A stretch of DNA of 64,000 nt from Methylomonas sp. ZR1 (GTDB lineage Bacteria > Pseudomonadota > Gammaproteobacteria > Methylococcales > Methylomonadaceae): contig NZ_RCST01000001.1 in the NCBI RefSeq assembly GCF_013141865.1, positions 3,906,001 through 3,970,000 of the forward strand. Direction: 5' to 3'. Numbering within the stretch: position 1 is the stretch's first letter; every line of letters starts with the position of its first letter. The position numbers and the translations under genes are program-made. Of this stretch, positions 1-64,000 are shown one piece after another. Under the pieces are notes generated by a model. That model worked only from the letters and a program-made list of their open reading frames with translations, was not told the DNA's origin and made no database searches.

Positions 1-408
1 CCGTTTTCTTGAAAACGGCATATCTTCCATTTCAATGACTATGTGCTGGTTTTTCGGCATAAACAACGCGAACAAGCATTCAAATGCGTAGCCGTTATAG
101 CACCAGAGAAGAAACTGCTTTCTCGGCTTTCTTAGTCGCATCGCGAGCCAGATTGCAAAAAATAGGTTGAACAATTTTCCTATTTTTCGATTATATAAAC
201 TAAAAGGTGTAATCGTGATCACTTTACAATCTGCAATGTTTTGTCGTTTAACACTACAGTTTTTTAGCTCCTCTGAATTATGGGCAGTATTGATCAACAC
301 CACCTTCTTATTCATTCGGCGTAAAACCCTCAACATGCTTTCAATTTTTTTTGATGCACCTAAATTAAAAAGAGTGGAATTACCCGGTGGACTATAAGCC
401 GCTATCAT
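1..408 (-). CDS. Glycosyltransferase, N-terminal part (runs off the window)
   Basis: An open frame of 136 codons starts with ATG at 408 and is still open at base 1. It opens MIAAYSPPGNSTLFNLGAS, and later residues include IVIEMEDMPFSR, which fits the N-terminal Rossmann half of a GT-B (family 4 like) glycosyltransferase, where an acidic E-x-x-D stretch follows a hydrophobic beta strand. It starts 11 bases after the stop of the Wzy-like polymerase and lies on the same strand, so it is probably the next gene of the polysaccharide operon, adding a sugar to the lipid-linked repeat unit in the cytoplasm. No donor sugar can be assigned. The DNA is AT-rich like its neighbours. The glycosyltransferase call is inference from context and fold-like pattern; the coding status is well supported. 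Confidence 0.7.
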   Translation of the reverse strand, partial: MIAAYSPPGNSTLFNLGASKKIESMLRVLRRMNKKVVLINTAHNSEELKNCSVKRQNIADCKVITITPFSLYNRKIGKLFNLFFAIWLAMRLRKPRKQFLLWCYNGYAFECLFALFMPKNQHIVIEMEDMPFSRKR

Positions 409-418
409 AAAAATTCTT

Positions 419-1672
419 TTATACATTAACTGCACTTAACCTTTGATTACTGGAGGCGGATAGATAAAACATTAAATAAAGCGTCGTTACAATAACAGCC
501 GACTTATCGAAACACAAAAAAGCGCCATTAAAACTAGTCGTCAAAACGATATAGCACATAATTAGCCAATCCTTCCATACTGGGTGCAACAGTAACCCTA
601 AAAGTAAAAAGCCAGTAAGACCATAATTAATTAATAAATTGTAAAATCCATTTGATAATGCCCCTGCCAAATCATTTTTTGACATCGCCCTTGTCCCTGT
701 TACAAATTGCTCGAGTTGACTGTTCACTACTCCAAAAGGACTATTTAGCAAAACTTCAGATGCTATTATCGCTGGCGCGGCTAAGCGTGCGTACCCGGAC
801 GACTCCTGCTTTCTATCAGAAAAATTGGACAACCTTTCGATTGTGGAAAAGTCTGCCACCCAGGCTATAAACACAACGAAGCAAGCAGAAAAAATTATAG
901 ATACTTTTGTCAATCCCTTAGATTTAGACTGCATTAATTCAATAAAAAGCAACAGAAACACAGCTAATTGACCGGACGCTGACTGGCAAAAATAAACTGT
1001 CAAAACAATACAAACAATCATCACAGATTTTAACCAAGACTTCTTAAACGCACGAAGAACAATAATCAGAAATGAAGCGTCAACAAACCCCAAATAAGAA
1101 GGCTCACCAAAAGTTGCGGATGGGCGTATCTTAGAATAGATTAAGTCAAGTTCGCCAGGCAAAGTCCCAGCATTTCTAACATAAAGCTCGTATGGCAACG
1201 CCAAATACACACCACTTTTTAAAACCACATACTGAACAATCGTAAATAGGGCTAGCCCAATCAATATCAGCGGTATGACTTTGTAAATTTTTGCATTAAT
1301 TTTAATGGCATTAACAATATTATCTTTGTACTTAATTATGCAGTAAATAGGTAGATAACAAACAAACTCTCTAGCTGTTTTCAATAAATCATGCATTGCT
1401 TCAGTCGAGTTCACTGCAAACAACACTGGTATACACATCAAACCAAACACCAAAAAGCCAATTGGCGCCGCATATAAAAAAACATTTACTGGTAGAAAAA
1501 TAAATATTAATATAAATGCTAATACCTGTACGGATAAATAATAGTTCAGGCCTAATTGAATAAACGGAATGCATATCAAGATTAACAATAAAGTGAAAGT
1601 TTTACTTTTTGCTTGACCCTTCTCTATAAAGACACCCCTATCTACATTTTTTACATTATAAATATCCATCAT
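419..1672 (-). CDS. O-antigen ligase/Wzy-like polysaccharide polymerase
   Basis: A 417-residue, very hydrophobic protein with about ten predicted membrane segments, beginning near residues 26-45 (LLLILICIPFIQLGL) and ending near 385-405. A long loop in the second half (around 270-330) is typical of the Wzy/WaaL family, which polymerises or ligates undecaprenyl-diphosphate-linked glycans on the periplasmic face. These proteins have almost no conserved sequence motifs, so the call rests on topology, size and position: it lies between an SGNH esterase and a glycosyltransferase on one strand, in an operon that also has a Wzx-like flippase. The start gives two adjacent Met codons. Base composition is clearly AT-rich compared with genes beyond 8.5 kb. 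Polymerase versus ligase cannot be decided from sequence. Confidence 0.75.
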   Translation of the reverse strand: MMDIYNVKNVDRGVFIEKGQAKSKTFTLLLILICIPFIQLGLNYYLSVQVLAFILIFIFLPVNVFLYAAPIGFLVFGLMCIPVLFAVNSTEAMHDLLKTAREFVCYLPIYCIIKYKDNIVNAIKINAKIYKVIPLILIGLALFTIVQYVVLKSGVYLALPYELYVRNAGTLPGELDLIYSKIRPSATFGEPSYLGFVDASFLIIVLRAFKKSWLKSVMIVCIVLTVYFCQSASGQLAVFLLLFIELMQSKSKGLTKVSIIFSACFVVFIAWVADFSTIERLSNFSDRKQESSGYARLAAPAIIASEVLLNSPFGVVNSQLEQFVTGTRAMSKNDLAGALSNGFYNLLINYGLTGFLLLGLLLHPVWKDWLIMCYIVLTTSFNGAFLCFDKSAVIVTTLYLMFYLSASSNQRLSAVNV

Positions 1673-1715
1673 ATTATTTCTCGATAGCAGGTCCGCGAGG
1701 CAGTAATATTTCTCT

Positions 1716-2420
1716 TCACTTCAAAACACCTGAAATAGTTTGTGCAACCCGGTTTGCAAGTGCTTTACAACCATCTGGTGTAAAATGAACATCTTGTTTA
1801 ACCTGAATTTTCTGCAAATTACTAATCACTATTGAATACAAATCATCTATTGGAACACCCTGCCCTTCCATAATCTCACTGGCGATGGCGTTATAAAGCG
1901 GAACATCGCTCGATACCCAAAAAGAATCCTTTACATCGGGTAAAAAAGGCGTGGTTAATGCGTACACAACATTTGAGCTATATTGTTTTACCGAAAATAA
2001 TATTGACTTCAGGTTGGCCTTGTAGTTTTCAACGCTCGTTCTTTGCAATTTACAGCTAACATCCTTGCATGACGTATTTATTGCTCTGTCATGTATTATG
2101 TCATGGAGACCAAAATTGAAATACACTAGATCCCAATGCCTCTTATCGATCCAGAGATCTAAACGTCTTCTGCCGCTACCACTATCAAGAGCGTTATTTT
2201 TATTATGGAAAACCGCATAATCTTTTGGCATATATTCGCAAATATAACTCGAATAACATTTCGATACAGAATCGCCAATAATCAATATATTTTTTAATGG
2301 CGCATCAGAGGGGCATATCAATTCCAAATCGTTCGCCAATGCATTTTGCACGAGCATTACCCCTGCAATTGCTATAGCTAAACGTTTCTTAGAGGACGTT
2401 CTTTTTTTGACGATGTCCAT
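1716..2420 (-). CDS. SGNH/GDSL-family hydrolase, exported
   Basis: A 234-residue protein with a basic N-terminus (KKRTSSKKR) and a hydrophobic signal sequence ending near ALANDL at residue 30. The SGNH block I is IIGDSVSKCY (catalytic Ser in GDS, about residue 51), a block III-like N sits in FNFGLHD, and the block V D-x-H is DVHFTPDG near the C-terminus. Members of this superfamily are serine esterases or acetyl-transferring enzymes acting on periplasmic glycans. The gene starts 3 bases after the beta-helix gene stop and two genes after a hexapeptide acyltransferase, which suggests trimming or transfer of acetyl groups on the exopolysaccharide. Substrate is inference. Confidence 0.8.
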   Translation of the reverse strand: MDIVKKRTSSKKRLAIAIAGVMLVQNALANDLELICPSDAPLKNILIIGDSVSKCYSSYICEYMPKDYAVFHNKNNALDSGSGRRRLDLWIDKRHWDLVYFNFGLHDIIHDRAINTSCKDVSCKLQRTSVENYKANLKSILFSVKQYSSNVVYALTTPFLPDVKDSFWVSSDVPLYNAIASEIMEGQGVPIDDLYSIVISNLQKIQVKQDVHFTPDGCKALANRVAQTISGVLK

Positions 2421-2423
2421 GGC

Positions 2424-4403
2424 CTACTCCTTCACTAGCTTGGCGAAAGCAAACCATTCACCATTCCCACTAGGCGCCAAATTCTTTATATCGGCATCTT
2501 TTATGTTGTGGTTATTTTTTAATAAATACCACGATGGGTTTTCTGGTGCATTTCCATTGTAGAAGCCATTCACCCCAGTATAGTTATTATTGCTTATAGA
2601 GTTACCTCTTGGTTCAAGTGGTTGTTCATCTAATATCGTTGCCAACTCAGGATACGCTGATTTATATACTCGACTGGTAAAGTCAACATTCTTAAGCTTG
2701 GAAATTAAATCCCAAGTTGAGCCAGGAGACGCTTTTTGGATAACGTCTCGCTTGGTATTTAGCCCCCTAGCGTCAAACCAAATTGGTTTATCGGTGTTGA
2801 TAAACAAGTTTCCTTCAACGACATTGTCGCGACCGCCACCAATTAATAGGCCGCGCGCTACATTTTTTACGATATTTTTACTAACTGTAATACCGCTTGC
2901 TAGATCATCTAAATAAATTGCGTTTATCTCGCCACCCATTGATGAAATGGAATCATGCAAGTAATTGTCGGTAATTATGCTGCCGCGCATAGACCAGTCT
3001 CGCCCAATATAAATCATCCCGGCATCTGCTGTCTGCTGCACCACTTTTGAAATATCATTTTTGGTAACTAGATGGTTGTTGCCGGACAATAATATTGCTG
3101 CATGAGGTCCATTAAAGATTATGTTTCCATCAACAGTTACTCCCACGCCGGCGACATTGATCGCCGGCGCATAGGTATTTCTTATTAAGCCGAAATTCTG
3201 AATTGTATTGTTTGCTATGAGATGTCTTGATGACCTTAAGGTTTTGCGGTCCCCACCATACACATTAACACCGGTTCCGCCAATATGCGCCAAACTGGAG
3301 TTAATTAGCTGATTATTCTCGCCACCGGATATTTCTATTCCACTACCATTAATATTTGTAAAATCGCAATTACTTATACTAACACCCTTACTGCTTTCAA
3401 CCTTAAAAGCAGTTCCCAATGTATTACCAAACTTAATATTCTTAAAATTTATATTGGTGGCGTTTTTTATGAGAATAATTGGATCAGTTAAAGAATTTAC
3501 TTCAAAAATATCACTTAAATTTACTGTGCCGGCCACAAAGTAAATTCGTTTTTGTTGATAGTCGACATAGTATTCACCATTATCGTCCATCGCGCTTCTA
3601 AGGTTCAGCGCCCGCCAACGCTGACCCTCTTTAAACTTAATTGGATAGCTATTAGGGTTTTCAGTAGCAATAAATCCAGGATTTTCGCTAATATTTTTAA
3701 TGGTTAAATATTCGTCCGCCCAGTTTTGTTCGAAATACCCATGCAGCAGCGTATTTGGATAGTCGTTGGGATTACCTGGAAACAGATCTGTATAAGAAAA
3801 TCCATCATCACCGTCCGACTGATTTGATGTTGCTACAGTTTTACTCCAACTAGATTCAGGCCAGTGAGCATTCACTAACTTTTTGCCGTTATAATTTAGG
3901 TCGGCAATGTAAGGATAAAACTGCCCGCGACCATCATTTTTCCCTCGTTCAAAAGAAAGTTTTTCGGACTCTATGTAATAAATATGCAAACTATTGGATT
4001 TTAGCTTTGAAAAAAATTTGTATTCTACTGCCGGCACTTCTTTAATCATACTGGCTTGTATGGTTTCGCTACCAAGTATTTCCACTCTTTCATTCATAAA
4101 AGCTTGGTAGGTCACTGGATAAAGATCGACACCAGAATCCGTAGCACCTAACGTAAAACTCTTACCTAATGAATATTTCCCACCACGTAATTGGACGGTA
4201 ATTGGTTCTTTCTGAGATTGGCTCTTAAATAATCTGACCCTGTTTTTTGCCTCTTCGAGAGTACGTAATGGCTGGTCTTCTAAACCAGTGTACCTGTCGT
4301 CTCCGTTTGGTGAAACAAAGATATTTTGTGCACGAGCTTTCTGAGAAGTTAGCGTAAAAATAATAAGGCAAACAAGCATAATATTAATGAGCTTCATCAT
4401 CAA
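2424..4403 (-). CDS. Exported right-handed parallel beta-helix protein
   Basis: A 659-residue protein with a signal peptide (MMMKLINIMLVCLIIF then cleavage near QKARAQ). The mature start, IFVSPNGDDRYTGLEDQP, is the usual opening of DUF1565/pectate-lyase-like beta-helix proteins. From about residue 310 to 560 it has repeated short turns rich in N, I, V and G (for example GSGIEISGGENNQLINSSL), as in parallel beta-helices that bind or cleave polysaccharides. No catalytic lyase residues can be assigned by eye. It overlaps the acyltransferase stop by 4 bases (ATGA), so the two are translationally coupled. It could be an epimerase, lyase or depolymerase that edits the polymer in the periplasm, or a surface-binding protein. 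Location in a polysaccharide operon supports a glycan-directed role. Confidence 0.8.
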   Translation of the reverse strand: MMMKLINIMLVCLIIFTLTSQKARAQNIFVSPNGDDRYTGLEDQPLRTLEEAKNRVRLFKSQSQKEPITVQLRGGKYSLGKSFTLGATDSGVDLYPVTYQAFMNERVEILGSETIQASMIKEVPAVEYKFFSKLKSNSLHIYYIESEKLSFERGKNDGRGQFYPYIADLNYNGKKLVNAHWPESSWSKTVATSNQSDGDDGFSYTDLFPGNPNDYPNTLLHGYFEQNWADEYLTIKNISENPGFIATENPNSYPIKFKEGQRWRALNLRSAMDDNGEYYVDYQQKRIYFVAGTVNLSDIFEVNSLTDPIILIKNATNINFKNIKFGNTLGTAFKVESSKGVSISNCDFTNINGSGIEISGGENNQLINSSLAHIGGTGVNVYGGDRKTLRSSRHLIANNTIQNFGLIRNTYAPAINVAGVGVTVDGNIIFNGPHAAILLSGNNHLVTKNDISKVVQQTADAGMIYIGRDWSMRGSIITDNYLHDSISSMGGEINAIYLDDLASGITVSKNIVKNVARGLLIGGGRDNVVEGNLFINTDKPIWFDARGLNTKRDVIQKASPGSTWDLISKLKNVDFTSRVYKSAYPELATILDEQPLEPRGNSISNNNYTGVNGFYNGNAPENPSWYLLKNNHNIKDADIKNLAPSGNGEWFAFAKLVKE

Positions 4404-5029
4404 ACCTCCCCCCGTAATGGGCTAATAACTTTTGCAGGAATTCCACCGGCCACTACATTACAAGGAACATCCTTGGTTACAACGCTATTTGCAGCAATGA
4501 CCGATCCTTTTCCTATTGTTACTCCCTTCAATACAACAACATTCATTCCTAGCCAAACGTTATCTTCAATAGTTACAGGGGAAGTCTTCCCGGCCTTCCC
4601 TGCTATTCTTTCTATTGCGTCTAATGGATGTCTATCACTATCAGAAATAGTAACATTAGCGCCGCATAATACATTACTTCCTATTTTAATTCTCTGATTT
4701 GCCGCAATGGATACTCCACTAAAGCCGCACCTATTCCCTATAACTATTTGAGCGCCTTTCGTAGTAGATAAAAAACATTTTTGTTTTAAGCCAATAGTAT
4801 TGGATAAAAATGAAGAGCGAAATGTACAGTTACTACCTATTGAGATTTCAGAAATATAATGCCTTTTTAAATAGGTTATTCCATGGAAATCGCAATCTTT
4901 ACCTAGCTCCACCCCCCACCAATACGCATAGCATTGCATAAATACATTTGATACAAAATTATTCAAAACCTCACGCCCCCTAAAAAATGCATAAGGTATA
5001 ACTCCAAATAATGCTTTATTTCTCATCAT
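4400..5029 (-). CDS. Hexapeptide-repeat acyltransferase (WcaF/Maa type)
   Basis: A 209-residue left-handed beta-helix O-acetyltransferase. Imperfect hexapeptides of the [LIV]-G-x4 kind run from about residue 60 to 190 (VTIEDNVWLGMNVVVLKG, VTIGKGSVIAANSVVTKD), followed by the GGIPAKVI end that is characteristic of the family. The likely catalytic His lies in DSDRHPLD. Such enzymes use acetyl-CoA to acetylate a sugar of the repeat unit in the cytoplasm. It sits 24 bases downstream of the flippase gene and overlaps the beta-helix gene by 4 bases. Paired with the SGNH enzyme downstream, it suggests an acetylated polymer. The acceptor sugar is unknown. Confidence 0.85.
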   Translation of the reverse strand: MMRNKALFGVIPYAFFRGREVLNNFVSNVFMQCYAYWWGVELGKDCDFHGITYLKRHYISEISIGSNCTFRSSFLSNTIGLKQKCFLSTTKGAQIVIGNRCGFSGVSIAANQRIKIGSNVLCGANVTISDSDRHPLDAIERIAGKAGKTSPVTIEDNVWLGMNVVVLKGVTIGKGSVIAANSVVTKDVPCNVVAGGIPAKVISPLRGEV

Positions 5030-5053
5030 TCTATTCTCTATTAAGTATGTCTT

Positions 5054-6442
5054 TTATTTTTGGGACTTGACTTGCTTCATTCTTTTCAAGACATACATCG
5101 ATTCCAATCCGAACAGAACGGACCTAAATATCTCGCCTATTAATACAATGACCCATAATGTTATTGGTAGCTCTTTACTAATCGACACATAGTATCCTGA
5201 AGCTAATGCAATTATCGGCAACATTATTCCATATATAGATTGCCCTTTAAATTTGTTCAACCCATTAAGCATCATCGAACACACTCTATTCCAAGCCATA
5301 AACACCATCCAAGCATTGCATGCCATTAACAGCTGCCAAGTAGGGAGAGTTTTTTTCTCGGAAATCCACCACTCTATAATTTCTAGTCCATATAGAGATG
5401 TGATAATAAAAATTGGCAAAATAATTATTGCGCTAATCTTGACGGATCTAAAAAACGTTTTTTTAATCCACCCAATATCTCCCCGAGCTAAAGCCTCACC
5501 ATATGCTGGCCATAATGGTGACATCGCTACGGATAAAACCATAGAAAAACCTCCTAACATACGCTGTGTAATAGCGAAGGGCGCCACTGCTTGAGCTCCA
5601 TATTGACTCGAAAGCAAAAACATCGGCCCGGTTGTCATAATAGAAGCTCCCAATTGCGCTAATAATGCTAAACCGCCGACGCTACCGATTTGCTTCGCTT
5701 TGCTGAAATGGATGGATCTAAACCCGGGCCTTAACCAAGGACGCTTCCAAAATATAAACAAACCGGCGAAAGCAATAAATACAAAAGGGAGCCCCATATA
5801 TAAAGTGGTCATTATCGGCAAGGCATATCCTTGATTGATACTGAGAAAAATGCTGGCAAAGCCCAATAACCTGCCGACGCTAAGCATTACATTTGATAGA
5901 AACCCTTCCTGATAAGCATCCAATATTCTTTGAATAATCCCTAACGGTAGGCTACATGCAAATACTATAATTATTGCTTGAGTAGTAGGCAATAAAACCT
6001 CTATAGCATCCTTGGAATAAACTTTTACTAACTGATTTAAGGGAAGGTATGGCAATAAATACCAAGCAAACCCACATAAAATAAGACATATTATGCAGAG
6101 TAATATTAGCGTTGTGGATATAAAGCGTCTTGGCTCTATTCTGTCATCTTTGCCATGACAAGCTGTCAGCGCATTTTGCAAGCCAATTCCCAGCCCCATG
6201 TCGGTAAATGATAAAAAAGCCACAAAACCGGTCAAGGTCATCCATAAGCCAAATTGCTCTGCCCCCAAATAAGACAGTGTTATCGGCACGGTAATCAATC
6301 CGCTTAATATATTAATCACTCTGGAACATGCAGAAGCTAGCGCTGTATGGCCTATGCGACGTAATCGTTCATTGCTACGCCCTGACTCCGTTGTTGTGTC
6401 GTGCCCTTTGGATAGAAATATTGAGAAAAATTTATTGGCCAT
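5054..6442 (-). CDS. Wzx-type polysaccharide flippase (MOP superfamily)
   Basis: A 462-residue integral membrane protein with about 12-14 hydrophobic segments, starting after a charged N-terminus (NERLRRIGHTALASACSR). The first segment NILSGLITVPITLSYLGAEQ and the FGLWMTLTGF stretch are typical of the polysaccharide-synthesis branch of the MATE/MOP exporters, which move undecaprenyl-diphosphate-linked repeat units to the periplasmic leaflet. Length matches the family (about 420-500). It follows the VanZ-like gene by 20 bases and precedes the acyltransferase, which is consistent with a Wzx/Wzy-dependent pathway together with the polymerase at 419-1672. Base composition is AT-rich like the rest of the left-hand locus. 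Confidence 0.85.
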   Translation of the reverse strand: MANKFFSIFLSKGHDTTTESGRSNERLRRIGHTALASACSRVINILSGLITVPITLSYLGAEQFGLWMTLTGFVAFLSFTDMGLGIGLQNALTACHGKDDRIEPRRFISTTLILLCIICLILCGFAWYLLPYLPLNQLVKVYSKDAIEVLLPTTQAIIIVFACSLPLGIIQRILDAYQEGFLSNVMLSVGRLLGFASIFLSINQGYALPIMTTLYMGLPFVFIAFAGLFIFWKRPWLRPGFRSIHFSKAKQIGSVGGLALLAQLGASIMTTGPMFLLSSQYGAQAVAPFAITQRMLGGFSMVLSVAMSPLWPAYGEALARGDIGWIKKTFFRSVKISAIIILPIFIITSLYGLEIIEWWISEKKTLPTWQLLMACNAWMVFMAWNRVCSMMLNGLNKFKGQSIYGIMLPIIALASGYYVSISKELPITLWVIVLIGEIFRSVLFGLESMYVLKRMKQVKSQK

Positions 6443-6462
6443 TAATCACTCGTTTTAGATGG

Positions 6463-6951
6463 TCATAACCATTGTTTTAATAAACTTAATATGCCAGTTT
6501 TGTTTATTACATAAATTACAAATACAGCTCCGCAAATATCGGCGATCAAATCCGGCAAACTAGCAGCGCGATAGGGTACCGTCATTTGATACCCCTCTTC
6601 AATTACACCCGACAATGCTGCAACTAAAAAAGGGGTAGACATATAAGGTATCAATGTTTTGCCGTTAAGACAGAACGAAACGAGACAAATCAATAGGGCC
6701 AACATTCCAAAAGCTACAAAGTGAGCTAATTTATCGAGCCCATATATTTCCCCCATGAGTTGGGCTGGGGGCTGTGACGACTCAGTCAATAAGATCCCCA
6801 TCCAAACAATACTGAGCAGTATGAAAAGTATTGCAAGTCTTCGATTACCTTTAAATGATTTCGTCATTGATTTGTTGATTTGGGATATAGACTCTATATT
6901 GGCTGAAACCGCTGAATATGTCGTTTTCTTATTTATTGGCGCGATCTTCAT
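6463..6951 (-). CDS. VanZ-like family membrane protein
   Basis: With the start taken at ATG 6951 the protein has 162 residues. It has about four membrane segments (RRLAILFILLSIVWMGILL; LAHFVAFGMLALLICLV; a third near IPYMSTPFLVAALSG; a last at DICGAVFVIYVI) and the family signature DKLAHFVAFGML plus a conserved E in SGVIEEGYQ. This start is preceded by GGAG five bases upstream and overlaps the stop of the upstream open frame in ATGA; an upstream in-frame codon at 7038 would run into the dead HEPN gene. VanZ-like genes are common in exopolysaccharide and exosortase loci, where their role is not established. The last 20 or so residues contain a final hydrophobic helix, so the gene seems complete. 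Confidence 0.8.
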   Translation of the reverse strand: MKIAPINKKTTYSAVSANIESISQINKSMTKSFKGNRRLAILFILLSIVWMGILLTESSQPPAQLMGEIYGLDKLAHFVAFGMLALLICLVSFCLNGKTLIPYMSTPFLVAALSGVIEEGYQMTVPYRAASLPDLIADICGAVFVIYVINKTGILSLLKQWL

Positions 6952-7535
6952 GAGGCTCCGAAGATTGACGGTACAATTTCGGGTTTTCCAGAGTATCTGT
7001 AAGCAGTTGGATTGTATAATTGTTGCCAGAATAACCAATATATTAAAGAAGGTAACACACCTACTTTTTCCGTTGGTTTTGACTTATCCAGGAAAGCGTC
7101 GTGTTCCTGCCATTCTTGCAGTACTTGTAAAATTGCAGGCAATAACCTCGAGCCAATAGCATCCTGCAATCTGCCGAAACGGAATACTAGTTGATCGAGT
7201 GTACGAACTTCCGCATCAATTAACTCCTGGATTGCGAGATCTTTTATGGCGGGGAAATTAATAGCTTCCTGCCAAGCTGCATGCAAGCTAGTCTGATGCT
7301 GCCAACACTCCTGTGATGCTGGGCAAAGTTTAAATTCGATGCCTTCTTGTTTATTCATAACGGGATGGCCGTCTGTTCCGCGATACGCTGAATAGGCTGT
7401 TGCTCTTCCCCTATTTGCCGGAGCAAATACTAGGTAGAGACGCTGTTCGCCCAGTGCCTGTTTGGCTTTAACCAGAAAACGCAGTTTGGCAACCAAAGTT
7501 TTTTCAAGATTTTGATTAAATCCTTTTACATACAA
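6948..7535 (-). pseudogene. Fused remnant: nucleotidyltransferase C-terminus plus HEPN (HepT-like) toxin
   Basis: The 195-codon open frame is two dead genes joined. Residues 1 to about 70 (LEKTLVAKLRFLVKAKQALG and on to KQEGIEFKL) match the C-terminal end of MntA-type nucleotidyltransferases. From about residue 72 it matches the HepT-like HEPN partner (TLDQLVFRFGRLQDAIG, EKVGVLPS). The HEPN RNase motif R-N-x3-H, expected in the stretch LYNPTAYRY, has become Y-N-P-T-A-Y, so both catalytic residues are gone. The frame stops soon after (KPEIVPSIFGAS), short of a normal HEPN C-terminus. The missing N-terminal half of the nucleotidyltransferase lies beyond the inserted element at 7536-7670. Family assignment is from recalled patterns, not from a search. 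Confidence 0.65.
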
Positions 7536-7670
7536 GAGGACCTCTAAAAATTAAAAAACCTCCTTCTCCTTATTTGGGGGGAAGGTTGGGATGAGCGGAT
7601 TAAAATCACTTATTTACACCCCCTCACCCTAACCCTCTCCCGGAGGGAGAGGAGATTTTTAGAGGTTCCC
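7536..7670. mobile_element. 135-bp MITE-like element inserted in the nucleotidyltransferase gene
   Basis: The ends are near-perfect 16-bp terminal inverted repeats: GAGGACCTCTAAAAAT at 7536-7551 and ATTTTTAGAGGTTCCC at 7655-7670, which match at 14 of 16 positions when one is reversed. The element is flanked by the 4-bp direct repeat ACAA (7532-7535 and 7671-7674). Inside are two GGGAGAGG-type palindromes in opposite orientation (about 7559-7598 and 7620-7654). Removing the element plus one ACAA rejoins the reading frame of the broken gene as DIDLYVKGFNQNLEK, exactly as expected of an intact nucleotidyltransferase. No coding capacity, so it would have been moved by a transposase elsewhere. Confidence 0.75.
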
Positions 7671-7801
7671 ACAAATCTATGTCTCAGCCACGTCTAGTAT
7701 CATTTGTACTAGGGCCAAACAATTTGCAAACTTGCTTGCGCTCCATACACGTCAGCGGCAATGCTCTTTAAGATGTCGGCTTGTTGTTGCGTTAATCGCA
7801 T
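7671..7801 (-). pseudogene. MntA-like nucleotidyltransferase, N-terminal remnant
   Basis: From ATG at 7801 the frame reads MRLTQQQADILKSIAADVYG, like the N-terminus of MNT-domain antitoxins. At about 7718 a frameshift moves the homology to the next frame, which reads LFGPSTNDTRRG, then a TGA stop (7684-7686), then DIDL. This is the GS-x-x..RGGDIDL nucleotidyltransferase active site with the Ser position altered and one Gly codon (GGA) changed to TGA. The coding sequence then hits the inserted element at 7670 and resumes at 7535. Three separate lesions (frameshift, stop, insertion) show that it is dead. Order antitoxin then HEPN matches the usual operon. Confidence 0.6.
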
Positions 7802-8025
7802 GGTTTATGTCCTTATGTGGCAGCGCCATCTATTGGCCTTGGATGTCCTTGGTTCATTTTTTTTGGCCCCCACACTCCAGCTACCGATTTCTGTTGGGCA
7901 TTCTTAATTCTACTTGGTCAGATTAGAAGGAAGTCCGTCATATCCGCGCTGGGACACCCAAAGGTCACAAGAGCGGGTATCCAGCGTTATGAATGGCGAG
8001 CTTCTAACCATCCATGGAGCCTGGG

Positions 8026-8046
8026 TTCCGGCAATCCATGCCGGAA
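8026..8046. repeat. REP-like palindrome, TCCGGCA type
   Basis: Arms TTCCGGCA (8026-8033) and TGCCGGAA (8039-8046) around a 5-base loop. A related unit occurs at 32716-32732, there also next to the word ATCCATGG. Flanking bases upstream (GAGCGGGTATCCAGCG) look like a second, decayed unit. Confidence 0.6.
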
Positions 8047-8168
8047 TAACGACCTTCGGCAATGTGATACCCCAAATCTGACAAAGTAGAATTAAAGCTT
8101 ATGAAAAGGTCCGCTTAAAAATTAAAGAACCCTTTTCTCCCTTCATACTAAATGCCGCTAACTAAAAC

Positions 8169-8229
8169 TTGTAGGTGCCAATTTATTCTCGCTATGGGCG
8201 CCAAAGGTCGAATAAATTCGATCTTACAA
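8169..8229. repeat. 61-bp imperfect palindrome
   Basis: The arm at 8169-8188 begins TTGTAGG and ends AATTTATTC; the arm at 8210-8229 begins GAATAAATT and ends TTACAA. Sixteen of twenty positions pair. The size and layout fit a short non-autonomous palindromic repeat. Only one copy was seen in this window. Confidence 0.5.
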
Positions 8230-8374
8230 CATATTCAACTCTTAACTTAACTACATTGCCTTCATATATACCCAAAAGGCACAAAATGGAAAATTGGGGT
8301 TAGGGAACCAAAACGAATAACTCACCTTAGGACGCTCTAAACAATTTGGTTCCGATCAGCCCCTCAGAGTACAG

Positions 8375-8434
8375 GTGGTTCGACAGGTTACCCCGACCGG
8401 AATTAATAAAATACTGTTCGTGGTGAGCCTATCT
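8375..8434. repeat. Imperfect inverted pair, TTCGTGGTGAGCCTATC type
   Basis: The right arm (8414-8434, TTCGTGGTGAGCCTATC) pairs imperfectly with the left arm (8375-8399, TTCGACAGGTTACCCCGACC), roughly 14 of 20 positions. It resembles an interspersed palindrome known from many proteobacterial genomes. Single copy here. Confidence 0.4.
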
Positions 8435-8464
8435 AAGGACTTAGTCAGAGCTTCCTTTTTAATT

Positions 8465-8500
8465 CCCCTCAACCCAACCCTCTCCCGCAAGGAGAGGAGG
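8465..8500. repeat. GGGAGAGG-type palindromic unit (single)
   Basis: The tail CCCCTCAACCCAA is followed by a hairpin CCTCTCC-CGCAA-GGAGAGG. It belongs to the same family as the units at 7559, 7620, 11043, 11141, 11612, 11680, 16117 and 16174, but has no inverted partner beside it. Confidence 0.7.
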
Positions 8501-8544
8501 CTAAACTTAATAGCTTTCCTTTTTCAAAAGAGAGGAGCTTTTAG

Positions 8545-9966
8545 TCAATAAGCCTGCTGCCCCACAAATCCTTTAAAAATAGTTAATACCACAATCTTTA
8601 AATCCAAAATCACAGACCATTGGCGGATGTATTCCAGGTCGTGATGAATCCGTCTTTCCATTTTGTCGATGGTTTCGGTTTCGCCGCGACAACCGCTGAT
8701 TTGCGCCAAGCCTGTGATGCCGGGTTTCATTTTGTGCCGCAGCATATAGCCCTGGATCTGTTTGCGGTAGTATTCATTGTGCGCCACTGCATGGGGCCGT
8801 GGGCCAACCACGGACATGGTGCCGCTCAATACGTTTAGAAATTGCGGCAATTCGTCTAGCGAAGTGCGCCGTAAAAAACTGCCTAGCGGCGTCACCCTGC
8901 TGTCATTGGCCGTGGCTTGTTTGATGCTGTCGCCATTTTCACAGACCGACATAGATCGAAACTTCCAAACCTCAATCTGCTCACCCTTAACCCCGTAACG
9001 CATTTGCTTGAAAATGACCGGCCCCGGCGATGTAATTTTGATCGCAATGGCGATGATCAGCATCGGTATCGCGATAATCGGTAAGATGATCGCGCACAAC
9101 AGTAAATCTTCAAGGCGTTTGACCGCGCCGTCCAGCGACGAATTTAACGGCGTATCGAAGACGCTGACCACCGGTATCCCTTTTACGCTGCTGAGTTTAG
9201 ACTGCATCAGGTTAAAGGTAAAAAAGTCCGGGACAATGTTGACCGACACGGTGCTGTCGGCCAGCTCTCGAATCAATTGGTTGATTCGCTTTTCCGCACG
9301 CAGGGGAAGGGTGATGTAGATATGATCGATTTCTCCGCGTTGCGCTCTTTCCAATAGCTCTTTAAAGTCACCAACGATGACGTCGACCATGTCTTCATCC
9401 TGCCTGCGCTGCTTGTTCTCGATTCGGTCGTCGAAAAATCCCACAAAGCTGTATCCAAGCCACGGCATTTCGGTCAATGCGGCGTTTAGGCGCTTACCTA
9501 ATGAATTGCCGCCCAAAATTGCGTAGTTTCGGGTATTAAGCCCGTGCATCCGCAAATAAGACAACGTCGAGCGGCGCAGCGAGTGCAGCATGATGATGCT
9601 GAGCGGTGCCAGCGGCAGCCAAAGCTCCAATACTTGCCGCGAGTATTCAAACCCAAGGTCGAACACGAAAAAACTGCTGGCAATCAGCGCAAAGGCCACT
9701 ATCCACGACAACAATATCCGTACGGCGTCGTCAAACAGGGGATCGCCCCGCCAGCCGTGATAGATTTCCTGGTGCTCGGCGAAAATACCGAACAGCACCG
9801 TGCAAACAATGAATAAACCTAGGTATTCACGACTGAACGTCTCGCCATAAATATGCAGAGAGATGTATAGCGTGATAAAAATCAACGCGGTGTCCATTGC
9901 CCGCTTAATGCTTTGCAATTCGGGCTGTAGCGGCCTGATAAATCCTTTTGGGCGAAACTGATTCAT
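8545..9966 (-). CDS. Undecaprenyl-phosphate sugar phosphotransferase (WcaJ/WbaP type)
   Basis: A 473-residue polyisoprenyl-phosphate hexose-1-phosphate transferase. It has four N-terminal membrane segments (about 27-45, 50-66, 84-104, 108-126), a Rossmann-like CoA-binding-type domain at about 145-260, a re-entrant hydrophobic segment (LLCAIILPIIAIPMLIIAIA, about 289-308) and the C-terminal catalytic domain with KFRSM, the SLDELPQFLN acidic dyad and VVGPRPH. It loads the first sugar phosphate onto undecaprenyl phosphate at the inner membrane, starting repeat-unit assembly. Its base composition is like the chromosome core, unlike the AT-rich locus downstream. It is probably the first gene of the minus-strand polysaccharide locus, with its promoter in 9967-10247. 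Glucose is the commonest substrate of this type but is not provable here. Confidence 0.92.
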   Translation of the reverse strand: MNQFRPKGFIRPLQPELQSIKRAMDTALIFITLYISLHIYGETFSREYLGLFIVCTVLFGIFAEHQEIYHGWRGDPLFDDAVRILLSWIVAFALIASSFFVFDLGFEYSRQVLELWLPLAPLSIIMLHSLRRSTLSYLRMHGLNTRNYAILGGNSLGKRLNAALTEMPWLGYSFVGFFDDRIENKQRRQDEDMVDVIVGDFKELLERAQRGEIDHIYITLPLRAEKRINQLIRELADSTVSVNIVPDFFTFNLMQSKLSSVKGIPVVSVFDTPLNSSLDGAVKRLEDLLLCAIILPIIAIPMLIIAIAIKITSPGPVIFKQMRYGVKGEQIEVWKFRSMSVCENGDSIKQATANDSRVTPLGSFLRRTSLDELPQFLNVLSGTMSVVGPRPHAVAHNEYYRKQIQGYMLRHKMKPGITGLAQISGCRGETETIDKMERRIHHDLEYIRQWSVILDLKIVVLTIFKGFVGQQAY

Positions 9967-9982
9967 ATCAAATATACTGGTT

Positions 9983-10062
9983 AGCTTAATGAGTGGATCA
10001 TTTGCCTGCCTGATTATAGGACTTTAAGCCAAAATTATTTCAGCTTAATGAAAGCTTAATGA
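9983..10062. promoter_or_regulatory. Three direct repeats AGCTTAATGA in the promoter region
   Basis: The 10-mer AGCTTAATGA occurs at 9983-9992, 10042-10051 and 10053-10062. The last two are spaced 11 bases apart, about one helical turn, and the first is 59 bases away. They lie between the divergent sugar transferase gene and pyrF, close to the sugar transferase start at 9966. Direct repeats at helical spacing are typical of operators for dimeric or oligomeric regulators. The regulator is unknown and the assignment is inference. Confidence 0.4.
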
Positions 10063-10247
10063 AACGCCTGCGGCGGCATGTAAACCGCTAGGCACTAATT
10101 CTTAGCGACATCGCAAGCGCAGCATTTGGTACTCGAATGCCGACTGAAAATTCAACGTTGCTTGCAAGCCACTTTAGCAGGTCTTGCCAAGCTCACCAAT
10201 AAAAACGCCACCCTTAACCAAGTAAACAGACTATTTCATAATTTCCT

Positions 10248-10973
10248 ATGTCAGATTCTTTCATATCAGCTAAAGCCATTCCTGTCCGCGAGCGCCTGAT
10301 CATGGCCCTGGATGTGTCCAGCATCGCCGAGGCGCAAGCCTTGGTCGAAGAGTTGGGTGATGCGGTGATTTTTTACAAAGTAGGCATGGAGTTGTTCATG
10401 TCGGGTGATTATTTCGGTTTTATTGAATGGCTAAAGGCACGTGATAAAAAAGTGTTTGTCGATCTTAAGTTTTTCGATATTCCGGCGACGGTGGGCCGCG
10501 CCATTAAAGCACTGAGTAATAAAGGCGTGGACCTGGCCACTATCCATGGCAACGATTCCATCATGGAAGCGGCAGCAGCAGCGAAAGGCGACTTAAAGGT
10601 TTTGGCCGTCACCGCGTTAACCAGCCTGGATCGCGGCGATTTGGACGACTTGGGCTTTCGGTGCGATGTGCGTGAGTTGGTGTTATCCCGCGCCAAACGC
10701 GCTTTGCAAATCGGCTGCGACGGCATTGTTTCCTCCGGCCTGGAAGTGGCGATGATTCGGGAACAGTTGGGCGAAAAGCTGCTGGTCATCACTCCCGGTA
10801 TCCGGCCGGTGGACAACCGCGAAGACGACGATCAAAAACGTGCGGTAAGCGTCGAACAGGCCATTCAAAACGGCGCGGACTATATAGTGGTGGGCAGACC
10901 CATCCGCGATGCGGCCGACCGTAAAGCGATGGCGGAAAAAATTCAGGGGCAGATAGCGGCGCAGTTTGGTTGA
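10248..10973 (+). CDS. pyrF: Orotidine 5'-phosphate decarboxylase
   Basis: A 241-residue TIM-barrel enzyme that decarboxylates OMP to UMP, the last step of pyrimidine synthesis. The catalytic signature is VFVDLKFFDIPATVG (the D-x-K-x-x-D array, about residues 68-82). Other landmarks are ALDVSS near the N-terminus, ITPGIRP for phosphate binding and YIVVGRPI near the C-terminus. Hexulose-phosphate synthase, a methanotroph relative in the same fold family, differs in these motifs, so pyrF is preferred. It is divergent from the polysaccharide locus. A repeat pair follows 70 bases after its stop. Confidence 0.95.
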   Translation: MSDSFISAKAIPVRERLIMALDVSSIAEAQALVEELGDAVIFYKVGMELFMSGDYFGFIEWLKARDKKVFVDLKFFDIPATVGRAIKALSNKGVDLATIHGNDSIMEAAAAAKGDLKVLAVTALTSLDRGDLDDLGFRCDVRELVLSRAKRALQIGCDGIVSSGLEVAMIREQLGEKLLVITPGIRPVDNREDDDQKRAVSVEQAIQNGADYIVVGRPIRDAADRKAMAEKIQGQIAAQFG

Positions 10974-11042
10974 GTGTTTGCGTTAATCCGGGTTTAGTTA
11001 GCTTGAGGGGTAAAAAATTTAATTTTGCCGGGACTTTTAACT

Positions 11043-11176
11043 CCCCTCACCCCAGCCCTCTCCATGAGGGAGAGGGGGAATACCGGTATTTTTATTAGCT
11101 AGACTAAATTAGGATCGCCCCATCTAGATCGGAAAGATAACTCCCTCTCCCCCCGGGAGAGGGCTGGGGTGAGGGA
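11043..11176. repeat. Inverted pair of GGGAGAGG-type units, upstream of the DUF559 gene
   Basis: Unit 1 (11043-11077) is tail CCCTCACCCCAG then hairpin; unit 2 (11141-11176) is hairpin then tail CTGGGGTGAGGG. An 18-base stretch of unit 1 (11046-11063) is the exact reverse complement of one in unit 2 (11156-11173). The spacer is AT-richer. The DUF559 start codon lies about 20 bases after unit 2. Confidence 0.8.
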
Positions 11177-11196
11177 ATCCAAAAAAGGCTTTTGCA

Positions 11197-11559
11197 ATGA
11201 AAGAATTGGCCCGTTCACTACGCAAAAATCAAACCAACTCAGAACAAGTGATTTGGCAACAGCTCAGAAATCGGCAATTGTTGGGCTGTAAATTTCGTAG
11301 ACAGCAGGTTATCGGCCCATTCATCGTTGATTTTGTTTGCCTGGAACCCAAGTTGGTAATTGAAGTTGATGGCGGGCAGCATGCCGAGCAACAGGAATAC
11401 GATCAAAACAGAAGTCAGTATTTACAACAGCTGGGGTATCGAGTGTTGAGATTTTGGAATCACGAGGTTTTACAAGACATATCTGCCGTGATGGAAGCCA
11501 TTCATCTGACTTTTCTTGAGTTAAGAGATACAGTAAAAATAACTCCCTCTCCTGATTGA
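11197..11559 (+). CDS. DUF559 endonuclease-like protein
   Basis: A 120-residue protein of the DUF559 family, related to very-short-patch-repair endonucleases (PD-(D/E)xK fold). The conserved core is IGPFIVDFVCLEPKLVIEVD followed by GGQH, giving the D...ExD...QH pattern of the active site, then YRVLRFWNHEVL, which is nearly invariant in the family. The N-terminus has the usual NQTNSEQVIWQQLRNRQ start. The last codons (TPSPD and stop) are read from a GGGAGAGG-type repeat, so the 3' end has been changed by repeat sequence. Repeat pairs flank it on both sides. No partner gene is near and the function is not established; a DNA-nicking role is inference. Confidence 0.85.
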   Translation: MKELARSLRKNQTNSEQVIWQQLRNRQLLGCKFRRQQVIGPFIVDFVCLEPKLVIEVDGGQHAEQQEYDQNRSQYLQQLGYRVLRFWNHEVLQDISAVMEAIHLTFLELRDTVKITPSPD

Positions 11560-11713
11560 CGACTGCATGGGTGCACGAGGCTGGGCAATGTCGGGCGTAG
11601 TTGACCAATAAACTCCCTCTCCTGATGGAGAGGGTTGGGGTGAGGAGAATTAAATAAGGTGAATTTCCTATTTTTATGTTCCTCACCCCCTCCTTCTCCC
11701 GTGATAGAAGGGG
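11541..11713. repeat. GGGAGAGG-type repeat cluster after the DUF559 gene
   Basis: The 16-mer AACTCCCTCTCCTGAT occurs twice, at 11541-11556 and 11611-11626, as a 70-base direct repeat. The second copy goes on into a full hairpin-tail unit (to 11647). An oppositely oriented, more diverged unit follows at 11680-11713 (CCTCACCCCCTCCTTCTCCC). The right edge continues as AATTTTTAGAGCCC, similar to the end of the element at 7655-7670. Confidence 0.7.
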
Positions 11714-11827
11714 ATTCCTTTAATTTTTAGAGCCCTTCAAAAGCTAACGCCCGGCATCTAAAATTTAACTCCCTGCAAAAAGTGGGCATAATGCTCCGGT
11801 TTTTAATGCGCGAAACCAGCCAATGCA

Positions 11828-12382
11828 ATGAAACCAGCGGCAAATATCTATTTGATCGGCCTGATGGGTGTGGGTAAAACCACCATAGGCAAACAGATTG
11901 CTAAAGCCTTGCAATGGCCGTTCTACGACAGCGATAGAGTCATCGAGGAATGCACCGGCGTCGATATTCCGACGATCTTCTCTTACGAAGGCGAAGAAGG
12001 CTTCCGGATGCGCGAGCAAACCGTGATCCGTCATTTATCGGCGTTGCAAGGGATAGTAATGGCTACCGGCGGCGGCGCGGTGTTAATGCCGGAAAATCGG
12101 ACTGCGTTAAAGGAAAACGGCTTTGTCGTGTATCTGCATTGCTCTATCGACAAAATCCTGCACCGCACCAAGCACGATACGCAACGCCCGCTGCTACGTA
12201 CCGACAACCCCAGACAACGCCTGCAAACCTTGCTGGCGCAACGCGACCCGCTGTATACCGAATGCGCCGATTTTAAAATCGACTCCGGCGTACTGCCCAC
12301 TAAAACCGTGGTTAAAACCATTTTGCAGCAATATCAGGCTGCTTTAGAAGATCATGAAAGAATTGCAAGTTGCACTAAATAA
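11828..12382 (+). CDS. aroK: Shikimate kinase
   Basis: A 184-residue P-loop kinase that phosphorylates the 3-OH of shikimate in the cytoplasm (chorismate pathway). Walker A is GLMGVGKTT (residues 11-19), the shikimate-binding acidic pair is in [10 protein letters not shown], Arg contacts lie in EGFRMREQ, and the Walker B-like turn is ATGGGAVL. The lid region holds QRPLLR. Its end overlaps aroB by 29 bases, so the two are translationally coupled, as in many gammaproteobacteria. A weak -10-like CATAAT occurs about 35 bases upstream. Confidence 0.96.
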
Positions 12383-13439
12383 CGACAGAAGTTATCCGAT
12401 TTACATTGGTGCCGGCTTACTGGCCCAGGCGGAACTGGTGACTAAACATATTCGCTCCAAGCAGGTATTGATCGTTACTAACGAGACTATCGCCCCGCTT
12501 TATCTGGCCAAATTGCAGACGGCATTGGGCGGCGACTATCAAGTCGAAGCAGTCATTCTCCCAGACGGCGAGCAATACAAAACGCTCGAATATTTAGAAA
12601 AAGTCTTCGATCAATTGCTCGCCAAAAAATTTAGCCGCAACGCCACGTTAATTGCCTTGGGCGGCGGAGTGATCGGCGACATGGGCGGCTTTGCGGCGGC
12701 CTGTTATCAACGCGGCATCGCCTTTATCCAAATCCCCACCACTCTATTGGCTCAGGTCGATTCCTCCGTCGGCGGTAAAACCGGCGTGAACCATCCGCTG
12801 GGTAAAAATATGATAGGCGCGTTTTATCAACCGCAATGCGTCATCGCCGACGCTGACGTGCTGGATACTCTTGACGACAGACAACTTTCGGCTGGCCTGG
12901 CGGAAGTCATTAAATACGGTCTGATCCGCGACCCCGGCTTTTTAGAATGGCTGGAAGCCAATATGTCAAAATTGCTGGCGCGCGATAAAGACGCCTTGGC
13001 TTATGCCATCGAGCGCTCCTGCATCAATAAAGCGGAAGTGGTCGGCGAAGACGAGTTCGAATCCGGTGTGCGCGCCACGCTAAATCTAGGCCACACCTTC
13101 GGCCATGCCATCGAAACCGGCAGCGGTTATGGTCATTATCTGCATGGCGAGGCGGTGGCTATCGGCACTTGTTTTGCCGCCGATTTGTCGCGGCGCCTGG
13201 GCTGGCTGAACGATGCCGACGTCGAGCGCATTATCGCCGTATTCAAGGCCGCCAATTTGCCCGTCACACCGCCTAAGGAAATGACGACCGAACAATATGT
13301 GGACTTGATGGCCGTGGACAAAAAAAATGTCGACGGCAAAATTCGGGTGATTTTGCTGGAAGCGGTCGGCAAAGCCTCTCTCCCCGTCAACGTCGATCTG
13401 GCGCAATTGCAGGCAACCTTGAACAGCTATGCTGGATAA
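12354..13439 (+). CDS. aroB: 3-dehydroquinate synthase
   Basis: A 361-residue enzyme converting DAHP to 3-dehydroquinate with NAD+ and a divalent metal. Visible signatures are [20 protein letters not shown] (NAD and substrate binding), [20 protein letters not shown], and the metal ligands around EVIKYG, the Glu near KAEVVGEDE, and [11 protein letters not shown]. Length is normal. It overlaps aroK upstream by 29 bases and the AAA/SPOR gene downstream by 11 bases, which implies a single operon. Confidence 0.97.
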
Positions 13440-14988
13440 CGACGACCTGACTTACAGTTACCAAAAGCGCTCCGTGGTCAACAATACCGAACGGGCCTTG
13501 ATAACGCTGGAGCGCTCGCAAAAGCTGGATTTGCTGCTGCACTTGCTGGCCAATTTGCAGCAATCTCTGATCGTCTGTGGCCCGGAAGGCATCGGTAAAA
13601 CCACGTTATTGGAGGCTGTCAGGCAAAATCGCAAGGATATGTGGGAGGTCGTGTTGTTGCCTGCCTCAGCAGACTCCAGCTTCGAAAGTCTGATCAACGA
13701 TGTGTTACGCGGTCTGAACCTCGCCAAAGCCTCGGCTTTCGATCTAAGCGCATTGCGCGACAAATGCGCCAAACAAAAAGTAGTGCTGTTGATCGACGAT
13801 GCCGGCAACTTGGTGCCCGGCTTGATCACAATGCTGATCGAGTTTGCCGAATCGCTACCGGGTTTGCGACTGGTGTTGGCGATGAATCACGATCAATTCC
13901 ACATCAAAAGCGGTACCGACAAACGGGTGGAAGAATGTCATTTCATCGAACTACCGCCGCTCAGCAAAAAGCAATGCGGCGAGTATTTGCAAAACCTGTC
14001 GGCGCAACCGGGCGCGGTGGTGTCATTCAACGCCATCAGCGACAGCCTGATCGAGGATTTATACCGCGCCAGCAACGGCATCCCCGGCAAAATTCTGGCG
14101 CAATTGCCTAAATGGGCTAATTACCAAAGCCAAAAACGCAGCAAGGTGGGATTATGGTTGGCAATCGCCGGCGTTTTAGCCGGAGCCGGCTATGCGGTGC
14201 AATCTTTATTACCGCTGGACAGGATTATTGAACAGCCCTCCGTCAATGCGCCGCTTGCCAGCCAAAGCGAAAACACCAGCAAGCTTGTGATCGAAAGCCT
14301 GCCCGTTCCGGCAACACCTGCACTCGTAGAGCCATCGGTTCCTGCAAATGAGATACCAATAGCACCAATCCCGGTTGCAGCATTGCCCGAACCTAAAGCT
14401 ACCGAGCCGGAACCGTCACCACCTATTGATGCGGTCGCCGTTGCCCCCGTTCAGGAAAAGCCCAAGCCGGCCAATCCTGTTCCAAATAACACGGAAAAAC
14501 AGCCGGCAAGCCAGCCTGTTGCCAGCGAAACTATCAGTGCAGCAGCAACCGTCACCAGCCCGGCGTCACCTAAACCCGAGCCGCAGCCGGAAAAACCAGC
14601 AACGCCTGTCGCAGAGCCAATCCCTGCAGCAGAGCCGCCGCCCATCCAAGCCGCGACCAAGCCCGTGGAACGTAAACCTGCCAAACCCGCCTTCGAAGGC
14701 AGCGACCAGGACTGGATAATGGCGCAACCGGCCGGCAACTTCACGCTGCAAGTCATGGTACTGTCCAGTAAAGATGCGGCGCTACGTTTCCAAAAAAAAT
14801 ACGCCGATTACCGCGACGGCCTGAAGTTCTATCCGATCAAACAAGGCGAACAGGAAAAATACGTGGTAATTTACGGCTCTTTTCAAACCGCCGCCGAAGC
14901 GATCCAGCTTAAAGCCGTGATGCCCGGCGAATTTAAGCAGGCCATGGAAAAGCGCTTCCGGGCCGTACAAAAAGAAAGCCGCCGCTGA
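13429..14988 (+). CDS. AAA-ATPase/SPOR-domain cell-division protein (DamX-like)
   Basis: A 519-residue single-pass membrane protein. The N-terminal cytoplasmic AAA domain has Walker [10 protein letters not shown] (about 50-58) and Walker B-like VVLLIDDAG. One membrane helix ([18 protein letters not shown], about 239-256) is followed by a long Pro/Ala/Glu-rich periplasmic linker (about 275-425) and a C-terminal SPOR domain (about 435-510, [20 protein letters not shown]), which binds denuded septal peptidoglycan. The order aroK-aroB-damX is conserved in gammaproteobacteria. Compared with E. coli DamX it carries the additional N-terminal ATPase seen in many relatives. It probably acts at the division site. 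Confidence 0.88.
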
Positions 14989-15009
14989 TTCTCACCCCCA
15001 ATCAAACGA

Positions 15010-16074
15010 ATGACCAACTTACAAAACGACTTATTCTTAAAAGCCCTGTTAAGACAGCCTGTCGAGCGCACACCGGTCTGGATGATGCGCCAAGCCGGAC
15101 GTTATTTACCCGAGTATCGGGAAGTGCGCGCCAAGGCCGGCAGCTTCATGCAGCTATGCACCAATCCGGAACTGGCCTGCGAAGTGACCTTGCAACCGCT
15201 GGAACGTTTTAATTTCGACGCTGCCATCTTGTTTTCCGACATTCTGACCATTCCCGATGCGATGGGCCTAGGCTTGTCGTTTGCCGAAGGTGAAGGCCCG
15301 CAATTCTCAAACCCGGTTAGAACCGCCGCTGACATCGCCAAACTGCCGATTCCCGATCCTGAAGCCGAATTGCGCTACGTGATCGACGCAGTGCGCTTGA
15401 TCAAAACCAATCTGCATGGGCGAGTGCCATTGATCGGTTTTTCCGGAAGTCCCTGGACGCTGGCCACCTACATGGTGGAAGGCAAAAGTAGCAAAAGCTT
15501 TCAGAAAGTAAAAAGCCTGATGTTCGAACAACCGCAACTCATGCACCAAATGCTGGATAAGCTGGCGCAATCGGTCGCCTCTTATTTGAATGCGCAAATC
15601 GCCGCCGGCGCCGATGCGGTGATGGTGTTCGACACCTGGGGGGGCATGCTCAGCCACGACGATTATCTGGAGTTTTCGCTACGCTATGCGCGGCAGGTTC
15701 GCGAGCTGTTAAATACCCGCCACGATGGCAAGAAAATCCCCACCATTTTGTTTACCAAGGGCGGCGGTCTGTGGCTGGAAGCGATGGCCGATACCGGTTA
15801 CGACGCACTGGGCCTGGACTGGCAAACCGACATCGGCCAAGCGCGCGCCCGAGTCGGCGACCGGGTGGCGTTGCAGGGCAATATGGACCCGATCACGCTA
15901 TATGCGCAACCGGAAGTGATCCGCGAGAAAGTCGGCAAAGTGCTGCAAGGTTTCGGCAATGGCTCGGGACATGTATTCAATCTGGGTCACGGCATTTTGC
16001 CGGACATTAATCCGGAACACGTCAAGGCCATGGTCGATGCGGTGCGGGAATTGAGTCCGCAATATCATCGATAA
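15010..16074 (+). CDS. hemE: Uroporphyrinogen decarboxylase
   Basis: A 354-residue enzyme that removes four carboxyls from uroporphyrinogen III to give coproporphyrinogen III. The two family signatures are present: [11 protein letters not shown] near residue 28 and [16 protein letters not shown] near 143. The catalytic Asp lies in [12 protein letters not shown], and the C-terminal [10 protein letters not shown] is also typical. It begins 21 bases after the SPOR gene and may share its transcript. A repeat pair follows. Confidence 0.97.
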
Positions 16075-16116
16075 ATAAGGGCATTTACACTTAAGGACAA
16101 TGCCGCTAAGTTACGC

Positions 16117-16208
16117 CTCCCTCTCCCTCCGGGAGAGGGCTGGGGTGAGGGGTGTAAATAATTGATTTTAATCTCCCTCATCCTAACCTTCTCCCGGAGG
16201 GAGAAGGA
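16117..16208. repeat. Inverted pair of GGGAGAGG-type units after hemE
   Basis: A hairpin-tail unit (16117-16152, hairpin around CCCTCCGGGAG, tail CTGGGGTGAGG) faces a tail-hairpin unit (16174-16208, CCTCATCCTAACC then TTCTCCCGGAGGGAGAA). The orientation is the same as inside the element at 7536-7670, and the pair fills the gap between hemE and the YjbQ-like gene. Confidence 0.8.
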
Positions 16209-16333
16209 ATTATCTACCTCAACTTTGCGGTATTGCTCCGGGATTAGAGGACCAATGGCGGAGTTTTACGATTCGCTGAATAATTTGCAGCCATCCAAAT
16301 TTCCAGCATTTATCAATTTTTAACATTCTCGCC

Positions 16334-16753
16334 ATGTGGATTCAAAAACGCATCCAGCTTGCCGCAAAACCGCGCGGTTTTCATTTGATCACGCGGGAAA
16401 TCGTCGGCCAGCTAGCCGAGCTGGATAAAATTGAAATCGGCTTGGCGCATGTGTTTTTGCAACATACCTCGGCATCGCTGGCAATCAACGAAAACGCGGA
16501 CGCGGACGTGCGCCGAGACCTGGAAAGTTATTTCTCCCGAGCGGTAACGGAAAATGAACCATACTACCGCCACACGCTCGAAGGGCCGGACGATATGCCC
16601 GCTCATATTAAAACCGTTATTTTAGGCAGCTCGCTGAGCATTCCGATCAGCGACGGCCAATTGGCCTTGGGGATTTGGCAGGGCATTTATCTATGTGAGC
16701 ATCGCAATCATGCAGGCAATCGCACTATCATCGTTACACTACACGGCGAATAA
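16334..16753 (+). CDS. YjbQ/UPF0047 family protein
   Basis: A 139-residue protein of the YjbQ family, which forms trimers with a His-rich site and has been linked to weak thiamine-phosphate-synthase activity in E. coli. Family landmarks are HVFLQHTSASLAINENADADV, here given in part as LQHTSASLAINENAD, then LEGPDDMPAHIK and the C-terminal GIYLCEHRN. The His residues in QHTSAS, PAHIK and CEHR are the usual metal or phosphate ligands. Biological role remains uncertain. It is followed within 11 bases by the DUF411 gene. Confidence 0.9.
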   Translation: MWIQKRIQLAAKPRGFHLITREIVGQLAELDKIEIGLAHVFLQHTSASLAINENADADVRRDLESYFSRAVTENEPYYRHTLEGPDDMPAHIKTVILGSSLSIPISDGQLALGIWQGIYLCEHRNHAGNRTIIVTLHGE

Positions 16754-16763
16754 AGAGGTATTT

Positions 16764-17222
16764 ATGAGAGCAGCAAAACTAATCGTTTTATTACTGGCGG
16801 CTTGCAGCCAAAGCCTGTCCGCCGAGGAAGCCGGCAAGCCGCTGGAAATGACAGTCTATCGCAGCCCCACTTGCGGTTGTTGCGGTAAATGGCTGGAACA
16901 TGCCAAACAAAACGGTTTTAAAATCAACGACATGGTTAGCGATGACATGGAAACCATCAAAGCCCGTTTCGGTGTCCCTGAGAAGCTGGCGTCCTGCCAT
17001 ACTGCGGTCGTGGACGGCCACGTGATCGAAGGCCATGTGCCTGCTACCGATATTCAAAAGCTTTTGCAAAGCAAATCCAACATAGTCGGTATCGCCGCGC
17101 CGGGCATGCCGATGGGCAGCCCCGGCATGGAAATGGGCGGGCAGCAAGATGCGTACAAGGTGGTTTCCTTCGATAAGGAAGGTAAGTATGAAGTGTTTGC
17201 AGAGCATGGCAGCAAGCAATAA
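16764..17222 (+). CDS. DUF411 metal-binding protein, exported
   Basis: A 152-residue protein starting at ATG 16764, which has AAGAGGT upstream; an earlier in-frame ATG lies inside the previous gene. The N-terminus is a signal sequence (KLIVLLLAACSQSLSA), and LAAC could also be a lipobox. The DUF411 core is YRSPTCGCCGKW (a C-x-C-C metal site), a Cys-His in ASCHTAVV, and HVIEGHVPATDI. DUF411 proteins are often found with copper-handling genes. A Met/Gly-rich tail (GMPMGSPGMEMGG) could also bind metal. It probably acts in the periplasm in metal binding; the metal is inferred. Confidence 0.88.
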   Translation: MRAAKLIVLLLAACSQSLSAEEAGKPLEMTVYRSPTCGCCGKWLEHAKQNGFKINDMVSDDMETIKARFGVPEKLASCHTAVVDGHVIEGHVPATDIQKLLQSKSNIVGIAAPGMPMGSPGMEMGGQQDAYKVVSFDKEGKYEVFAEHGSKQ

Positions 17223-17292
17223 CTCAACTTACGTACTCTCGCCGTCCGTTTAAATCGCTGCCAATCATTATGTCTTTTCGCCAACATATAGC

Positions 17293-18246
17293 ATGACTAA
17301 GGCCCTCGTCACCGGTGCCAGCGGTTTTATCGGCGCGCACCTATGCCAAGCCTTGGTCAATCAGGGTTATACGATCAGAACATGTAGTCGCACGGGGAAT
17401 GATGAGAACAACATCGCTTTGGATTTGGCAGCACCGGGAGCTTGCCCCCCGGAGTTGTGCGCCGGAATAGACGTAATATTTCATCTGGCCGGCAAAGCCC
17501 ACGCCTTGGCGGAAAGTCGGCAGGATGAGGCCGAATACCGGCAAATCAACACCGAAGGCACGCGCAAACTGCTGGAAGCCGCACAACAGGCCGGAGTGAA
17601 AGCCTTTGTGTTCTTCAGCAGCGTCAAAGCCGTCAGCCAGACTAGCCGACAAGCCATGGATGAAACGGTCAACGCCCCCGCCTCAGATCCCTACGGTTTG
17701 TCCAAATACGAAGCCGAACAACTGGTGCTGAACGGCGGCTACGTCCCGCATCCTGTGGTGTTACGGCCCAGCATGGTCTACGGCGACACCGGGAAAGGCA
17801 ATCTGCCGCGCATGATCCACGCAATTCGCCGCGGCATATTCCCGCCGCTACCGGAATCCGGTAACCAGCGCTCCATGGTGCATGTCGATGATGTGGTGGC
17901 ATCGGCATTGTTGGCTGCAGAAAATCCCGAAGCAGCCGGGCAGGTCTATATCGTCACGGATCAACAAAGTTATTCCACCCGGCAGATTTACGACGCGATC
18001 AGAGCCGCGCTCGGCAAGGGGCCTGTCGCCTGGTCGATACCGATGCCGTTGTTAACCAGTTTAGCCAAATTGGGCGATGGCTTTGGCCGGCTGACGGGGC
18101 GACGCTTTCCCATCGATAGCGATAGCCTGGAAAAATTAACCGGTTCGGCGTGGTATTCGTCTGCTAAAATCGCCAGCGAATTGGGTTTTCAACCTCGCCA
18201 AACTCTCTGGAAAGCCCTGCCCGATATTATTCGCCATCTAAGTTAA
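17293..18246 (+). CDS. NAD-dependent epimerase/reductase (WbpV-like)
   Basis: A 317-residue extended SDR enzyme. The nucleotide motif is VTGASGFIGAHL (residues 6-17), the catalytic Ser region is FFSSVKAV, and the YxxxK pair is in DPYGLSKYEAE. Close relatives reduce UDP-4-keto-6-deoxy-HexNAc to UDP-D-QuiNAc or FucNAc (WbpV/WreQ), or act as 4-epimerases. It is followed by a WecA/WbpL-like transferase and a WbpM-like dehydratase, the same order as wbpV-wbpL-wbpM at the end of some Pseudomonas O-antigen loci. That context favours the reductase role. The exact product is not provable. Confidence 0.85.
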   Translation: MTKALVTGASGFIGAHLCQALVNQGYTIRTCSRTGNDENNIALDLAAPGACPPELCAGIDVIFHLAGKAHALAESRQDEAEYRQINTEGTRKLLEAAQQAGVKAFVFFSSVKAVSQTSRQAMDETVNAPASDPYGLSKYEAEQLVLNGGYVPHPVVLRPSMVYGDTGKGNLPRMIHAIRRGIFPPLPESGNQRSMVHVDDVVASALLAAENPEAAGQVYIVTDQQSYSTRQIYDAIRAALGKGPVAWSIPMPLLTSLAKLGDGFGRLTGRRFPIDSDSLEKLTGSAWYSSAKIASELGFQPRQTLWKALPDIIRHLS

Positions 18247-18253
18247 ATCCAGC

Positions 18254-19285
18254 GTGCTACTGCTTTCTACTGTTACCTTGCTGCTCGCCGCCGTATTGAC
18301 CGGCCTGATTCGCCGTTACGCCTTAACTTACAAGGTACTGGACATTCCCAACCAACGCAGCTCACACAGCGTGCCAACCCCGCGCGGCGGCGGCTTGGCT
18401 ATCGTGCTGGCCTTCAGCGTGGCGATGCTCTGGTTGTTTTTTGACCGGCAACTGACTGGCACATCCCTGGCCTTGCTGGGCTCCACGCTATTGGTAGCCG
18501 CTATCGGCTTTTGTGACGATCACGGCGAAGTGGCCGCGCGCTGGCGTTTCTTGACGCATTTGCTGGCGGCGATCATCGCCCTGGAATTGTTGGGCGGCCT
18601 TCCCGTGGTATTGGTCCCCGCGCCATTCGACGCTCTCTTCGGGCGCTTAAGCGTCAATCCAGGCTGGTTGGGCTACCCCTTGGGAGCACTGTTTTTGGTG
18701 TGGGCCTTAAACCTGTTCAATTTCATGGACGGTACCGACGGCATTGCCGCGTCGGAAGCGCTGTTTGTATCCTCGGCATTGGCGGGCTATCTGTTTTTTA
18801 TCGACCAAAGCTTATGCGGTGTTGCCTTGAGTTTGGCGGCGGCTTGCGGCGGCTTTTTGCTGTGGAATTGGCCGAAAGCGAAAATCTTCATGGGCGATGT
18901 CGGTAGCGGCTTTATAGGGCTGTTGCTGGGTTTATTAATTTTACTGGCCGCACAACAGGCCGCCGTGCTGCTGTATTGCGGGCTGATTTTATTCGGTGCG
19001 TTTATCGTGGATGCCAGCTATACCCTGGCGGTCAGAATGTTCAGCGGACAAAAATGGTACGCGGCGCATTGCTCGCATACCTATCAGCATGCAGCCAAGC
19101 GTTACGGGCATTTACCGGTGTTATTGGCAAGCTGGGTAATTAATTGCGGTTGGCTGCTGCCTATATCCCTATGGATATTCAAGCATCCCAGCCATGCTTT
19201 AGCCGGCGTTATCGTGGCTTATCTGCCCTTAATCTATCTGGCTTACCGGTTTAAGGCCGGCCAATCCGAGTTGGTTAATTCGTGA
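18254..19285 (+). CDS. Polyprenyl-phosphate HexNAc-1-phosphate transferase (WecA/WbpL type)
   Basis: A 343-residue membrane protein of glycosyltransferase family 4 (MraY/WecA superfamily) with about ten helices. Conserved features are DIPNQRSSHSVPTPRGGG near residue 33, the catalytic acidic stretch NLFNFMDGTDGIAASE, KIFMGDVGSGF, and the C-terminal HCSHTYQH cytoplasmic loop. It transfers a HexNAc-1-phosphate to undecaprenyl phosphate. The start codon is GTG at 18254; the stop overlaps the next gene in GTGA. This is a second glycan-priming enzyme in the window, mechanistically unrelated to the one at 8545. Confidence 0.92.
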   Translation: MLLLSTVTLLLAAVLTGLIRRYALTYKVLDIPNQRSSHSVPTPRGGGLAIVLAFSVAMLWLFFDRQLTGTSLALLGSTLLVAAIGFCDDHGEVAARWRFLTHLLAAIIALELLGGLPVVLVPAPFDALFGRLSVNPGWLGYPLGALFLVWALNLFNFMDGTDGIAASEALFVSSALAGYLFFIDQSLCGVALSLAAACGGFLLWNWPKAKIFMGDVGSGFIGLLLGLLILLAAQQAAVLLYCGLILFGAFIVDASYTLAVRMFSGQKWYAAHCSHTYQHAAKRYGHLPVLLASWVINCGWLLPISLWIFKHPSHALAGVIVAYLPLIYLAYRFKAGQSELVNS

Positions 19286-21117
19286 CTTTAAGATTCCGCT
19301 CCCGCACCACCATTTTCTTACACGACCTGGCCATGATCCCGCTGGCCTGGTTTGGCGCTTACTGGCTACGCTTTAATCTGCAGAACATCCCGGACGAATT
19401 TTTTTATTCGGCCTTATTGTTCCTGCCTTGGGTCATAGCCATCCAAGTCAGTTTATTCTGGGTGTATGGTTTGTACCGCGGCGTTTGGCGGTTTTCCTCG
19501 CTGCCGGACCTGATCCGCATCGGCAAAGCGGTGTTGACCGGGATTTTTTTTATTGCCTCCGCCTTGTTTTTATACGACCGCCTACACGGCGTGCCGCGTT
19601 CGGTCGTCCCCCTTTACGTGCTGATCCTGTTTTCCTTGCTCAGCATTCCGCGTCTGGTATATCGCTTTTGGAAGGAACAGACGTTTGCCGAGCGCGTGGG
19701 TAAGCGCGCATTGATCGTCGGTGCCGGTTCCGCCGGCGAAATGCTGGTGAGAGATTTATTAGCCAATGTCGATAGCGATTATGTGCCGATAGTGTTCGTC
19801 GACGACAACCATGGTAAATACAAGCGCGAAATTCGCGGCATCCGCGTCGCCGGCACGGTCGAGCAAATTCCGGAGTTAATCGAACGCTGGAATATCGAAA
19901 CGGTGCTGATTGCCGTGCCGTCGGCCAGCGATCAGCAAATGCGCCGTATCGTGGAAATCTGCGAAAACTGCTCTGTGGATTTTCAGACCCTGCCGTCGGT
20001 TAAGGAACTGCTGAGCGGCGCGGTCACCACCGCCAATCTGCGCAGCGTCTCTATTGAAGATATTCTGGGCCGCACGCCGGTGAAGCTGGATTGGCCCGGC
20101 ATAAAAAACCATCTACACGGCAAAGTCATTTTGGTGACAGGCGGCGGCGGTTCGATAGGTTCCGAGCTTTGCAAGCAATTGGCCAGAGCCCAGCCGCACA
20201 AGCTGATCGTATTCGATCAGTGCGAGTTTAATTTGTACAAAGTCAACGCCGACTTGAATCGGCTGTTTCCGGAGTTATCGCACCAAGCCGTGTTGGGCGA
20301 TGTCGCCGATCCCGTTGCGGTGCAGCAATTAATTGCCGGGCAAAAACCGGAAATCGTGTTTCACGCCGCCGCTTATAAACATGTGCCTTTGCTGGAAAAT
20401 CAGATCCGCGAAGCGGTGCATAACAACCTGATCGGCACCAAGATCCTGGCGGAAGCGGCGATTGCCGCCGGAGTGGCGCGCTTTGTGTTAATTTCCACCG
20501 ATAAAGCCGTCAATCCGACCAACGTGATGGGCGCCACCAAGCGGGCGGCGGAAATCCTGTGCCAAAACCTGAATCAGACCGGCAACACCCGCTTTACCAC
20601 GGTACGCTTCGGCAACGTGCTCGATTCGGCCGGTAGCGTCGTGCCGCTGTTTAGAGAGCAAATCAAGGCCGGCGGCCCCATCACGGTCACGCATCCGGAT
20701 ATTACCCGCTACTTCATGACGATTCCGGAAGCCTGCCAGCTCATCATGCAAGCGGAAACCATAGGCCAGGGCGGCGAAGTGTTTGTATTGGATATGGGCG
20801 AACCGGTCAAAATTACTTACCTGGCGGAGCAGATGATCCGCCTGAGCGGCAAAGTCCCGAATAAAGACATTGCCATTAAGATTGTCGGCTTGCGGCCCGG
20901 CGAAAAACTCTACGAAGAATTATTCCACGATCAGGAACAATTAATGGCAACCAGCCATGCGAAATTGCGCCTGGCCAAAGCCCGACTCTACGACTCGGTG
21001 GAATGGGCTAAACAGATTGAGGATTTGCAGAAGCAGTGCAGGAGCTACGATAACCAACAGCTGTTGGCCGGTTTGAAGCAGTTGGTCCCCGAATTTACGA
21101 ATACGCCGACGGCTTAA
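19282..21117 (+). CDS. UDP-GlcNAc 4,6-dehydratase (WbpM/FlaA1/CapD-like)
   Basis: A 611-residue, two-part protein. Four membrane helices lie in the first 130 residues, then a CoA-binding-type Rossmann domain (IVGAGSAGEMLVRDL, about 146-160), then the SDR catalytic domain with VTGGGGSIGSEL (about 282). The catalytic region reads STDKAVNPTNVMGATKR, with Met in place of the usual SDR Tyr, as in the S-M-K type 4,6-dehydratases. It would make UDP-4-keto-6-deoxy-GlcNAc, the substrate of the WbpV-like enzyme two genes upstream. Start codon GTG, coupled to the preceding gene. Confidence 0.93.
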   Translation: MTLRFRSRTTIFLHDLAMIPLAWFGAYWLRFNLQNIPDEFFYSALLFLPWVIAIQVSLFWVYGLYRGVWRFSSLPDLIRIGKAVLTGIFFIASALFLYDRLHGVPRSVVPLYVLILFSLLSIPRLVYRFWKEQTFAERVGKRALIVGAGSAGEMLVRDLLANVDSDYVPIVFVDDNHGKYKREIRGIRVAGTVEQIPELIERWNIETVLIAVPSASDQQMRRIVEICENCSVDFQTLPSVKELLSGAVTTANLRSVSIEDILGRTPVKLDWPGIKNHLHGKVILVTGGGGSIGSELCKQLARAQPHKLIVFDQCEFNLYKVNADLNRLFPELSHQAVLGDVADPVAVQQLIAGQKPEIVFHAAAYKHVPLLENQIREAVHNNLIGTKILAEAAIAAGVARFVLISTDKAVNPTNVMGATKRAAEILCQNLNQTGNTRFTTVRFGNVLDSAGSVVPLFREQIKAGGPITVTHPDITRYFMTIPEACQLIMQAETIGQGGEVFVLDMGEPVKITYLAEQMIRLSGKVPNKDIAIKIVGLRPGEKLYEELFHDQEQLMATSHAKLRLAKARLYDSVEWAKQIEDLQKQCRSYDNQQLLAGLKQLVPEFTNTPTA

Positions 21118-21196
21118 ATATCAGCGCTAAAGATCACTCGCTCCAGGCAATGTCATTGAGCTAAGCCCCCTCCTGCTGAAGAAAGCCAAAGGGTTC

Positions 21197-21943
21197 TTAA
21201 CTTTTCAGAGATCCGCCTATCCGATAGCAATACAGCTTGGTTTTGCGGCTATCGTTCAGTTCGAGCACCGATTCAGGGTGGCTATCCGGTATCGGAAAAG
21301 AGGACGAGATAAATAAACAGCCGTCCCGCATTTCCCGTCGGACTTTTTCGCCTATTTTCGCCATCACCAGCGGCGACAGGAAGGCGAACACCACATCAAA
21401 CTCGCGTAAATCCTGCTCCCAAAAACTGGATCTGCCGACCCGGACATTAGCCAGATTGCGGCAACGCCATCTTGCCAGCAGCCAGGGTAGCGGCGCCCGC
21501 TCCAAGGCCACCACAGCCATGTCCGGCCGGGCTTTTGCAAGCGGCACGACAACGGTAGCCAGACCGGCGCCAATATCGATAAACGCTTGCGCCCGTTCGC
21601 GGCTTACTATTTCGATCAGCGCCTGACTGACAGCGGAAGACGATAAGAACAACGGCACATCACCTTTCACTGTCCCCCAAAATAATAGGGTTAGCAGCAG
21701 CAATGTCAGCAGATACAGCCAAGCAGGCAATTGCCAGCTCAGCCCCACTAACACGGTCGGCAAAAATAGCAAATGAATCGGCAGCCACCAGACAGGCTGG
21801 CGAAAACCGCGAGAGAACAGTGCGGCCAAGCCGGCCTGAATAGCGACAGCTTGCCAAACGCTAATGGGCAGGATTTGTGCGCGTAAGCCCATCACAGCGA
21901 CACAGGCCATTAGCTGACTCAGGAGAGCCTTGAATAACTGCAT
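21197..21943 (-). CDS. Class I SAM-dependent methyltransferase with membrane anchor
   Basis: A 248-residue protein. The first 95 residues hold three or four hydrophobic segments (for example PIHLLFLPTVLVGLSW, YLLTLLLLTLLFWG). The rest is a methyltransferase-like Rossmann domain with motif I AFIDIGAGLATVVVPLAK, an acidic residue at the end of strand 2 (VVALERAP), and a DVVFAFLSP motif IV-like strand. The substrate is unknown; membrane anchoring suggests a lipid or membrane-protein target. It is convergent with the dehydratase gene and precedes nothing obvious in an operon; motB lies 44 bases upstream on the same strand. Confidence 0.75.
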   Translation of the reverse strand: MQLFKALLSQLMACVAVMGLRAQILPISVWQAVAIQAGLAALFSRGFRQPVWWLPIHLLFLPTVLVGLSWQLPAWLYLLTLLLLTLLFWGTVKGDVPLFLSSSAVSQALIEIVSRERAQAFIDIGAGLATVVVPLAKARPDMAVVALERAPLPWLLARWRCRNLANVRVGRSSFWEQDLREFDVVFAFLSPLVMAKIGEKVRREMRDGCLFISSSFPIPDSHPESVLELNDSRKTKLYCYRIGGSLKS

Positions 21944-21986
21944 CAGATCCTTACCGTACGTTCAGCCTAGTACTGACCGGGCCAAA

Positions 21987-22958
21987 TTAATGCGCAGCGC
22001 CGTCCGCCCCTGTAATTTTGGTATTTTGCTGAATAGTCGGCGATATGGCCGGCAAACCGGGCACAGAGGTATCGCTGCTGCCGGGCTTATCTTCAGCGCC
22101 ATCGTGCAGCACCTGATTTTCGGTCTTTTTATTCATCACGACGATGGAAATCCGCCGATTCATCGGATCGTTAGGCACGTCGCCCTTGTAGGGAATACTG
22201 GATGCCAAGCCGACCACGCGCAGCACCTTGTCTTCACTGAGTCCGCCTTGGGTTAACTCACGGCGCGCCACATTGGCCCGATCGCTGGATAGCTCCCAGT
22301 TGGAATAACCGGTGCGATTGCTGGGAAACGGCAATGCGTCGGTATGGCCGTTGATGGTGACTTTGTTGGGTAATTCGTTGATCACCGGTGCCAACTCGCG
22401 CAGGATGGCTTGCGCATAGGTTTCGATACCGGAACTGGCCAGTTTGAACATCGGCCGATTTTGCGCATCGATAATCTGGATTTTCAAACCTTCCGGGGTG
22501 GTTTCCAGCTTGATCTGATCTTTATATTCCGCCAACTTGTCATTGGCTTTCAGCATGTCCTCGATTTTTTCCTGCAATTTTTCCAGCTTGAGTTTTTCCT
22601 GCTCTTCCGCCAGTTTTTCAATATCCTCAGGCGTTGGCTCGGCCGGGGTATTTTCCCCTTGATGCACTTGCCCCTCGTCTTGCGATTTCAAGTCCTGGCC
22701 GCCGGCCTGAATGATGCTGGTCCGGTCGCCGGAGCCCTCACCGGGGTTACTGACAATCGCGACGCCAAACGGGTTTTGGAAATATTCGGAAATGCCTTTT
22801 TTAGTTTTCTCGTCGGTGGAACCGAGTAACCACATCAACAGAAAGAAAGCCATCATCGCCGTCACGAAGTCGGCATAGGCAATTTTCCAGGCCCCGCCGT
22901 GATGCCCACCGTGACCACCCTTCTTGATTTTCTTGATGATTATGGGTTGTTCGGCCAT
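21987..22958 (-). CDS. motB: Flagellar motor stator protein MotB
   Basis: A 323-residue stator subunit. The N-terminal KKGGHGGHHGGAWKIAYADF runs into the single membrane helix, with the proton-binding Asp in YADFVTAMM. A Glu/Lys-rich linker (about 105-160) precedes the OmpA-like peptidoglycan-binding domain with TINGHTDALPF and NRRISIVV. Together with MotA it forms the proton channel that drives the flagellar rotor. It starts 12 bases after the motA stop. No other flagellar gene is in the window. Confidence 0.95.
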   Translation of the reverse strand: MAEQPIIIKKIKKGGHGGHHGGAWKIAYADFVTAMMAFFLLMWLLGSTDEKTKKGISEYFQNPFGVAIVSNPGEGSGDRTSIIQAGGQDLKSQDEGQVHQGENTPAEPTPEDIEKLAEEQEKLKLEKLQEKIEDMLKANDKLAEYKDQIKLETTPEGLKIQIIDAQNRPMFKLASSGIETYAQAILRELAPVINELPNKVTINGHTDALPFPSNRTGYSNWELSSDRANVARRELTQGGLSEDKVLRVVGLASSIPYKGDVPNDPMNRRISIVVMNKKTENQVLHDGAEDKPGSSDTSVPGLPAISPTIQQNTKITGADGAAH

Positions 22959-22969
22959 TGTCGTTTACC

Positions 22970-23815
22970 TTATTTGCCGGCTTTCAATTGTTCTTCCAGC
23001 TCGGTAAAGGTCGGCCTGGCATGATGTGGAATCGCGGTACGCATGAATTCCACCGTCATCGCCGGCGAAGTACCTTTCGCGCAATTCAGCAGGCCTTTTT
23101 GCGTGCATTTATAGGCGTTGCTTTCTTCTTCCAGCCGCGCTTCCATGACCGACGCTACCGGGCCGATAAAGCCGTAAGACACCAAAATACCCAGGAAGGT
23201 ACCGACCAGCGCCGCCGCGATCAATTTGCCCAGTTCCGCCGGCGGAATACCCACCGATTCCATCGTATGTACCACCCCCATTACCGCCGCGACGATACCG
23301 AAAGCCGGCATGCCATCACCGACTTTTTGCACGGCTTTGATCGGCTCGTTGCCTTCGGCGTGGTGTACTTCGATTTCCGCGTCCATGATGTCTTCCAGTT
23401 GGTTGACATCAACCCCGGTCAGGATCAGCCTGAGCTTGTCGCAAATGAACTCCATCAGATGGTGATCGTGGACGATTTTTTCACCGAATATGGAGCTACC
23501 CTCCGGATCGTCCACCACTTTTTCCAGGGACAACAAACCTTCCTTGCGGGCCTTCTGACTCAGCGCGTTAAAGCTCATCAGCAGTTCCATGTAGTACTCC
23601 TTGGTGTAGGTACTACCTTTCAGCGTGGCGGTTCCGCCGGCCATCGCTGCTTTACTGGTGGCCAGCGAGTTACTGGCCAGGAAGGAACCGAAGGCGGCAC
23701 CGACGATGATCAGCACCTCAACCGGCTGCCAAAGCACGCCCAGATGGCCGCCGGCCATCAAAAAGCCGCCCAATACACAGCCTAAAATAATCACATAACC
23801 AATGATTACAAACAT
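22970..23815 (-). CDS. motA: Flagellar motor stator protein MotA
   Basis: A 281-residue protein with four membrane helices: two near the N-terminus (VIIGYVIILGCVLGGFLM; VLIIVGAAFGSFLASN) and two after the cytoplasmic domain (FGIVAAVMGVVHTME; IAAALVGTFLGILVSYG). The conserved Pro residues of the channel lie in DGMPAFGIV and GIPPAELG. The large cytoplasmic loop (about 60-165) interacts with FliG. First gene of a motAB pair, probably with its own promoter in the 116-base gap to the hpnN-like gene. Confidence 0.95.
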   Translation of the reverse strand: MFVIIGYVIILGCVLGGFLMAGGHLGVLWQPVEVLIIVGAAFGSFLASNSLATSKAAMAGGTATLKGSTYTKEYYMELLMSFNALSQKARKEGLLSLEKVVDDPEGSSIFGEKIVHDHHLMEFICDKLRLILTGVDVNQLEDIMDAEIEVHHAEGNEPIKAVQKVGDGMPAFGIVAAVMGVVHTMESVGIPPAELGKLIAAALVGTFLGILVSYGFIGPVASVMEARLEEESNAYKCTQKGLLNCAKGTSPAMTVEFMRTAIPHHARPTFTELEEQLKAGK

Positions 23816-23931
23816 GGTTGCCTCTAAAAAACTAAAAGTTAATTATAAAAATCAAACTTACCCTGGGTTCGCTACCTTTACCGGCCGCCATGTAAGTTGC
23901 CGGATAAGTCTAGGCTATGGTTTTCAAACTC

Positions 23932-26598
23932 TCAGGCTAAATGCTCAGTTTTTTTTAAAACCAGCTTGCTGATAGCCGGCAGCACCACAAAAGTACACGT
24001 CATGATCCAGAAAATGCCGATAGTGATGACCAAGCCCATGCTGGAGATGCCCTGATGCGGGGAAAATGCCAAACCAACAAAGCTGGAAATGGTGGTCAAC
24101 GCGCCGTAGAACATGCCGCGCGCGGTACTGGATTGATAAATATTCTGATCCTCGGACAACGAATGATGCAATTTTTCAACCATATGGATGCCGTTATCGA
24201 CACCCAGCCCCATTAATAAAGGCAAAGCGATAATATTGGCAAAATTGATCGGCGTGCCGGTAAACACGGTAGTTGCCATTGTGAACAAGCCGGCCAACAC
24301 TAAGGGTGTCATCACCAACAGCGTGTCGACGATACTGCGGCGTATGAACATCAGCAGCAAGGCAATCGCCACCAGGGCAATGATGATGGCTTCCTGGAAG
24401 GCACCGATCACCGCTTTCATGGATTCCCAATACATGACCGGCAAATCGGTGGCGTTGGGCGCTACGGCCTGTACGTCGGTGATGAAAGCCTGCAAGTTAC
24501 CGAGATCGTTCAAATCTTCCTTTGGAAAAATCTGGATACGGTATAAACCGTCTTTACTCAACCAGCGTTCCTTGATTTCCGCCGGGATACTGGTCGGTAC
24601 AATTTCCTCGGCATGGAAACCGATCAGAAGCTGGTTCATGACAGTGGGCAAAGTGCCGAGCAACGAGGTTTGAATCTTCTCGATAAACACGCCGCGGTCC
24701 GGCTGGAATCTGGCTTCCAACTCCACCATCACGTCTTGCAACTGCTGTTTAAAGGTTTGCAGGGATTTGATGTCCGCCGGATTGGTTTTTTTCGGCAGGT
24801 TGGCATCAATCGCGGCGATCATCCGCTTGATGGCCGGCAACGGATCGGTGCCGGTTTTCAATTGCGGGAAAAACTGGCTTTGCGGACCCAGGGTCAGCAC
24901 CATATCGTCGATGATACCCAATTTGCTTTCTTGATCGTCAGGCACAAAGTCGAACAAGCTGACGGTTTTATCTACGGTTTTCAGACTCTCCAGCTTTTTC
25001 TGCGCCGCTCTGGCTTCGTCTTCGTTTTTCACCAAAACCGTCAAGGTCATCGGCGAAGTTTCGCGCTCTTTCATCAAGTCCTTGAAGGCAATCACCGACT
25101 CGGTATGCGGATCGCGCAGATTCAAGGGATTGAAATCGGTTTGCACCTGAAACACAAAGTACACGGCAACCACCGCGCCCAGCAAAGTCAACAAGGAAAT
25201 CGGTTTGGCATAGTGCAACGTATAGTGAGCCAACACGTGGGTAAACTTCGACTCGCCGGGTTGCTCGCCATGCAATTGATGCACGGGCGGATTCGGCAAC
25301 ACCTTAAGCAGCACCGGCAGCACAGTCAGCGTAATGAATAAGCAAATGAACAAGCTGGTACCGGCCAGCAAACCCAACTCGGAAATGCCTTGGTAGTCGG
25401 TGGGAATAAAGGCATACAAACCGATGGAGGTAGTGCCGGCGCACAAAATCAAAGACGGACTGGTTGCCAACAAGGCCGAACGGATTGCCTTGCCTTTGTC
25501 GCTACCGTACAAATCCAGATTGTCGCGATAACGCAGGCAAAAATGGATCGCATACTCCACGCCCAAACCAATATTGGATACCGCGAAGGCAACAGAAATC
25601 AGATTGAGTTGTTTCACCGCCACGGAGGCGAACAAACCGCAAAACACCATGCCCAAAGCCAATGTCAGCAAGGTAGCCAGCATCAACAGCCAGGAGCGGT
25701 AGGCAACCAGCAAAATGCCGCAGACCAATACAATCGAAAAAATGCTGGCGGTAAAGGTCCCCTCACTCATGCCGGCCATTTCGTCGTGCTCCAAACCGAC
25801 TTCGCCGGTCACCCAGACTTTGACGGCCGGCATGTTGGGGTCTTGAATTTTGTCGGCGGCGTGCCGGATGACATTAATCGCCGGCTCTACCGGCAAAATT
25901 TGGGTGTAATCGAATTTTGGCGTGACAAAGATAAAGGCTTTGTCCGATTGCTCTTCGCTGATCTTGTTTTCGGCAATCAGTTTTTGCCAGGACAGCAGGT
26001 CGGTTTCGCCGTTCAGGGTCTTATGCAGCGAGTTGCTGACCTTGTCGATTAAAGACATCAGATCGATGGGCACTTCTTCGGTTTTGGTTTCTGCATTCAG
26101 CGCATCTTCGAAGATCGAGAAAAAGCCATTCAGGCTGGGATCTTGCGAGATGCGGCCGATAAACGGCTGGGCTTGCGCCAGCGTCACCGAAAAATCCTGC
26201 AACTTATCAGTATCCAGATACAGCAGGCCATTGCGCTGAAAAAACGCATTTTCATCCGGCCGATAGACTTTGGTGAAATGTTCGGTATCCGCTCTAAGCT
26301 CCCGGCTCAAGCGTTGGGCAGCGGCCTTGGTCAACTCCGGACTGGAAGACTCGATCACCAGCAGCAAGGTATGGACTTCCTGGCCGAACTGCTGTTCGAA
26401 TTTGCGGCGGTTTTGCTGAAACGGCGCTTCCGGAGCGATCAGTTCCGCCGTATCGGTGTTGACGGTCAGATGATTGCCGGTGTATTGCGCGGCCAGATAA
26501 GCCAAGATTACCGAAGCCAGTAACACTAACCCCGGCGAATACAGCAACCAGTTGCCCCATCGAAAAGCGATATTTCCCAAACGTTTTTCCAAGGACAT
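23932..26598 (-). CDS. hpnN: MMPL/RND transporter, hopanoid-associated (HpnN-like)
   Basis: An 888-residue RND-superfamily transporter with 12 membrane segments in the usual 1+5+1+5 pattern and two large periplasmic loops (about 45-265 and 500-700). The N-terminal loop, with NTDTAELIAPEAPF and FQRNGLLYLDTD, matches the recalled HpnN pattern. GLGVEYAIHF and GLGVDNGIHM give the paired Asp-containing helices that carry protons. HpnN moves hopanoids toward the outer membrane. The hopanoid assignment is from pattern memory, not a search; no other hpn gene is in the window. It starts 2 bases after the stop of the Ca2+/Na+ exchanger gene. Confidence 0.82.
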   Translation of the reverse strand: MSLEKRLGNIAFRWGNWLLYSPGLVLLASVILAYLAAQYTGNHLTVNTDTAELIAPEAPFQQNRRKFEQQFGQEVHTLLLVIESSSPELTKAAAQRLSRELRADTEHFTKVYRPDENAFFQRNGLLYLDTDKLQDFSVTLAQAQPFIGRISQDPSLNGFFSIFEDALNAETKTEEVPIDLMSLIDKVSNSLHKTLNGETDLLSWQKLIAENKISEEQSDKAFIFVTPKFDYTQILPVEPAINVIRHAADKIQDPNMPAVKVWVTGEVGLEHDEMAGMSEGTFTASIFSIVLVCGILLVAYRSWLLMLATLLTLALGMVFCGLFASVAVKQLNLISVAFAVSNIGLGVEYAIHFCLRYRDNLDLYGSDKGKAIRSALLATSPSLILCAGTTSIGLYAFIPTDYQGISELGLLAGTSLFICLFITLTVLPVLLKVLPNPPVHQLHGEQPGESKFTHVLAHYTLHYAKPISLLTLLGAVVAVYFVFQVQTDFNPLNLRDPHTESVIAFKDLMKERETSPMTLTVLVKNEDEARAAQKKLESLKTVDKTVSLFDFVPDDQESKLGIIDDMVLTLGPQSQFFPQLKTGTDPLPAIKRMIAAIDANLPKKTNPADIKSLQTFKQQLQDVMVELEARFQPDRGVFIEKIQTSLLGTLPTVMNQLLIGFHAEEIVPTSIPAEIKERWLSKDGLYRIQIFPKEDLNDLGNLQAFITDVQAVAPNATDLPVMYWESMKAVIGAFQEAIIIALVAIALLLMFIRRSIVDTLLVMTPLVLAGLFTMATTVFTGTPINFANIIALPLLMGLGVDNGIHMVEKLHHSLSEDQNIYQSSTARGMFYGALTTISSFVGLAFSPHQGISSMGLVITIGIFWIMTCTFVVLPAISKLVLKKTEHLA

Positions 26599-26600
26599 AC

Positions 26601-27584
26601 TTAAGCGCTCACGACGGTGTTAATCAAGTACACGGTGTAACTGGCGTAAATGGCCAACAAGATGCCGCCTTCAACCCGATTGATGCGGCCTTGCTCGCCT
26701 TTTCTGGCGTAGCCCAAAAAGAACAGCGACACCGTTAACAAGGCCATCAGCGGCCAATCGCGATTAACGATTTCCACTGGAATCGACATCGGCTGAATCA
26801 CCCCGGCCAAACCCACCACCGCCAACGTGTTGAATAAATTGGAACCGATGATATTGCCCAAGGCCAGATCGTGCTCGCCTTTACGGGCGGCGGCAATCGA
26901 CGACGCCAATTCAGGCAAGGAGGTACCGATGGCGACGATGGTCAAACCAATCACCAAATCGCTGACGCCCAAATCCTGGGCAATCGATACGGCTCCCCAA
27001 ACCAATAAGCGGGAGCTGATCACCAATAACAGCAAACCGGAAACCAGCCAGATGACAGCCTGAGCGCAGGACATCGCATGCTCTTCCAATTCTTCAGCAA
27101 CTTCTTCGCCTAACACGTCGGTCGTCTCGGCTGTTTTACTCATCCCTTGTCGGACCATCCAGGTCATCACGCCAACGAATACCGCCAGTTCCAGCACCGC
27201 ATCCATCCGCGACAGATCGCCGTCGTATACCTGACCTAGCACAAACAAGGTCACCGCGAACAACACCGGCAGTTCTTTTTTAACGATTTGCGAATGGACG
27301 GTAATGGGACTGATCAAGGCGACCATCCCCAGAATCAAGGCAATATTGGTGATATTCGACCCGTAAGCATTGCCCAGCGCTATACCCGGATTGCCTTGCC
27401 AGGCCGACAAGGCGGACACGGACAACTCCGGCGCGGAGGTGCCGAAACCGATCACCACCATACCTATTAACAACGGCGACATGCCCAGAAAACGCGCTAT
27501 CGCCGCAGCTCCTTCGACAAAAATATCGGCACTCCAAACCAACACAATCAGACCGATGACTATCATCAACAGTGGCAAAGCCAT
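26601..27584 (-). CDS. Calcium/sodium antiporter (YrbG-type CaCA family)
   Basis: A 327-residue membrane protein with ten helices in two inverted halves. The alpha-1 repeat is GFGTSAPELSVSALSAWQG with GNAYGSNITNIALILG, and the alpha-2 repeat is AIGTSLPELASSIAAARKG with GNIIGSNLFN. The Glu of each G-T-S-x-P-E-L motif binds the cation. An acidic loop joins the halves (EEVAEELEEHA, about 155-165), as in other CaCA exchangers. Probable role: Ca2+ export or cation homeostasis at the inner membrane. Together with hpnN it may form a two-gene operon. Confidence 0.93.
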   Translation of the reverse strand: MALPLLMIVIGLIVLVWSADIFVEGAAAIARFLGMSPLLIGMVVIGFGTSAPELSVSALSAWQGNPGIALGNAYGSNITNIALILGMVALISPITVHSQIVKKELPVLFAVTLFVLGQVYDGDLSRMDAVLELAVFVGVMTWMVRQGMSKTAETTDVLGEEVAEELEEHAMSCAQAVIWLVSGLLLLVISSRLLVWGAVSIAQDLGVSDLVIGLTIVAIGTSLPELASSIAAARKGEHDLALGNIIGSNLFNTLAVVGLAGVIQPMSIPVEIVNRDWPLMALLTVSLFFLGYARKGEQGRINRVEGGILLAIYASYTVYLINTVVSA

Positions 27585-27644
27585 AACCTACCCTTAATTT
27601 TAAAGATCAAAAAACCGAAATACTGCCCTACGTGACGCCGAATG

Positions 27645-28472
27645 CTAATCCACCGTCCACTGCACCAAACCGCTGTAAGCACTGGCAATCACCACCACGC
27701 CAAACACAATCCGATACCAGGCAAAAATGATGAAATCGTGATGACTGATGTAACGCAGCAAACCTTTTACCGCCAGCAAGGCACTGATAAAAGCCGCGAC
27801 TAAACCGACCGCGAACGACAGTGCATCGCTTTCGATATGCAGCAAGTCGCGGTGCTTGTATAAGTCGTACAGACTGGCGACGACCAAGGTGGGAATCGCC
27901 AAAAAGAAAGAAAACTCGGTAGACGCCTTACGCGACAAACCGAACAGCAAGCCGCCGATAATGGTCGCGCCGGAACGGGAGGTGCCGGGGATCAAGGCAA
28001 AAGCTTGGGCGATACCCAATTTCAAGGCATCCAGCGGACTGAGATCGTCAACATTATCAACCCGGATTTTGTGCTCACGCTTTTCCGCCCAGATAATCAC
28101 GAACGCACCGATGATAAACGCCAACGCCACCGGCACCGGCTTGAACAGCGCGGCCTTGATATGTTTGCCAAACAACAAGCCCAGCGTCGCCAGCGGCATA
28201 AACGCAATCGCCAGATTCAATACAAATTTTTGCGCCTGCCTGTCGCTGGTCAATCCGCTCAATACCGAGCCGATCTTGGCCCGGTATTCCCAGCAAATCG
28301 CCAGAATCGCGCCGACCTGAATGACGATGGTAAACAGCTTGGCTTTATCGTCGTTAAAATTCAGCAAGTCTCCGGCTAAAATCAAATGACCGGTGCTGGA
28401 AATGGGAAGAAATTCGGTTAAACCTTCAACTACGCCGAGTATCAGGGATTTAATGATGAGGGTAATGTCCAT
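27645..28472 (-). CDS. uppP: Undecaprenyl-diphosphate phosphatase (BacA family)
   Basis: A 275-residue membrane enzyme that dephosphorylates undecaprenyl diphosphate to recycle the lipid carrier for peptidoglycan and surface glycans. The first catalytic motif is [18 protein letters not shown] (residues 14-31) and the second is [10 protein letters not shown] (about 161-170, with the catalytic Arg). Length is standard. It is divergent from the APH/kinase gene. Its product serves both glycan-priming enzymes in the window. Confidence 0.96.
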
Positions 28473-28787
28473 TTTTTATCAGGCTCCGTACCAGTCAGGT
28501 ACCAGGGTCGAAATCAGCATGTCGATGAAGTTGATGTAAACCAGTCGAATTTGGTAAGCCTATGAAAAAGCCATATAAGCTGGGCGGGATTATAGTCGAA
28601 ATCTCAACCATTACGTAACTTTACGCTGTAAGGCACGGCAAATCCTGGCATTTATGACCGACGTGCCTGGCAGCAATTTAGGTTTGGGCGTGCTTTGCAT
28701 AGCGCTCTCCGGTCTGCCAGAATCGCCGACAGTACAGGCACTGCCGTTGCAGTATTAATCCCGCTCAGTCTGGGAAGGTGTTTAATC
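28473..28787. other. Intergenic region between uppP and the APH/kinase gene
   Basis: About 315 bases between two divergent genes, so both promoters must lie here. An open frame extends upstream of the kinase start (from 28695), but it lacks a ribosome site and family similarity. No repeat or RNA was recognised. Confidence 0.4.
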
Positions 28788-30350
28788 ATGGCCATTGCAT
28801 ATCCTCCACTGATAAGCGCTCTTTGCGATCCTGCCTGTTTCCCGCACCCGGTCAAACGGGTCACCGTGCTGGAAACTCATATTTCCTGGGTATTGCTGGC
28901 CGGCCGCTATGCTTACAAGATTAAAAAACCGGTCGATTTGGGCTTTTTGGATTTCAGCCAACTTAGCCAGCGCCACTTTTACTGTCAGGAAGAAATTCGC
29001 TTGAATCGGCGTCTGGCGCCCGGCATTTATTTGCAGGTGGCGGCTATTGGCGGGAGCCCCAAACAACCCCGAATCAACGTGGAGCCGGCGTTTGAATATG
29101 CGGTAAAAATGCGCCGCTTTGCCGCCGGTAAGCTGCTGGATACTTTGCTGCCCCATCAGGAAATTACGCCAACGCATATCGACAGCTTGGCCGACACTAT
29201 CGCCCGGTTTCATAGGGGCTTGGCGCCGGCGAGTCCGGACTCGAACTACGGCTCTCCGGCCACCATTGAAGCGCCGGCCCGGCAAAATTTTCAGCAATTG
29301 CTTGAGTTGATGAAACCCGAAGATGCCGCATTGATCAAGTCAATGCAAGATAACTGTCGGCAAGCATTTTTGGCGGCCGAAAACCTGTTTTTGCAGCGGC
29401 AACAAGCCGGCTTTATCCGTGAATGCCACGGAGACCTGCATCTGGGCAATATCGTGCTGTTAAGAGGTCGGCCGGTCGCATTCGACGGTATCGAGTTTTC
29501 GCCCGAATTGCGCTGGATAGATACGATGAGCGATGCGGCATTCCTGATCATGGACTTGCTCCATCGCGGGCGCGCCGATCTGGCGTACCGGTTTTTGAAC
29601 GCCTATGTGCAAATCAGTGGCGATTACGCTGGCCTCGGCGTGTTGCGCTTTTATCTCAGTTACCGGGCCGCGGTGCGCGCGAAGATTGCCGGGTTCAGGT
29701 TTGCGCAAACCGGCGCAGAATCGGCCAGACAAGCATGCCTAAGTTATTTAAATTTGGCCGACAGCAGTTTAAGCCCGCGCAAACCGGCATTGCTTCTGAC
29801 CCATGGCCTGCCAGGTTGCGGTAAAAGCGCGGTATCGCAATTACTATTGGAAAAACATCAGCTGATCCGCTTGCGTTCGGATGTCGAGAGAAAACGGCTG
29901 TTTGGGTTAAGCGCCCTGCAAAAAAGCAGTTCGGCAATCGATGGCGGCATATACCATCCACAAGCCGGCCAAAAAACCTACCAACATTTGCTAGACCTAG
30001 CACAAACTCTGCTTAAATTCGGGTTCCCGGTTATTGTCGATGCCGCATTTTTGCAACACGCCCAACGCCGCCCGTTCCAGTTACTGGCACAAAGCCTGGG
30101 AATTCCTTTCGTCATTGTTTCGATACAGGCTAAGGACAAGGTGCTGCAGCAACGCATACAGCGTAGACAAGAACAAGGCGGCGACCCATCGGAAGCCGAC
30201 TTGAGCGTATTGGACAAAGCCAAGACAGGCGCCGAAGCATTGCAAACCGAAGAGCTGCCGTACAACCTCGTATTGACCAACAATAGCGACGGTCTGGACG
30301 AAATCGATCAACAAGCAGCTTGGCACGAGCTGGCGCGAACACTAGGATAA
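28788..30350 (+). CDS. APH-like kinase fused to a P-loop kinase
   Basis: With the start at ATG 28788 (GGAAGGTG upstream) the protein has 520 residues. The N-terminal half is an aminoglycoside-phosphotransferase-like kinase: nucleotide Lys in YAYKIKKPVDLGFLD, catalytic loop ECHGDLHLGNI (H-G-D-x-H-x-x-N) and the metal site FDGIEF. The C-terminal half is an AAA_33/zeta-toxin-like P-loop kinase with Walker A THGLPGCGKSAVSQ and a conserved LRSDVERKR. This fusion is widespread in proteobacteria and its substrate is not established. It is monocistronic here. There is no reason to expect it to give drug resistance. Confidence 0.88.
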   Translation: MAIAYPPLISALCDPACFPHPVKRVTVLETHISWVLLAGRYAYKIKKPVDLGFLDFSQLSQRHFYCQEEIRLNRRLAPGIYLQVAAIGGSPKQPRINVEPAFEYAVKMRRFAAGKLLDTLLPHQEITPTHIDSLADTIARFHRGLAPASPDSNYGSPATIEAPARQNFQQLLELMKPEDAALIKSMQDNCRQAFLAAENLFLQRQQAGFIRECHGDLHLGNIVLLRGRPVAFDGIEFSPELRWIDTMSDAAFLIMDLLHRGRADLAYRFLNAYVQISGDYAGLGVLRFYLSYRAAVRAKIAGFRFAQTGAESARQACLSYLNLADSSLSPRKPALLLTHGLPGCGKSAVSQLLLEKHQLIRLRSDVERKRLFGLSALQKSSSAIDGGIYHPQAGQKTYQHLLDLAQTLLKFGFPVIVDAAFLQHAQRRPFQLLAQSLGIPFVIVSIQAKDKVLQQRIQRRQEQGGDPSEADLSVLDKAKTGAEALQTEELPYNLVLTNNSDGLDEIDQQAAWHELARTLG

Positions 30351-30524
30351 GCCAAGCCAAACCGGCGTTTGCCGAAACGGACGCTGTAAAACTGCGCGCT
30401 TGGACAATATTAAATTCACGGTAAATTAGGCGGAGAGGGTTGGCATTTCCTACTGTCCACGATCTTTGTTAGAATCGCGGGTGATCGCTAGATAATTAAA
30501 CCAATAAAAACCACCATTTGAGCC

Positions 30525-30959
30525 ATGAATAAAAAGAAAATTATAATATTTGCCGTCTGTCTGGCAGGCCTGCTAGCCATTCAGATTAAGTTTTTCCTGC
30601 CGTTTATGTACGACATCGCCGCTTCCGATTTATTTTTGGTGGAAAGCAAGGACGCGGCTAACCCTATGTCCATTAGCACAGACATGACCGCTATGGCGTT
30701 CGCCCACTGCAACACCTACATCAAAAACGAAGCCGACGAAGATCAAAGCCTGTCATTTGCCAGCCAACCGACCAATGCCTGGACTCTCGGCAACTACGAA
30801 TATATTGTCAATGCCGACGTGGAAATCAGCGGGAAAGACAGCCCCAACGTGATGCGTCACTACGCTTGCCGGATCCAATACGGCAAAGGCGACGACACCT
30901 CCGGAGCCAGCGATTTCGAAAATTGGTCTGTCGAAGGTGTAAGCGGATTGACCGACTAA
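30525..30959 (+). CDS. Small membrane-anchored periplasmic protein of unknown function
   Basis: A 144-residue protein with a basic N-terminus and one hydrophobic segment (IIIFAVCLAGLLAIQI, about 5-20), probably an uncleaved anchor. The rest is hydrophilic and acidic, with two Cys (AHCNTYI and YACRIQY) that could pair in the periplasm. I do not recognise a family. Codon use is like its core neighbours and it is followed by a good terminator, which supports it as a real gene. Confidence 0.7.
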   Translation: MNKKKIIIFAVCLAGLLAIQIKFFLPFMYDIAASDLFLVESKDAANPMSISTDMTAMAFAHCNTYIKNEADEDQSLSFASQPTNAWTLGNYEYIVNADVEISGKDSPNVMRHYACRIQYGKGDDTSGASDFENWSVEGVSGLTD

Positions 30960-30984
30960 TCCGCATTCAGTTTGCTAGCGCATC

Positions 30985-31010
30985 CCCTCCGGCAACCGGA
31001 GGGTTTGTCT
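30985..31010 (+). terminator. Rho-independent terminator after the 30525 gene
   Basis: Stem CCCTCCGG / CCGGAGGG (30985-30992 and 30996-31003) with a 3-base loop, followed by TTTGTCT, 25 bases after the stop codon. Confidence 0.75.
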
Positions 31011-31024
31011 AAAACCGCTCTAAA

Positions 31025-31156
31025 TCACGTCATCGTTTGATACTTTTTGCTGTTGCAGACTTCTTTGGCAAACAGCTTGTCTGCAATGTAATCCAGCCAA
31101 ACCCCTCTTTCGGGTTTTCCCGCTGCTACAAAGCCGCATGGCGGCAAGCAGATGAC
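31025..31156 (-). pseudogene. Possible coding remnant without a start codon
   Basis: The minus strand is open for 43 codons after an upstream TAA (31157-31159), ends at TGA (31025-31027), and has no good start. It reads like real protein at its end (VWLDYIADKLFAKEV, then CNSKKYQTMT). An overlapping frame is also open with an ATG near 31139. It may be the tail of a lost gene or a repeat. The rest of 30960-31353 holds only the terminator and nothing else that I recognise. Confidence 0.25.
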
Positions 31157-31353
31157 TTACGCTCGACTCCCTGAATCAACAAACTTATAAACCTGAGCCA
31201 CTGCGCAGCACGCAGAATACCTGCCCTGAGTAAGCACATTTATCAAGAATTGAGATAAGCTTATCGCCAGCAGATAAACCGTGCACCCGCACACGCAAAG
31301 CCGCGCTGACCGTGACGCCGTTCGTTTCAAATCAAGTTCTTCGGTACCAACAC

Positions 31354-32058
31354 ATGCAAAAAACTCACTTATCCCTGCTGTTCACCGGCCTTACGCTGAC
31401 ATCGTTCGCAGTTGAAGCCGGCCCCGTGCAAGACGATTTCAGCACCTGGATCAGCAATACCTATCAAACCGATTTCGGCGGCAGCCCCTACTTAGCTTTT
31501 CTGGAATTGGCACCGCGCACCAAAACCGACAATACCTTGTTTAATCAAATTATTGTCCGTCCGCTGCTCGGCTATAAGCTAACCAACAAATTGCAGCTCT
31601 GGCTAGGCTATACCTGGCAAGGCGAATACAACGAGCAAACCGACTTTGAAATGGCCACTAACGATGCGATGCAGCAGGTGCAGTGGATAGACAACTGGAC
31701 GTCGCAATTGAATTTTCAGTACCGGTTTCGTCTCGAGCAACGCTTCTTTGCCCACGAAGGCGACGTCGGCCATCGCATGCGGCACCGCTTCCGTTTAGTC
31801 TATTCAATACCGGACAGCCAAGCTTATCTAATCGCGCTTGATGAGCTGTTTGTGTATTTCAATTCCATAGACGAGGGCCGGCTGGCGCGATCCGTGCAGA
31901 CCGGTATCAACCAAAATCGCAGTTATGTCGGGGTGGGCTACAAAGTAACCAAAAATTTGAATGTCGATACCGGCTATCAATTGCAATACATCCATAACTA
32001 CGGCTCGCCCGATGTTACCAATCACGTTTGGCTAACCAATATCAATGTCAATTTCTAA
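31354..32058 (+). CDS. DUF2490 family outer-membrane-like protein
   Basis: A 234-residue protein from ATG 31354, chosen because it directly precedes a signal peptide (MQKTHLSLLFTGLTLTSFAV, cleavage near EAGP); an upstream in-frame start would bury it. The mature part has alternating amphipathic strands with many aromatic residues (LQLWLGYTWQGEY, WTSQLNFQYRFRLEQRF, NVDTGYQLQYIHNY) and ends in Phe (INVNF), as outer-membrane beta-barrels do. This matches the DUF2490 family, whose function is unknown. Monocistronic, with a convergent neighbour across a strong palindrome. Confidence 0.82.
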   Translation: MQKTHLSLLFTGLTLTSFAVEAGPVQDDFSTWISNTYQTDFGGSPYLAFLELAPRTKTDNTLFNQIIVRPLLGYKLTNKLQLWLGYTWQGEYNEQTDFEMATNDAMQQVQWIDNWTSQLNFQYRFRLEQRFFAHEGDVGHRMRHRFRLVYSIPDSQAYLIALDELFVYFNSIDEGRLARSVQTGINQNRSYVGVGYKVTKNLNVDTGYQLQYIHNYGSPDVTNHVWLTNINVNF

Positions 32059-32124
32059 GCCAGAGAAATGCGGGGATTTTTTCGCTACCACCAGCGAGGC
32101 ACTGAGACCAAGCTTTGGGCTGAC

Positions 32125-32156
32125 TCTATATGCAGCCCGCCTGGGCTGCATATAGA
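32125..32156. terminator. Perfect 14-bp palindrome between convergent genes
   Basis: Arms TCTATATGCAGCCC (32125-32138) and GGGCTGCATATAGA (32143-32156) pair without mismatch around GCCT. It lies between the converging stops at 32058 and 32168. There is no T-run, so it may be a bidirectional terminator or mRNA 3' stabiliser. Confidence 0.55.
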
Positions 32157-32167
32157 ATCCTCGGCTC

Positions 32168-32473
32168 TCAGCTAAAAAAGCTCAACCGGTTTTTCACTTC
32201 CACAGCAACCAAGGCATCGTAATGACGCCGCAATACCGAGTCCGTAGGACGCGGAAATAAAGTGGCTTCAATTTCGCTTTGCAGCTGTTCCAGAAAACTG
32301 GAGCTTGGTTCCGTGCTGTCAGTAGCGACAGACTGGCTGGTCGAAGTTGCTGGCGTTTGGCCTTTAGCGGAACGAAATAGTTTGCCGAAAAAGGAAAGTT
32401 CGCAACCCTGAGACGAGTATGCGCACGCAGCGACCAGGCCGGTCAGTATGAACAATACAATGGCTTCGAACAT
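32168..32473 (-). CDS. Small membrane or lipoprotein-like protein, unknown
   Basis: A 101-residue protein with a hydrophobic N-terminus (FEAIVLFILTGLVAAC), where LVAAC may be a lipobox, then a Cys in SSQGCELSFF, a Ser/Thr-rich stretch (about 40-60) and a charged helical C-terminus (RRHYDALVAVEVKNRL). GAGGTG lies just upstream of the ATG. I do not recognise a family. It is convergent with the DUF2490 gene. Confidence 0.6.
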   Translation of the reverse strand: MFEAIVLFILTGLVAACAYSSQGCELSFFGKLFRSAKGQTPATSTSQSVATDSTEPSSSFLEQLQSEIEATLFPRPTDSVLRRHYDALVAVEVKNRLSFFS

Positions 32474-32820
32474 ATCAACACCTCATGACTAATAAAGAAT
32501 ACCGGCCAAACCAGGTTGCAAAGTCAACCAGGCCGGTGCCGGCGACTCTTGCTTAGCAATTAGAATGCCACCACTAAAAACGCATAAGTCATTGTTAAAT
32601 AATTAACAAATAATTTATCAGCACCTAAAACCCTGCCGTTTTCCCAACAATTTGTCGGTAATACGCCAAGGAGCATGACAGGCGAAGCGGCAAGCCGCGG
32701 TGTGGAAGTAGATGTTTCCGGCAAAAGCCGGAATCCATGGTAACAATGACGCTCTCTACTGCCCGGAAACAGCGAGATTCGACGGCCGGATTAGTGGTTG
32801 GCTAACGCGGAGGCAAAATA
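32474..32820. other. Intergenic region with one REP-like palindrome
   Basis: About 350 bases between divergent genes. The only structure I see is a palindrome TTCCGGC-AAAA-GCCGGAA at 32716-32732, followed by TCCATGG, of the same type as the one at 8026. A short plus-strand frame across it is repeat read-through. Confidence 0.5.
32716..32732. repeat. REP-like palindrome, TCCGGC type
   Basis: Arms TTCCGGC and GCCGGAA with an AAAA loop; flanked by ATCCATGG as in the unit at 8026-8046. Confidence 0.6.
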
Positions 32821-33456
32821 ATGAAAATGTTAGGCTTGAAATATCTCCCGACGTTTGGATGTTGGTTAACGGCAATCGCACTGTTGGTTTTTATCGAGCG
32901 CGTCAGTGCGCACTGGTACCAATGGGATCGCTTTCTGCTGAGTACCGCGCACAGCATTAGAAGTATCTTGCTGGATCGTTTTTTTGCCGCCATCACCTGG
33001 ACTGGTTCGCTGTTCATTCTGGCCCCGATAACCGCAGTGCTAAGCGGTGTTCTGGTGAGAAACAGCCGTATCAAAGAGGCAGGGCTGATGGTCTTGAGCC
33101 TAACGGGTGTTGCCCTGTTCAGTCGTCTCGCCAAGCTTTGGTTCGCTCGCCCGCGGCCCGACTTTTTCCCCGTTGTGGGTGAAATCCCCTTGGACGCCTC
33201 CTTCCCAAGTGCCCACACCGCGCAAATCGTTGCCTTTGCTACGGCCTTATGCTGGATGTGCAAACCCGAAAAACTGGGGCTTAACTTTTACGCTTTGACC
33301 GGGTTTACGCTATTGACGGTATCCCTGGTTGCCGTCTCACGAGTCTATCTGCAAGTTCATTTCCCCTCGGATGTACTAGCTGGCGCCTTACTGGGACTAT
33401 TGTGGGTGCTGGGTTTAATTAATCTGCTGCAAAACGGCGGCATATTCATCAGGTGA
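32821..33456 (+). CDS. PAP2-family membrane phosphatase
   Basis: A 211-residue membrane protein with about six helices and the three PAP2 motifs: KLWFARPRP (K-x6-RP), FPSAHTA (PSAH) and SRVYLQVHFPSD (S-R-x5-H-x3-D). Such enzymes dephosphorylate phosphatidate, undecaprenyl diphosphate or related lipids at the membrane surface. GGAGG lies close upstream of the ATG. The dgkA gene starts 3 bases after its stop, so the two form an operon. Substrate cannot be told from sequence. Confidence 0.92.
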   Translation: MKMLGLKYLPTFGCWLTAIALLVFIERVSAHWYQWDRFLLSTAHSIRSILLDRFFAAITWTGSLFILAPITAVLSGVLVRNSRIKEAGLMVLSLTGVALFSRLAKLWFARPRPDFFPVVGEIPLDASFPSAHTAQIVAFATALCWMCKPEKLGLNFYALTGFTLLTVSLVAVSRVYLQVHFPSDVLAGALLGLLWVLGLINLLQNGGIFIR

Positions 33457-33459
33457 GTC

Positions 33460-33846
33460 ATGCGAAACAAGTTTCTTAATACCGGACAAAGCGGTTATCA
33501 CCCTTTAAGAAAATTGAAGGTCTGTTTGTCAGGTCTGCGCTACGCGGTTGTTTATGATTTTAGTGTGGCCTATAAGGTCGTACTGTCCGTGTTGATTTTG
33601 GCCGTATGCTTTTATTTTCGCCAATGGGTGGATTTCATCTCGGTACTTACCGCCACCGGGCTGATGCTGATATGCGAAATGTTTAACACCACGATAGAGG
33701 CGCTCTGCGATTTCGTGGAAACTCGGCAAAATGAAAAAATCCGCGTCATCAAGGATATTGCCGCAGCCGCGACCGGCATCAGCATTCTGATTTGGGCAGT
33801 GATCATGCTCTCGGAGCTCAGCTACTTAGGGTCGTTAATCGCTTGA
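33460..33846 (+). CDS. dgkA: Diacylglycerol kinase (prokaryotic DgkA type)
   Basis: A 128-residue, three-helix membrane kinase. The active-site signature EMFNTTIEALCDFVE (about residues 69-83) and VIKDIAAAATGIS (about 94-106) match DgkA, with the catalytic Glu in the first and the metal ligands around both. It phosphorylates diacylglycerol to phosphatidate in the inner membrane. It is co-transcribed with a PAP2 phosphatase that could catalyse the opposite reaction. Confidence 0.93.
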   Translation: MRNKFLNTGQSGYHPLRKLKVCLSGLRYAVVYDFSVAYKVVLSVLILAVCFYFRQWVDFISVLTATGLMLICEMFNTTIEALCDFVETRQNEKIRVIKDIAAAATGISILIWAVIMLSELSYLGSLIA

Positions 33847-34105
33847 TCCGCCGCTGATAAAGATTTCTCAGGCACCATCAGACAAATAGCTACAAGAGGC
33901 AGACGGCGCAGCGACTTAAAAGCAAAAACCGGAGATTGCTCAATTTCACCAGCTTTAGCCCGGCTGGGGATAAATCGCCCCCACGCTAGATAAGCATGAC
34001 GAATGTTAAGATACATAAATCCCTTTATGCCCCTGGGTGCGGAGGGAGAGAGTTTTCTGTGATGTTTATCAAATCCCTTAAATGGGATGAGGGCGGGAGG
34101 ATAAT

Positions 34106-37100
34106 ATGGGACGATTGGCTTTTATGCTGTGGCTATTGCTTGGGCTGGCACCGCTGCAAACGGCAATAGCGTTGGACATGCAAGACGTTCCGGAGCCGTT
34201 AAAACCCTGGGTCAACTGGGTATTGGCGGATGAAACTCAGTATCGTTGCCCGTTTATCTTCGACGATTTTCAACAAAAACACTGCGCCTGGCCGGGCGCT
34301 CTGCACCTGAATTTACAAGCTAAGCACGGCAGCTTCGTTGCCGAATGGACCGTGTATCGCCAGGATTGGATTAGCTTGCCGGGCGACACGCAACATTGGC
34401 CGCAGGCGGTCACCGTCAACAAACAAACCCAGCCGGTCGTAGAAAAAGACGGTAAGCCGGCCCTGCACTTGCCCGCCGGCCGCTACCAGATTAGCGGCGA
34501 ATTTTTCTGGGAAAATTTGCCGGAGCAACTGGCATTACCCGAAGCCAGCGGCTTGATTCAGCTCAGCGTCAACGATAAGCCGGTCGCGTATCCACCCATC
34601 AAGCAAGGTGCCTTGTGGCTGAATACCGAGAACGCCGACACTGCCGACCGGGAGCAGGATAGGCTGGACCTGCAAGTATTCCGGCAGGTGCAGGACGAGG
34701 TGCCGCTGCAAGTCATTACCCGTCTGGATTTGGAAGTCTCCGGCAAGGCGCGGGAGATTGAGTTTCCTTATGCTTTACTGCCTAATTTTATCCCGGTGGC
34801 GTTGAATAGTCCGTTGCCGGCTCGTCTGGACGGAAACGGCCGGCTCTTGGTGCAAGTGCGGCCGGGACGCTGGAGCATAGACATTCATGCCCGCCATCCG
34901 CAAGCTTTGACGCAACTGGATTTGGCCGTAACTGACCAGAACTGGCCGGCGGACGAGTTGTGGGCGTTCCAGGCCGTGCCTGCCTTGCGTTTGGTGGAGA
35001 TCGAGAATTTGACCGCGATAGACGGCAGCCAAACCAATCTGCCCGCCGAATGGCAGCATTTACCTACTTATCAACTCCAGCAAGGCGAGAGTATGAAGTT
35101 TAAGGTCATGCGCCGCGGCGACCCTGAGCCCGAACCGAATCAACTCAAGCTGCAGCGCACGCTGTGGCTGGACTTCGAGGGCGGCGGTTACACGGTCAGC
35201 GATAACATCACCGGTACGATGAGTCGCGACTGGCGTTTGAACGCGGTGCCCGAGCTGGGACTGGGCCAAGTGCAACTGGACGGTCAGAGCCAATTGATCA
35301 CGCAACTGGCGGATGGCAACCAGGGCGTGGAAGTGCGCCGCGGTGCCATCCAGCTGAATGCCGACAGCCGGATCGAAGCCGATTTAAGTAGCTTGAGCGC
35401 CAGCGGCTGGCAACAGCGTTTTCAACAAGTACAGGCTGAATTGAATATCCCGCCGGGCTGGCGTCTGCTGGCGGTCAGCGGCGTGGATAATGTGCCGAAT
35501 AGCTGGTTAAACCGCTGGACCTTGCTGGACTTGTTTTTGGTCTTGATCGCTGCATTGGCCGCGGGCCGACTCTGGTCGCCACAATGGGGCGCATTTGCCT
35601 TGCTCAGTTTGGCGCTGATTTGGCACGAAACCGATGCGCCGCGCTTGATTTGGCTGAATATGCTGGCGGTGTTGGCGTTGCTGCGGGTATTACCGGCGGG
35701 TAGCTTTTGGCAATGGTTGAAATGGTATCGCAACGCCAGCTGGCTGGCGCTGCTAATGCTGACGATTCCATTCATGATAGCGCAGATTCGTATCGGCATT
35801 TATCCGCAACTGGAACTGCCCCGGCAGCCTATTCAACGTTTGCATTCGATGGTGAGCGCCGCCGCACCAATGGCGATGCAAGTAGAACAAATGGCGGATT
35901 CGGCGATGGCGCCGGAGCCGGAACTTAGAGAACTTGCTAAAACGGAGTCCGAGTATTCCGCTAAACCCAAGATGTCGAGTGCTTATGGTGGCAGCGCTGC
36001 CAGTTTGCAGCGGATCGACCCGGACGCCAATCTGCAAACCGGTCCCGGTTTGCCGCATTGGGGCTGGCAGCGCGTGGAGTTAAGCTGGAACGGCGCGGTT
36101 GATAGCGACCAACAAATCCGGCTGTGGTATTTGTCGCCATTTATGCTGATGTTGCTGCATTTTGCCCATGCCCTGTTGGTGGCGGTGTTGGTGTTAAAAA
36201 TGCTGGGAGCCATCGCCGCCAACTGGCGCTTGTCCCTGCCGACTTTGACCTGCCTGTTGCTGCTGCCGTTGTTGATGGCGCCCAGTGAAAAGGCCTATGC
36301 CGATCTGCCCGACGCGCCAATGCTGGAGCAACTGAAAGCCCGCCTGCTGCAAGCACCGCAATGCCTGCCCAACTGCGCGCAGATCGCCGACATGCAATTA
36401 ATGGTAAAGCCGGAGATGTTGCGCATCGAACTGCAATTGCACGCTCAGCAAGATTTGGCAGTACCGTTGCCGGCCCAGCTTGAGCAATGGTTTCCGGAGC
36501 AGGTCAGCGTCGATGGCGGCGAGGCGCAAGCCTTGATCAGACAGGATGACGGCAGCTTGTGGCTGGCTGTGTCGCCTGGAGTACACAAAGTGACGATGCA
36601 GGGCCGCTATACCGCGCAGGATAAATTTAGTTTGCCGCTGCCATTGCCGCCGCAACACGCCGGTGTTACCGCCGACGGCTGGCGGGTGGATGGTTTATAC
36701 GAGGACGGCAAGGTGGGTCCACAACTGGAGTTCAGCCGATTGCAACCCGATAGTGGACCGAAAAATAAACTACAACAAACTGCCTTGCCGGCATTCGTGC
36801 GGGTGGAAAGAACCCTGCATTTGGGCTTGGACTGGCGGGTGACCACCCGCGTCGAGCAATTGGCCGGCGCACTCAGTCCGGTGTTACTGGAGCTACCGTT
36901 GTTGCCGGGCGAAGCGGTCACCAGTCCGCAAGTGCGAATCAAGGACGGTAAAGTATTAGTCAACATGGCGGCCGGCCAGGCGACTATGGAATGGGAGTCC
37001 GCATTGGCTAAAACCGAGCAATTGTTATTGCAGGCCGCCGATACGCCGGAATGGCACGAGGTTTGGCGTGCCGATGTTAGTCCAATCTGGCATTTGCAGG

Positions 37101-38149
37101 CTGACGGTATTGCGGTGGTGCATCATCAGGATAGTCAAGGACAATGGCTACCGGAGTGGCGGCCTTGGCCGGGCGAGCGGGTCAATCTAACTATCAGCCG
37201 TCCGCAAGCGGTGGCAGGGGCGACCTTGACCATCGATAGAAGTGAGCTCATGGTCAAACCTGGGCAGCGTAGTGAAACGGTGGAATTGACCTTGAGCATC
37301 CGTAGTTCCAAAGGTGGACAACACCCCGTGAAACTGCCGGAGCAGGCGGAACTGCAAAGTGTGACGATAGACGGCGTGAGTCAGCCGATTCGTCAGCAAG
37401 GTGCTGTGGTGAGTTTGCCGATACATCCCGGCACTCAGCAAATTGTGTTGAATTGGCAGACAGCGCAAGAACCCGGTTTGCTGTTACGCACGCCGCTGGT
37501 TGATCTCGGCGTTGCCAGCGTGAACAGTCGTATTCAGTTGCTGATGCCGCAAGAGCGTTGGTTATTGTGGACCTTTGGGCCGAAGTTCGGGCCGGCCGCG
37601 TTGATCTGGGGCTTATTGATAGTGCTGGCCGTATTGGCGCTGGGCTTGGGTAAGCTGAGTATCACGCCGCTAAAGCATTGGCAGTGGTTTTTGTTGCTGA
37701 TCGGCTTGAGCCAGTTGCATATTACCGCTGCATTTTTGGTGGTGGGCTGGTTGTTTGCTCTGGGTTTCCGCGCCGAGCATGCACCGGAACGGCCGCGCTG
37801 GTTCAATTTGGCGCAAATCTGTTTGGCCGGTTTGACGCTGCTGTCCTTGTTGCTGATAGCAATAGCGGTCGAGCAAGGTTTGTTGGGTAATCCGGATATG
37901 CAAATTGCCGGGAATCAATCGTCTGCGACCTTGCTAAATTGGTATCAGGATCGCAATGGTCCGCAGTTGGCCATTGCCACGGTAGTCAGCCTGCCTTTAC
38001 TGGCCTACCGGATTTTGATGCTGGCTTGGTCGTTGTGGATGGCCGCAGCCTTGTTGAATTGGCTGCGCTGGGGCTGGAACTGTTTTATCGGTGGTGGGCT
38101 TTGGAAAAAATCACAGCCTCAAGTGGCCGTGCCGAAATCAGAAGCTTGA
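34106..38149 (+). CDS. 1347-residue membrane protein with internal duplication, unknown function
   Basis: Signal peptide (MGRLAFMLWLLLGLAPLQT, cleavage near AIALDM), a long periplasmic part, four helices at about 467-570, a linker, a helix near 680-700 (FMLMLLHFAHALLVAVLVL) and another near 712-728; then a second periplasmic part and five to six helices from about 1160 to 1330. The halves look alike: LHLNLQAKHGSF..LPGD..WPQAVTV..LHLPAG in the first, LRIELQLHAQQDLAVPLP..WFPEQVSV..LAVSPG in the second, then LQRTLWLDFEGG against VERTLHLGLDWR, then similar helix clusters. I read this as a tandem duplication at roughly residues 1-735 and 736-1347. GGAGG precedes the ATG. No enzyme motif was seen. 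Related gammaproteobacterial proteins exist but, to my knowledge, have no assigned function. Confidence 0.75.
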   Translation: MGRLAFMLWLLLGLAPLQTAIALDMQDVPEPLKPWVNWVLADETQYRCPFIFDDFQQKHCAWPGALHLNLQAKHGSFVAEWTVYRQDWISLPGDTQHWPQAVTVNKQTQPVVEKDGKPALHLPAGRYQISGEFFWENLPEQLALPEASGLIQLSVNDKPVAYPPIKQGALWLNTENADTADREQDRLDLQVFRQVQDEVPLQVITRLDLEVSGKAREIEFPYALLPNFIPVALNSPLPARLDGNGRLLVQVRPGRWSIDIHARHPQALTQLDLAVTDQNWPADELWAFQAVPALRLVEIENLTAIDGSQTNLPAEWQHLPTYQLQQGESMKFKVMRRGDPEPEPNQLKLQRTLWLDFEGGGYTVSDNITGTMSRDWRLNAVPELGLGQVQLDGQSQLITQLADGNQGVEVRRGAIQLNADSRIEADLSSLSASGWQQRFQQVQAELNIPPGWRLLAVSGVDNVPNSWLNRWTLLDLFLVLIAALAAGRLWSPQWGAFALLSLALIWHETDAPRLIWLNMLAVLALLRVLPAGSFWQWLKWYRNASWLALLMLTIPFMIAQIRIGIYPQLELPRQPIQRLHSMVSAAAPMAMQVEQMADSAMAPEPELRELAKTESEYSAKPKMSSAYGGSAASLQRIDPDANLQTGPGLPHWGWQRVELSWNGAVDSDQQIRLWYLSPFMLMLLHFAHALLVAVLVLKMLGAIAANWRLSLPTLTCLLLLPLLMAPSEKAYADLPDAPMLEQLKARLLQAPQCLPNCAQIADMQLMVKPEMLRIELQLHAQQDLAVPLPAQLEQWFPEQVSVDGGEAQALIRQDDGSLWLAVSPGVHKVTMQGRYTAQDKFSLPLPLPPQHAGVTADGWRVDGLYEDGKVGPQLEFSRLQPDSGPKNKLQQTALPAFVRVERTLHLGLDWRVTTRVEQLAGALSPVLLELPLLPGEAVTSPQVRIKDGKVLVNMAAGQATMEWESALAKTEQLLLQAADTPEWHEVWRADVSPIWHLQADGIAVVHHQDSQGQWLPEWRPWPGERVNLTISRPQAVAGATLTIDRSELMVKPGQRSETVELTLSIRSSKGGQHPVKLPEQAELQSVTIDGVSQPIRQQGAVVSLPIHPGTQQIVLNWQTAQEPGLLLRTPLVDLGVASVNSRIQLLMPQERWLLWTFGPKFGPAALIWGLLIVLAVLALGLGKLSITPLKHWQWFLLLIGLSQLHITAAFLVVGWLFALGFRAEHAPERPRWFNLAQICLAGLTLLSLLLIAIAVEQGLLGNPDMQIAGNQSSATLLNWYQDRNGPQLAIATVVSLPLLAYRILMLAWSLWMAAALLNWLRWGWNCFIGGGLWKKSQPQVAVPKSEA

Positions 38150-38160
38150 CATAGCAGATA

Positions 38161-38184
38161 CCCCCGGCACAGCCGGGGGCTTTA
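38161..38184 (+). terminator. Rho-independent terminator after the 1347-residue gene
   Basis: Stem CCCCCGGC / GCCGGGGG with a 3-base loop (38161-38179), followed by CTTTATT, 12 bases after the stop. Confidence 0.8.
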
Positions 38185-38292
38185 TTACGCGCAATGACCC
38201 TCAAAGCTTTCTCTAACCGGCTACGTTTCAACGCAATGCTTTCGCCACGCCTTGTATAAGTTCCAAGGGCGAGACTGTGCAATACAGCCGCG

Positions 38293-40341
38293 TCACCAAG
38301 CTTCTAAAACCACCACTTTCCAGCCCCGATTCTCCGCCGGCCTTAAACTTACCCAGGCGGCGATCTGCCTTGAGGGCGCGGATTGACCCGCTGATTGGCT
38401 TTGGTAATAGCCCACGCCGGCGTCTTGATCGGCGATTTCAGCCGCGAGCTGGCGCAGTTCCGGTATCTGATTGAAGCGCTCCTCACGGAACAAATTAAGG
38501 CCAATCTCCTGCGGATCGCTATCGTAAAGCAGCAGGCCATCATCTTGCACGACCCACACTGTGCGTTTTTGGGTCTGAGTATCCTCGGCCAGCAAACCAC
38601 CCAGAAAATCGACCGGTTTGATGCGCATGGAAATAAAGCCCGGGATGGTTTTACCCTGTTTGATCGGCACCACCATCGTGACGGCGGGAAAGCCTTCCGG
38701 GGCTTGATAAATCCGGCTCAGAATCGGCACTCCCCGCTCCAAAACCATCCGGTTGTGCTCAAGTTGCGAGGTATCGGCACCCAGCGCTTGGCGATATTTG
38801 GCCGGCGCCACCGCAACGATAGTGCCGGGCGCACGGGTGGTAGCGAAACTTTCACCGCGCGGATAACGTTGCAGCAAGCTCTCCAGTAAGCCGCTGGATG
38901 CGGCTAAATCGGCGTTGCCGTGTAAGGACTCGGCGGTTTGCTGCATGCCCATGCGCATTTCGTTCAGGTTGCCCAAGATGCGGTCCGCGATCTGATTGGC
39001 AGCCGTCAGGTTCTGATTGGAAATACGGGTGACATCGGCTAGCGCACGCTCCACCTGCTGCTTTTCCTGCTTGACGAGTTCGCCTTCAGCCACCGCCAAG
39101 TCTCGGGCTTTATGCGCCTCCACGCCAAATTTGAAGGCCAGCCCGGCGCCGATCAAAATCGCCAGTAATACCGCCAGACTAGCCGCCAGCACGACTTTGT
39201 TACGGGCGATGAAGCGGCGTAGCAGTTCGCCACGCGAATAGGCATAGGCACTCACCAAGCGGCCGTCGCGATAGGCCCGCAATTCGTCGGCTAACGCAGC
39301 CGCATTCGGAAACCGTAAGGTTTTGTCCTTGGATAAGGCCTTGTCGCAGATGGCGATCAATTCCGGCGGCATGGGCAGCTTCGGATCCCGCGCCGAGGGC
39401 ATGGGCGCCAGCGAACTGAGTTGCGCCAATATTTCATCAGCGCTACCGCTTAGCGGCGGATGGCCGGCCAATAAATAATAGAGAATACAGCCAAGCGCGA
39501 ACACATCGGAGCGCGTATCTACCGCACCGAAATCGGGATTGGCTTGTTCCGGCGCCATATAGGCCGGGGTGCCGAGAATGTCGCCGATCCGGGTCAAATC
39601 CGCATCGTCGGCAGCCTGAGTGGATGCAGCATGCAGCAGCGGCGCCAGATCGGCTTCGTTTTCCACCTTGGCCAAGCCCCAGTCCAACACAATGGTTTCA
39701 CCGAACGGGCCCAGCACGATATTGCCGGGTTTGATGTCGCGATGAATCACGCCTTTGGAGTGGGCGTACGCCACCGCTTCGCAAACGTCGATCAGTCTGT
39801 CCAGCAAACTCAGGCGCCGCGACAAGGCATGCTCGGCCAACACCTCGTCATTACAGGCTTTTAGGGCTTTGGCCAGTGTATCGCCACGCACCAAGCGCAT
39901 CACATAGTAGGGCGCGCCGCTTTGCTTCGTTCCCAGATCGTAAACCGGCACAATCCCCGGATGCTCCAGGCGACCGGTGATGCGAGCTTCGCGCAGAAAA
40001 CGTGCGCTCAGCTCGATATCATCATTCGCTGCCTGATCCAGTAATTCCTTGATCGCCACTTCGCGGCCGATGCGCTCGTCAAAACCCAGCAACACCTGAC
40101 CGCCGCCGCCCACGCCCACGGCGCCGCGCAAGGAATAATCATCGTTGAATTTACCGTCCTGCTCCGAACTGCCGTTCAACACCTGTGGGTAGGGGCGAGG
40201 CTTGATCCGGGTCAGATCGTCGTCTTTGGGTTTGATGAGGGTAGCGTCGTCGTCTTCCGGGAGCATCATCTCAGACAGCTTAGCCTTGTTTAGTCTTTGC
40301 GCAGCCTGATCAAGACTGCGGCGCGGGCTTGCGGTCGGCAT
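38293..40341 (-). CDS. Ser/Thr protein kinase with C-terminal Cache-like sensor
   Basis: The 682-residue form from ATG 40341 is chosen; a longer form would need a TTG start at 40365. The kinase domain (about 70-345) has a Gly-rich loop GVGGGGQVLLG, the ATP Lys in VAIKEL, catalytic loop HRDIKPGNIVL, VLDWGLAKV in the DFG position, and APEQANPD. A membrane helix follows (VVLAASLAVLLAILIGAG, about 383-400), a short coiled region, and a periplasmic region (about 455-682) resembling a Cache sensor: VVPIKQG, FISMRIKPVDFLGG, VVQDDGLLLYDSD, GWKVVVLE. The input domain is therefore C-terminal and outside the cell. Overlaps the SelW-like gene. Confidence 0.88.
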   Translation of the reverse strand: MPTASPRRSLDQAAQRLNKAKLSEMMLPEDDDATLIKPKDDDLTRIKPRPYPQVLNGSSEQDGKFNDDYSLRGAVGVGGGGQVLLGFDERIGREVAIKELLDQAANDDIELSARFLREARITGRLEHPGIVPVYDLGTKQSGAPYYVMRLVRGDTLAKALKACNDEVLAEHALSRRLSLLDRLIDVCEAVAYAHSKGVIHRDIKPGNIVLGPFGETIVLDWGLAKVENEADLAPLLHAASTQAADDADLTRIGDILGTPAYMAPEQANPDFGAVDTRSDVFALGCILYYLLAGHPPLSGSADEILAQLSSLAPMPSARDPKLPMPPELIAICDKALSKDKTLRFPNAAALADELRAYRDGRLVSAYAYSRGELLRRFIARNKVVLAASLAVLLAILIGAGLAFKFGVEAHKARDLAVAEGELVKQEKQQVERALADVTRISNQNLTAANQIADRILGNLNEMRMGMQQTAESLHGNADLAASSGLLESLLQRYPRGESFATTRAPGTIVAVAPAKYRQALGADTSQLEHNRMVLERGVPILSRIYQAPEGFPAVTMVVPIKQGKTIPGFISMRIKPVDFLGGLLAEDTQTQKRTVWVVQDDGLLLYDSDPQEIGLNLFREERFNQIPELRQLAAEIADQDAGVGYYQSQSAGQSAPSRQIAAWVSLRPAENRGWKVVVLEAW

Positions 40342-40597
40342 GCCCCAGATCCCGCTCGGGGGCAATTTGGTCGCGCACCAATTGCTTTAACTCGGTAATC
40401 TCCGGAAACCGGCCTTGCTGCTTGCGAGACCAAACTAATTCGCCGTTGGCGCGCACCTCGAAAATACCGCCGGTATCCGGCTGCAGCACCAGCTCGTCCA
40501 GTTCCTGTTCAAAAGTGCTTAACAATTCTTGCGCCATCCATGCAGCGCGCAGCAACCAGCGACATTGCGTGCAGTAGCGGATTTCGACGCGGTTCAT
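40310..40597 (-). CDS. SelW/Rdx-family selenoprotein-like protein
   Basis: A 95-residue thioredoxin-like protein of the SelT/SelW/SelH (Rdx) family. The N-terminal VEIRYCTQCRWLLRA holds the C-x-x-C redox pair (the selenocysteine position of animal SelW is Cys here), and FEVRANGELVWSRKQQGRFP is the usual middle part (given within 20 residues). Bacterial members are small putative redox proteins. It starts 3 bases after mpl and overlaps the start of the kinase gene, implying an mpl-rdx-kinase operon. Confidence 0.9.
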   Translation of the reverse strand: MNRVEIRYCTQCRWLLRAAWMAQELLSTFEQELDELVLQPDTGGIFEVRANGELVWSRKQQGRFPEITELKQLVRDQIAPERDLGHADRKPAPQS

Positions 40598-40600
40598 GGC

Positions 40601-41971
40601 TTACAACTCGTCCCGCAGGCGTTTGTATATGCCACCGAAACTGCCGTTACTCATCAGCAACACATGGCAAACGCCGCCGGCTTGGGCTTTGATGGTGGAA
40701 ATGATGCTTTCCAGGTCATTGTAAATCTCGATATTGCCGGCGTATTTCAGCAGCTGGCTTAAGTCCCAACCCAGGTTGTCGGGCTGATAAACGATGGCCC
40801 GGTCGGCTTGGCCCAACGATTCTGCGAGCGATTGCGTATGCACGCCCAGCCGCATCGTGTTGGAGCGCGGCTCGACGATGGCCAGGATTTTTTCGTTACC
40901 GACTTGTTGGCGCAAGCCGTCCAGCGTGGTTTTTATCGCTGTCGGATGGTGGGCAAAGTCGTCGTAAACGGTAACACCAGCACTTTTGACGATGACTTCC
41001 ATGCGCCGTTTCACATTTTGAAACTGCTGCAAAGCCGCTATCGCATCTTTTGCCAGAATGCCGATATGCCGGGCGGCGGCGATGGCAGACAAGGCGTTGT
41101 AGACGCTATGGCGACCGGTCAAAGTCCACTCGACTACTCTTTGCTCTTCACCGGCAAAACTGACGCTGAAGCGACTGCCGTCAGCTTTTAACAAGTGCGC
41201 TTGCCAATCGCCCTCACCGTCGATCGCAGTTTTCACAACTGGCGTCCAGCAGCCTGTTTCCAGCACTTCGGTAACATGTTGTTCGCAAGCCGGCGCGATG
41301 ATCAGACCTTCGCTGGGTATGGTGCGCACCAGATGGTGAAACTGTTTTTTAATGGCGTCCAGGTTTTCGAAGATGTCGGCGTGATCGTATTCCAGGTTGT
41401 TCAAAATCGCGGTGCGTGGCCGGTAATGGACGAATTTGGAGCGTTTGTCGAAAAAGGCGCAGTCGTATTCGTCGGCTTCGATCACGAAAAAATCCGACTC
41501 GCCCAAGCGCGCGGAGATGCCGAAATTCAACGGAATGCCGCCGATCAGAAAACCCGGTTTGAAACCGTTGTATTCCAGCACCCAAGCCAACATGCTGCTG
41601 GTGGTGGTCTTGCCGTGCGTACCGGCCACCGCCAATACCCATTTATGTTGTAACACATGTTCCGCCAACCATTGCGGACCGGAGATATAGGGCAAGCCTA
41701 AGTTCAATACCGCTTCCACTTCCGGATTACCGCGTGACATGGCGTTGCCGACCACAACCAGATCGGGTTTAACGTCCAAATTTTCGGCCTTGTAGCCGTT
41801 CATCAGCCGAATACCTTGCTCTTCCAGTTGCGTGCTCATCGGCGGGTAGACGTTTTGATCGGAGCCGCTGACGGTATAACCCAATTCGCGGGCGATCAAG
41901 GCCAAGCCGCCCATGAAGGTACCGCAAATGCCGAGGATGTGGATGTGTAGTGGCTTTTGTAATTCTGTCAT
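40601..41971 (-). CDS. mpl: UDP-MurNAc:tripeptide ligase (murein recycling)
   Basis: From ATG 41971 the protein has 456 residues. It attaches the recovered L-Ala-gamma-D-Glu-mDAP tripeptide to UDP-MurNAc in the cytoplasm. The N-terminus HIHILGICGTFMGGLALIA is diagnostic of Mpl rather than MurC, the ATP site is AGTHGKTTTSSMLA, and NLEYDHADIF and DDFAHHPTAI are Mur-ligase motifs. An upstream ATG at 42037 overlaps the ankyrin gene stop (ATGA) and cannot be excluded; it would add 22 residues that do not look like family sequence. Neighbours on both sides share the strand. Confidence 0.94.
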   Translation of the reverse strand: MTELQKPLHIHILGICGTFMGGLALIARELGYTVSGSDQNVYPPMSTQLEEQGIRLMNGYKAENLDVKPDLVVVGNAMSRGNPEVEAVLNLGLPYISGPQWLAEHVLQHKWVLAVAGTHGKTTTSSMLAWVLEYNGFKPGFLIGGIPLNFGISARLGESDFFVIEADEYDCAFFDKRSKFVHYRPRTAILNNLEYDHADIFENLDAIKKQFHHLVRTIPSEGLIIAPACEQHVTEVLETGCWTPVVKTAIDGEGDWQAHLLKADGSRFSVSFAGEEQRVVEWTLTGRHSVYNALSAIAAARHIGILAKDAIAALQQFQNVKRRMEVIVKSAGVTVYDDFAHHPTAIKTTLDGLRQQVGNEKILAIVEPRSNTMRLGVHTQSLAESLGQADRAIVYQPDNLGWDLSQLLKYAGNIEIYNDLESIISTIKAQAGGVCHVLLMSNGSFGGIYKRLRDEL

Positions 41972-42033
41972 TCTGATAATTTTAGCGGGTTTAATGAGAT
42001 TCAAATCCGGAATTGGATCGTCAGCGAATTGGA

Positions 42034-42555
42034 TCATTTTTTGGGTTCTTCCGGCTTTTTTTCTTCCTCGGCTTTGGGTTCGCCTTCGATTTTTTCTTCG
42101 ACTTTGGCTTCCGAACCTTTGGCGCCAGCCGCTTCTAACTGCTTTACGATGTTTTCCCGGCCAAGCTTTTTGGCTTTATCGAGTATTTTCACGCTCTGGC
42201 TGTCCGCCGCGTTGACGTTGGCACCGGCCGCGATTAACACGCCAACGATGTCGGCATTGCCAAACATCACGGCATCCGTTAATGCGGTGGAACCCAGTTT
42301 ATCCGCCAAATTGACGTCGGCGCCATAAGCCAGCAGCGCCTTGACAATCCGTAAATTGCCGTTAAAACTGGCTGCCATCAGCGCAGTACGGTCGGTCTCC
42401 AGTTTGCCATTGACGTCCAAGCCTTGCGCCAATAGCGCCTCGACGCGATCCAGCTTGCCGGTGGCTGCGGCAGCAAACAAATCTTTAGTATCTTCGGCAA
42501 GCGCCTGCAGGGACCAGGCGATTAGCCCGGCGCTTAGAAATCTGCGGATATTCAT
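42034..42555 (-). CDS. Exported ankyrin-repeat protein
   Basis: From ATG 42555 the protein has 173 residues with a signal peptide (MNIRRFLSAGLIAWSLQALA). About four ankyrin repeats follow: DLFAAAATGKLDRVEALLAQ, TALMAASFNGNLRIVKALLA, TALTDAVMFGNADIVGVLIA, then a degenerate one. The C-terminus is a charged Lys/Glu/Pro tail (EEKIEGEPKAEEEKK). Ankyrin proteins bind other proteins; a periplasmic partner is expected but unknown. An earlier in-frame ATG (42627) would abolish the signal peptide. First gene of the ankyrin-mpl-rdx-kinase run. Confidence 0.88.
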   Translation of the reverse strand: MNIRRFLSAGLIAWSLQALAEDTKDLFAAAATGKLDRVEALLAQGLDVNGKLETDRTALMAASFNGNLRIVKALLAYGADVNLADKLGSTALTDAVMFGNADIVGVLIAAGANVNAADSQSVKILDKAKKLGRENIVKQLEAAGAKGSEAKVEEKIEGEPKAEEEKKPEEPKK

Positions 42556-42626
42556 CGGATTGCTTGCTTGCGTTTGGGTATGAGTTGGGTTGAAATAAGG
42601 CAAATACTGATTTACATCATCTATCA

Positions 42627-43004
42627 ATGAGCGAAAAAAACAAAGTTTTAGTTGAAGCCCAACCCTATTATATCGAGGCCCAATCGTCCCCCGAACAGAA
42701 CCGCTATGTGTTCGCCTATACCATCACCATCACCAACGTCGGTTCCACACCGGCCAAATTGCTGACTCGCCACTGGCTGATCACCGATGCCAACGGCAAG
42801 GTGCAGGAAGTCAACGGCGACGGTGTGGTGGGAGAAAACCCGCATCTTAGCCCTGGCGACTCATTCCGCTATACCAGCGCGGCGATGATAGAAACTCCGG
42901 TCGGGGTGATGCAAGGTAAGTATCAAATGCAATCGGACGCCGGCGAAAATTTTAACGCAGCCATTCCCAAATTCACTTTATCGATACCTAGAACGCTGCA
43001 CTAA
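42627..43004 (+). CDS. apaG: ApaG protein
   Basis: A 125-residue single-domain Ig-like fold protein. Family landmarks are AYTITITNVGSTPAKLLTRH (given in part), GDGVVGENPHLSPGDSFRYT and GVMQGKYQM. In enterobacteria apaG lies with apaH and affects Co2+ resistance and Mg2+ efflux; its molecular function is not settled. Its stop overlaps the apaH start by one base (TAATG). The apaG-apaH order is the standard gammaproteobacterial one. Confidence 0.95.
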   Translation: MSEKNKVLVEAQPYYIEAQSSPEQNRYVFAYTITITNVGSTPAKLLTRHWLITDANGKVQEVNGDGVVGENPHLSPGDSFRYTSAAMIETPVGVMQGKYQMQSDAGENFNAAIPKFTLSIPRTLH

Positions 43005-43837
43005 TGGCGATTTATGCAATTGGTGACATTCAAGGCTGTTACGACGAGTTCCGTCGTTTGCTGGACCATATAAGCTTCGATCCGAATCAGGATCAACTCT
43101 GGCTGGCCGGCGACTTGGTGAACCGCGGCCCAAAATCCTTGGAAACGCTACGCTTTGTGAAAGGCTTGGGTTCTGCGGCCGTTACCGTACTGGGCAATCA
43201 CGATCTGCACTTGATTGCGACCGTGGTGTCGCTGGGCAAGGCCGGTAAAAAAGACACGCTGAGCGACGTTTTAAGGGCCGAGGATTGCGAAGAGCTGATA
43301 ACCTGGCTACGCCATCAAAAGCTGTTCCATCACAATGATAATTTTTGCATGCTGCATGCCGGTTTGCCACCGCAGTGGGATTTTGAAACCACATTGCGCA
43401 TGGCGCGTGAAACCGAGCAAGCCATGCAAAGCCCGGATCACGAACGCTTTTTCCGCTCCATGTATGGCAACAAGCCCGTAGTCTGGCGCGACGATTTACT
43501 GAAAACCGAAAAGCTGCGCTTTGCGATCAATTGTTTCAGCCGGCTGCGCTATTGCACCCTGGACGGCGTGATGGATTTTGGGCCCAAAGGCGCTCCCGGC
43601 AGCCAGCCCGACCACTTAATGCCCTGGTTTGAAGTGCCGGGCCGCAAAAGTATCGATATGCGCATCATCTTCGGCCATTGGTCCACGCTGGGCTATTTCG
43701 CCGGCTATAACTGTTACTCAATAGACACCGGCTGCTTGTGGGGCGGACAATTGACGGCGCTGGAACTGTCAGAACAACCCAGACGTTTCAGCATCGACTG
43801 CGCGCCCGTGCAAAACCCCAAGGCTTTTTCAGAATAG
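43004..43837 (+). CDS. apaH: Bis(5'-nucleosyl)-tetraphosphatase, symmetrical
   Basis: A 277-residue metallophosphatase that splits Ap4A into two ADP and can remove Np4 caps from RNA. The PPP-family metal motifs are AIGDIQGCYDEF, LAGDLVNRGPKS and LGNHDLHL, with later His residues in MLHAGLPPQWD and FGHWSTLGY. Length matches E. coli ApaH. It is translationally coupled to apaG. Confidence 0.97.
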   Translation: MAIYAIGDIQGCYDEFRRLLDHISFDPNQDQLWLAGDLVNRGPKSLETLRFVKGLGSAAVTVLGNHDLHLIATVVSLGKAGKKDTLSDVLRAEDCEELITWLRHQKLFHHNDNFCMLHAGLPPQWDFETTLRMARETEQAMQSPDHERFFRSMYGNKPVVWRDDLLKTEKLRFAINCFSRLRYCTLDGVMDFGPKGAPGSQPDHLMPWFEVPGRKSIDMRIIFGHWSTLGYFAGYNCYSIDTGCLWGGQLTALELSEQPRRFSIDCAPVQNPKAFSE

Positions 43838-43912
43838 TGAACTTTTGCCGGCGTTCCGGCATCAGCTCCCTCGCACACCAAGCACCACATCAATTTAACT
43901 CGAGATTAGACC

Positions 43913-44233
43913 ATGCGAAAAAACCTGTTCGTCGCCATCATCCTGGCCTTGCCATTAACCGCCTTCGCTTACCCTAGTGAAAACGACTATGGCCAACCGG
44001 TGGACCACAAGCTAGAACATTTGAATAAACTGCTGCAACTCAGCCCTGAGCAAAAAACCAAACTGGAAGCGATTTTTAAAGAACAGCACGAAAAATTCCG
44101 CGCCATCCACGAAGAGTCGCACAGCCGAATGAAAGAAGTATTAAGCCCGGAACAAATGCAAAAAATGGACGACTTGCGCAAACAACATCAAGAACAAATG
44201 CGCGAGCAAGCCCCTCGTAAACCGGCCCCATAA
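43913..44233 (+). CDS. Spy/CpxP-like periplasmic protein
   Basis: A 106-residue protein with a signal peptide (MRKNLFVAIILALPLTAFA) and a mature all-helical, charged chain with the LxxLSPEQ pattern (LLQLSPEQKTKLEAIFKEQH, then VLSPEQMQKMDDLRKQ), resembling the LTxxQ/Spy family of periplasmic chaperones and metal-stress proteins. It is short compared with Spy (about 160). A strong terminator follows. The chaperone role is inference. Confidence 0.78.
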   Translation: MRKNLFVAIILALPLTAFAYPSENDYGQPVDHKLEHLNKLLQLSPEQKTKLEAIFKEQHEKFRAIHEESHSRMKEVLSPEQMQKMDDLRKQHQEQMREQAPRKPAP

Positions 44234-44240
44234 ACAAAAC

Positions 44241-44274
44241 AGCCTCGGCGGTCGCTTGTACCGCCGAGGCTGTT
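44241..44274. terminator. Strong bidirectional hairpin between convergent genes
   Basis: Arms AGCCTCGGCGGT (44241-44252) and ACCGCCGAGGCT (44260-44271) pair perfectly, with TGTT after and AAACAAAAC before. It lies between the Spy-like gene and speD, which converge. Confidence 0.75.
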
Positions 44275-44293
44275 ACCGGGAATAAGAAATTCT

Positions 44294-45073
44294 TTAAGAA
44301 AAATTTCGGCCGTAAAAAATCTCGGCCATTTCTTCCTGCAGCATGCCTTGGATTTCTTCCTGATCCTCGTCGCTGAAATTACTTTCTTTCTCGAACAAGT
44401 AATTTTCCAGTTCGGTTTCTTTCAACATCATCTTGGTGTGGAAGATGTTTTCCTGATACACATTGACGTCGATCATCTGGTACAGCTCTTTCGTGCTTTC
44501 CGCGATGTAATTCTGGATGGAATTGATTTTATGATCAATGTAATGTTTTTGCCCGGATACATCGCGGGTAAAGCCACGCACGCGGTAGTCCATGATGACG
44601 ATGTCGGACTCGAAACTGTGAATCAAATAATTCAAGGCTTTCAGCGGGGAAATTTGCCCACAAGTTGACACGTCGATGTCGGCCCGAAACGTACAAATAT
44701 CGGTATCCGGATGGCTTTCCGGATAAGTGTGTACGGTGATGTGGCTTTTATCCAAATGCGCCAAAACCGTTTCCGGCAACGGGCCGGGTGACTCGGAATT
44801 CATGCCGGCCGGAATAACCGCACCTTCGGAAATCAGCATCGTCACACTGGCACCCTGTGGATCGTAATCCTGATGGGCGATATTCAAAATTTGCGCGCCA
44901 ATGATGTTGGCTACGTCTTTTAAAATCTGCGTCAAACGCTTGGCGTTATAGGCTTCGTCGATATATTCGATGTAGGCTTTTTCCTGCTCTTTGGGTGCAT
45001 AGCAAACGTCGTAAATATTAAAACTCAACGATTTGGTCAGGTTATTAAACCCGTGTAACTGTAATTTGCTCAA
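44294..45073 (-). CDS. speD: S-adenosylmethionine decarboxylase proenzyme
   Basis: A 259-residue pyruvoyl enzyme of the E. coli type. It makes decarboxylated SAM, the aminopropyl donor for spermidine. The self-cleavage site is within [13 protein letters not shown] (cut between Lys and Ser, Ser becoming pyruvoyl), and the substrate region [20 protein letters not shown] is near identical to E. coli as recalled. No speE is in the window. It follows the OsmC gene by 4 bases, so they are likely co-transcribed. Confidence 0.96.
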
Positions 45074-45077
45074 CCGA

Positions 45078-45497
45078 TCAACCCTCTATAACTTCAAAAT
45101 CATGACTTATTTCCACGCCCGCTTTGCCCAACATAATGGAAGCCGAGCAATATTTTTCGGCGGATAACTTCACCGCCCGTTCCACTGCGGCAACCGGCAG
45201 ATTTTTACCCGTCACCTTGAAGTGCAAATGAATTTTGCTGAATACGGCCGGTACTGTGTCCACCCGTTCCGCAGTCAGTTCGGCAGTGCAATGTACGATC
45301 TCGTGGCGGCCTTTTTGCAGAATATCCACGACGTCGAACGACGAACAGCCGCCCACGCCCAACAACAGCATTTCCATGGGGCGTACCCCGAGATTACGGC
45401 CGCCGTGATCCGGCGGACCGTCCATCACAACCGTGTGCCCGCTGCCGGATTCGCCGACGAATAATCTGCCGTCGACCCATTTAATCGTTGCCTGCAT
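45078..45497 (-). CDS. OsmC/YhfA-family protein
   Basis: A 139-residue protein from ATG 45497; the longer frame would need a TTG. It has the two conserved Cys of the OsmC fold, in [14 protein letters not shown] and [11 protein letters not shown]. OsmC proteins reduce organic hydroperoxides, but the YhfA branch next to crp has no firm function. The arrangement speD-osmC divergent from crp is shared with pseudomonads and relatives. Confidence 0.9.
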
Positions 45498-45625
45498 GTT
45501 AAACCCCAACCAAATTCAAAATTGTCGCGAATTTTACAACGAACCCGTCAAATGTCTTGATTTTTTTGTAAAACTACTGCACCTTGATAGGGTAACCAAT
45601 CTAGTTCACAGAATTATTACAAATT

Positions 45626-46279
45626 ATGAGCTTTGTTAAACAAAACAAGATTTCACCCTCTGCCCTGGATGCCTTTTTACGCTTCTGCCATGTTAGAAGC
45701 TATCCGGCCAAAATCACCATAGTCCGCCCCGGCGATATAGGCGACAAGCTGTTGTTTGTGGTCGACGGCTCGGTCAGCGTCAGCGTCGAGGACGAGGAAG
45801 GCCGCGAGTTGATTTTGGCGTATTTGAACAAACACGATTTCGTCGGCGAGATCGGGGTGTTCAAAAACGCCGAAACGCGGAGCGTACTGGTGAAAACCCG
45901 CACCAAATGCCAAATGGCGGAAATCGGTTATGAACGCTTCAAAATGCTGTTAAACGCCGAGTTGCGCGATCAGGCGGTGGAGATTTTGACGGTACTCGGC
46001 GAACAGCTCTCGACCCGTTTGTTGATCACCAGCCGCAAATACCGCGATCTGGCGTTTATGGACGTGGAAGGCCGTATCGCCCGCACCCTGTTGGATTTGG
46101 CCAAGGAGCCGGACGCAATTACCCATCCGGACGGCATGCAGTTACATATCACCCGCCAGGAAATCGGCCGCATCGTCGGTTGTTCCCGCGAGATGGCAGG
46201 GCGCGTATTGAAAGAGCTGGAAGACAAGGGCTTGATCACCGCACACGGTAAAACCATCGTGGTATTCGGCACACGTTAA
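45626..46279 (+). CDS. crp: cAMP receptor protein family regulator (CRP/Vfr)
   Basis: A 217-residue regulator. The cyclic-nucleotide pocket has FVGEIGVFKNAETRSVLVKT, with the Gly-Glu and Arg-Ser that contact cAMP in E. coli CRP, and the Thr in QLSTRLLIT near the dimer helix. The C-terminal helix-turn-helix ITRQEIGRIVGCSREMAGRV is almost that of CRP, with the DNA-contacting R-E. It should bind TGTGA-N6-TCACA-like sites. Length and ends match CRP/Vfr. It shares its terminator hairpin with the convergent RND pump gene. Confidence 0.93.
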   Translation: MSFVKQNKISPSALDAFLRFCHVRSYPAKITIVRPGDIGDKLLFVVDGSVSVSVEDEEGRELILAYLNKHDFVGEIGVFKNAETRSVLVKTRTKCQMAEIGYERFKMLLNAELRDQAVEILTVLGEQLSTRLLITSRKYRDLAFMDVEGRIARTLLDLAKEPDAITHPDGMQLHITRQEIGRIVGCSREMAGRVLKELEDKGLITAHGKTIVVFGTR

Positions 46280-46288
46280 CGCCGCGTG

Positions 46289-46310
46289 AAGGGCGAATTC
46301 ATTCGCCCTT
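46289..46310. terminator. Bidirectional terminator shared by crp and the RND pump gene
   Basis: Arms AAGGGCGAAT (46289-46298) and ATTCGCCCTT (46301-46310), perfect, 2-base loop. The stop codon of the RND gene (46299-46301) lies inside the hairpin, so one arm is coding for that gene and the other is not. Confidence 0.6.
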
Positions 46311-49300
46311 TGAGACACTACCGAAAAACGGCTTTACCAAACTTTGCCGAGCACCATCGACATAGGTAAACACCACCGGCACCACCAGCAGACTTAACAA
46401 AGTAGAGCTAATCAAGCCGCCAATCACCGCCACCGCCATCGGCTGGCGAAAACTGGCGTCCGCCCCCCATCCCAACGCAATAGGCAACATACCGGCAATC
46501 ATGGCCACCGTCGTCATGACTATAGGCCGGGCGCGTTTATGGCAGGCATCCAGCAAGGCCTCGTGCCGACTCAGACCATGTTCTCGCATCGCCAGCAACG
46601 CATATTCCACCAGCAGGATCGAGTTTTTGGTGACGATGCCCATCAGCATGATCAAGCCTATCATCGACGGAATATTCAACTCGCCGCCGGTCAGCAACAG
46701 TGCGACAAACGCGCCGCCCATCGACAACGGTATCGCCGACAGGATGGTCAAGGGTTGAAAGAAATCCTTAAATAACAACACCAATACGCAAAACACGCAC
46801 AGCAATCCGGTCAGCATCGCCATACCAAAACTGCTGGCCAATTCGGCCATGATTTCGGCGTCGCCGGTACGAATCAATTTAACGCTGGACGGCATATTAA
46901 CCACTGCCGGCAAAGTTTTGGCGGCGGCCAGCGCCTCACCCAGGGACATGCCGCCCAGTTCGGCGTTGACCGTGACATAGCGGCGACGGTCATACCTGTC
47001 CACCTGCGCCGAACCGCTGGCTAACGATAGCTCGGCCACACTAGACAGCGGTACCAACCTATCCCCCGCCCTAACTCTTAGATTGGCTAAGACCTGCAAA
47101 TTCTGCCGTGCGGCATCGGCTATCCTTACCCGAATCGCCAGTTGGCGGTTATCCAGATTCAGCTTGGCCAATTGGGCATCAAAATCACCAGTGGTGGCAA
47201 TGCGCACCGTTTCGCCGATCAGTTCGGCTGTCACGCCTAATTCGGCAGCGCGCTGCCAGTCCGGCCGAATCGCAATCTCCGGCCGTTCCAGGCTGGCCGT
47301 GGAGCTGATGCTGCTCAAGCTACCCATATTACGCAAATCGCGCTCTAAGGCCTGCGCGCTGGCCTTTAAGGCCGCCGCATTATCGCTAGACAGTATCAAA
47401 GACATCTTCTCGCCCGGCCCCCCGATGCCAATGGAGAAGCGGGCGCCCGGCACTTCGCGCAATACTGCCCGCACCGCCTGTTCAATCTGCGTTTGATGCG
47501 GCCGCTGCCCGCGCTCGCTCAAAGTTAAGGTCAGCGCGCCCTTACGTTGTTCGCCCGGTCTGGTCACGCCGCCACCGACTATTTGACTGCTACCGACCGC
47601 GGTAAAAATGTGTTCGACACCTGCCAGCGGTTGCAGAACCGCTCGCGCCGCTTCGGCGACTCGACCGGCATCGTTTATCGAACTACCCGGCGGCAACTCG
47701 AATTGCACCGTGGTGTAACCACGATCAGCGGGCGGCACGAATCCCGCCGGGATCAAGGGCAGCAATAAGCAAGCACCCATAAAAAACAGCGTGGAGAGCA
47801 GCATCGTCGCCTGGCGATGACGTAGCGTCCACTGCACGGTTTTCAGGTAAATGGGCATTAATCTGCCATCGACGCTGGCCGGGTGATGACCTTCTGTGAG
47901 TAAATAAGCCGCCAGCATCGGCGTCAGCAGGCGCGCCACCAACAAGGATGCCAGCACCGCCACCACGGCGGTCCAACCGAACTGCCGAAAAAACAATCCC
48001 GACACCCCGCTCATCAGGGCAGTAGGCATAAACACCACCACCAGCGTTAAGGTGGTGGCGATGACCGCCAGTGCGATTTCGTCGACCGCCTCGGCGGCGG
48101 CCTGACGGATGCCCTTGCCCATCCGCACATGCCGGGCGATGTTTTCGATTTCCACAATCGCATCGTCCACCAATATCCCGACCACGATAGCCAAGGCCAG
48201 CATGGTCAGCATGTTCATGGAAAACCCCAACCAATGCATCACCGCGAACGTCGGCAAAATCGACAAAGGCAGGGCCGACGCCGACACCAAAGTTGCCCGC
48301 CAATCGCGCAAGAACCACCACACCACCAAGACCGCCAACAGCGCGCCTTCGTAGAGCATCATCATCGAGCCTTCATACTGCTCTTGCGAATACGCCACCG
48401 AACCGGAAATCAGGGTAAAACTCGAGGAAGGATCGGCTTCCCGCATCCGCGCCAAGGCCTGCTCCACATCATTGGCGATGCGGGTTTCGTCAAAACCCTT
48501 GGCCCTGTAGATGTTGAAACCGATCAACGGCTTGCCGTCCAAGGCTGCCAATTGCGTACGCTCGGCAACGGTGTCGCGGACCGTGGCGATTTGCTCCAAG
48601 CGCACCTCGCCGCCGTTGGCTATAGGCACCGGCAAGGCCGCCAGTTCGCTGGCCTGCCGCACCGTGGCCAGTGTGCGCACCGATTGCTCCGCCAAGCCCA
48701 CATTACCCCGGCCGCCGGAAGACTCCTGCTGCGCCTGTTTCAAGGCTCGCGACACATCGGTCGCGGTGACGCCCAGCGAAGCCAAGCGCACCGGATCGAC
48801 TTCCAGTTGTATTTCCCGCTGCACTCCGCCCAGGCGTTCGAAACGGCCGACGCCGGCCACGCCCAACATGACCTTGCTGACGTTATCATCCACCTGCCAG
48901 GATAAGGCTTCCTCGTCCAGTTTGGTCGAGGCAATCGCATAGGTCAAAATCGGCGCGCCACCCACGGTCACCGCACTGATACTAGGTTGCAGCACACTGC
49001 TAGGCAAATCCGAGCGCACCCTGTCCACCGCATCCTTGGTTTCTATCAAGGCATCGGAAAGCTTTTTTTCCAGAATAAATTCGACATTGATTTGCACCAA
49101 ACCATCGGTAATCGAGGTGCGGATATGCTTCAACCCGGACAGCGTGGCAATCGAATCCTCGACTTTGCGCGCCACTTCGGTTTCAAGTTGTGCCGGCGCC
49201 GCGCCCGGTTGATTAAGTTTGACAATGACGCTGGGTAAATCCAGATCCGGCAAGCTCTGTATCGACAACTGCTGCAAGCCGCGTAGTCCGGCCAATGACA

Positions 49301-49361
49301 GCAAGATAAACAGTAAAATCGATGGAATGGGGCTGCGAATCGACCAAGAGGCAAAACTCAT
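46299..49361 (-). CDS. RND efflux pump inner-membrane transporter (AcrB/HAE1 type)
   Basis: A 1020-residue transporter with 12 helices and two large periplasmic loops (about 30-330 and 550-860). RND signatures are GAAPAQLETEVARKVED near the N-terminus, GILVDDAIVEIENI in TM4 with the paired proton-relay Asp residues, and NSILLVEYALLA in the second half. It starts at the stop of the adaptor gene (TAATG). No outer-membrane channel gene follows, so it probably uses a TolC-like protein made elsewhere. Substrate is unknown. Expression is likely set by the divergent TetR regulator. Confidence 0.93.
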   Translation of the reverse strand: MSFASWSIRSPIPSILLFILLSLAGLRGLQQLSIQSLPDLDLPSVIVKLNQPGAAPAQLETEVARKVEDSIATLSGLKHIRTSITDGLVQINVEFILEKKLSDALIETKDAVDRVRSDLPSSVLQPSISAVTVGGAPILTYAIASTKLDEEALSWQVDDNVSKVMLGVAGVGRFERLGGVQREIQLEVDPVRLASLGVTATDVSRALKQAQQESSGGRGNVGLAEQSVRTLATVRQASELAALPVPIANGGEVRLEQIATVRDTVAERTQLAALDGKPLIGFNIYRAKGFDETRIANDVEQALARMREADPSSSFTLISGSVAYSQEQYEGSMMMLYEGALLAVLVVWWFLRDWRATLVSASALPLSILPTFAVMHWLGFSMNMLTMLALAIVVGILVDDAIVEIENIARHVRMGKGIRQAAAEAVDEIALAVIATTLTLVVVFMPTALMSGVSGLFFRQFGWTAVVAVLASLLVARLLTPMLAAYLLTEGHHPASVDGRLMPIYLKTVQWTLRHRQATMLLSTLFFMGACLLLPLIPAGFVPPADRGYTTVQFELPPGSSINDAGRVAEAARAVLQPLAGVEHIFTAVGSSQIVGGGVTRPGEQRKGALTLTLSERGQRPHQTQIEQAVRAVLREVPGARFSIGIGGPGEKMSLILSSDNAAALKASAQALERDLRNMGSLSSISSTASLERPEIAIRPDWQRAAELGVTAELIGETVRIATTGDFDAQLAKLNLDNRQLAIRVRIADAARQNLQVLANLRVRAGDRLVPLSSVAELSLASGSAQVDRYDRRRYVTVNAELGGMSLGEALAAAKTLPAVVNMPSSVKLIRTGDAEIMAELASSFGMAMLTGLLCVFCVLVLLFKDFFQPLTILSAIPLSMGGAFVALLLTGGELNIPSMIGLIMLMGIVTKNSILLVEYALLAMREHGLSRHEALLDACHKRARPIVMTTVAMIAGMLPIALGWGADASFRQPMAVAVIGGLISSTLLSLLVVPVVFTYVDGARQSLVKPFFGSVSKGE

Positions 49362-50530
49362 TAATCAATCCTCGTCGGCGCGATGTGCACGAGATCACCA
49401 TCATTGAGAAAGCCGGCCCCCTCCAATACCACGCGCTCTGCTTCGCTCAAACCGTGGACGATTTCAATGTCCACGCCGTATCGACGGCCGATTTCGACCG
49501 CCTGCAAACTTACCAGCGAGGTATCGGCATCGCTGAGTAGCGTCAGCACATAGTTGCGGCCATCGCGGATCACCACGCTGGCGGCCGGCACCACCAATGC
49601 CGGACGCTGACTTAACTCGATCCGACCATTGGCATACATGCCGGCCCGCGCCTGACTGCCCGGCAGGATGTCGGCGTACACGACGCCCAATCGCGACTGC
49701 TCGTCCAAGGCCGGCGCCAGTTGCCGCACCCTAGCTTGGGCAACGCTGCCGTCCGGCAGGCTCAGTTGAATCGCTTGCCCCGCCTGAATTTGCGCGATTT
49801 GCCCGGCGGTCAATTCACCGCGCCATTCCAGGCGATTTTGCCGAATTAATCGAAACAACTCCTGCCCGCTGCCGGCCACCGCGCCCAGGGTTGCCATTCG
49901 CGCGCTAATCGCGCCGTCGTCAGGCGCCCGCACCTCGGCATAGCTTAGTTGCAACTGTTTAGCAGCCAACTGGGCCTTGATCGCATCGACCTGAATGCGG
50001 GAGGTTTCCGCTTCGGTTTCGTACCGCAACAACTCCTGTTGACTCAGCGTCGCTGCGTTTTTGAGTTTCAGCACCCGCTGTTTGTTGGTTTCGGCTTGCG
50101 CGGCAGTGGCCCGCGCCTGGGCCAGATTGGCCTGCAATTGCGCCAGATCGGCGCGCAGCATATCAGCGTCGAAACGCGCCAATAGCTGACCGCGCTTGAC
50201 CTGATCGCCGACATTGACATTGACTTCGATTAACCTTAATCCGGATTGCTGGGCGCCGATGACGGCTTCTTGCCAGGCCGTAATCGCCCCCGACGCTTCC
50301 AGGGTGGTTGGCCACTGCCGCCATTGCGGCACTGCCCGCGTCACCGTCAGCGCCGGCACCGTTTTTCCCGGCGCGGCAGCGCCTGGACTTTCCCGGTTTA
50401 ACAACCAAACTATTAGCACCGCACAGCATGCTAGTACGGTAAAAATCCCGATAAGCAATGAACCGCGTGCCAATCCACGCTGGGAATAAAGGGTATAAAA
50501 GCTTATACGGCGGGCTAGGTGTGTCATCAT
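49361..50530 (-). CDS. RND efflux periplasmic adaptor
   Basis: A 389-residue membrane-fusion protein from ATG 50530; the longer frame would need a TTG start. An N-terminal anchor (LLIGIFTVLACCAVLIVWLL) precedes the lipoyl-like half-motif GAQQSGLRLIEVNVNVGDQV, a coiled-coil hairpin (about 115-185, ADMLRADLAQLQANLAQARA), the second lipoyl half RAPDDGAISAR and beta-barrel domains. It links the RND pump to an outer-membrane channel. One-base overlap with the pump gene. Confidence 0.92.
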   Translation of the reverse strand: MMTHLARRISFYTLYSQRGLARGSLLIGIFTVLACCAVLIVWLLNRESPGAAAPGKTVPALTVTRAVPQWRQWPTTLEASGAITAWQEAVIGAQQSGLRLIEVNVNVGDQVKRGQLLARFDADMLRADLAQLQANLAQARATAAQAETNKQRVLKLKNAATLSQQELLRYETEAETSRIQVDAIKAQLAAKQLQLSYAEVRAPDDGAISARMATLGAVAGSGQELFRLIRQNRLEWRGELTAGQIAQIQAGQAIQLSLPDGSVAQARVRQLAPALDEQSRLGVVYADILPGSQARAGMYANGRIELSQRPALVVPAASVVIRDGRNYVLTLLSDADTSLVSLQAVEIGRRYGVDIEIVHGLSEAERVVLEGAGFLNDGDLVHIAPTRID

Positions 50531-50666
50531 GACGAAAAATCTCGGCAAACATTACTCAGCTCCAAGTCTATACGACAATTTAAAACTGAACCATCGGGTC
50601 TAGAATAAGCCAAATAGCGGCCTAGCGCTCGAAACTCAGCCGACTCGCTCGAATAAGGAAGGTTCC

Positions 50667-51362
50667 ATGAGAAAGAAAAGTGGAGAACGTTGCCAAGCTA
50701 TTCTGGATGCGGCAAAAACCCTGTTTGAAAAAGTCGGTTTCGAACAAGCGACGATGGCGGAAATCGCCGCTACTGCCGGCCACTCCAAGGCCACGCTGTA
50801 CAACTATTTCAGCTCAAAGGAACAGTTGTTTCTGGAATTGGCGCGCCGTTCCGCTGATCGCCACAGCGAGCAATTATTTTCCTTGCTGATGCCGGACTGC
50901 GGCAGTGCACCTCTCGATACACTGCCAGACCAGGTCAACCAAGTCCTGGCACTGTTGCAACCTTCCGACGACTTGCCGGCCACTTTGCAACGTTTCGGCG
51001 AAGGCGTGATGAGCAACTTTCTGTCCTTGAAAAGTTTGGCGGCCCGACGCATGTTGATCGCAGCCGCCGCCACTCATCCGGAAGCCGGCCGCCTGTTTTT
51101 CGAAAACGGCCCCGCCAAGGGCATGCAATTTACTGCGCAATTTTTCGCACAAGCGATGAATGCCGGCCAGTTGCGGCATGCCGACCCACATGTGGTGGCC
51201 GCGCATTTTCGCGGTTTGCTGGAATCGGAAGTCTACGAATCGGGCTTGTTCAACGCCCGCCGGGAATTGAAACCCAAACAAGTTAAAGCCACAGTCGAGC
51301 GCGCCGTCAGCGCGTTTATCAGAGCCTATGCACCGACTGCCACCGATTTGACTGACGATTAG
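50667..51362 (+). CDS. TetR/AcrR-family regulator
   Basis: A 231-residue repressor-like protein. The N-terminal helix-turn-helix is ATMAEIAATAGHSKATLYNY, followed by FSSKEQLFLEL as in AcrR-type regulators, then a helical ligand-binding domain. GGAAGG precedes the ATG. It is divergent from the RND adaptor gene across about 136 bases, the standard place for its operator. Its stop abuts the dienelactone hydrolase stop. The ligand is unknown. Confidence 0.92.
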   Translation: MRKKSGERCQAILDAAKTLFEKVGFEQATMAEIAATAGHSKATLYNYFSSKEQLFLELARRSADRHSEQLFSLLMPDCGSAPLDTLPDQVNQVLALLQPSDDLPATLQRFGEGVMSNFLSLKSLAARRMLIAAAATHPEAGRLFFENGPAKGMQFTAQFFAQAMNAGQLRHADPHVVAAHFRGLLESEVYESGLFNARRELKPKQVKATVERAVSAFIRAYAPTATDLTDD

Positions 51363-52148
51363 CTATTGCTTGAACACTTCGCGAAACAACTGTTGCATGG
51401 CTTCCCAGGATTGTTTATCCGCGTCGGCATCGTAAGCAATAGGCAAATTATTGGCTTTGCCTAACCTATCCGCGTCGGGGTTGGTGAAGCCGTGGCGCGC
51501 GCCGGGATAGTTAACCAAACGATAGTCCACGCCGGCTTGGGTCATTTCTTTTTCAAATGCCGCAATGCTGTCGGCGCTGACAAACTCGTCGGCCGCGCCG
51601 TTCAAAACCAATACCCGCGATTTGACCTGCCCACGTCTTGCCGGCGTTTGCGTGGACAGATTGCCGTGAAAACTCACCACTGCCGCCAGATCGGTACCCA
51701 AGCGCGCCATATTCAAGACTGTCGCACCGCCGAAACAATAACCTATCGCCGCAATCTTGCCCTTATCGACACTGGCTTGTTTTTGTAAAAAGGCTAAAGC
51801 CGCGGTAAAACGTAATTGCGAAACGCCCGCCCGCTCCACGACGCTGTTCATGAAGGTTGAGGCTTCGGCTGCATGCTCGCTGGATTTGCCGTCGCCGTAC
51901 ATATCGACCGCCAGCGCGGTATAACCCAGTTCCGCCAACATCTTCGCGCGCTGCCGGGCGTAGTCGTTCAAGCCCCACCATTCGTGAACCACCAGCACGC
52001 CGGGCTGCTTGTCGCCTTTCGTGTCGTCCCAAACCAGATAGCCTTTTAGCGTGGTATCGCCGGCGGCATAACTCACGGCTTGCTCCTGCAATGCCGCTTG
52101 CAAACCGGAACTGAACAATAAGGCCAAAAAGAATAAACTACGCATCAT
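51363..52148 (-). CDS. Dienelactone hydrolase family protein, exported
   Basis: A 261-residue alpha/beta hydrolase with a signal peptide (MMRSLFFLALLFSSGLQAA). The nucleophile motif is AIGYCFGGATVL with Cys in the nucleophile position, the acid is in NGAADEFV, and the His is in GARHGFTNPDAD: the C-D-H triad of dienelactone hydrolases. The VVHEWWGLNDYARQRA stretch forms the oxyanion region. Perfect AGGAGGT upstream of the start. Substrate unknown; periplasmic location is inferred. Confidence 0.9.
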   Translation of the reverse strand: MMRSLFFLALLFSSGLQAALQEQAVSYAAGDTTLKGYLVWDDTKGDKQPGVLVVHEWWGLNDYARQRAKMLAELGYTALAVDMYGDGKSSEHAAEASTFMNSVVERAGVSQLRFTAALAFLQKQASVDKGKIAAIGYCFGGATVLNMARLGTDLAAVVSFHGNLSTQTPARRGQVKSRVLVLNGAADEFVSADSIAAFEKEMTQAGVDYRLVNYPGARHGFTNPDADRLGKANNLPIAYDADADKQSWEAMQQLFREVFKQ

Positions 52149-52304
52149 AAAAACCTCCTGTTGAAAAATGGCCTTACGTTTACACTGCTAACGGGCATTG
52201 TCAATCTCTAGGGCCTTGCGACAATAAAATTCCATCGGGGCGGCGGGTTTTACGGCAACCTAGGCGCTGTGATTTCCTTTAAACGAACGGCAAACATAAA
52301 CTCC

Positions 52305-53504
52305 ATGACGCATTCCGGCGCAAAACCTATCTGGCGACAAATCCCGAAAAGCGTTTGGGCATTGGGCTTTGTCAGTATGTTGATGGATATTTCCTCGGAA
52401 ATGATCCACAGCCTGCTGCCGGTATTCATGCTCACCACTCTGCATGCCAGCAGTTTGAGCATCGGTTTGATCGAAGGCGCCGCGGAAGCGACCGCGCTGA
52501 TCGTCAAAGTATTTTCCGGGGTGCTCAGCGATTATTTGGGCAAGCGCAAAAGTCTGGCCTTGATAGGTTACAGCCTGGGAGCCTTGACCAAACCCCTGTT
52601 TGCCATCGCCGGCAGCAGCGGCATGGTTTTAAGCGCGCGACTGCTGGACCGGGTGGGCAAGGGCATACGCGGCGCACCGCGCGACGCACTGGTTGCCGAC
52701 ATCACCCCGCCGAAAATTCGCGGCGCGGCCTTTGGCCTCAGGCAATCGCTGGATACGGTCGGCTCTTTTCTGGGACCATTGCTGGCGGTGGCGCTGATGC
52801 TACTTTGGGCCAACGATTTTCGGGCGGTTTTTTGGGTGGCCGTGATCCCCGGCGGGTTGTCGGTGCTGATGTTGCTGTTTGGTGTGCGCGAACCCAAGCA
52901 TCTGCAGCGTTCGCAACACGGCAACCCCATCAAGCGCGTCAATCTGCAACGCTTAAATGCCGACTATTGGCGAGTAGTGATGATAGGCGCGGTGTTCACA
53001 CTGGCGCGATTCAGCGAGGCCTTTTTGGTGCTGCGCGCCCAACAAAGCGGCATTCCGATTGCGCTGTTACCCTTGGCAATGGTGGCGATGAATGTTGTGT
53101 ATTCGGCCACGGCTTACCCGTTTGGCCGTCTGTCCGACCGCGTATCGCACCGGAAACTGCTGGCTTGGGGGCTGTTGGTACTGATCGCCGCCGACTTGGT
53201 ACTGGCCAGTAGCGCCGATTGGCGGATAGTGTTGGCCGGCGTTGGGCTTTGGGGGGTGCACATGGGCATGACTCAAGGCCTGCTGGCCAAAATGGTCGCG
53301 GACACGTCACCGGCCGACCTGCGCGGCACCGCTTACGGATTTTTCAATCTGGTCGGCGGCATCGCCATGCTGTTGGCTAGCGTCATGGCGGGGTTGCTGT
53401 GGGATAGCTACGGCGCCGAGTTTACGTTTTACGCGGGGGCCGGATTTTGTTTAATGGCCTTATGCATCCTCATCGCTCGTCGCCGGGGTAAAGCAGCTCA
53501 TTGA
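52305..53504 (+). CDS. MFS transporter
   Basis: A 399-residue major-facilitator protein from ATG 52305; a GTG at 52269 is an alternative. Twelve helices are apparent. The loop 2-3 motif is SDYLGKRKSLALIG (D-x-x-G-x-R-[KR]-like), and LLDRVGKGIRGAPRDALVAD follows, as in the MFS group related to drug and organic-anion exporters. A second half-motif is GRLSDRVSHRKLLA. No regulator or partner gene is adjacent. Substrate unknown. Confidence 0.9.
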   Translation: MTHSGAKPIWRQIPKSVWALGFVSMLMDISSEMIHSLLPVFMLTTLHASSLSIGLIEGAAEATALIVKVFSGVLSDYLGKRKSLALIGYSLGALTKPLFAIAGSSGMVLSARLLDRVGKGIRGAPRDALVADITPPKIRGAAFGLRQSLDTVGSFLGPLLAVALMLLWANDFRAVFWVAVIPGGLSVLMLLFGVREPKHLQRSQHGNPIKRVNLQRLNADYWRVVMIGAVFTLARFSEAFLVLRAQQSGIPIALLPLAMVAMNVVYSATAYPFGRLSDRVSHRKLLAWGLLVLIAADLVLASSADWRIVLAGVGLWGVHMGMTQGLLAKMVADTSPADLRGTAYGFFNLVGGIAMLLASVMAGLLWDSYGAEFTFYAGAGFCLMALCILIARRRGKAAH

Positions 53505-53659
53505 CATTGAGCGTCCATTGGATTGGAGCAGCCGTAGACTAAAAACGGAAAAACTCCCGAAAGATTTTGAAATAGACCTACAAAGATGTAAGCTTTAGCG
53601 TACAAAAAAATCTCGTCAACGACTGAGCGTTTCAGCCGAATAAGTACTTAAAGCCTAGT

Positions 53660-55900
53660 TTGAAATACATCCTTCTCAGCCGGTTACAGCGTATCAATAA
53701 ATACCAGCTTTGGCTGATTTCGGTTGTTCTGGCGACAATGCTTACCGAATCGATTGTGGCGATAATGGAATGGCTGCTGAAAGGCGAAATCAGCTTCGAT
53801 TATCTACTTACCGGCTTGGTCGCTTCGCTACTGGTCGCCTCGCTGATCTGCGCGATGATCATTGTTTTTTTAGACCAGTTGAACAGTTTGAACGACGACA
53901 ATATCCAATTAAGCACTATTGTCACCGCACTCCCCATTCCACTGGCGCTATTCGACGACAAGCGCAATCTGCAAATGCTGAACCCGGAATTTACCAAGGT
54001 CTTCGGCTACCGGCTCCGGGATATTCCCAACCTGTCCGCGTGGCAATTACAGGCCTTCCCCGATCCTGTTTACCGTGAAACGATTGGCGCGGAATGGCAA
54101 AAGCGCTTCGAAAATGACGACCAAGAATTTCAGCCCCTGGAAATCAAAGTTCGTTGCAAAAACGGCCTGAACAAGCACGTCATGACCACCGCTACCCGCA
54201 CAGGCGGGGCCGGCAAGAAAATGCAACTGGTATTGCTCTACGATATTTCCAAACGCATCAATGCGATGAATGCGCTCGCCGAGTCGCGCAGCTTGCTGCA
54301 ATCGGTGATCGAAACCATACCCATGCGGGTATTTTGGAAAGACCTGCACTCGCGCTATCTCGGCTGCAACTCGCAGTTCGCGCGAGATGGCGGTTTCACG
54401 AGAACCGAAGACCTCCTCGGTAAAGTCGATCAGCAACTATCCTGGCGAAACCAGGCTTTGCGCTATCGTGCCGACGACCGCCAGGTCATGCAATCCAATC
54501 TGCCTAAGCTGGCTTACGAAGAGCCGCAAACCACGCCTGAGGGCAAAGAGATTCTACTGAGAACATCGAAAGCGCCACTGCGCAATAGTTTGGGCGAAAC
54601 CATCGGGGTATTGGGAGTATACGATGACATCACCGAGCTAAAGAAGATCGAAAACGAGTTGTGGCTGGCCAAAACCATGGTCGATAAAAGCAAGACCGCT
54701 TTCTTCTGTCTTGATTCCAAGGGCATGGTGACGTACGTCAACGATTACGCTTGTCAGTCCTTGGGCTATTCGCGGGACGAGCTGGTGGGTATGGCACCCT
54801 GGGAATTCGATCCGGACCTTTTGGCCAGTGCCTGGTCAAACATCTGGCAGCGCTTGCGCGACTGTGAAATTGTCAGCCACGAAAGCCGCCATCGACGTAA
54901 GGACGGCACGATTTTCCCGGTTGAGCTCACCTGCCACTATATCGCTCACAATGGCTTGGAACTGAGTTTTACCTTCGCGCAAAATATTAGCGAACGCAAA
55001 CGCCTGGACACCGAACTGCGAATTGCCGCGACAGCTTTTGAATCGCAGGAGGGCATGATGATTACCGATGCCGATGCCGTCATTTTAAAGGTGAATAAAT
55101 CCTTTACCGAGATTACCGGCTACGCCAGCGAAGAGGCCATCGGTCAAAAAATGAATATCCTCAATTCCGGCATTCACGATGCGCTGTTTTTTGCCGAAAT
55201 GTGGCAATCCATTGATAGCAAAGGTGTCTGGCAAGGTGAAATCTGGAATCGGCGCAAGAACGGCAATATATTTCCGGAATGGCTCACCATCAGCGCCGTG
55301 AAAAGCCCGGATGGCAAGATAACCCATTATGTCGGCACGATGATGGACATAACGGCACGTAAAGCCATAGAGCAACACATTCATCATCTGGCCCACTTCG
55401 ACGCACTGACCGATTTGCCCAATCGCACCTTGCTGATCGACCGTTTGCATCAGGCTATCGCTCAGGCCAGACGCGAGCGCAGTTTGCTGGCCTTGCTCTA
55501 TCTGGATCTGGATAAATTCAAGCCGGTCAACGACAGCTTCGGCCACGATGTCGGCGACTTATTGCTGAAAGAGGTGGCGAATCGTCTGGAGGCTTGCGTC
55601 AAGCGGGAAACGGATACCGTATCGCGTTTGGGCGGCGATGAGTTTGTAATTTTACTCTGCCAATTGGACCGACACTCCGCGGCCGGGCTGGTGGCCGAAA
55701 ACATCTTAAGCAGTCTGAATCAGCCGTTTGTGATTCAACAACACACGCTGGATATTTCTTCCAGTATCGGCATTGCCGTTTATCCCGATGACGGCCTGGA
55801 GGCAAATAGCCTGATGAAAAACGCCGACAATGCCATGTATCAAGCCAAATGCGCGGGGCGGGGCTGCTTTCGGTTTTTCAGACCCAAAGCCGATGGCTAA
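53660..55900 (+). CDS. Membrane PAS-GGDEF diguanylate cyclase
   Basis: A 746-residue sensor. Two N-terminal helices (YQLWLISVVLATMLTESIVA; LLTGLVASLLVASLICAMII) are followed by about four PAS domains (roughly 85-190, 205-325, 335-450, 455-575) and a GGDEF domain (about 580-742). The active site is SRLGGDEFVILL and an inhibitory I-site R-x-x-D (RETD) lies five residues before it, so it should make c-di-GMP and be product-inhibited. There is no EAL domain. The start is TTG at 53660, right after an in-frame TAG. Its stop overlaps the convergent M23 gene. c-di-GMP could control the adhesin downstream, which is inference. Confidence 0.92.
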   Translation: MKYILLSRLQRINKYQLWLISVVLATMLTESIVAIMEWLLKGEISFDYLLTGLVASLLVASLICAMIIVFLDQLNSLNDDNIQLSTIVTALPIPLALFDDKRNLQMLNPEFTKVFGYRLRDIPNLSAWQLQAFPDPVYRETIGAEWQKRFENDDQEFQPLEIKVRCKNGLNKHVMTTATRTGGAGKKMQLVLLYDISKRINAMNALAESRSLLQSVIETIPMRVFWKDLHSRYLGCNSQFARDGGFTRTEDLLGKVDQQLSWRNQALRYRADDRQVMQSNLPKLAYEEPQTTPEGKEILLRTSKAPLRNSLGETIGVLGVYDDITELKKIENELWLAKTMVDKSKTAFFCLDSKGMVTYVNDYACQSLGYSRDELVGMAPWEFDPDLLASAWSNIWQRLRDCEIVSHESRHRRKDGTIFPVELTCHYIAHNGLELSFTFAQNISERKRLDTELRIAATAFESQEGMMITDADAVILKVNKSFTEITGYASEEAIGQKMNILNSGIHDALFFAEMWQSIDSKGVWQGEIWNRRKNGNIFPEWLTISAVKSPDGKITHYVGTMMDITARKAIEQHIHHLAHFDALTDLPNRTLLIDRLHQAIAQARRERSLLALLYLDLDKFKPVNDSFGHDVGDLLLKEVANRLEACVKRETDTVSRLGGDEFVILLCQLDRHSAAGLVAENILSSLNQPFVIQQHTLDISSSIGIAVYPDDGLEANSLMKNADNAMYQAKCAGRGCFRFFRPKADG

Positions 55901-56838
55901 TTACCGACGGTAGCCGCCGGTCCGGATAACCAAAGGCCAAGCTTCGGTTCTACCGCCAGACCGTTCTCGTCGGTAAATTGAAACGGTACGGAAATCAGCT
56001 CCATACCGCGATTGATCTGCACCGCAAAATGCAAATGCGGCCCGGTCGTCAAACCGGTATTGCCGGAGTAAGCGATCAGCTGCCCGGTTGCCACCCGCAT
56101 TCCTGGCGTGACTTGGGCTTTTTCCAGAGCCAAATGCGCGTACACAGCCATGGAGCCGTCCTCATGCAAGATCCTGATACTGTTAGCCTTGCTGGCGTAA
56201 GCCTGGCTAGTACCATGACTGGTATAGTCATTTTCCACTTCCAGCACGATACCGCCCCGGGCTGCGTAAACCGGCGTATCAACCGGCATCATGATGTCTA
56301 CCGCATAACGATTCTGTTCATCGTTATGACTGTATGGTCCATTAAAAGCTTGGGTAATTTGAAACTGTGCACCGGCCGGCAAGGGTGGCTTATAAAGCGT
56401 TTGACTCACATAGCCGGGTAAAGGCCGCCCGACCACATAGCTGTATTGCAGATTGACACTATAAAATCCGGCGCTCTGGTTGGGAATAAGCGAGAACAAG
56501 CTGCCGGACTGGCCGGATTCAACGACAAAGCGGCGCGGCAAATCCGGATTGGCGCTGACATTTTCCCGCTCACGCCAATCGACGGCCAGTTCGATGGGCC
56601 CCGGATAGGCGTTCAGCGCAAAAAAACTCGGTTGCAAATCATCGGCCGTTTTTTCCAGCCAAACGCGCTTAGGATTGGCGGCTTTTAACTGCCTGACTGC
56701 TACCGGCTGATTCGATGCGGGGGCCTGATCGGTAAAAAACCAGGTACCTTCGGCATCCTGATATTTATAAAGCTTTTTAGCTACGCCGCTACTGGACGCC
56801 AGTAACAGCGAAATCGCTAAAATACCGCGAGCAAACAC
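55897..56838 (-). CDS. DUF4124 + M23 peptidase-like protein, probably inactive
   Basis: A 313-residue exported protein from a GTG start, with signal peptide (ARGILAISLLLASSSG). An N-terminal DUF4124 segment (LYKYQDAEGTWFFTDQAP, about 22-40) is followed by an all-beta part and a C-terminal LytM/M23 domain. The first zinc site, normally H-x3-D, reads NRYAVDIMMP: the Asp stays but the His position is Arg. The other ligands are present (VYAHLALEK and GPHLHFAV). It may be a non-catalytic LytM factor such as an amidase activator. Next gene upstream is a BamE-like lipoprotein, 12 bases away. Confidence 0.85.
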   Translation of the reverse strand: MFARGILAISLLLASSSGVAKKLYKYQDAEGTWFFTDQAPASNQPVAVRQLKAANPKRVWLEKTADDLQPSFFALNAYPGPIELAVDWRERENVSANPDLPRRFVVESGQSGSLFSLIPNQSAGFYSVNLQYSYVVGRPLPGYVSQTLYKPPLPAGAQFQITQAFNGPYSHNDEQNRYAVDIMMPVDTPVYAARGGIVLEVENDYTSHGTSQAYASKANSIRILHEDGSMAVYAHLALEKAQVTPGMRVATGQLIAYSGNTGLTTGPHLHFAVQINRGMELISVPFQFTDENGLAVEPKLGLWLSGPAATVGN

Positions 56839-56850
56839 CGGTCGCCACGA

Positions 56851-57195
56851 TTATTTGCGGGTAGAACTAAAGGTGTAAGACCGCACCACGCCTTGTGCGT
56901 CGAAACGAATCAGCAAATCCTGGGAATCGTTACCGCCGAACAGGGCATATTTGTAGATCCCGTAAGTCCAGGTAGGCTTACCATCTTCCATGCCGGTGCG
57001 CCAAGGCGTGCCGAACATTTCGGTAATATCTTGCTTACGGGTTTGGCCGACCTTGATTTCCGGCACTCGGACGGGGGAAAACTCTTGGCCGACAGTAAAG
57101 CAACCGGTCAGTTGCGTCGTCGCAAGGCTGGCGACTAATAGAAGTGAACTAAAGCCAAAAGCGCGTGGTCCGCGTTTTGCAAGAAAATTGTTCAT
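56851..57195 (-). CDS. SmpA/OmlA (BamE-like) lipoprotein
   Basis: A 114-residue lipoprotein. Signal sequence with lipobox LTGC (Cys about residue 32), then the SmpA/OmlA fold: IKVGQTRKQDITEMFGTPWR, then TWTYGIYKYALFG and LLIRFDAQGVVRSYTFSST. It resembles BamE but is a separate, shorter paralogue type; bamE proper would be elsewhere. Probable outer-membrane location. Upstream of the M23-like gene on the same strand. Confidence 0.85.
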   Translation of the reverse strand: MNNFLAKRGPRAFGFSSLLLVASLATTQLTGCFTVGQEFSPVRVPEIKVGQTRKQDITEMFGTPWRTGMEDGKPTWTYGIYKYALFGGNDSQDLLIRFDAQGVVRSYTFSSTRK

Positions 57196-57305
57196 TGGTA
57201 TTCCCTGATTGAAAAATTGATTGATATAAACTAGCTGTTAGTGGCTTATCTTAGCCGGTTCCAGCCGCGATTCGAAAATTTTTTAGCCTCCGATAAGATG
57301 TCATC

Positions 57306-58910
57306 ATGCCTACCGAAAACCACAATTCAGCCCTCGATAATCTGAACTTCGACAATCGTTTTATCCGCGAGTTGCCTGGTGATCCCGAACCGGATAATTT
57401 TCGGCGCCAAGTTTATGCAGCCTGCTATTCCCGGGCCAATCCGACGCCGGCGCAGCAACCCAGATTGGTCGCTTATTCCAGAGAAGTCGCGGAAGACTTG
57501 GACTTATCCGCCGAACTCTGCGAATCGGAAGATTTTTGCCAAGTATTCTCCGGCAGCCGGCTAGCAAAAGGCATGGAAGCGTATGCGATGTGCTACGGCG
57601 GCCATCAATTCGGCCATTGGGCCGGCCAGCTCGGCGACGGCCGAGCCATCAACTTGGGCGAGGTGGTTAATCAGCGTAAGCAACGCTACACCTTGCAACT
57701 GAAAGGCGCGGGCGTGACGCCTTATTCCCGTAGCGCCGACGGCTTGGCTGTACTGCGTTCGTCAATACGTGAGTTTTTGTGCAGCGAAGCCATGCATCAT
57801 CTCGGTGTGCCGACCACCCGCGCCTTGAGTGTAATCCTGACCGGCAAACAGGTGGTGCGTGATATGTTTTACGACGGTAATCCGCAAATGGAACCTGGCG
57901 CGGTGGTGTGCCGGGTGGCGCCGTCGTTCGTCCGCTTCGGCAATTTTCAACTATTCACCGCGCGCGATGACCTCGATTCGCTGAAAAAACTGGTGGATTA
58001 CACCATTCGCACCGATTTTCCGGAGCTGGGTGAGCCATCGATTCCCGTCTACCTGGAATGGTTTAAACAAGTCTGCCGCAAGACGGCCGAAATGATCGTG
58101 CACTGGCAGCGGGTCGGCTTTGTGCACGGCGTGATGAACACCGACAATATGTCGATCCTGGGCTTGACCATCGATTATGGTCCTTACGGCTGGCTTGAAA
58201 ATTACGATCCGGACTGGACGCCTAACACCACCGACGCCCAAGGCCGGCGCTACCGGTTCGGCAATCAGGCGAAAATCGCCTATTGGAATTTGGTACAACT
58301 CGCCAACGCTCTGTATCCCTTGATTATGCGCGCCGAAAGTTTGCAACAAGCTTTATCGGCTTATACCGACACCTTCGACGCCGGCTGGCAGGCGATGATG
58401 GCCGCCAAATTGGGCCTAACAAGGTTCGAGCCCAGCGAAGACGAGGCCTTGGTGAACGACTTAACCCAGCTCATGCAAACCGCTGAAACCGATATGACTT
58501 TGTTTTATCGGCAGTTGGCTGATGTCGATGTCAGCGCGGAATCGAATTCGCCGGCGCAATTTTTAGCGCTGTTGCAGCGCACCAGCTACGAGCCGTTGAA
58601 CGACGACCTCATGGAACAAGCTAGCCGCTGGTTCGCCATTTATCGCCTGCGCAGTCAGCGCGACGGCAGGCTACCGCTGGATCGCAGCTCAGCAATGAAC
58701 TCGGTCAATCCGAAATACGTATTGCGTAATTATCTGGCGCAATTGGCTATTGATCAGGCTGAACAAGGCGATTTTTCTTTGGTCCAGGAGTTACTCGAAG
58801 TGCTGCGCCACCCTTACGCCGAACAAGCGGATAAACAGAGTTTTGCCGCTAAACGGCCCGATTGGGCTAAGCAGCGCGCCGGCTGCTCCATGCTGTCCTG
58901 CAGCTCCTAA
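57306..58910 (+). CDS. selO: SelO/YdiU protein adenylyltransferase (AMPylase)
   Basis: A 534-residue pseudokinase-fold enzyme that transfers AMP to Ser/Thr/Tyr of target proteins. Family signatures are YAMCYGGHQFGHWAGQLGDG (about 94-113), LKGAGVTPYSRSADG, AVLRSSIREFLCSEAMHHLG, and GFVHGVMNTDNMSILGLTID with the catalytic-like N-D pair. The C-terminus CSMLSCSS has Cys where eukaryotic SelO carries selenocysteine. In E. coli it modifies redox proteins under oxidative stress. Monocistronic. Confidence 0.95.
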   Translation: MPTENHNSALDNLNFDNRFIRELPGDPEPDNFRRQVYAACYSRANPTPAQQPRLVAYSREVAEDLDLSAELCESEDFCQVFSGSRLAKGMEAYAMCYGGHQFGHWAGQLGDGRAINLGEVVNQRKQRYTLQLKGAGVTPYSRSADGLAVLRSSIREFLCSEAMHHLGVPTTRALSVILTGKQVVRDMFYDGNPQMEPGAVVCRVAPSFVRFGNFQLFTARDDLDSLKKLVDYTIRTDFPELGEPSIPVYLEWFKQVCRKTAEMIVHWQRVGFVHGVMNTDNMSILGLTIDYGPYGWLENYDPDWTPNTTDAQGRRYRFGNQAKIAYWNLVQLANALYPLIMRAESLQQALSAYTDTFDAGWQAMMAAKLGLTRFEPSEDEALVNDLTQLMQTAETDMTLFYRQLADVDVSAESNSPAQFLALLQRTSYEPLNDDLMEQASRWFAIYRLRSQRDGRLPLDRSSAMNSVNPKYVLRNYLAQLAIDQAEQGDFSLVQELLEVLRHPYAEQADKQSFAAKRPDWAKQRAGCSMLSCSS

Positions 58911-59022
58911 CGACTCGTCTCGGCAAATTTCGAACCAAGGTACTATGTTAACTTGTTCAAATTAGCTTATTATTCGGTCACAAAATCACGTTATTTATTT
59001 GGAATAAACTTCGGAGCAAAGC

Positions 59023-61176
59023 ATGGCCAAAGAAATCGGCATCGTTAAAATCGCAACTGGCACCGTTACCGCCATTGCCGCCGACGGCAGTAAACGTATT
59101 TTGCAGGTCGGCGACCGCGTTTATCCAACCGATCTTTTGACCACTGCCGACGGCAGCACGGTGATGATACAACTTGCCAATGGCTCGTTTATTGATATGG
59201 GCGGCAACGACAGCATGCAGCTTGCTGCAGCGCTGCAGGAACAAGGCGAGCCGGCTCAGATCGTCCAGAATCCTACACCCGCCGGTCCCAGCGCGGAAGA
59301 TATTCAGGCGGCCTTACTGGCCGGCGCCGATCCAACCACAATAGCTGAAGCGACTGCCGCTGGCGGTGCGCCGGCAGCAGGAGGCGCGCCTGGGGCAGGT
59401 AACGAAGGCCATGTGCCGGTTATCGTCGAATATCTCAACCCTGTAGCACCGGTCACGAATGGTTTCGATACCACCGGTCCCAATGTCGCATTTCCGCCGA
59501 TTGTGCCGGAAGTTTTGATTTTGAATCCGGAGCAGGCCGCTGCAACCTCCGGCAACCAGCCGCCGATTGCAGGCAATGACAGCGTTACAGGCTTAACACC
59601 CGGCAGCAGTGTTACGATCAACGTGCTGGGCAACGACAATGACCCGGATGGCACGCTCAACCCCGCCAGCGTGCAAATCGTCGGCAGTAACGGACCCGGT
59701 CAACCACTAGTTGTGCCTGGCCAGGGTATTTGGACTGTCGACACGACTACAGGCTCCATCACTTTTACGCCAACCCCCGGTTTTACCGGCAATCCGACTC
59801 TGATCACCTACACCGTCGAGGATGATTTGGGCCTGGAGTCCAATCCCGCCGAAGTCAGCATTGTTTACGTGCCTACTGTCACTGTCAGCGACGTCATCGT
59901 GGACGAAAGTGACGCTAGCTTACCCCCTGCCGAGACCGGCACTCTGCGTATTAACGGCCAAGCACCAACATCGGTTGTCTTGTCGGCCAGCGGGGCAACC
60001 TGGGACGCCGCTACGCAAACCCTGACAGCCAGCGACGGTTCTTATCAGGTAGTTGTGAACAATGACAGTTACACCTTTACCTTGCTAAACGCTTTGACCC
60101 ACATAAACACAGGCGCACCGGAATCGCCAGCTATTGGCTTTACATTTTCCGCGACGTTAACCGATCAGGACGGAAGGGTCGCGAATACGACGTTTAGTGC
60201 GAACGTGTTTGATGATGCGCCCTTCGTCAAAAACAGCAACGGGAATTTACAAGATGCCGCAGGTCAAACATTAACGGGCTTGATTGATTACGATCTGGGT
60301 TTTGACGGCTTTGGGAGTGCCGGTGGTGTAAATTTGACAAACAATAATGGGGCGTTAACGTCTCGAGCAGACGGTATTTCTTATTTGATTGTCGATAGCA
60401 ACGGCGACCAGTTACAAGAACTTTATGCTTTTGTCGATAACGGTGCCCTGACGACCACATTTGCCGACCTCAGCGCTGACCGCATGGTATTTTCGCTGCT
60501 GCCGACAGTTAACGGCGCCGTAGATGGTGCGTACAAATTGGAATTGCACGATGTTTTGGATTTGCCTGCTGCGCCGAGCACCACGCTAGATTTTGGCAGC
60601 GCCGCGCTGGCTTTCGGTGCCGGAAAAGTTGCTGTAGGGAATTCTCTGCTTGTTGAGGGCAGCAACCTGTTTATCGACTCAGCAAACAATGACGTCGGTG
60701 TGGGTGATAGATTTTTGGATGCATCGGAAGTAATAACCTACAGGTTTGGTACTGTCGGCGGTTTCGATATTACATCTCCGCAATTAGTAAACTCGGTACA
60801 ACTCAATGAAGCCGATGTTGGTAGTGCTTTGGATGTTTTTAGCTGGACAGCTTATAGGGGGCTAACCCAAGTTGATACTGGAACGGTTGTATTTAGCACG
60901 CCTGCTGGAGGTGGGCTTACGGATCCGATTAATGTGGTTGGTGGATACGACAGGCTGGAAATCCAGGTCAATTTTGGCAAACTCGCGGTGGGAGGCCTGC
61001 AATATACCAGCGTAGCGCCACAAAACCTGCAATTACAGTTTGGTTTTAGTGCAACAGATGGTGATGGCGATAGCACCGGCGTTGGTAGCTTTACCGTCGA
61101 TACCGGCGCATTGCTCAATACTGGCATCAGCAGTGTGCTGCCTGATTTGCAACACCCCGATAGCGTTATTCATTAA
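59023..61176 (+). CDS. LapA-type retention-module surface protein
   Basis: A 717-residue protein without a Sec signal. The N-terminus (residues 1-66, with TGTVTAIAADGSKRILQVGD and LANGSFIDMGG) is a retention module that holds LapA/BapA adhesins in their outer-membrane channel. The LapG protease motif T-A-A-G is at residues 111-114 and P-A-A-G at 117-120, the same place as in Pseudomonas LapA. A cadherin-like domain follows (about 183-285, PPIAGNDSV, VNVLGNDNDPDG, TYTVEDDLGL), then two more Ig-like parts. It ends at 717 without visible RTX GGxGxD repeats. CGGAGC precedes the ATG. A T1SS substrate by family; LapD and LapG are not in the window. Confidence 0.82.
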   Translation: MAKEIGIVKIATGTVTAIAADGSKRILQVGDRVYPTDLLTTADGSTVMIQLANGSFIDMGGNDSMQLAAALQEQGEPAQIVQNPTPAGPSAEDIQAALLAGADPTTIAEATAAGGAPAAGGAPGAGNEGHVPVIVEYLNPVAPVTNGFDTTGPNVAFPPIVPEVLILNPEQAAATSGNQPPIAGNDSVTGLTPGSSVTINVLGNDNDPDGTLNPASVQIVGSNGPGQPLVVPGQGIWTVDTTTGSITFTPTPGFTGNPTLITYTVEDDLGLESNPAEVSIVYVPTVTVSDVIVDESDASLPPAETGTLRINGQAPTSVVLSASGATWDAATQTLTASDGSYQVVVNNDSYTFTLLNALTHINTGAPESPAIGFTFSATLTDQDGRVANTTFSANVFDDAPFVKNSNGNLQDAAGQTLTGLIDYDLGFDGFGSAGGVNLTNNNGALTSRADGISYLIVDSNGDQLQELYAFVDNGALTTTFADLSADRMVFSLLPTVNGAVDGAYKLELHDVLDLPAAPSTTLDFGSAALAFGAGKVAVGNSLLVEGSNLFIDSANNDVGVGDRFLDASEVITYRFGTVGGFDITSPQLVNSVQLNEADVGSALDVFSWTAYRGLTQVDTGTVVFSTPAGGGLTDPINVVGGYDRLEIQVNFGKLAVGGLQYTSVAPQNLQLQFGFSATDGDGDSTGVGSFTVDTGALLNTGISSVLPDLQHPDSVIH

Positions 61177-61862
61177 TCAAGCGCATTTCGCAACAAAAAA
61201 AGCCGGCATAAGCCGGCTTTTTGTTGTCTGGGAACAAGCTTTAATCTGCTTTGCGCTGCTTTGCGCTGTTTTCCGTAGCCTACCATACCAATCAGACCAG
61301 ACAAAAACAGCCATGTTGCGGCCGGCAAAGGTACTGCCGAAGTCGTATACGTAATAGTGGCTTGGACAAAAGGGTTGCTGCCTTGCCCCGCATTCAAGTC
61401 CGCGGTCACATCAGGTGACAGCGCCAAGGTGATAAGAATTTTGTTGTCCTGTGTCCAACTCTGCAATAAAGCACCCGGTAGCAGCGTGCTCCGCGACCAC
61501 TCGACCAAATCGGCGTTTGTAACCGTGCTGTAATTGTTGGCGTCGACAAAGACAGCACTAGAGTTAACGGGTGGAGCAATAGGAGCGAATTTCAGATTGC
61601 TGATCACACTTTCGAATGTAACGGCGATGTTTTCAGGATTGGCAGTAGATGCGTTGATAGAGTAATCTCCGCGCGCATGGACAGTGAAGCTGCCGGCCAC
61701 TAAATCCGCCAAAGGCGCATTATCAATAGAGAAAGTAAAAACCTGTCCATCCAGGGTTTGCTGGAACTCAGTGGAGGTAAAACTGACCAGCCCAGCACTA
61801 GCTTCTATGCTTGCCGTAGAAAGAAACAAGGCAACCAAGGGTTTAACTAGTTGATTACGCAT
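61173..61862 (-). CDS. PEP-CTERM sorting-domain protein, 3' end frameshifted
   Basis: From ATG 61862 (AAGGAAAT upstream) the protein has 229 residues, with a signal peptide ending near IEASAG, an all-beta body of about 150 residues with unknown function, and the sorting signal VPLPAATWLFLSGLIGMVGY plus basic KQRK. The tail AAQSRLKLVPRQQ and on to RNALD is abnormal: it is read through the terminator hairpin. A 10-bp tandem duplication (CGCAAAGCAG twice, 61246-61265 on the plus strand) shifts the frame. With one copy the protein would end GKQRKAD at a TAA (61241-61243). The VPLPAA variant is processed by an exosortase/archaeosortase-type enzyme, not present here. Sorting may still work or may fail. 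Confidence 0.82.
   Translation of the reverse strand: MRNQLVKPLVALFLSTASIEASAGLVSFTSTEFQQTLDGQVFTFSIDNAPLADLVAGSFTVHARGDYSINASTANPENIAVTFESVISNLKFAPIAPPVNSSAVFVDANNYSTVTNADLVEWSRSTLLPGALLQSWTQDNKILITLALSPDVTADLNAGQGSNPFVQATITYTTSAVPLPAATWLFLSGLIGMVGYGKQRKAAQSRLKLVPRQQKAGLCRLFLLRNALD
61192..61225. terminator. Bidirectional terminator of the retention-module gene
   Basis: Arms AAAAAGCCGGC (61197-61207) and GCCGGCTTTTT (61212-61222) around ATAA, T-rich after and A-rich before. It would terminate both convergent genes, but the frameshifted PEP-CTERM frame now reads through it. Confidence 0.85.
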
Positions 61863-62005
61863 AGGGATTTCCTTAAAAATGAGTACTGGCACAAATTTTA
61901 CGTCATGTCGGCTTGCAAAGCCACCTGTACTTAAGGGCTGAAGCTCATTAAATCCAATGCAATTCTGACCATACAATAACCTTTTGCCTGCTTCGAAAAA
62001 CTAAA

Positions 62006-62068
62006 CCGCTGCGTTTTTTGGCTACACCCAGGTTTTACCTGGATTCTAGCCGGATTTGCCGGCAGCGG
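62006..62068 (+). promoter_or_regulatory. Structured leader upstream of aceE
   Basis: An outer stem CCGCTGC (62006-62012) / GCAGCGG (62062-62068) encloses a hairpin CCAGG-TTTTA-CCTGG (62028-62042) and a second one, GCCGG / CCGGC, near 62049-62063. It ends 78 bases before the aceE ATG. It could be an RNA control element or a decayed interspersed palindrome. No known riboswitch class was recognised. Confidence 0.3.
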
Positions 62069-62146
62069 ATTACTAAAAAAATATGCTCAAACCAGCCATT
62101 TCGGGTATCCTTTTTAAGCTAATCCAACGTTTTCCAAGGTTCCGTA

Positions 62147-64000
62147 ATGACCAACAATACCGATATTGCCGCCAAACACGATATTGATCCTGCTGAAACC
62201 CTAGAATGGATGGAGGCACTGCAAGCGGTGATAGAAAAAGAAGGCGGCGACCGCGCCAGTTTTCTGATTGAAACCCTGCTCAGTACCGCCAGACAAGCCG
62301 GCATGGACATTCCGTTCTCGGCTAATACGCCTTACATCAACACCATCCCGATAGATAGGCAACCCAAATTTCCCGGCAACACCGACATCGAACGCACCAT
62401 CCGCTCTTACGTGCGCTGGAATGCGATGATGATGGTGTTGCGCGCCAACAAATACACCAATGTCGGCGGCCATATCGCCAGTTTCGCTTCCGCCGTCACC
62501 TTATACGATGTCGGGCAAAATCATTTCTGGAACGCCCCCTCGGACAAACACGGCGGCGACCTGATTTTCTCGCAAGGTCATTCCGCGCCCGGCACTTATG
62601 CTCACGCCTTCTTGCTGGGCCGCTTGAGCGAAGAGCAAATGGACAGCTTTAGACAAGAAGTCGGCGGCAACGGCTTATCGTCTTACCCGCACCCGTGGTT
62701 GATGCCGGACTTCTGGCAATTCCCCACCGTATCGATGGGCCTTGGCCCGATCATGGCAATCTACCAAGCCCGCTTCATGCGCTACATGCAAAACCGCGGC
62801 TTTGCCAACACCGAAGGCCGTAAAGTCTGGGCCTTCCTGGGCGACGGCGAAACCGACGAACCGGAAACTCTGGGCGCGATCGGCATGGCAGGCCGGGAAA
62901 AACTGGATAACCTGATTTTCGTCGTCAACTGCAACCTGCAACGTCTGGACGGCCCGGTACGCGGCAACGGCAAAATCATTCAGGAACTGGAAGCCAACTT
63001 CCGCGGCGCCAACTGGAATGTCATCAAAGTAATCTGGGGCCGGCGCTGGGACGCGATTCTGTCCCGCGACAAGGACGGTTTGGTGGTTAAACGCATGATG
63101 GAATGCGTGGACGGCGATTACCAAACCTTCAAATCCAAGGACGGCGCCTACGTCCGGGAAAAATTCTTCAACACCCCCGAACTGCAGGAACTAGTCAAGG
63201 ATTACACCGACCGCGACATCTGGGAATTGAATCGCGGCGGCCACGACCCGATCAAAGTCTTCGCGGCCTTCAACGCGGCGGTCAACCATACCGGTCAGCC
63301 CACCGTGGTTCTGGCTAAAACCATCAAAGGTTACGGGATGGGCGACTCAGGACAAGCGCAAAACACCAGCCATCAGCAAAAGAAGATGAGCATGGAATCG
63401 ATCAAATACATCCGCGACCGCTATCAATTGCCGGTCAGCGACGAAGAATTGATCAATCTGCCCTACCTGCGTTTCGCGGAAGACTCCGCCGAACTGAATT
63501 ACCTGCGCCAACGCCGCGTCGATCTGGGCGGTTATCTGCCGGCTCGCCGCGCCAAGTCCTACCCGCTCGAAGTACCGGCCTTATCCGCTTTCAAAGCGCT
63601 ATTGGACGGCACCGGCGAAGGTCACGAGATTTCCACCACCATGGCCTTTGTGCGCATTTTGAACATCCTGGTCAAGGACAAACAAATCGGTAAGCGCGTA
63701 GTACCGATTGTCCCGGACGAGTCGCGCACCTTCGGTATGGAAGGCATGTTCCGGCAATTGGGTATCTGGTCGCAAGTCGGCCAGCTTTACACCCCGCAAG
63801 ACGCCGAACAATTGATGTTTTACAAGGAAGACAAGCACGGCCAAGTGTTACAGGAGGGTATCAACGAAGCCGGCGGTTTGTGCGACTGGATCGCCGCCGG
63901 CACTGCGTATTCGACCCACGGCGTACCGATGATTCCCTTTTTCATCTATTACTCGATGTTCGGTTTCCAACGGGTCGGCGACCTGATTTGGGCCGCGGCC
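62147..64000 (+). CDS. aceE: Pyruvate dehydrogenase E1 component (partial, runs off the window)
   Basis: An open frame of 618 codons starts at ATG 62147 and is still open at the window end. It is the homodimeric E1 type of gammaproteobacteria (about 885-890 residues), so about 70% is present. Landmarks: EWMEALQAVIEKEGGDRA near the N-terminus, the active-site His in FSQGHSAPGTYAH, the thiamin-diphosphate motif FLGDGETDEPE running to VVNCNLQRLDGPVRG (G-D-G...N-C-N), and VPDESRTFGMEGMFRQ later. It decarboxylates pyruvate and passes the acetyl group to E2. Codon use is like the chromosome core. aceF is expected downstream, outside the window. Confidence 0.97.
   Translation, partial: MTNNTDIAAKHDIDPAETLEWMEALQAVIEKEGGDRASFLIETLLSTARQAGMDIPFSANTPYINTIPIDRQPKFPGNTDIERTIRSYVRWNAMMMVLRANKYTNVGGHIASFASAVTLYDVGQNHFWNAPSDKHGGDLIFSQGHSAPGTYAHAFLLGRLSEEQMDSFRQEVGGNGLSSYPHPWLMPDFWQFPTVSMGLGPIMAIYQARFMRYMQNRGFANTEGRKVWAFLGDGETDEPETLGAIGMAGREKLDNLIFVVNCNLQRLDGPVRGNGKIIQELEANFRGANWNVIKVIWGRRWDAILSRDKDGLVVKRMMECVDGDYQTFKSKDGAYVREKFFNTPELQELVKDYTDRDIWELNRGGHDPIKVFAAFNAAVNHTGQPTVVLAKTIKGYGMGDSGQAQNTSHQQKKMSMESIKYIRDRYQLPVSDEELINLPYLRFAEDSAELNYLRQRRVDLGGYLPARRAKSYPLEVPALSAFKALLDGTGEGHEISTTMAFVRILNILVKDKQIGKRVVPIVPDESRTFGMEGMFRQLGIWSQVGQLYTPQDAEQLMFYKEDKHGQVLQEGINEAGGLCDWIAAGTAYSTHGVPMIPFFIYYSMFGFQRVGDLIWAAA

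Follow-up and report, generated by a model that had tools for sequence, protein, structure and literature searches.

The interrupted gene and the inserted unit

The window, i.e., the whole stretch of 64,000 nucleotides that was analysed (G000:C1:3906001-3970000, from a Methylomonas genome), carries on its minus strand a gene that is split by a short insert (Table 1). In the relative G028 the uninterrupted ORF has 101 aa and overlaps a second ORF of 169 aa, a layout that may resemble that of MNT/HEPN modules. As judged from its sequence, the interrupted gene is likely a nucleotidyltransferase; this identity is not firm, since the sole Pfam match of the G028 ORF, to the Polbeta nucleotidyltransferase, is below threshold (20.4 bits vs a cut-off of 26.9) and NCBIfam gave none for it. 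The 195-aa remnant in the window, corresponding to the 3′ piece, has no match in Pfam or NCBIfam. Upstream of the junction, the window copy contains a frameshift with in-frame stops, and a TGA where the carriers G031 and G011 have GGA; thus, it is a pseudogene regardless of the unit. The statement of the first-pass annotation that excision of the unit restores a reading frame is therefore correct across the junction, but does not extend to the rest of the copy, with its frameshift, stops and TGA.

Table 1. Features of the interrupted gene and of the inserted unit (positions in the window)
Feature	Position	Strand	Sequence	Basis and remarks
3′ part of the interrupted nucleotidyltransferase-like gene	6948..7535	-		Continues into sequence that forms a separate downstream ORF in G028
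Target duplication, left copy	7532..7535		ACAA	Sequence; relatives without the unit have a single TTGT (G028, G013, G025) or CTGT (G063), minus strand
Left terminal inverted repeat	7536..7551	+	GAGGACCTCTAAAAAT	Sequence; GGGGACCTCTAAAAAT in G031 and G011
Inner palindrome 1	7562..7585		CCTTCTCC...GGGGGGAAGG	Sequence
Inner palindrome 2	7621..7652		CCCTCACCCTAACCCTCTCCC core	Genome pattern search; opposite orientation to palindrome 1
Right terminal inverted repeat	7655..7670	-	ATTTTTAGAGGTTCCC (plus-strand letters)	Minus-strand reading GGGAACCTCTAAAAAT
Target duplication, right copy	7671..7674		ACAA	Sequence and alignment with relatives
5′ part of the interrupted gene	7675..7801	-	MRLTQQQADILK...	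Alignment; own frameshift and stops

The unit is 135 bp long (7536-7670) and its 16-bp inverted ends, read directly from the sequence, match at 14 of 16 positions (15 of 16 in the units of G031 and G011); length, ends, ACAA duplication and all coordinates agree with those first proposed for it. The 16 bases of the right end are the first 16 bases of an IS5-family element found in the congener G002. The unit has no transposase gene: there is room for at most 45 codons, and none of the listed ORFs of at least 60 aa lies inside. Folding gave a z of -5.9 for the interior, relative to mononucleotide shuffles, and of -2.77 for the whole unit folded as DNA, relative to dinucleotide shuffles. ATTTTT follows palindrome 2 on the plus strand, and a putative role as terminator, once inserted, is possible. 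On the minus strand, positions 7565-7651 show a weak, sub-threshold Rfam match to the Poribacteria-1 RNA (25.3 bits vs a gathering threshold of 74.2); it may be that certain candidate RNA families are mobile palindromes.

Filled and empty sites in the relatives

A search of the unit against 101 genomes gave near full-length matches, with 93-96% identity, in G031, G011 and G024, and the alignment placed the unit at the identical base of one gene in these three genomes and in the window. The gene remnant, used as query, located the gene in further genomes. The gene is uninterrupted, with one copy of the target, in G028, G013, G025 and the more distant G063, so that the sister genomes do provide the empty sites for which the first-pass annotation had suggested looking. 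The duplicates are still identical in the window, G031 and G011, and have drifted to TTAT/TTGT in G024. In a tree built on the 258-bp flank the four carriers, whose mutual identity is 86-96%, form one clade with a support of 0.973. Since filled and empty sites align exactly and the carriers form one clade, a single old insertion, in an ancestor shared by the window's species and the three relatives, explains the distribution. The earlier claim that this copy transposed as a defined unit is thus borne out by filled and empty sites of the same gene, exact to the duplication.

An IS5-family element as the likely mover

An IS of 1213-1215 bp is present 14 times in G002, and each end of every copy differs by at most one mismatch from the end set used for scoring, a set that itself includes one G002 end. 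Perfect 4-bp duplications, a length that falls within the range known for the IS5 family, flank 12 of the 14 copies (TTAA four times; TTCA, TAAT, TTTA, TTAT, TGTA, TTCT, GCTC and AAAA). The transposase, of 343 aa, matches DDE_Tnp_1 (PF01609) and DUF772 (PF05598), both above the Pfam cut-off, and reaches 285.6 bits with the NCBIfam IS5 model NF033581 (cut-off 140). At least 7650 database proteins pass an E of 0.001 against it (8000 candidates scored), the best named match among those listed being from Methylomonas. G038 and G063 contain related IS, of 1344 and 1236 bp respectively, that lie between TTAA duplicates, each of them having a TAG within the frame matched. The further point that had been suggested for checking, a transposase gene that shares the ends and makes a 4-bp duplication, was thus found in a congener; the window's own genome gave no IS with such ends, and its sole transposase match at 1e-10 is 34% identical and has different ends. 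On sequence grounds, an IS5-family element is the likely mover of the unit.

The interior of the window's unit has nothing better than a 9-base match (E 0.58) to the interior of the G002 IS. G002 also holds three 131-bp MITEs with these ends, one duplicating TTTA (L067), one TTAA (L332) and one without duplication (L333). They have the layout and length class of the window's unit and a palindrome 2 of quite different sequence, and these three suggest that the layout can be retained when the cargo is exchanged. Other IS5-like transposase loci occur in the genus (L250, L251, L252, L255 and L256), with ends such as (A/G)GGAACCTCTGAAAAAC; one locus with ends of this kind is located in the window's genome, at C1:2892102.

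Other copies in the window's genome and in relatives

Further copies with the same ends, the existence of which the first-pass annotation had left to be checked, were found in the window's genome and in relatives. At genome position 2612309 an own copy is bordered on either side by TTAA, and its flanks, once joined, align to G009 with no gap at the junction; in G024 and G018 the alignment has gaps close to the junction, and these two were excluded as proof of an empty site. The own copies at 121338 and 3895776 have both ends and no 4-bp duplication. With a loose criterion of up to 5 mismatches of 16 per end, paired ends are present in 30 of 35 unit loci from the own genome, the relatives and L227, the last being a 132-bp unit, detected solely through its end in a gammaproteobacterial bin, that has the same ends and palindromes and no duplication. 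The 4-bp duplication is present in 11 of these 30 paired copies, vs a mean of 2.5 and a maximum of 7 with shuffled flanks; the copies are not independent, as some represent one ancestral insertion in several species. Elsewhere in the window's genome, the second contig, of 59.6 kb (L429, G000:C2), has stretches like plasmid type IV secretion and conjugation genes.

Twelve of the 101 genomes contain the exact 17-mer end GGGRACCTCTAAAAATT, 115 times in all (35 in G038, 33 in G036, 17 in G002, 14 in G048, nine in G012 and one in each of seven genomes), and the reversed control gave none; the window's genome has no exact copy because the ends of its units differ slightly. A short pair was found in 21 of the 30 loci fetched, 17 of the 21 with a 4-bp duplication. 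These pairs correspond to 20 units, since L411 and L416 are one unit; 16 of the 20 have a duplication, including two that are the window's insertion site in G031 and G011.

The same ends across bacterial phyla

The 17-mer was also sought in one genome per species, over 84,980 species, giving at least 110 stretches; with the addition of six viral contigs, 116 loci with 124 exact ends were obtained. Judged by coordinates and sequence, G036 and G038 appear to be the same genomes as G128 and G127 of this set, so that the 17-mer set from the 101 genomes overlaps it. The counts hold among the matches listed and are no measure of abundance. Accepting a partner end with up to 5 mismatches of 17, the 116 loci yield 56 short units (36-320 bp) in which the end has an inverted partner; 31 of the listed ends have no partner, and 30 more have none and meet the end of the contig or of the stored piece within 320 bp (among them L177, L188, L191, L192 and L144). 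Unit and end counts are not additive, because several units have two exact ends. Assembly breaks within multicopy units or IS would be expected to leave such truncated ends, and some of the partnerless ends will be due to chance.

A 4-bp duplication at the exact boundary was found in 32 of the 56 units and not in the other 24, vs 4.5 as the mean of 2000 trials with shuffled flanks, in which 13 was never exceeded, the units partly sharing genomes and not being fully independent; a match over 5 bp was found in none of the 56. By their record labels, the hosts of the 32 units with a duplication comprise Gamma-, Beta- and Alphaproteobacteria, Planctomycetota, Spirochaetota, Fibrobacterota, Verrucomicrobiota/Lentisphaerota, Nitrospirota, Clostridia, Desulfobacterales and one viral contig; a single host label may be wrong, since nearly all hosts are metagenome bins.

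When the window's unit is included, 53 of 57 interiors have at least 20 bases (the four shorter ones were left out of the comparison), and single linkage at E 1e-3 divides them into 22 groups; 34 of the 53 are hairpin-prone, with z at or below -3 relative to mononucleotide shuffles, a lenient control. The groups include TTCGACAGGCTCAG..CGAACGG, the GTCATTCCGGCGAAGG type, TCATTGCGAGGAGC and the CCCTCACCC type of the window, which are presumably palindromes dispersed through the genomes of many bacteria. In several phyla, unrelated interiors are found between the same ends, and this is the unusual part of the system.

ORFs inside the ends, clustered for L114-L199 (86 of the 116 loci), revealed no common transposase. 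As candidates for an autonomous IS, only L119 and L174 start an IS5-like ORF inside the end, which then runs into the contig end; a stricter motif scan over L114-L229 returned L174 alone. The G002 transposase, used as query, has matches at 1e-10 in five of 30 host genomes, three of which are labelled as methanotrophs. G102 (Phycisphaerae) encodes full-length relatives; the better one, L297, has ends that are 2 and 3 positions off the set, and its flanks, TTAA/TTTA, are no matching duplication. Given five matching genomes of 30 and these imperfect ends and flanks, the mover is not shown for the majority of distant hosts.

Association of the palindromes with the ends

With up to 2 mismatches allowed, the CCCTCACCC core matches 33 times in the window's genome (reversed control 0), and these matches were merged by eye into 25 loci; of the 23 examined, four have both ends, one has a single end and 18 have none, at up to 3 mismatches. 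In this genome most of the palindrome family thus lacks such ends, which limits the earlier statement that at least one carrier of it transposed as a defined unit. Near these end-less palindromes the best end match has 5-7 mismatches of 16 (4 at locus 911034), and end erosion, considered as their explanation, left no clear vestige in what is a weak test. At one end-less copy, 4089130, the spacing of the flank matches varied among the 37 genomes searched. Further palindromes of the CCCTCACCC family are located in the window at 8466-8486, 11044-11175, 11626-11646 and 16131-16195, all without an IS5-type end at up to 3 mismatches.

Other genomes gave different proportions. G128 has 167 matches to the pattern TTCGACANGCTCAGNNCGAACGG; a sample of 30 exact matches from the first contigs listed corresponds to 26 loci, since four pairs are neighbours in a single unit. 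Within about 200 bp, and with at most 4 mismatches of 17 allowed, an end is present at 18 of these loci and both ends at 14. Counted as single matches, 22 of 30 have an end and 18 of 30 both, vs 4 of 59 control windows. In G113 (Fibrobacteres), sampled over the 382 kb of the first 20 contigs, the TCATTGCGAG core is found with an end at six of seven loci (eight cores), at up to 3 mismatches (0 of 354 control windows), with five paired units, one of them having a perfect duplication. In 225 kb of G110 (Thiohalomonas), TCATTCCCGCG has an end at none of nine loci (12 cores), and L137, a unit of the same genome, has both ends and a duplication. These ends are one route for such palindromes, and probably the main one in some genomes; they are not the only state in which the palindromes occur.

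Origin of the unit

The unit with its ends and duplication, the filled and empty sites, and the congener's IS, which shares its ends and duplication length with the unit, argue for a non-autonomous MITE, moved in trans by an IS5-family DDE transposase and inserted once, with the palindromes as cargo and the mover not found in the genome today; a probability of about 0.93 is assigned to this reading. Against it count the negative search for such an IS in the window's genome, the two own copies with both ends and no duplication, the drifted duplicates of G024, and the limited share of copies with a duplication, 11 of 30 in the group and 32 of 56 across phyla. A separate IS with the same ends would supply the transposase, which would put the non-autonomous unit into an A/T-rich 4-bp target, here ACAA, and repair of the staggered cut would duplicate the target. 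The insertion would have occurred once, in the ancestor of the window's species and the three relatives, inside the nucleotidyltransferase-like gene, which would then have decayed along different paths in the carriers; the inner palindromes would have ridden along as cargo, and the mover would once have been in the genome and since been lost.

The palindrome pair could instead have moved by a REP-like route of its own, through a single-strand tyrosine transposase, the outer ends being incidental. The 18 of 23 own-genome loci without an IS5-type end would agree with this, as would the Thiohalomonas sample, in which another palindrome has no end at nine loci (12 cores); however, the insert in the window stops at the inverted repeats, with the 4-bp duplication outside them as in the IS, and an equal duplication length is seen in units that combine these ends with unrelated interiors. 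This route, contradicted by the boundary for the window's copy, is improbable there, and may apply to the end-less copies. A unit that was ancestral, and precisely lost from the relatives without it, is still harder to accept: some DDE elements can excise precisely, but exact losses would be needed in the lineages of G028, G013, G025 and G063, and the carriers form one clade. The lowest credence goes to a static terminator-like palindrome formed in place, on behalf of which the ATTTTT after palindrome 2 on the plus strand can be cited, a candidate terminator after insertion; such an origin, also dismissed by the first-pass annotation, is refuted by the empty sites facing filled ones with a duplicated ACAA, and copies with the same ends exist elsewhere.

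With a single insertion of a trans-mobilized MITE as the preferred reading for the window, a broader and tentative one, to which we give a little less than even odds, is that one IS5-type end set may be a shared vehicle across bacterial phyla, having spread several palindromic repeats as interchangeable cargo. If so, end-less copies would be remnants, or would have been kept for their hairpins after end erosion. Small palindromic repeats are present by the dozens in many bacterial genomes, and their spread is often unexplained; here one such repeat has been caught as the apparent cargo of a well-delimited mobile unit, for which both filled and empty sites are known, and the spread of palindromes becomes testable, family by family, by means of the 17-base end and of empty sites.

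Comparison with known systems

The unit has the traits of a MITE, being short and without a transposase gene, with inverted ends, a duplication with an empty site, and a partner IS in G002. It resembles IS5-family IS (NF033581; DDE_Tnp_1 and DUF772) in its right end, 16/16 with the G002 IS, and in the 4-bp, mostly A/T-rich duplication, and differs from them in the missing transposase gene and in an interior unlike that of the IS. Tn3-derived TIMEs have ends of about 38 bp and a 5-bp duplication, whereas here the ends are of 16-17 bp and the duplication of 4 bp, with a 5-bp match in 0 of 56 units. In REP/RAYT elements the palindrome itself is the boundary and no duplication is formed; unlike them, the window's unit is bounded by an inverted repeat and the duplicated ACAA. 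REPs and BIMEs, as presented with REP-associated tyrosine transposases in PMC2817692, share with the unit the alternating palindromes, many per genome; the unit is set apart from them by its terminal inverted repeats and its target duplication.

In the open-access literature, no prior description was found of the end and palindrome cores as exact strings. MITEAba12 of Acinetobacter is 113 bp long, has 16-bp imperfect ends and a duplication in 36 of 90 copies, and is reported from Acinetobacter and a single Moraxella genome. Its predicted mover is a resident IS whose ends are similar; it differs from the window's unit in its 9-bp duplication and in its ends (PMC6382973). QMITE2 of Coxiella and Chunjie of Geobacter are MITEs with many partial copies; they differ in their dimensions, with 7-9-bp repeats and 23-29-bp ends for QMITE2 and a length of 178-235 bp for Chunjie (PMC10969869). 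QMITE2 copies that have lost ends and duplications are said to look like REPs (PMC10969869), and in this they are similar to the end-less palindromes described here.
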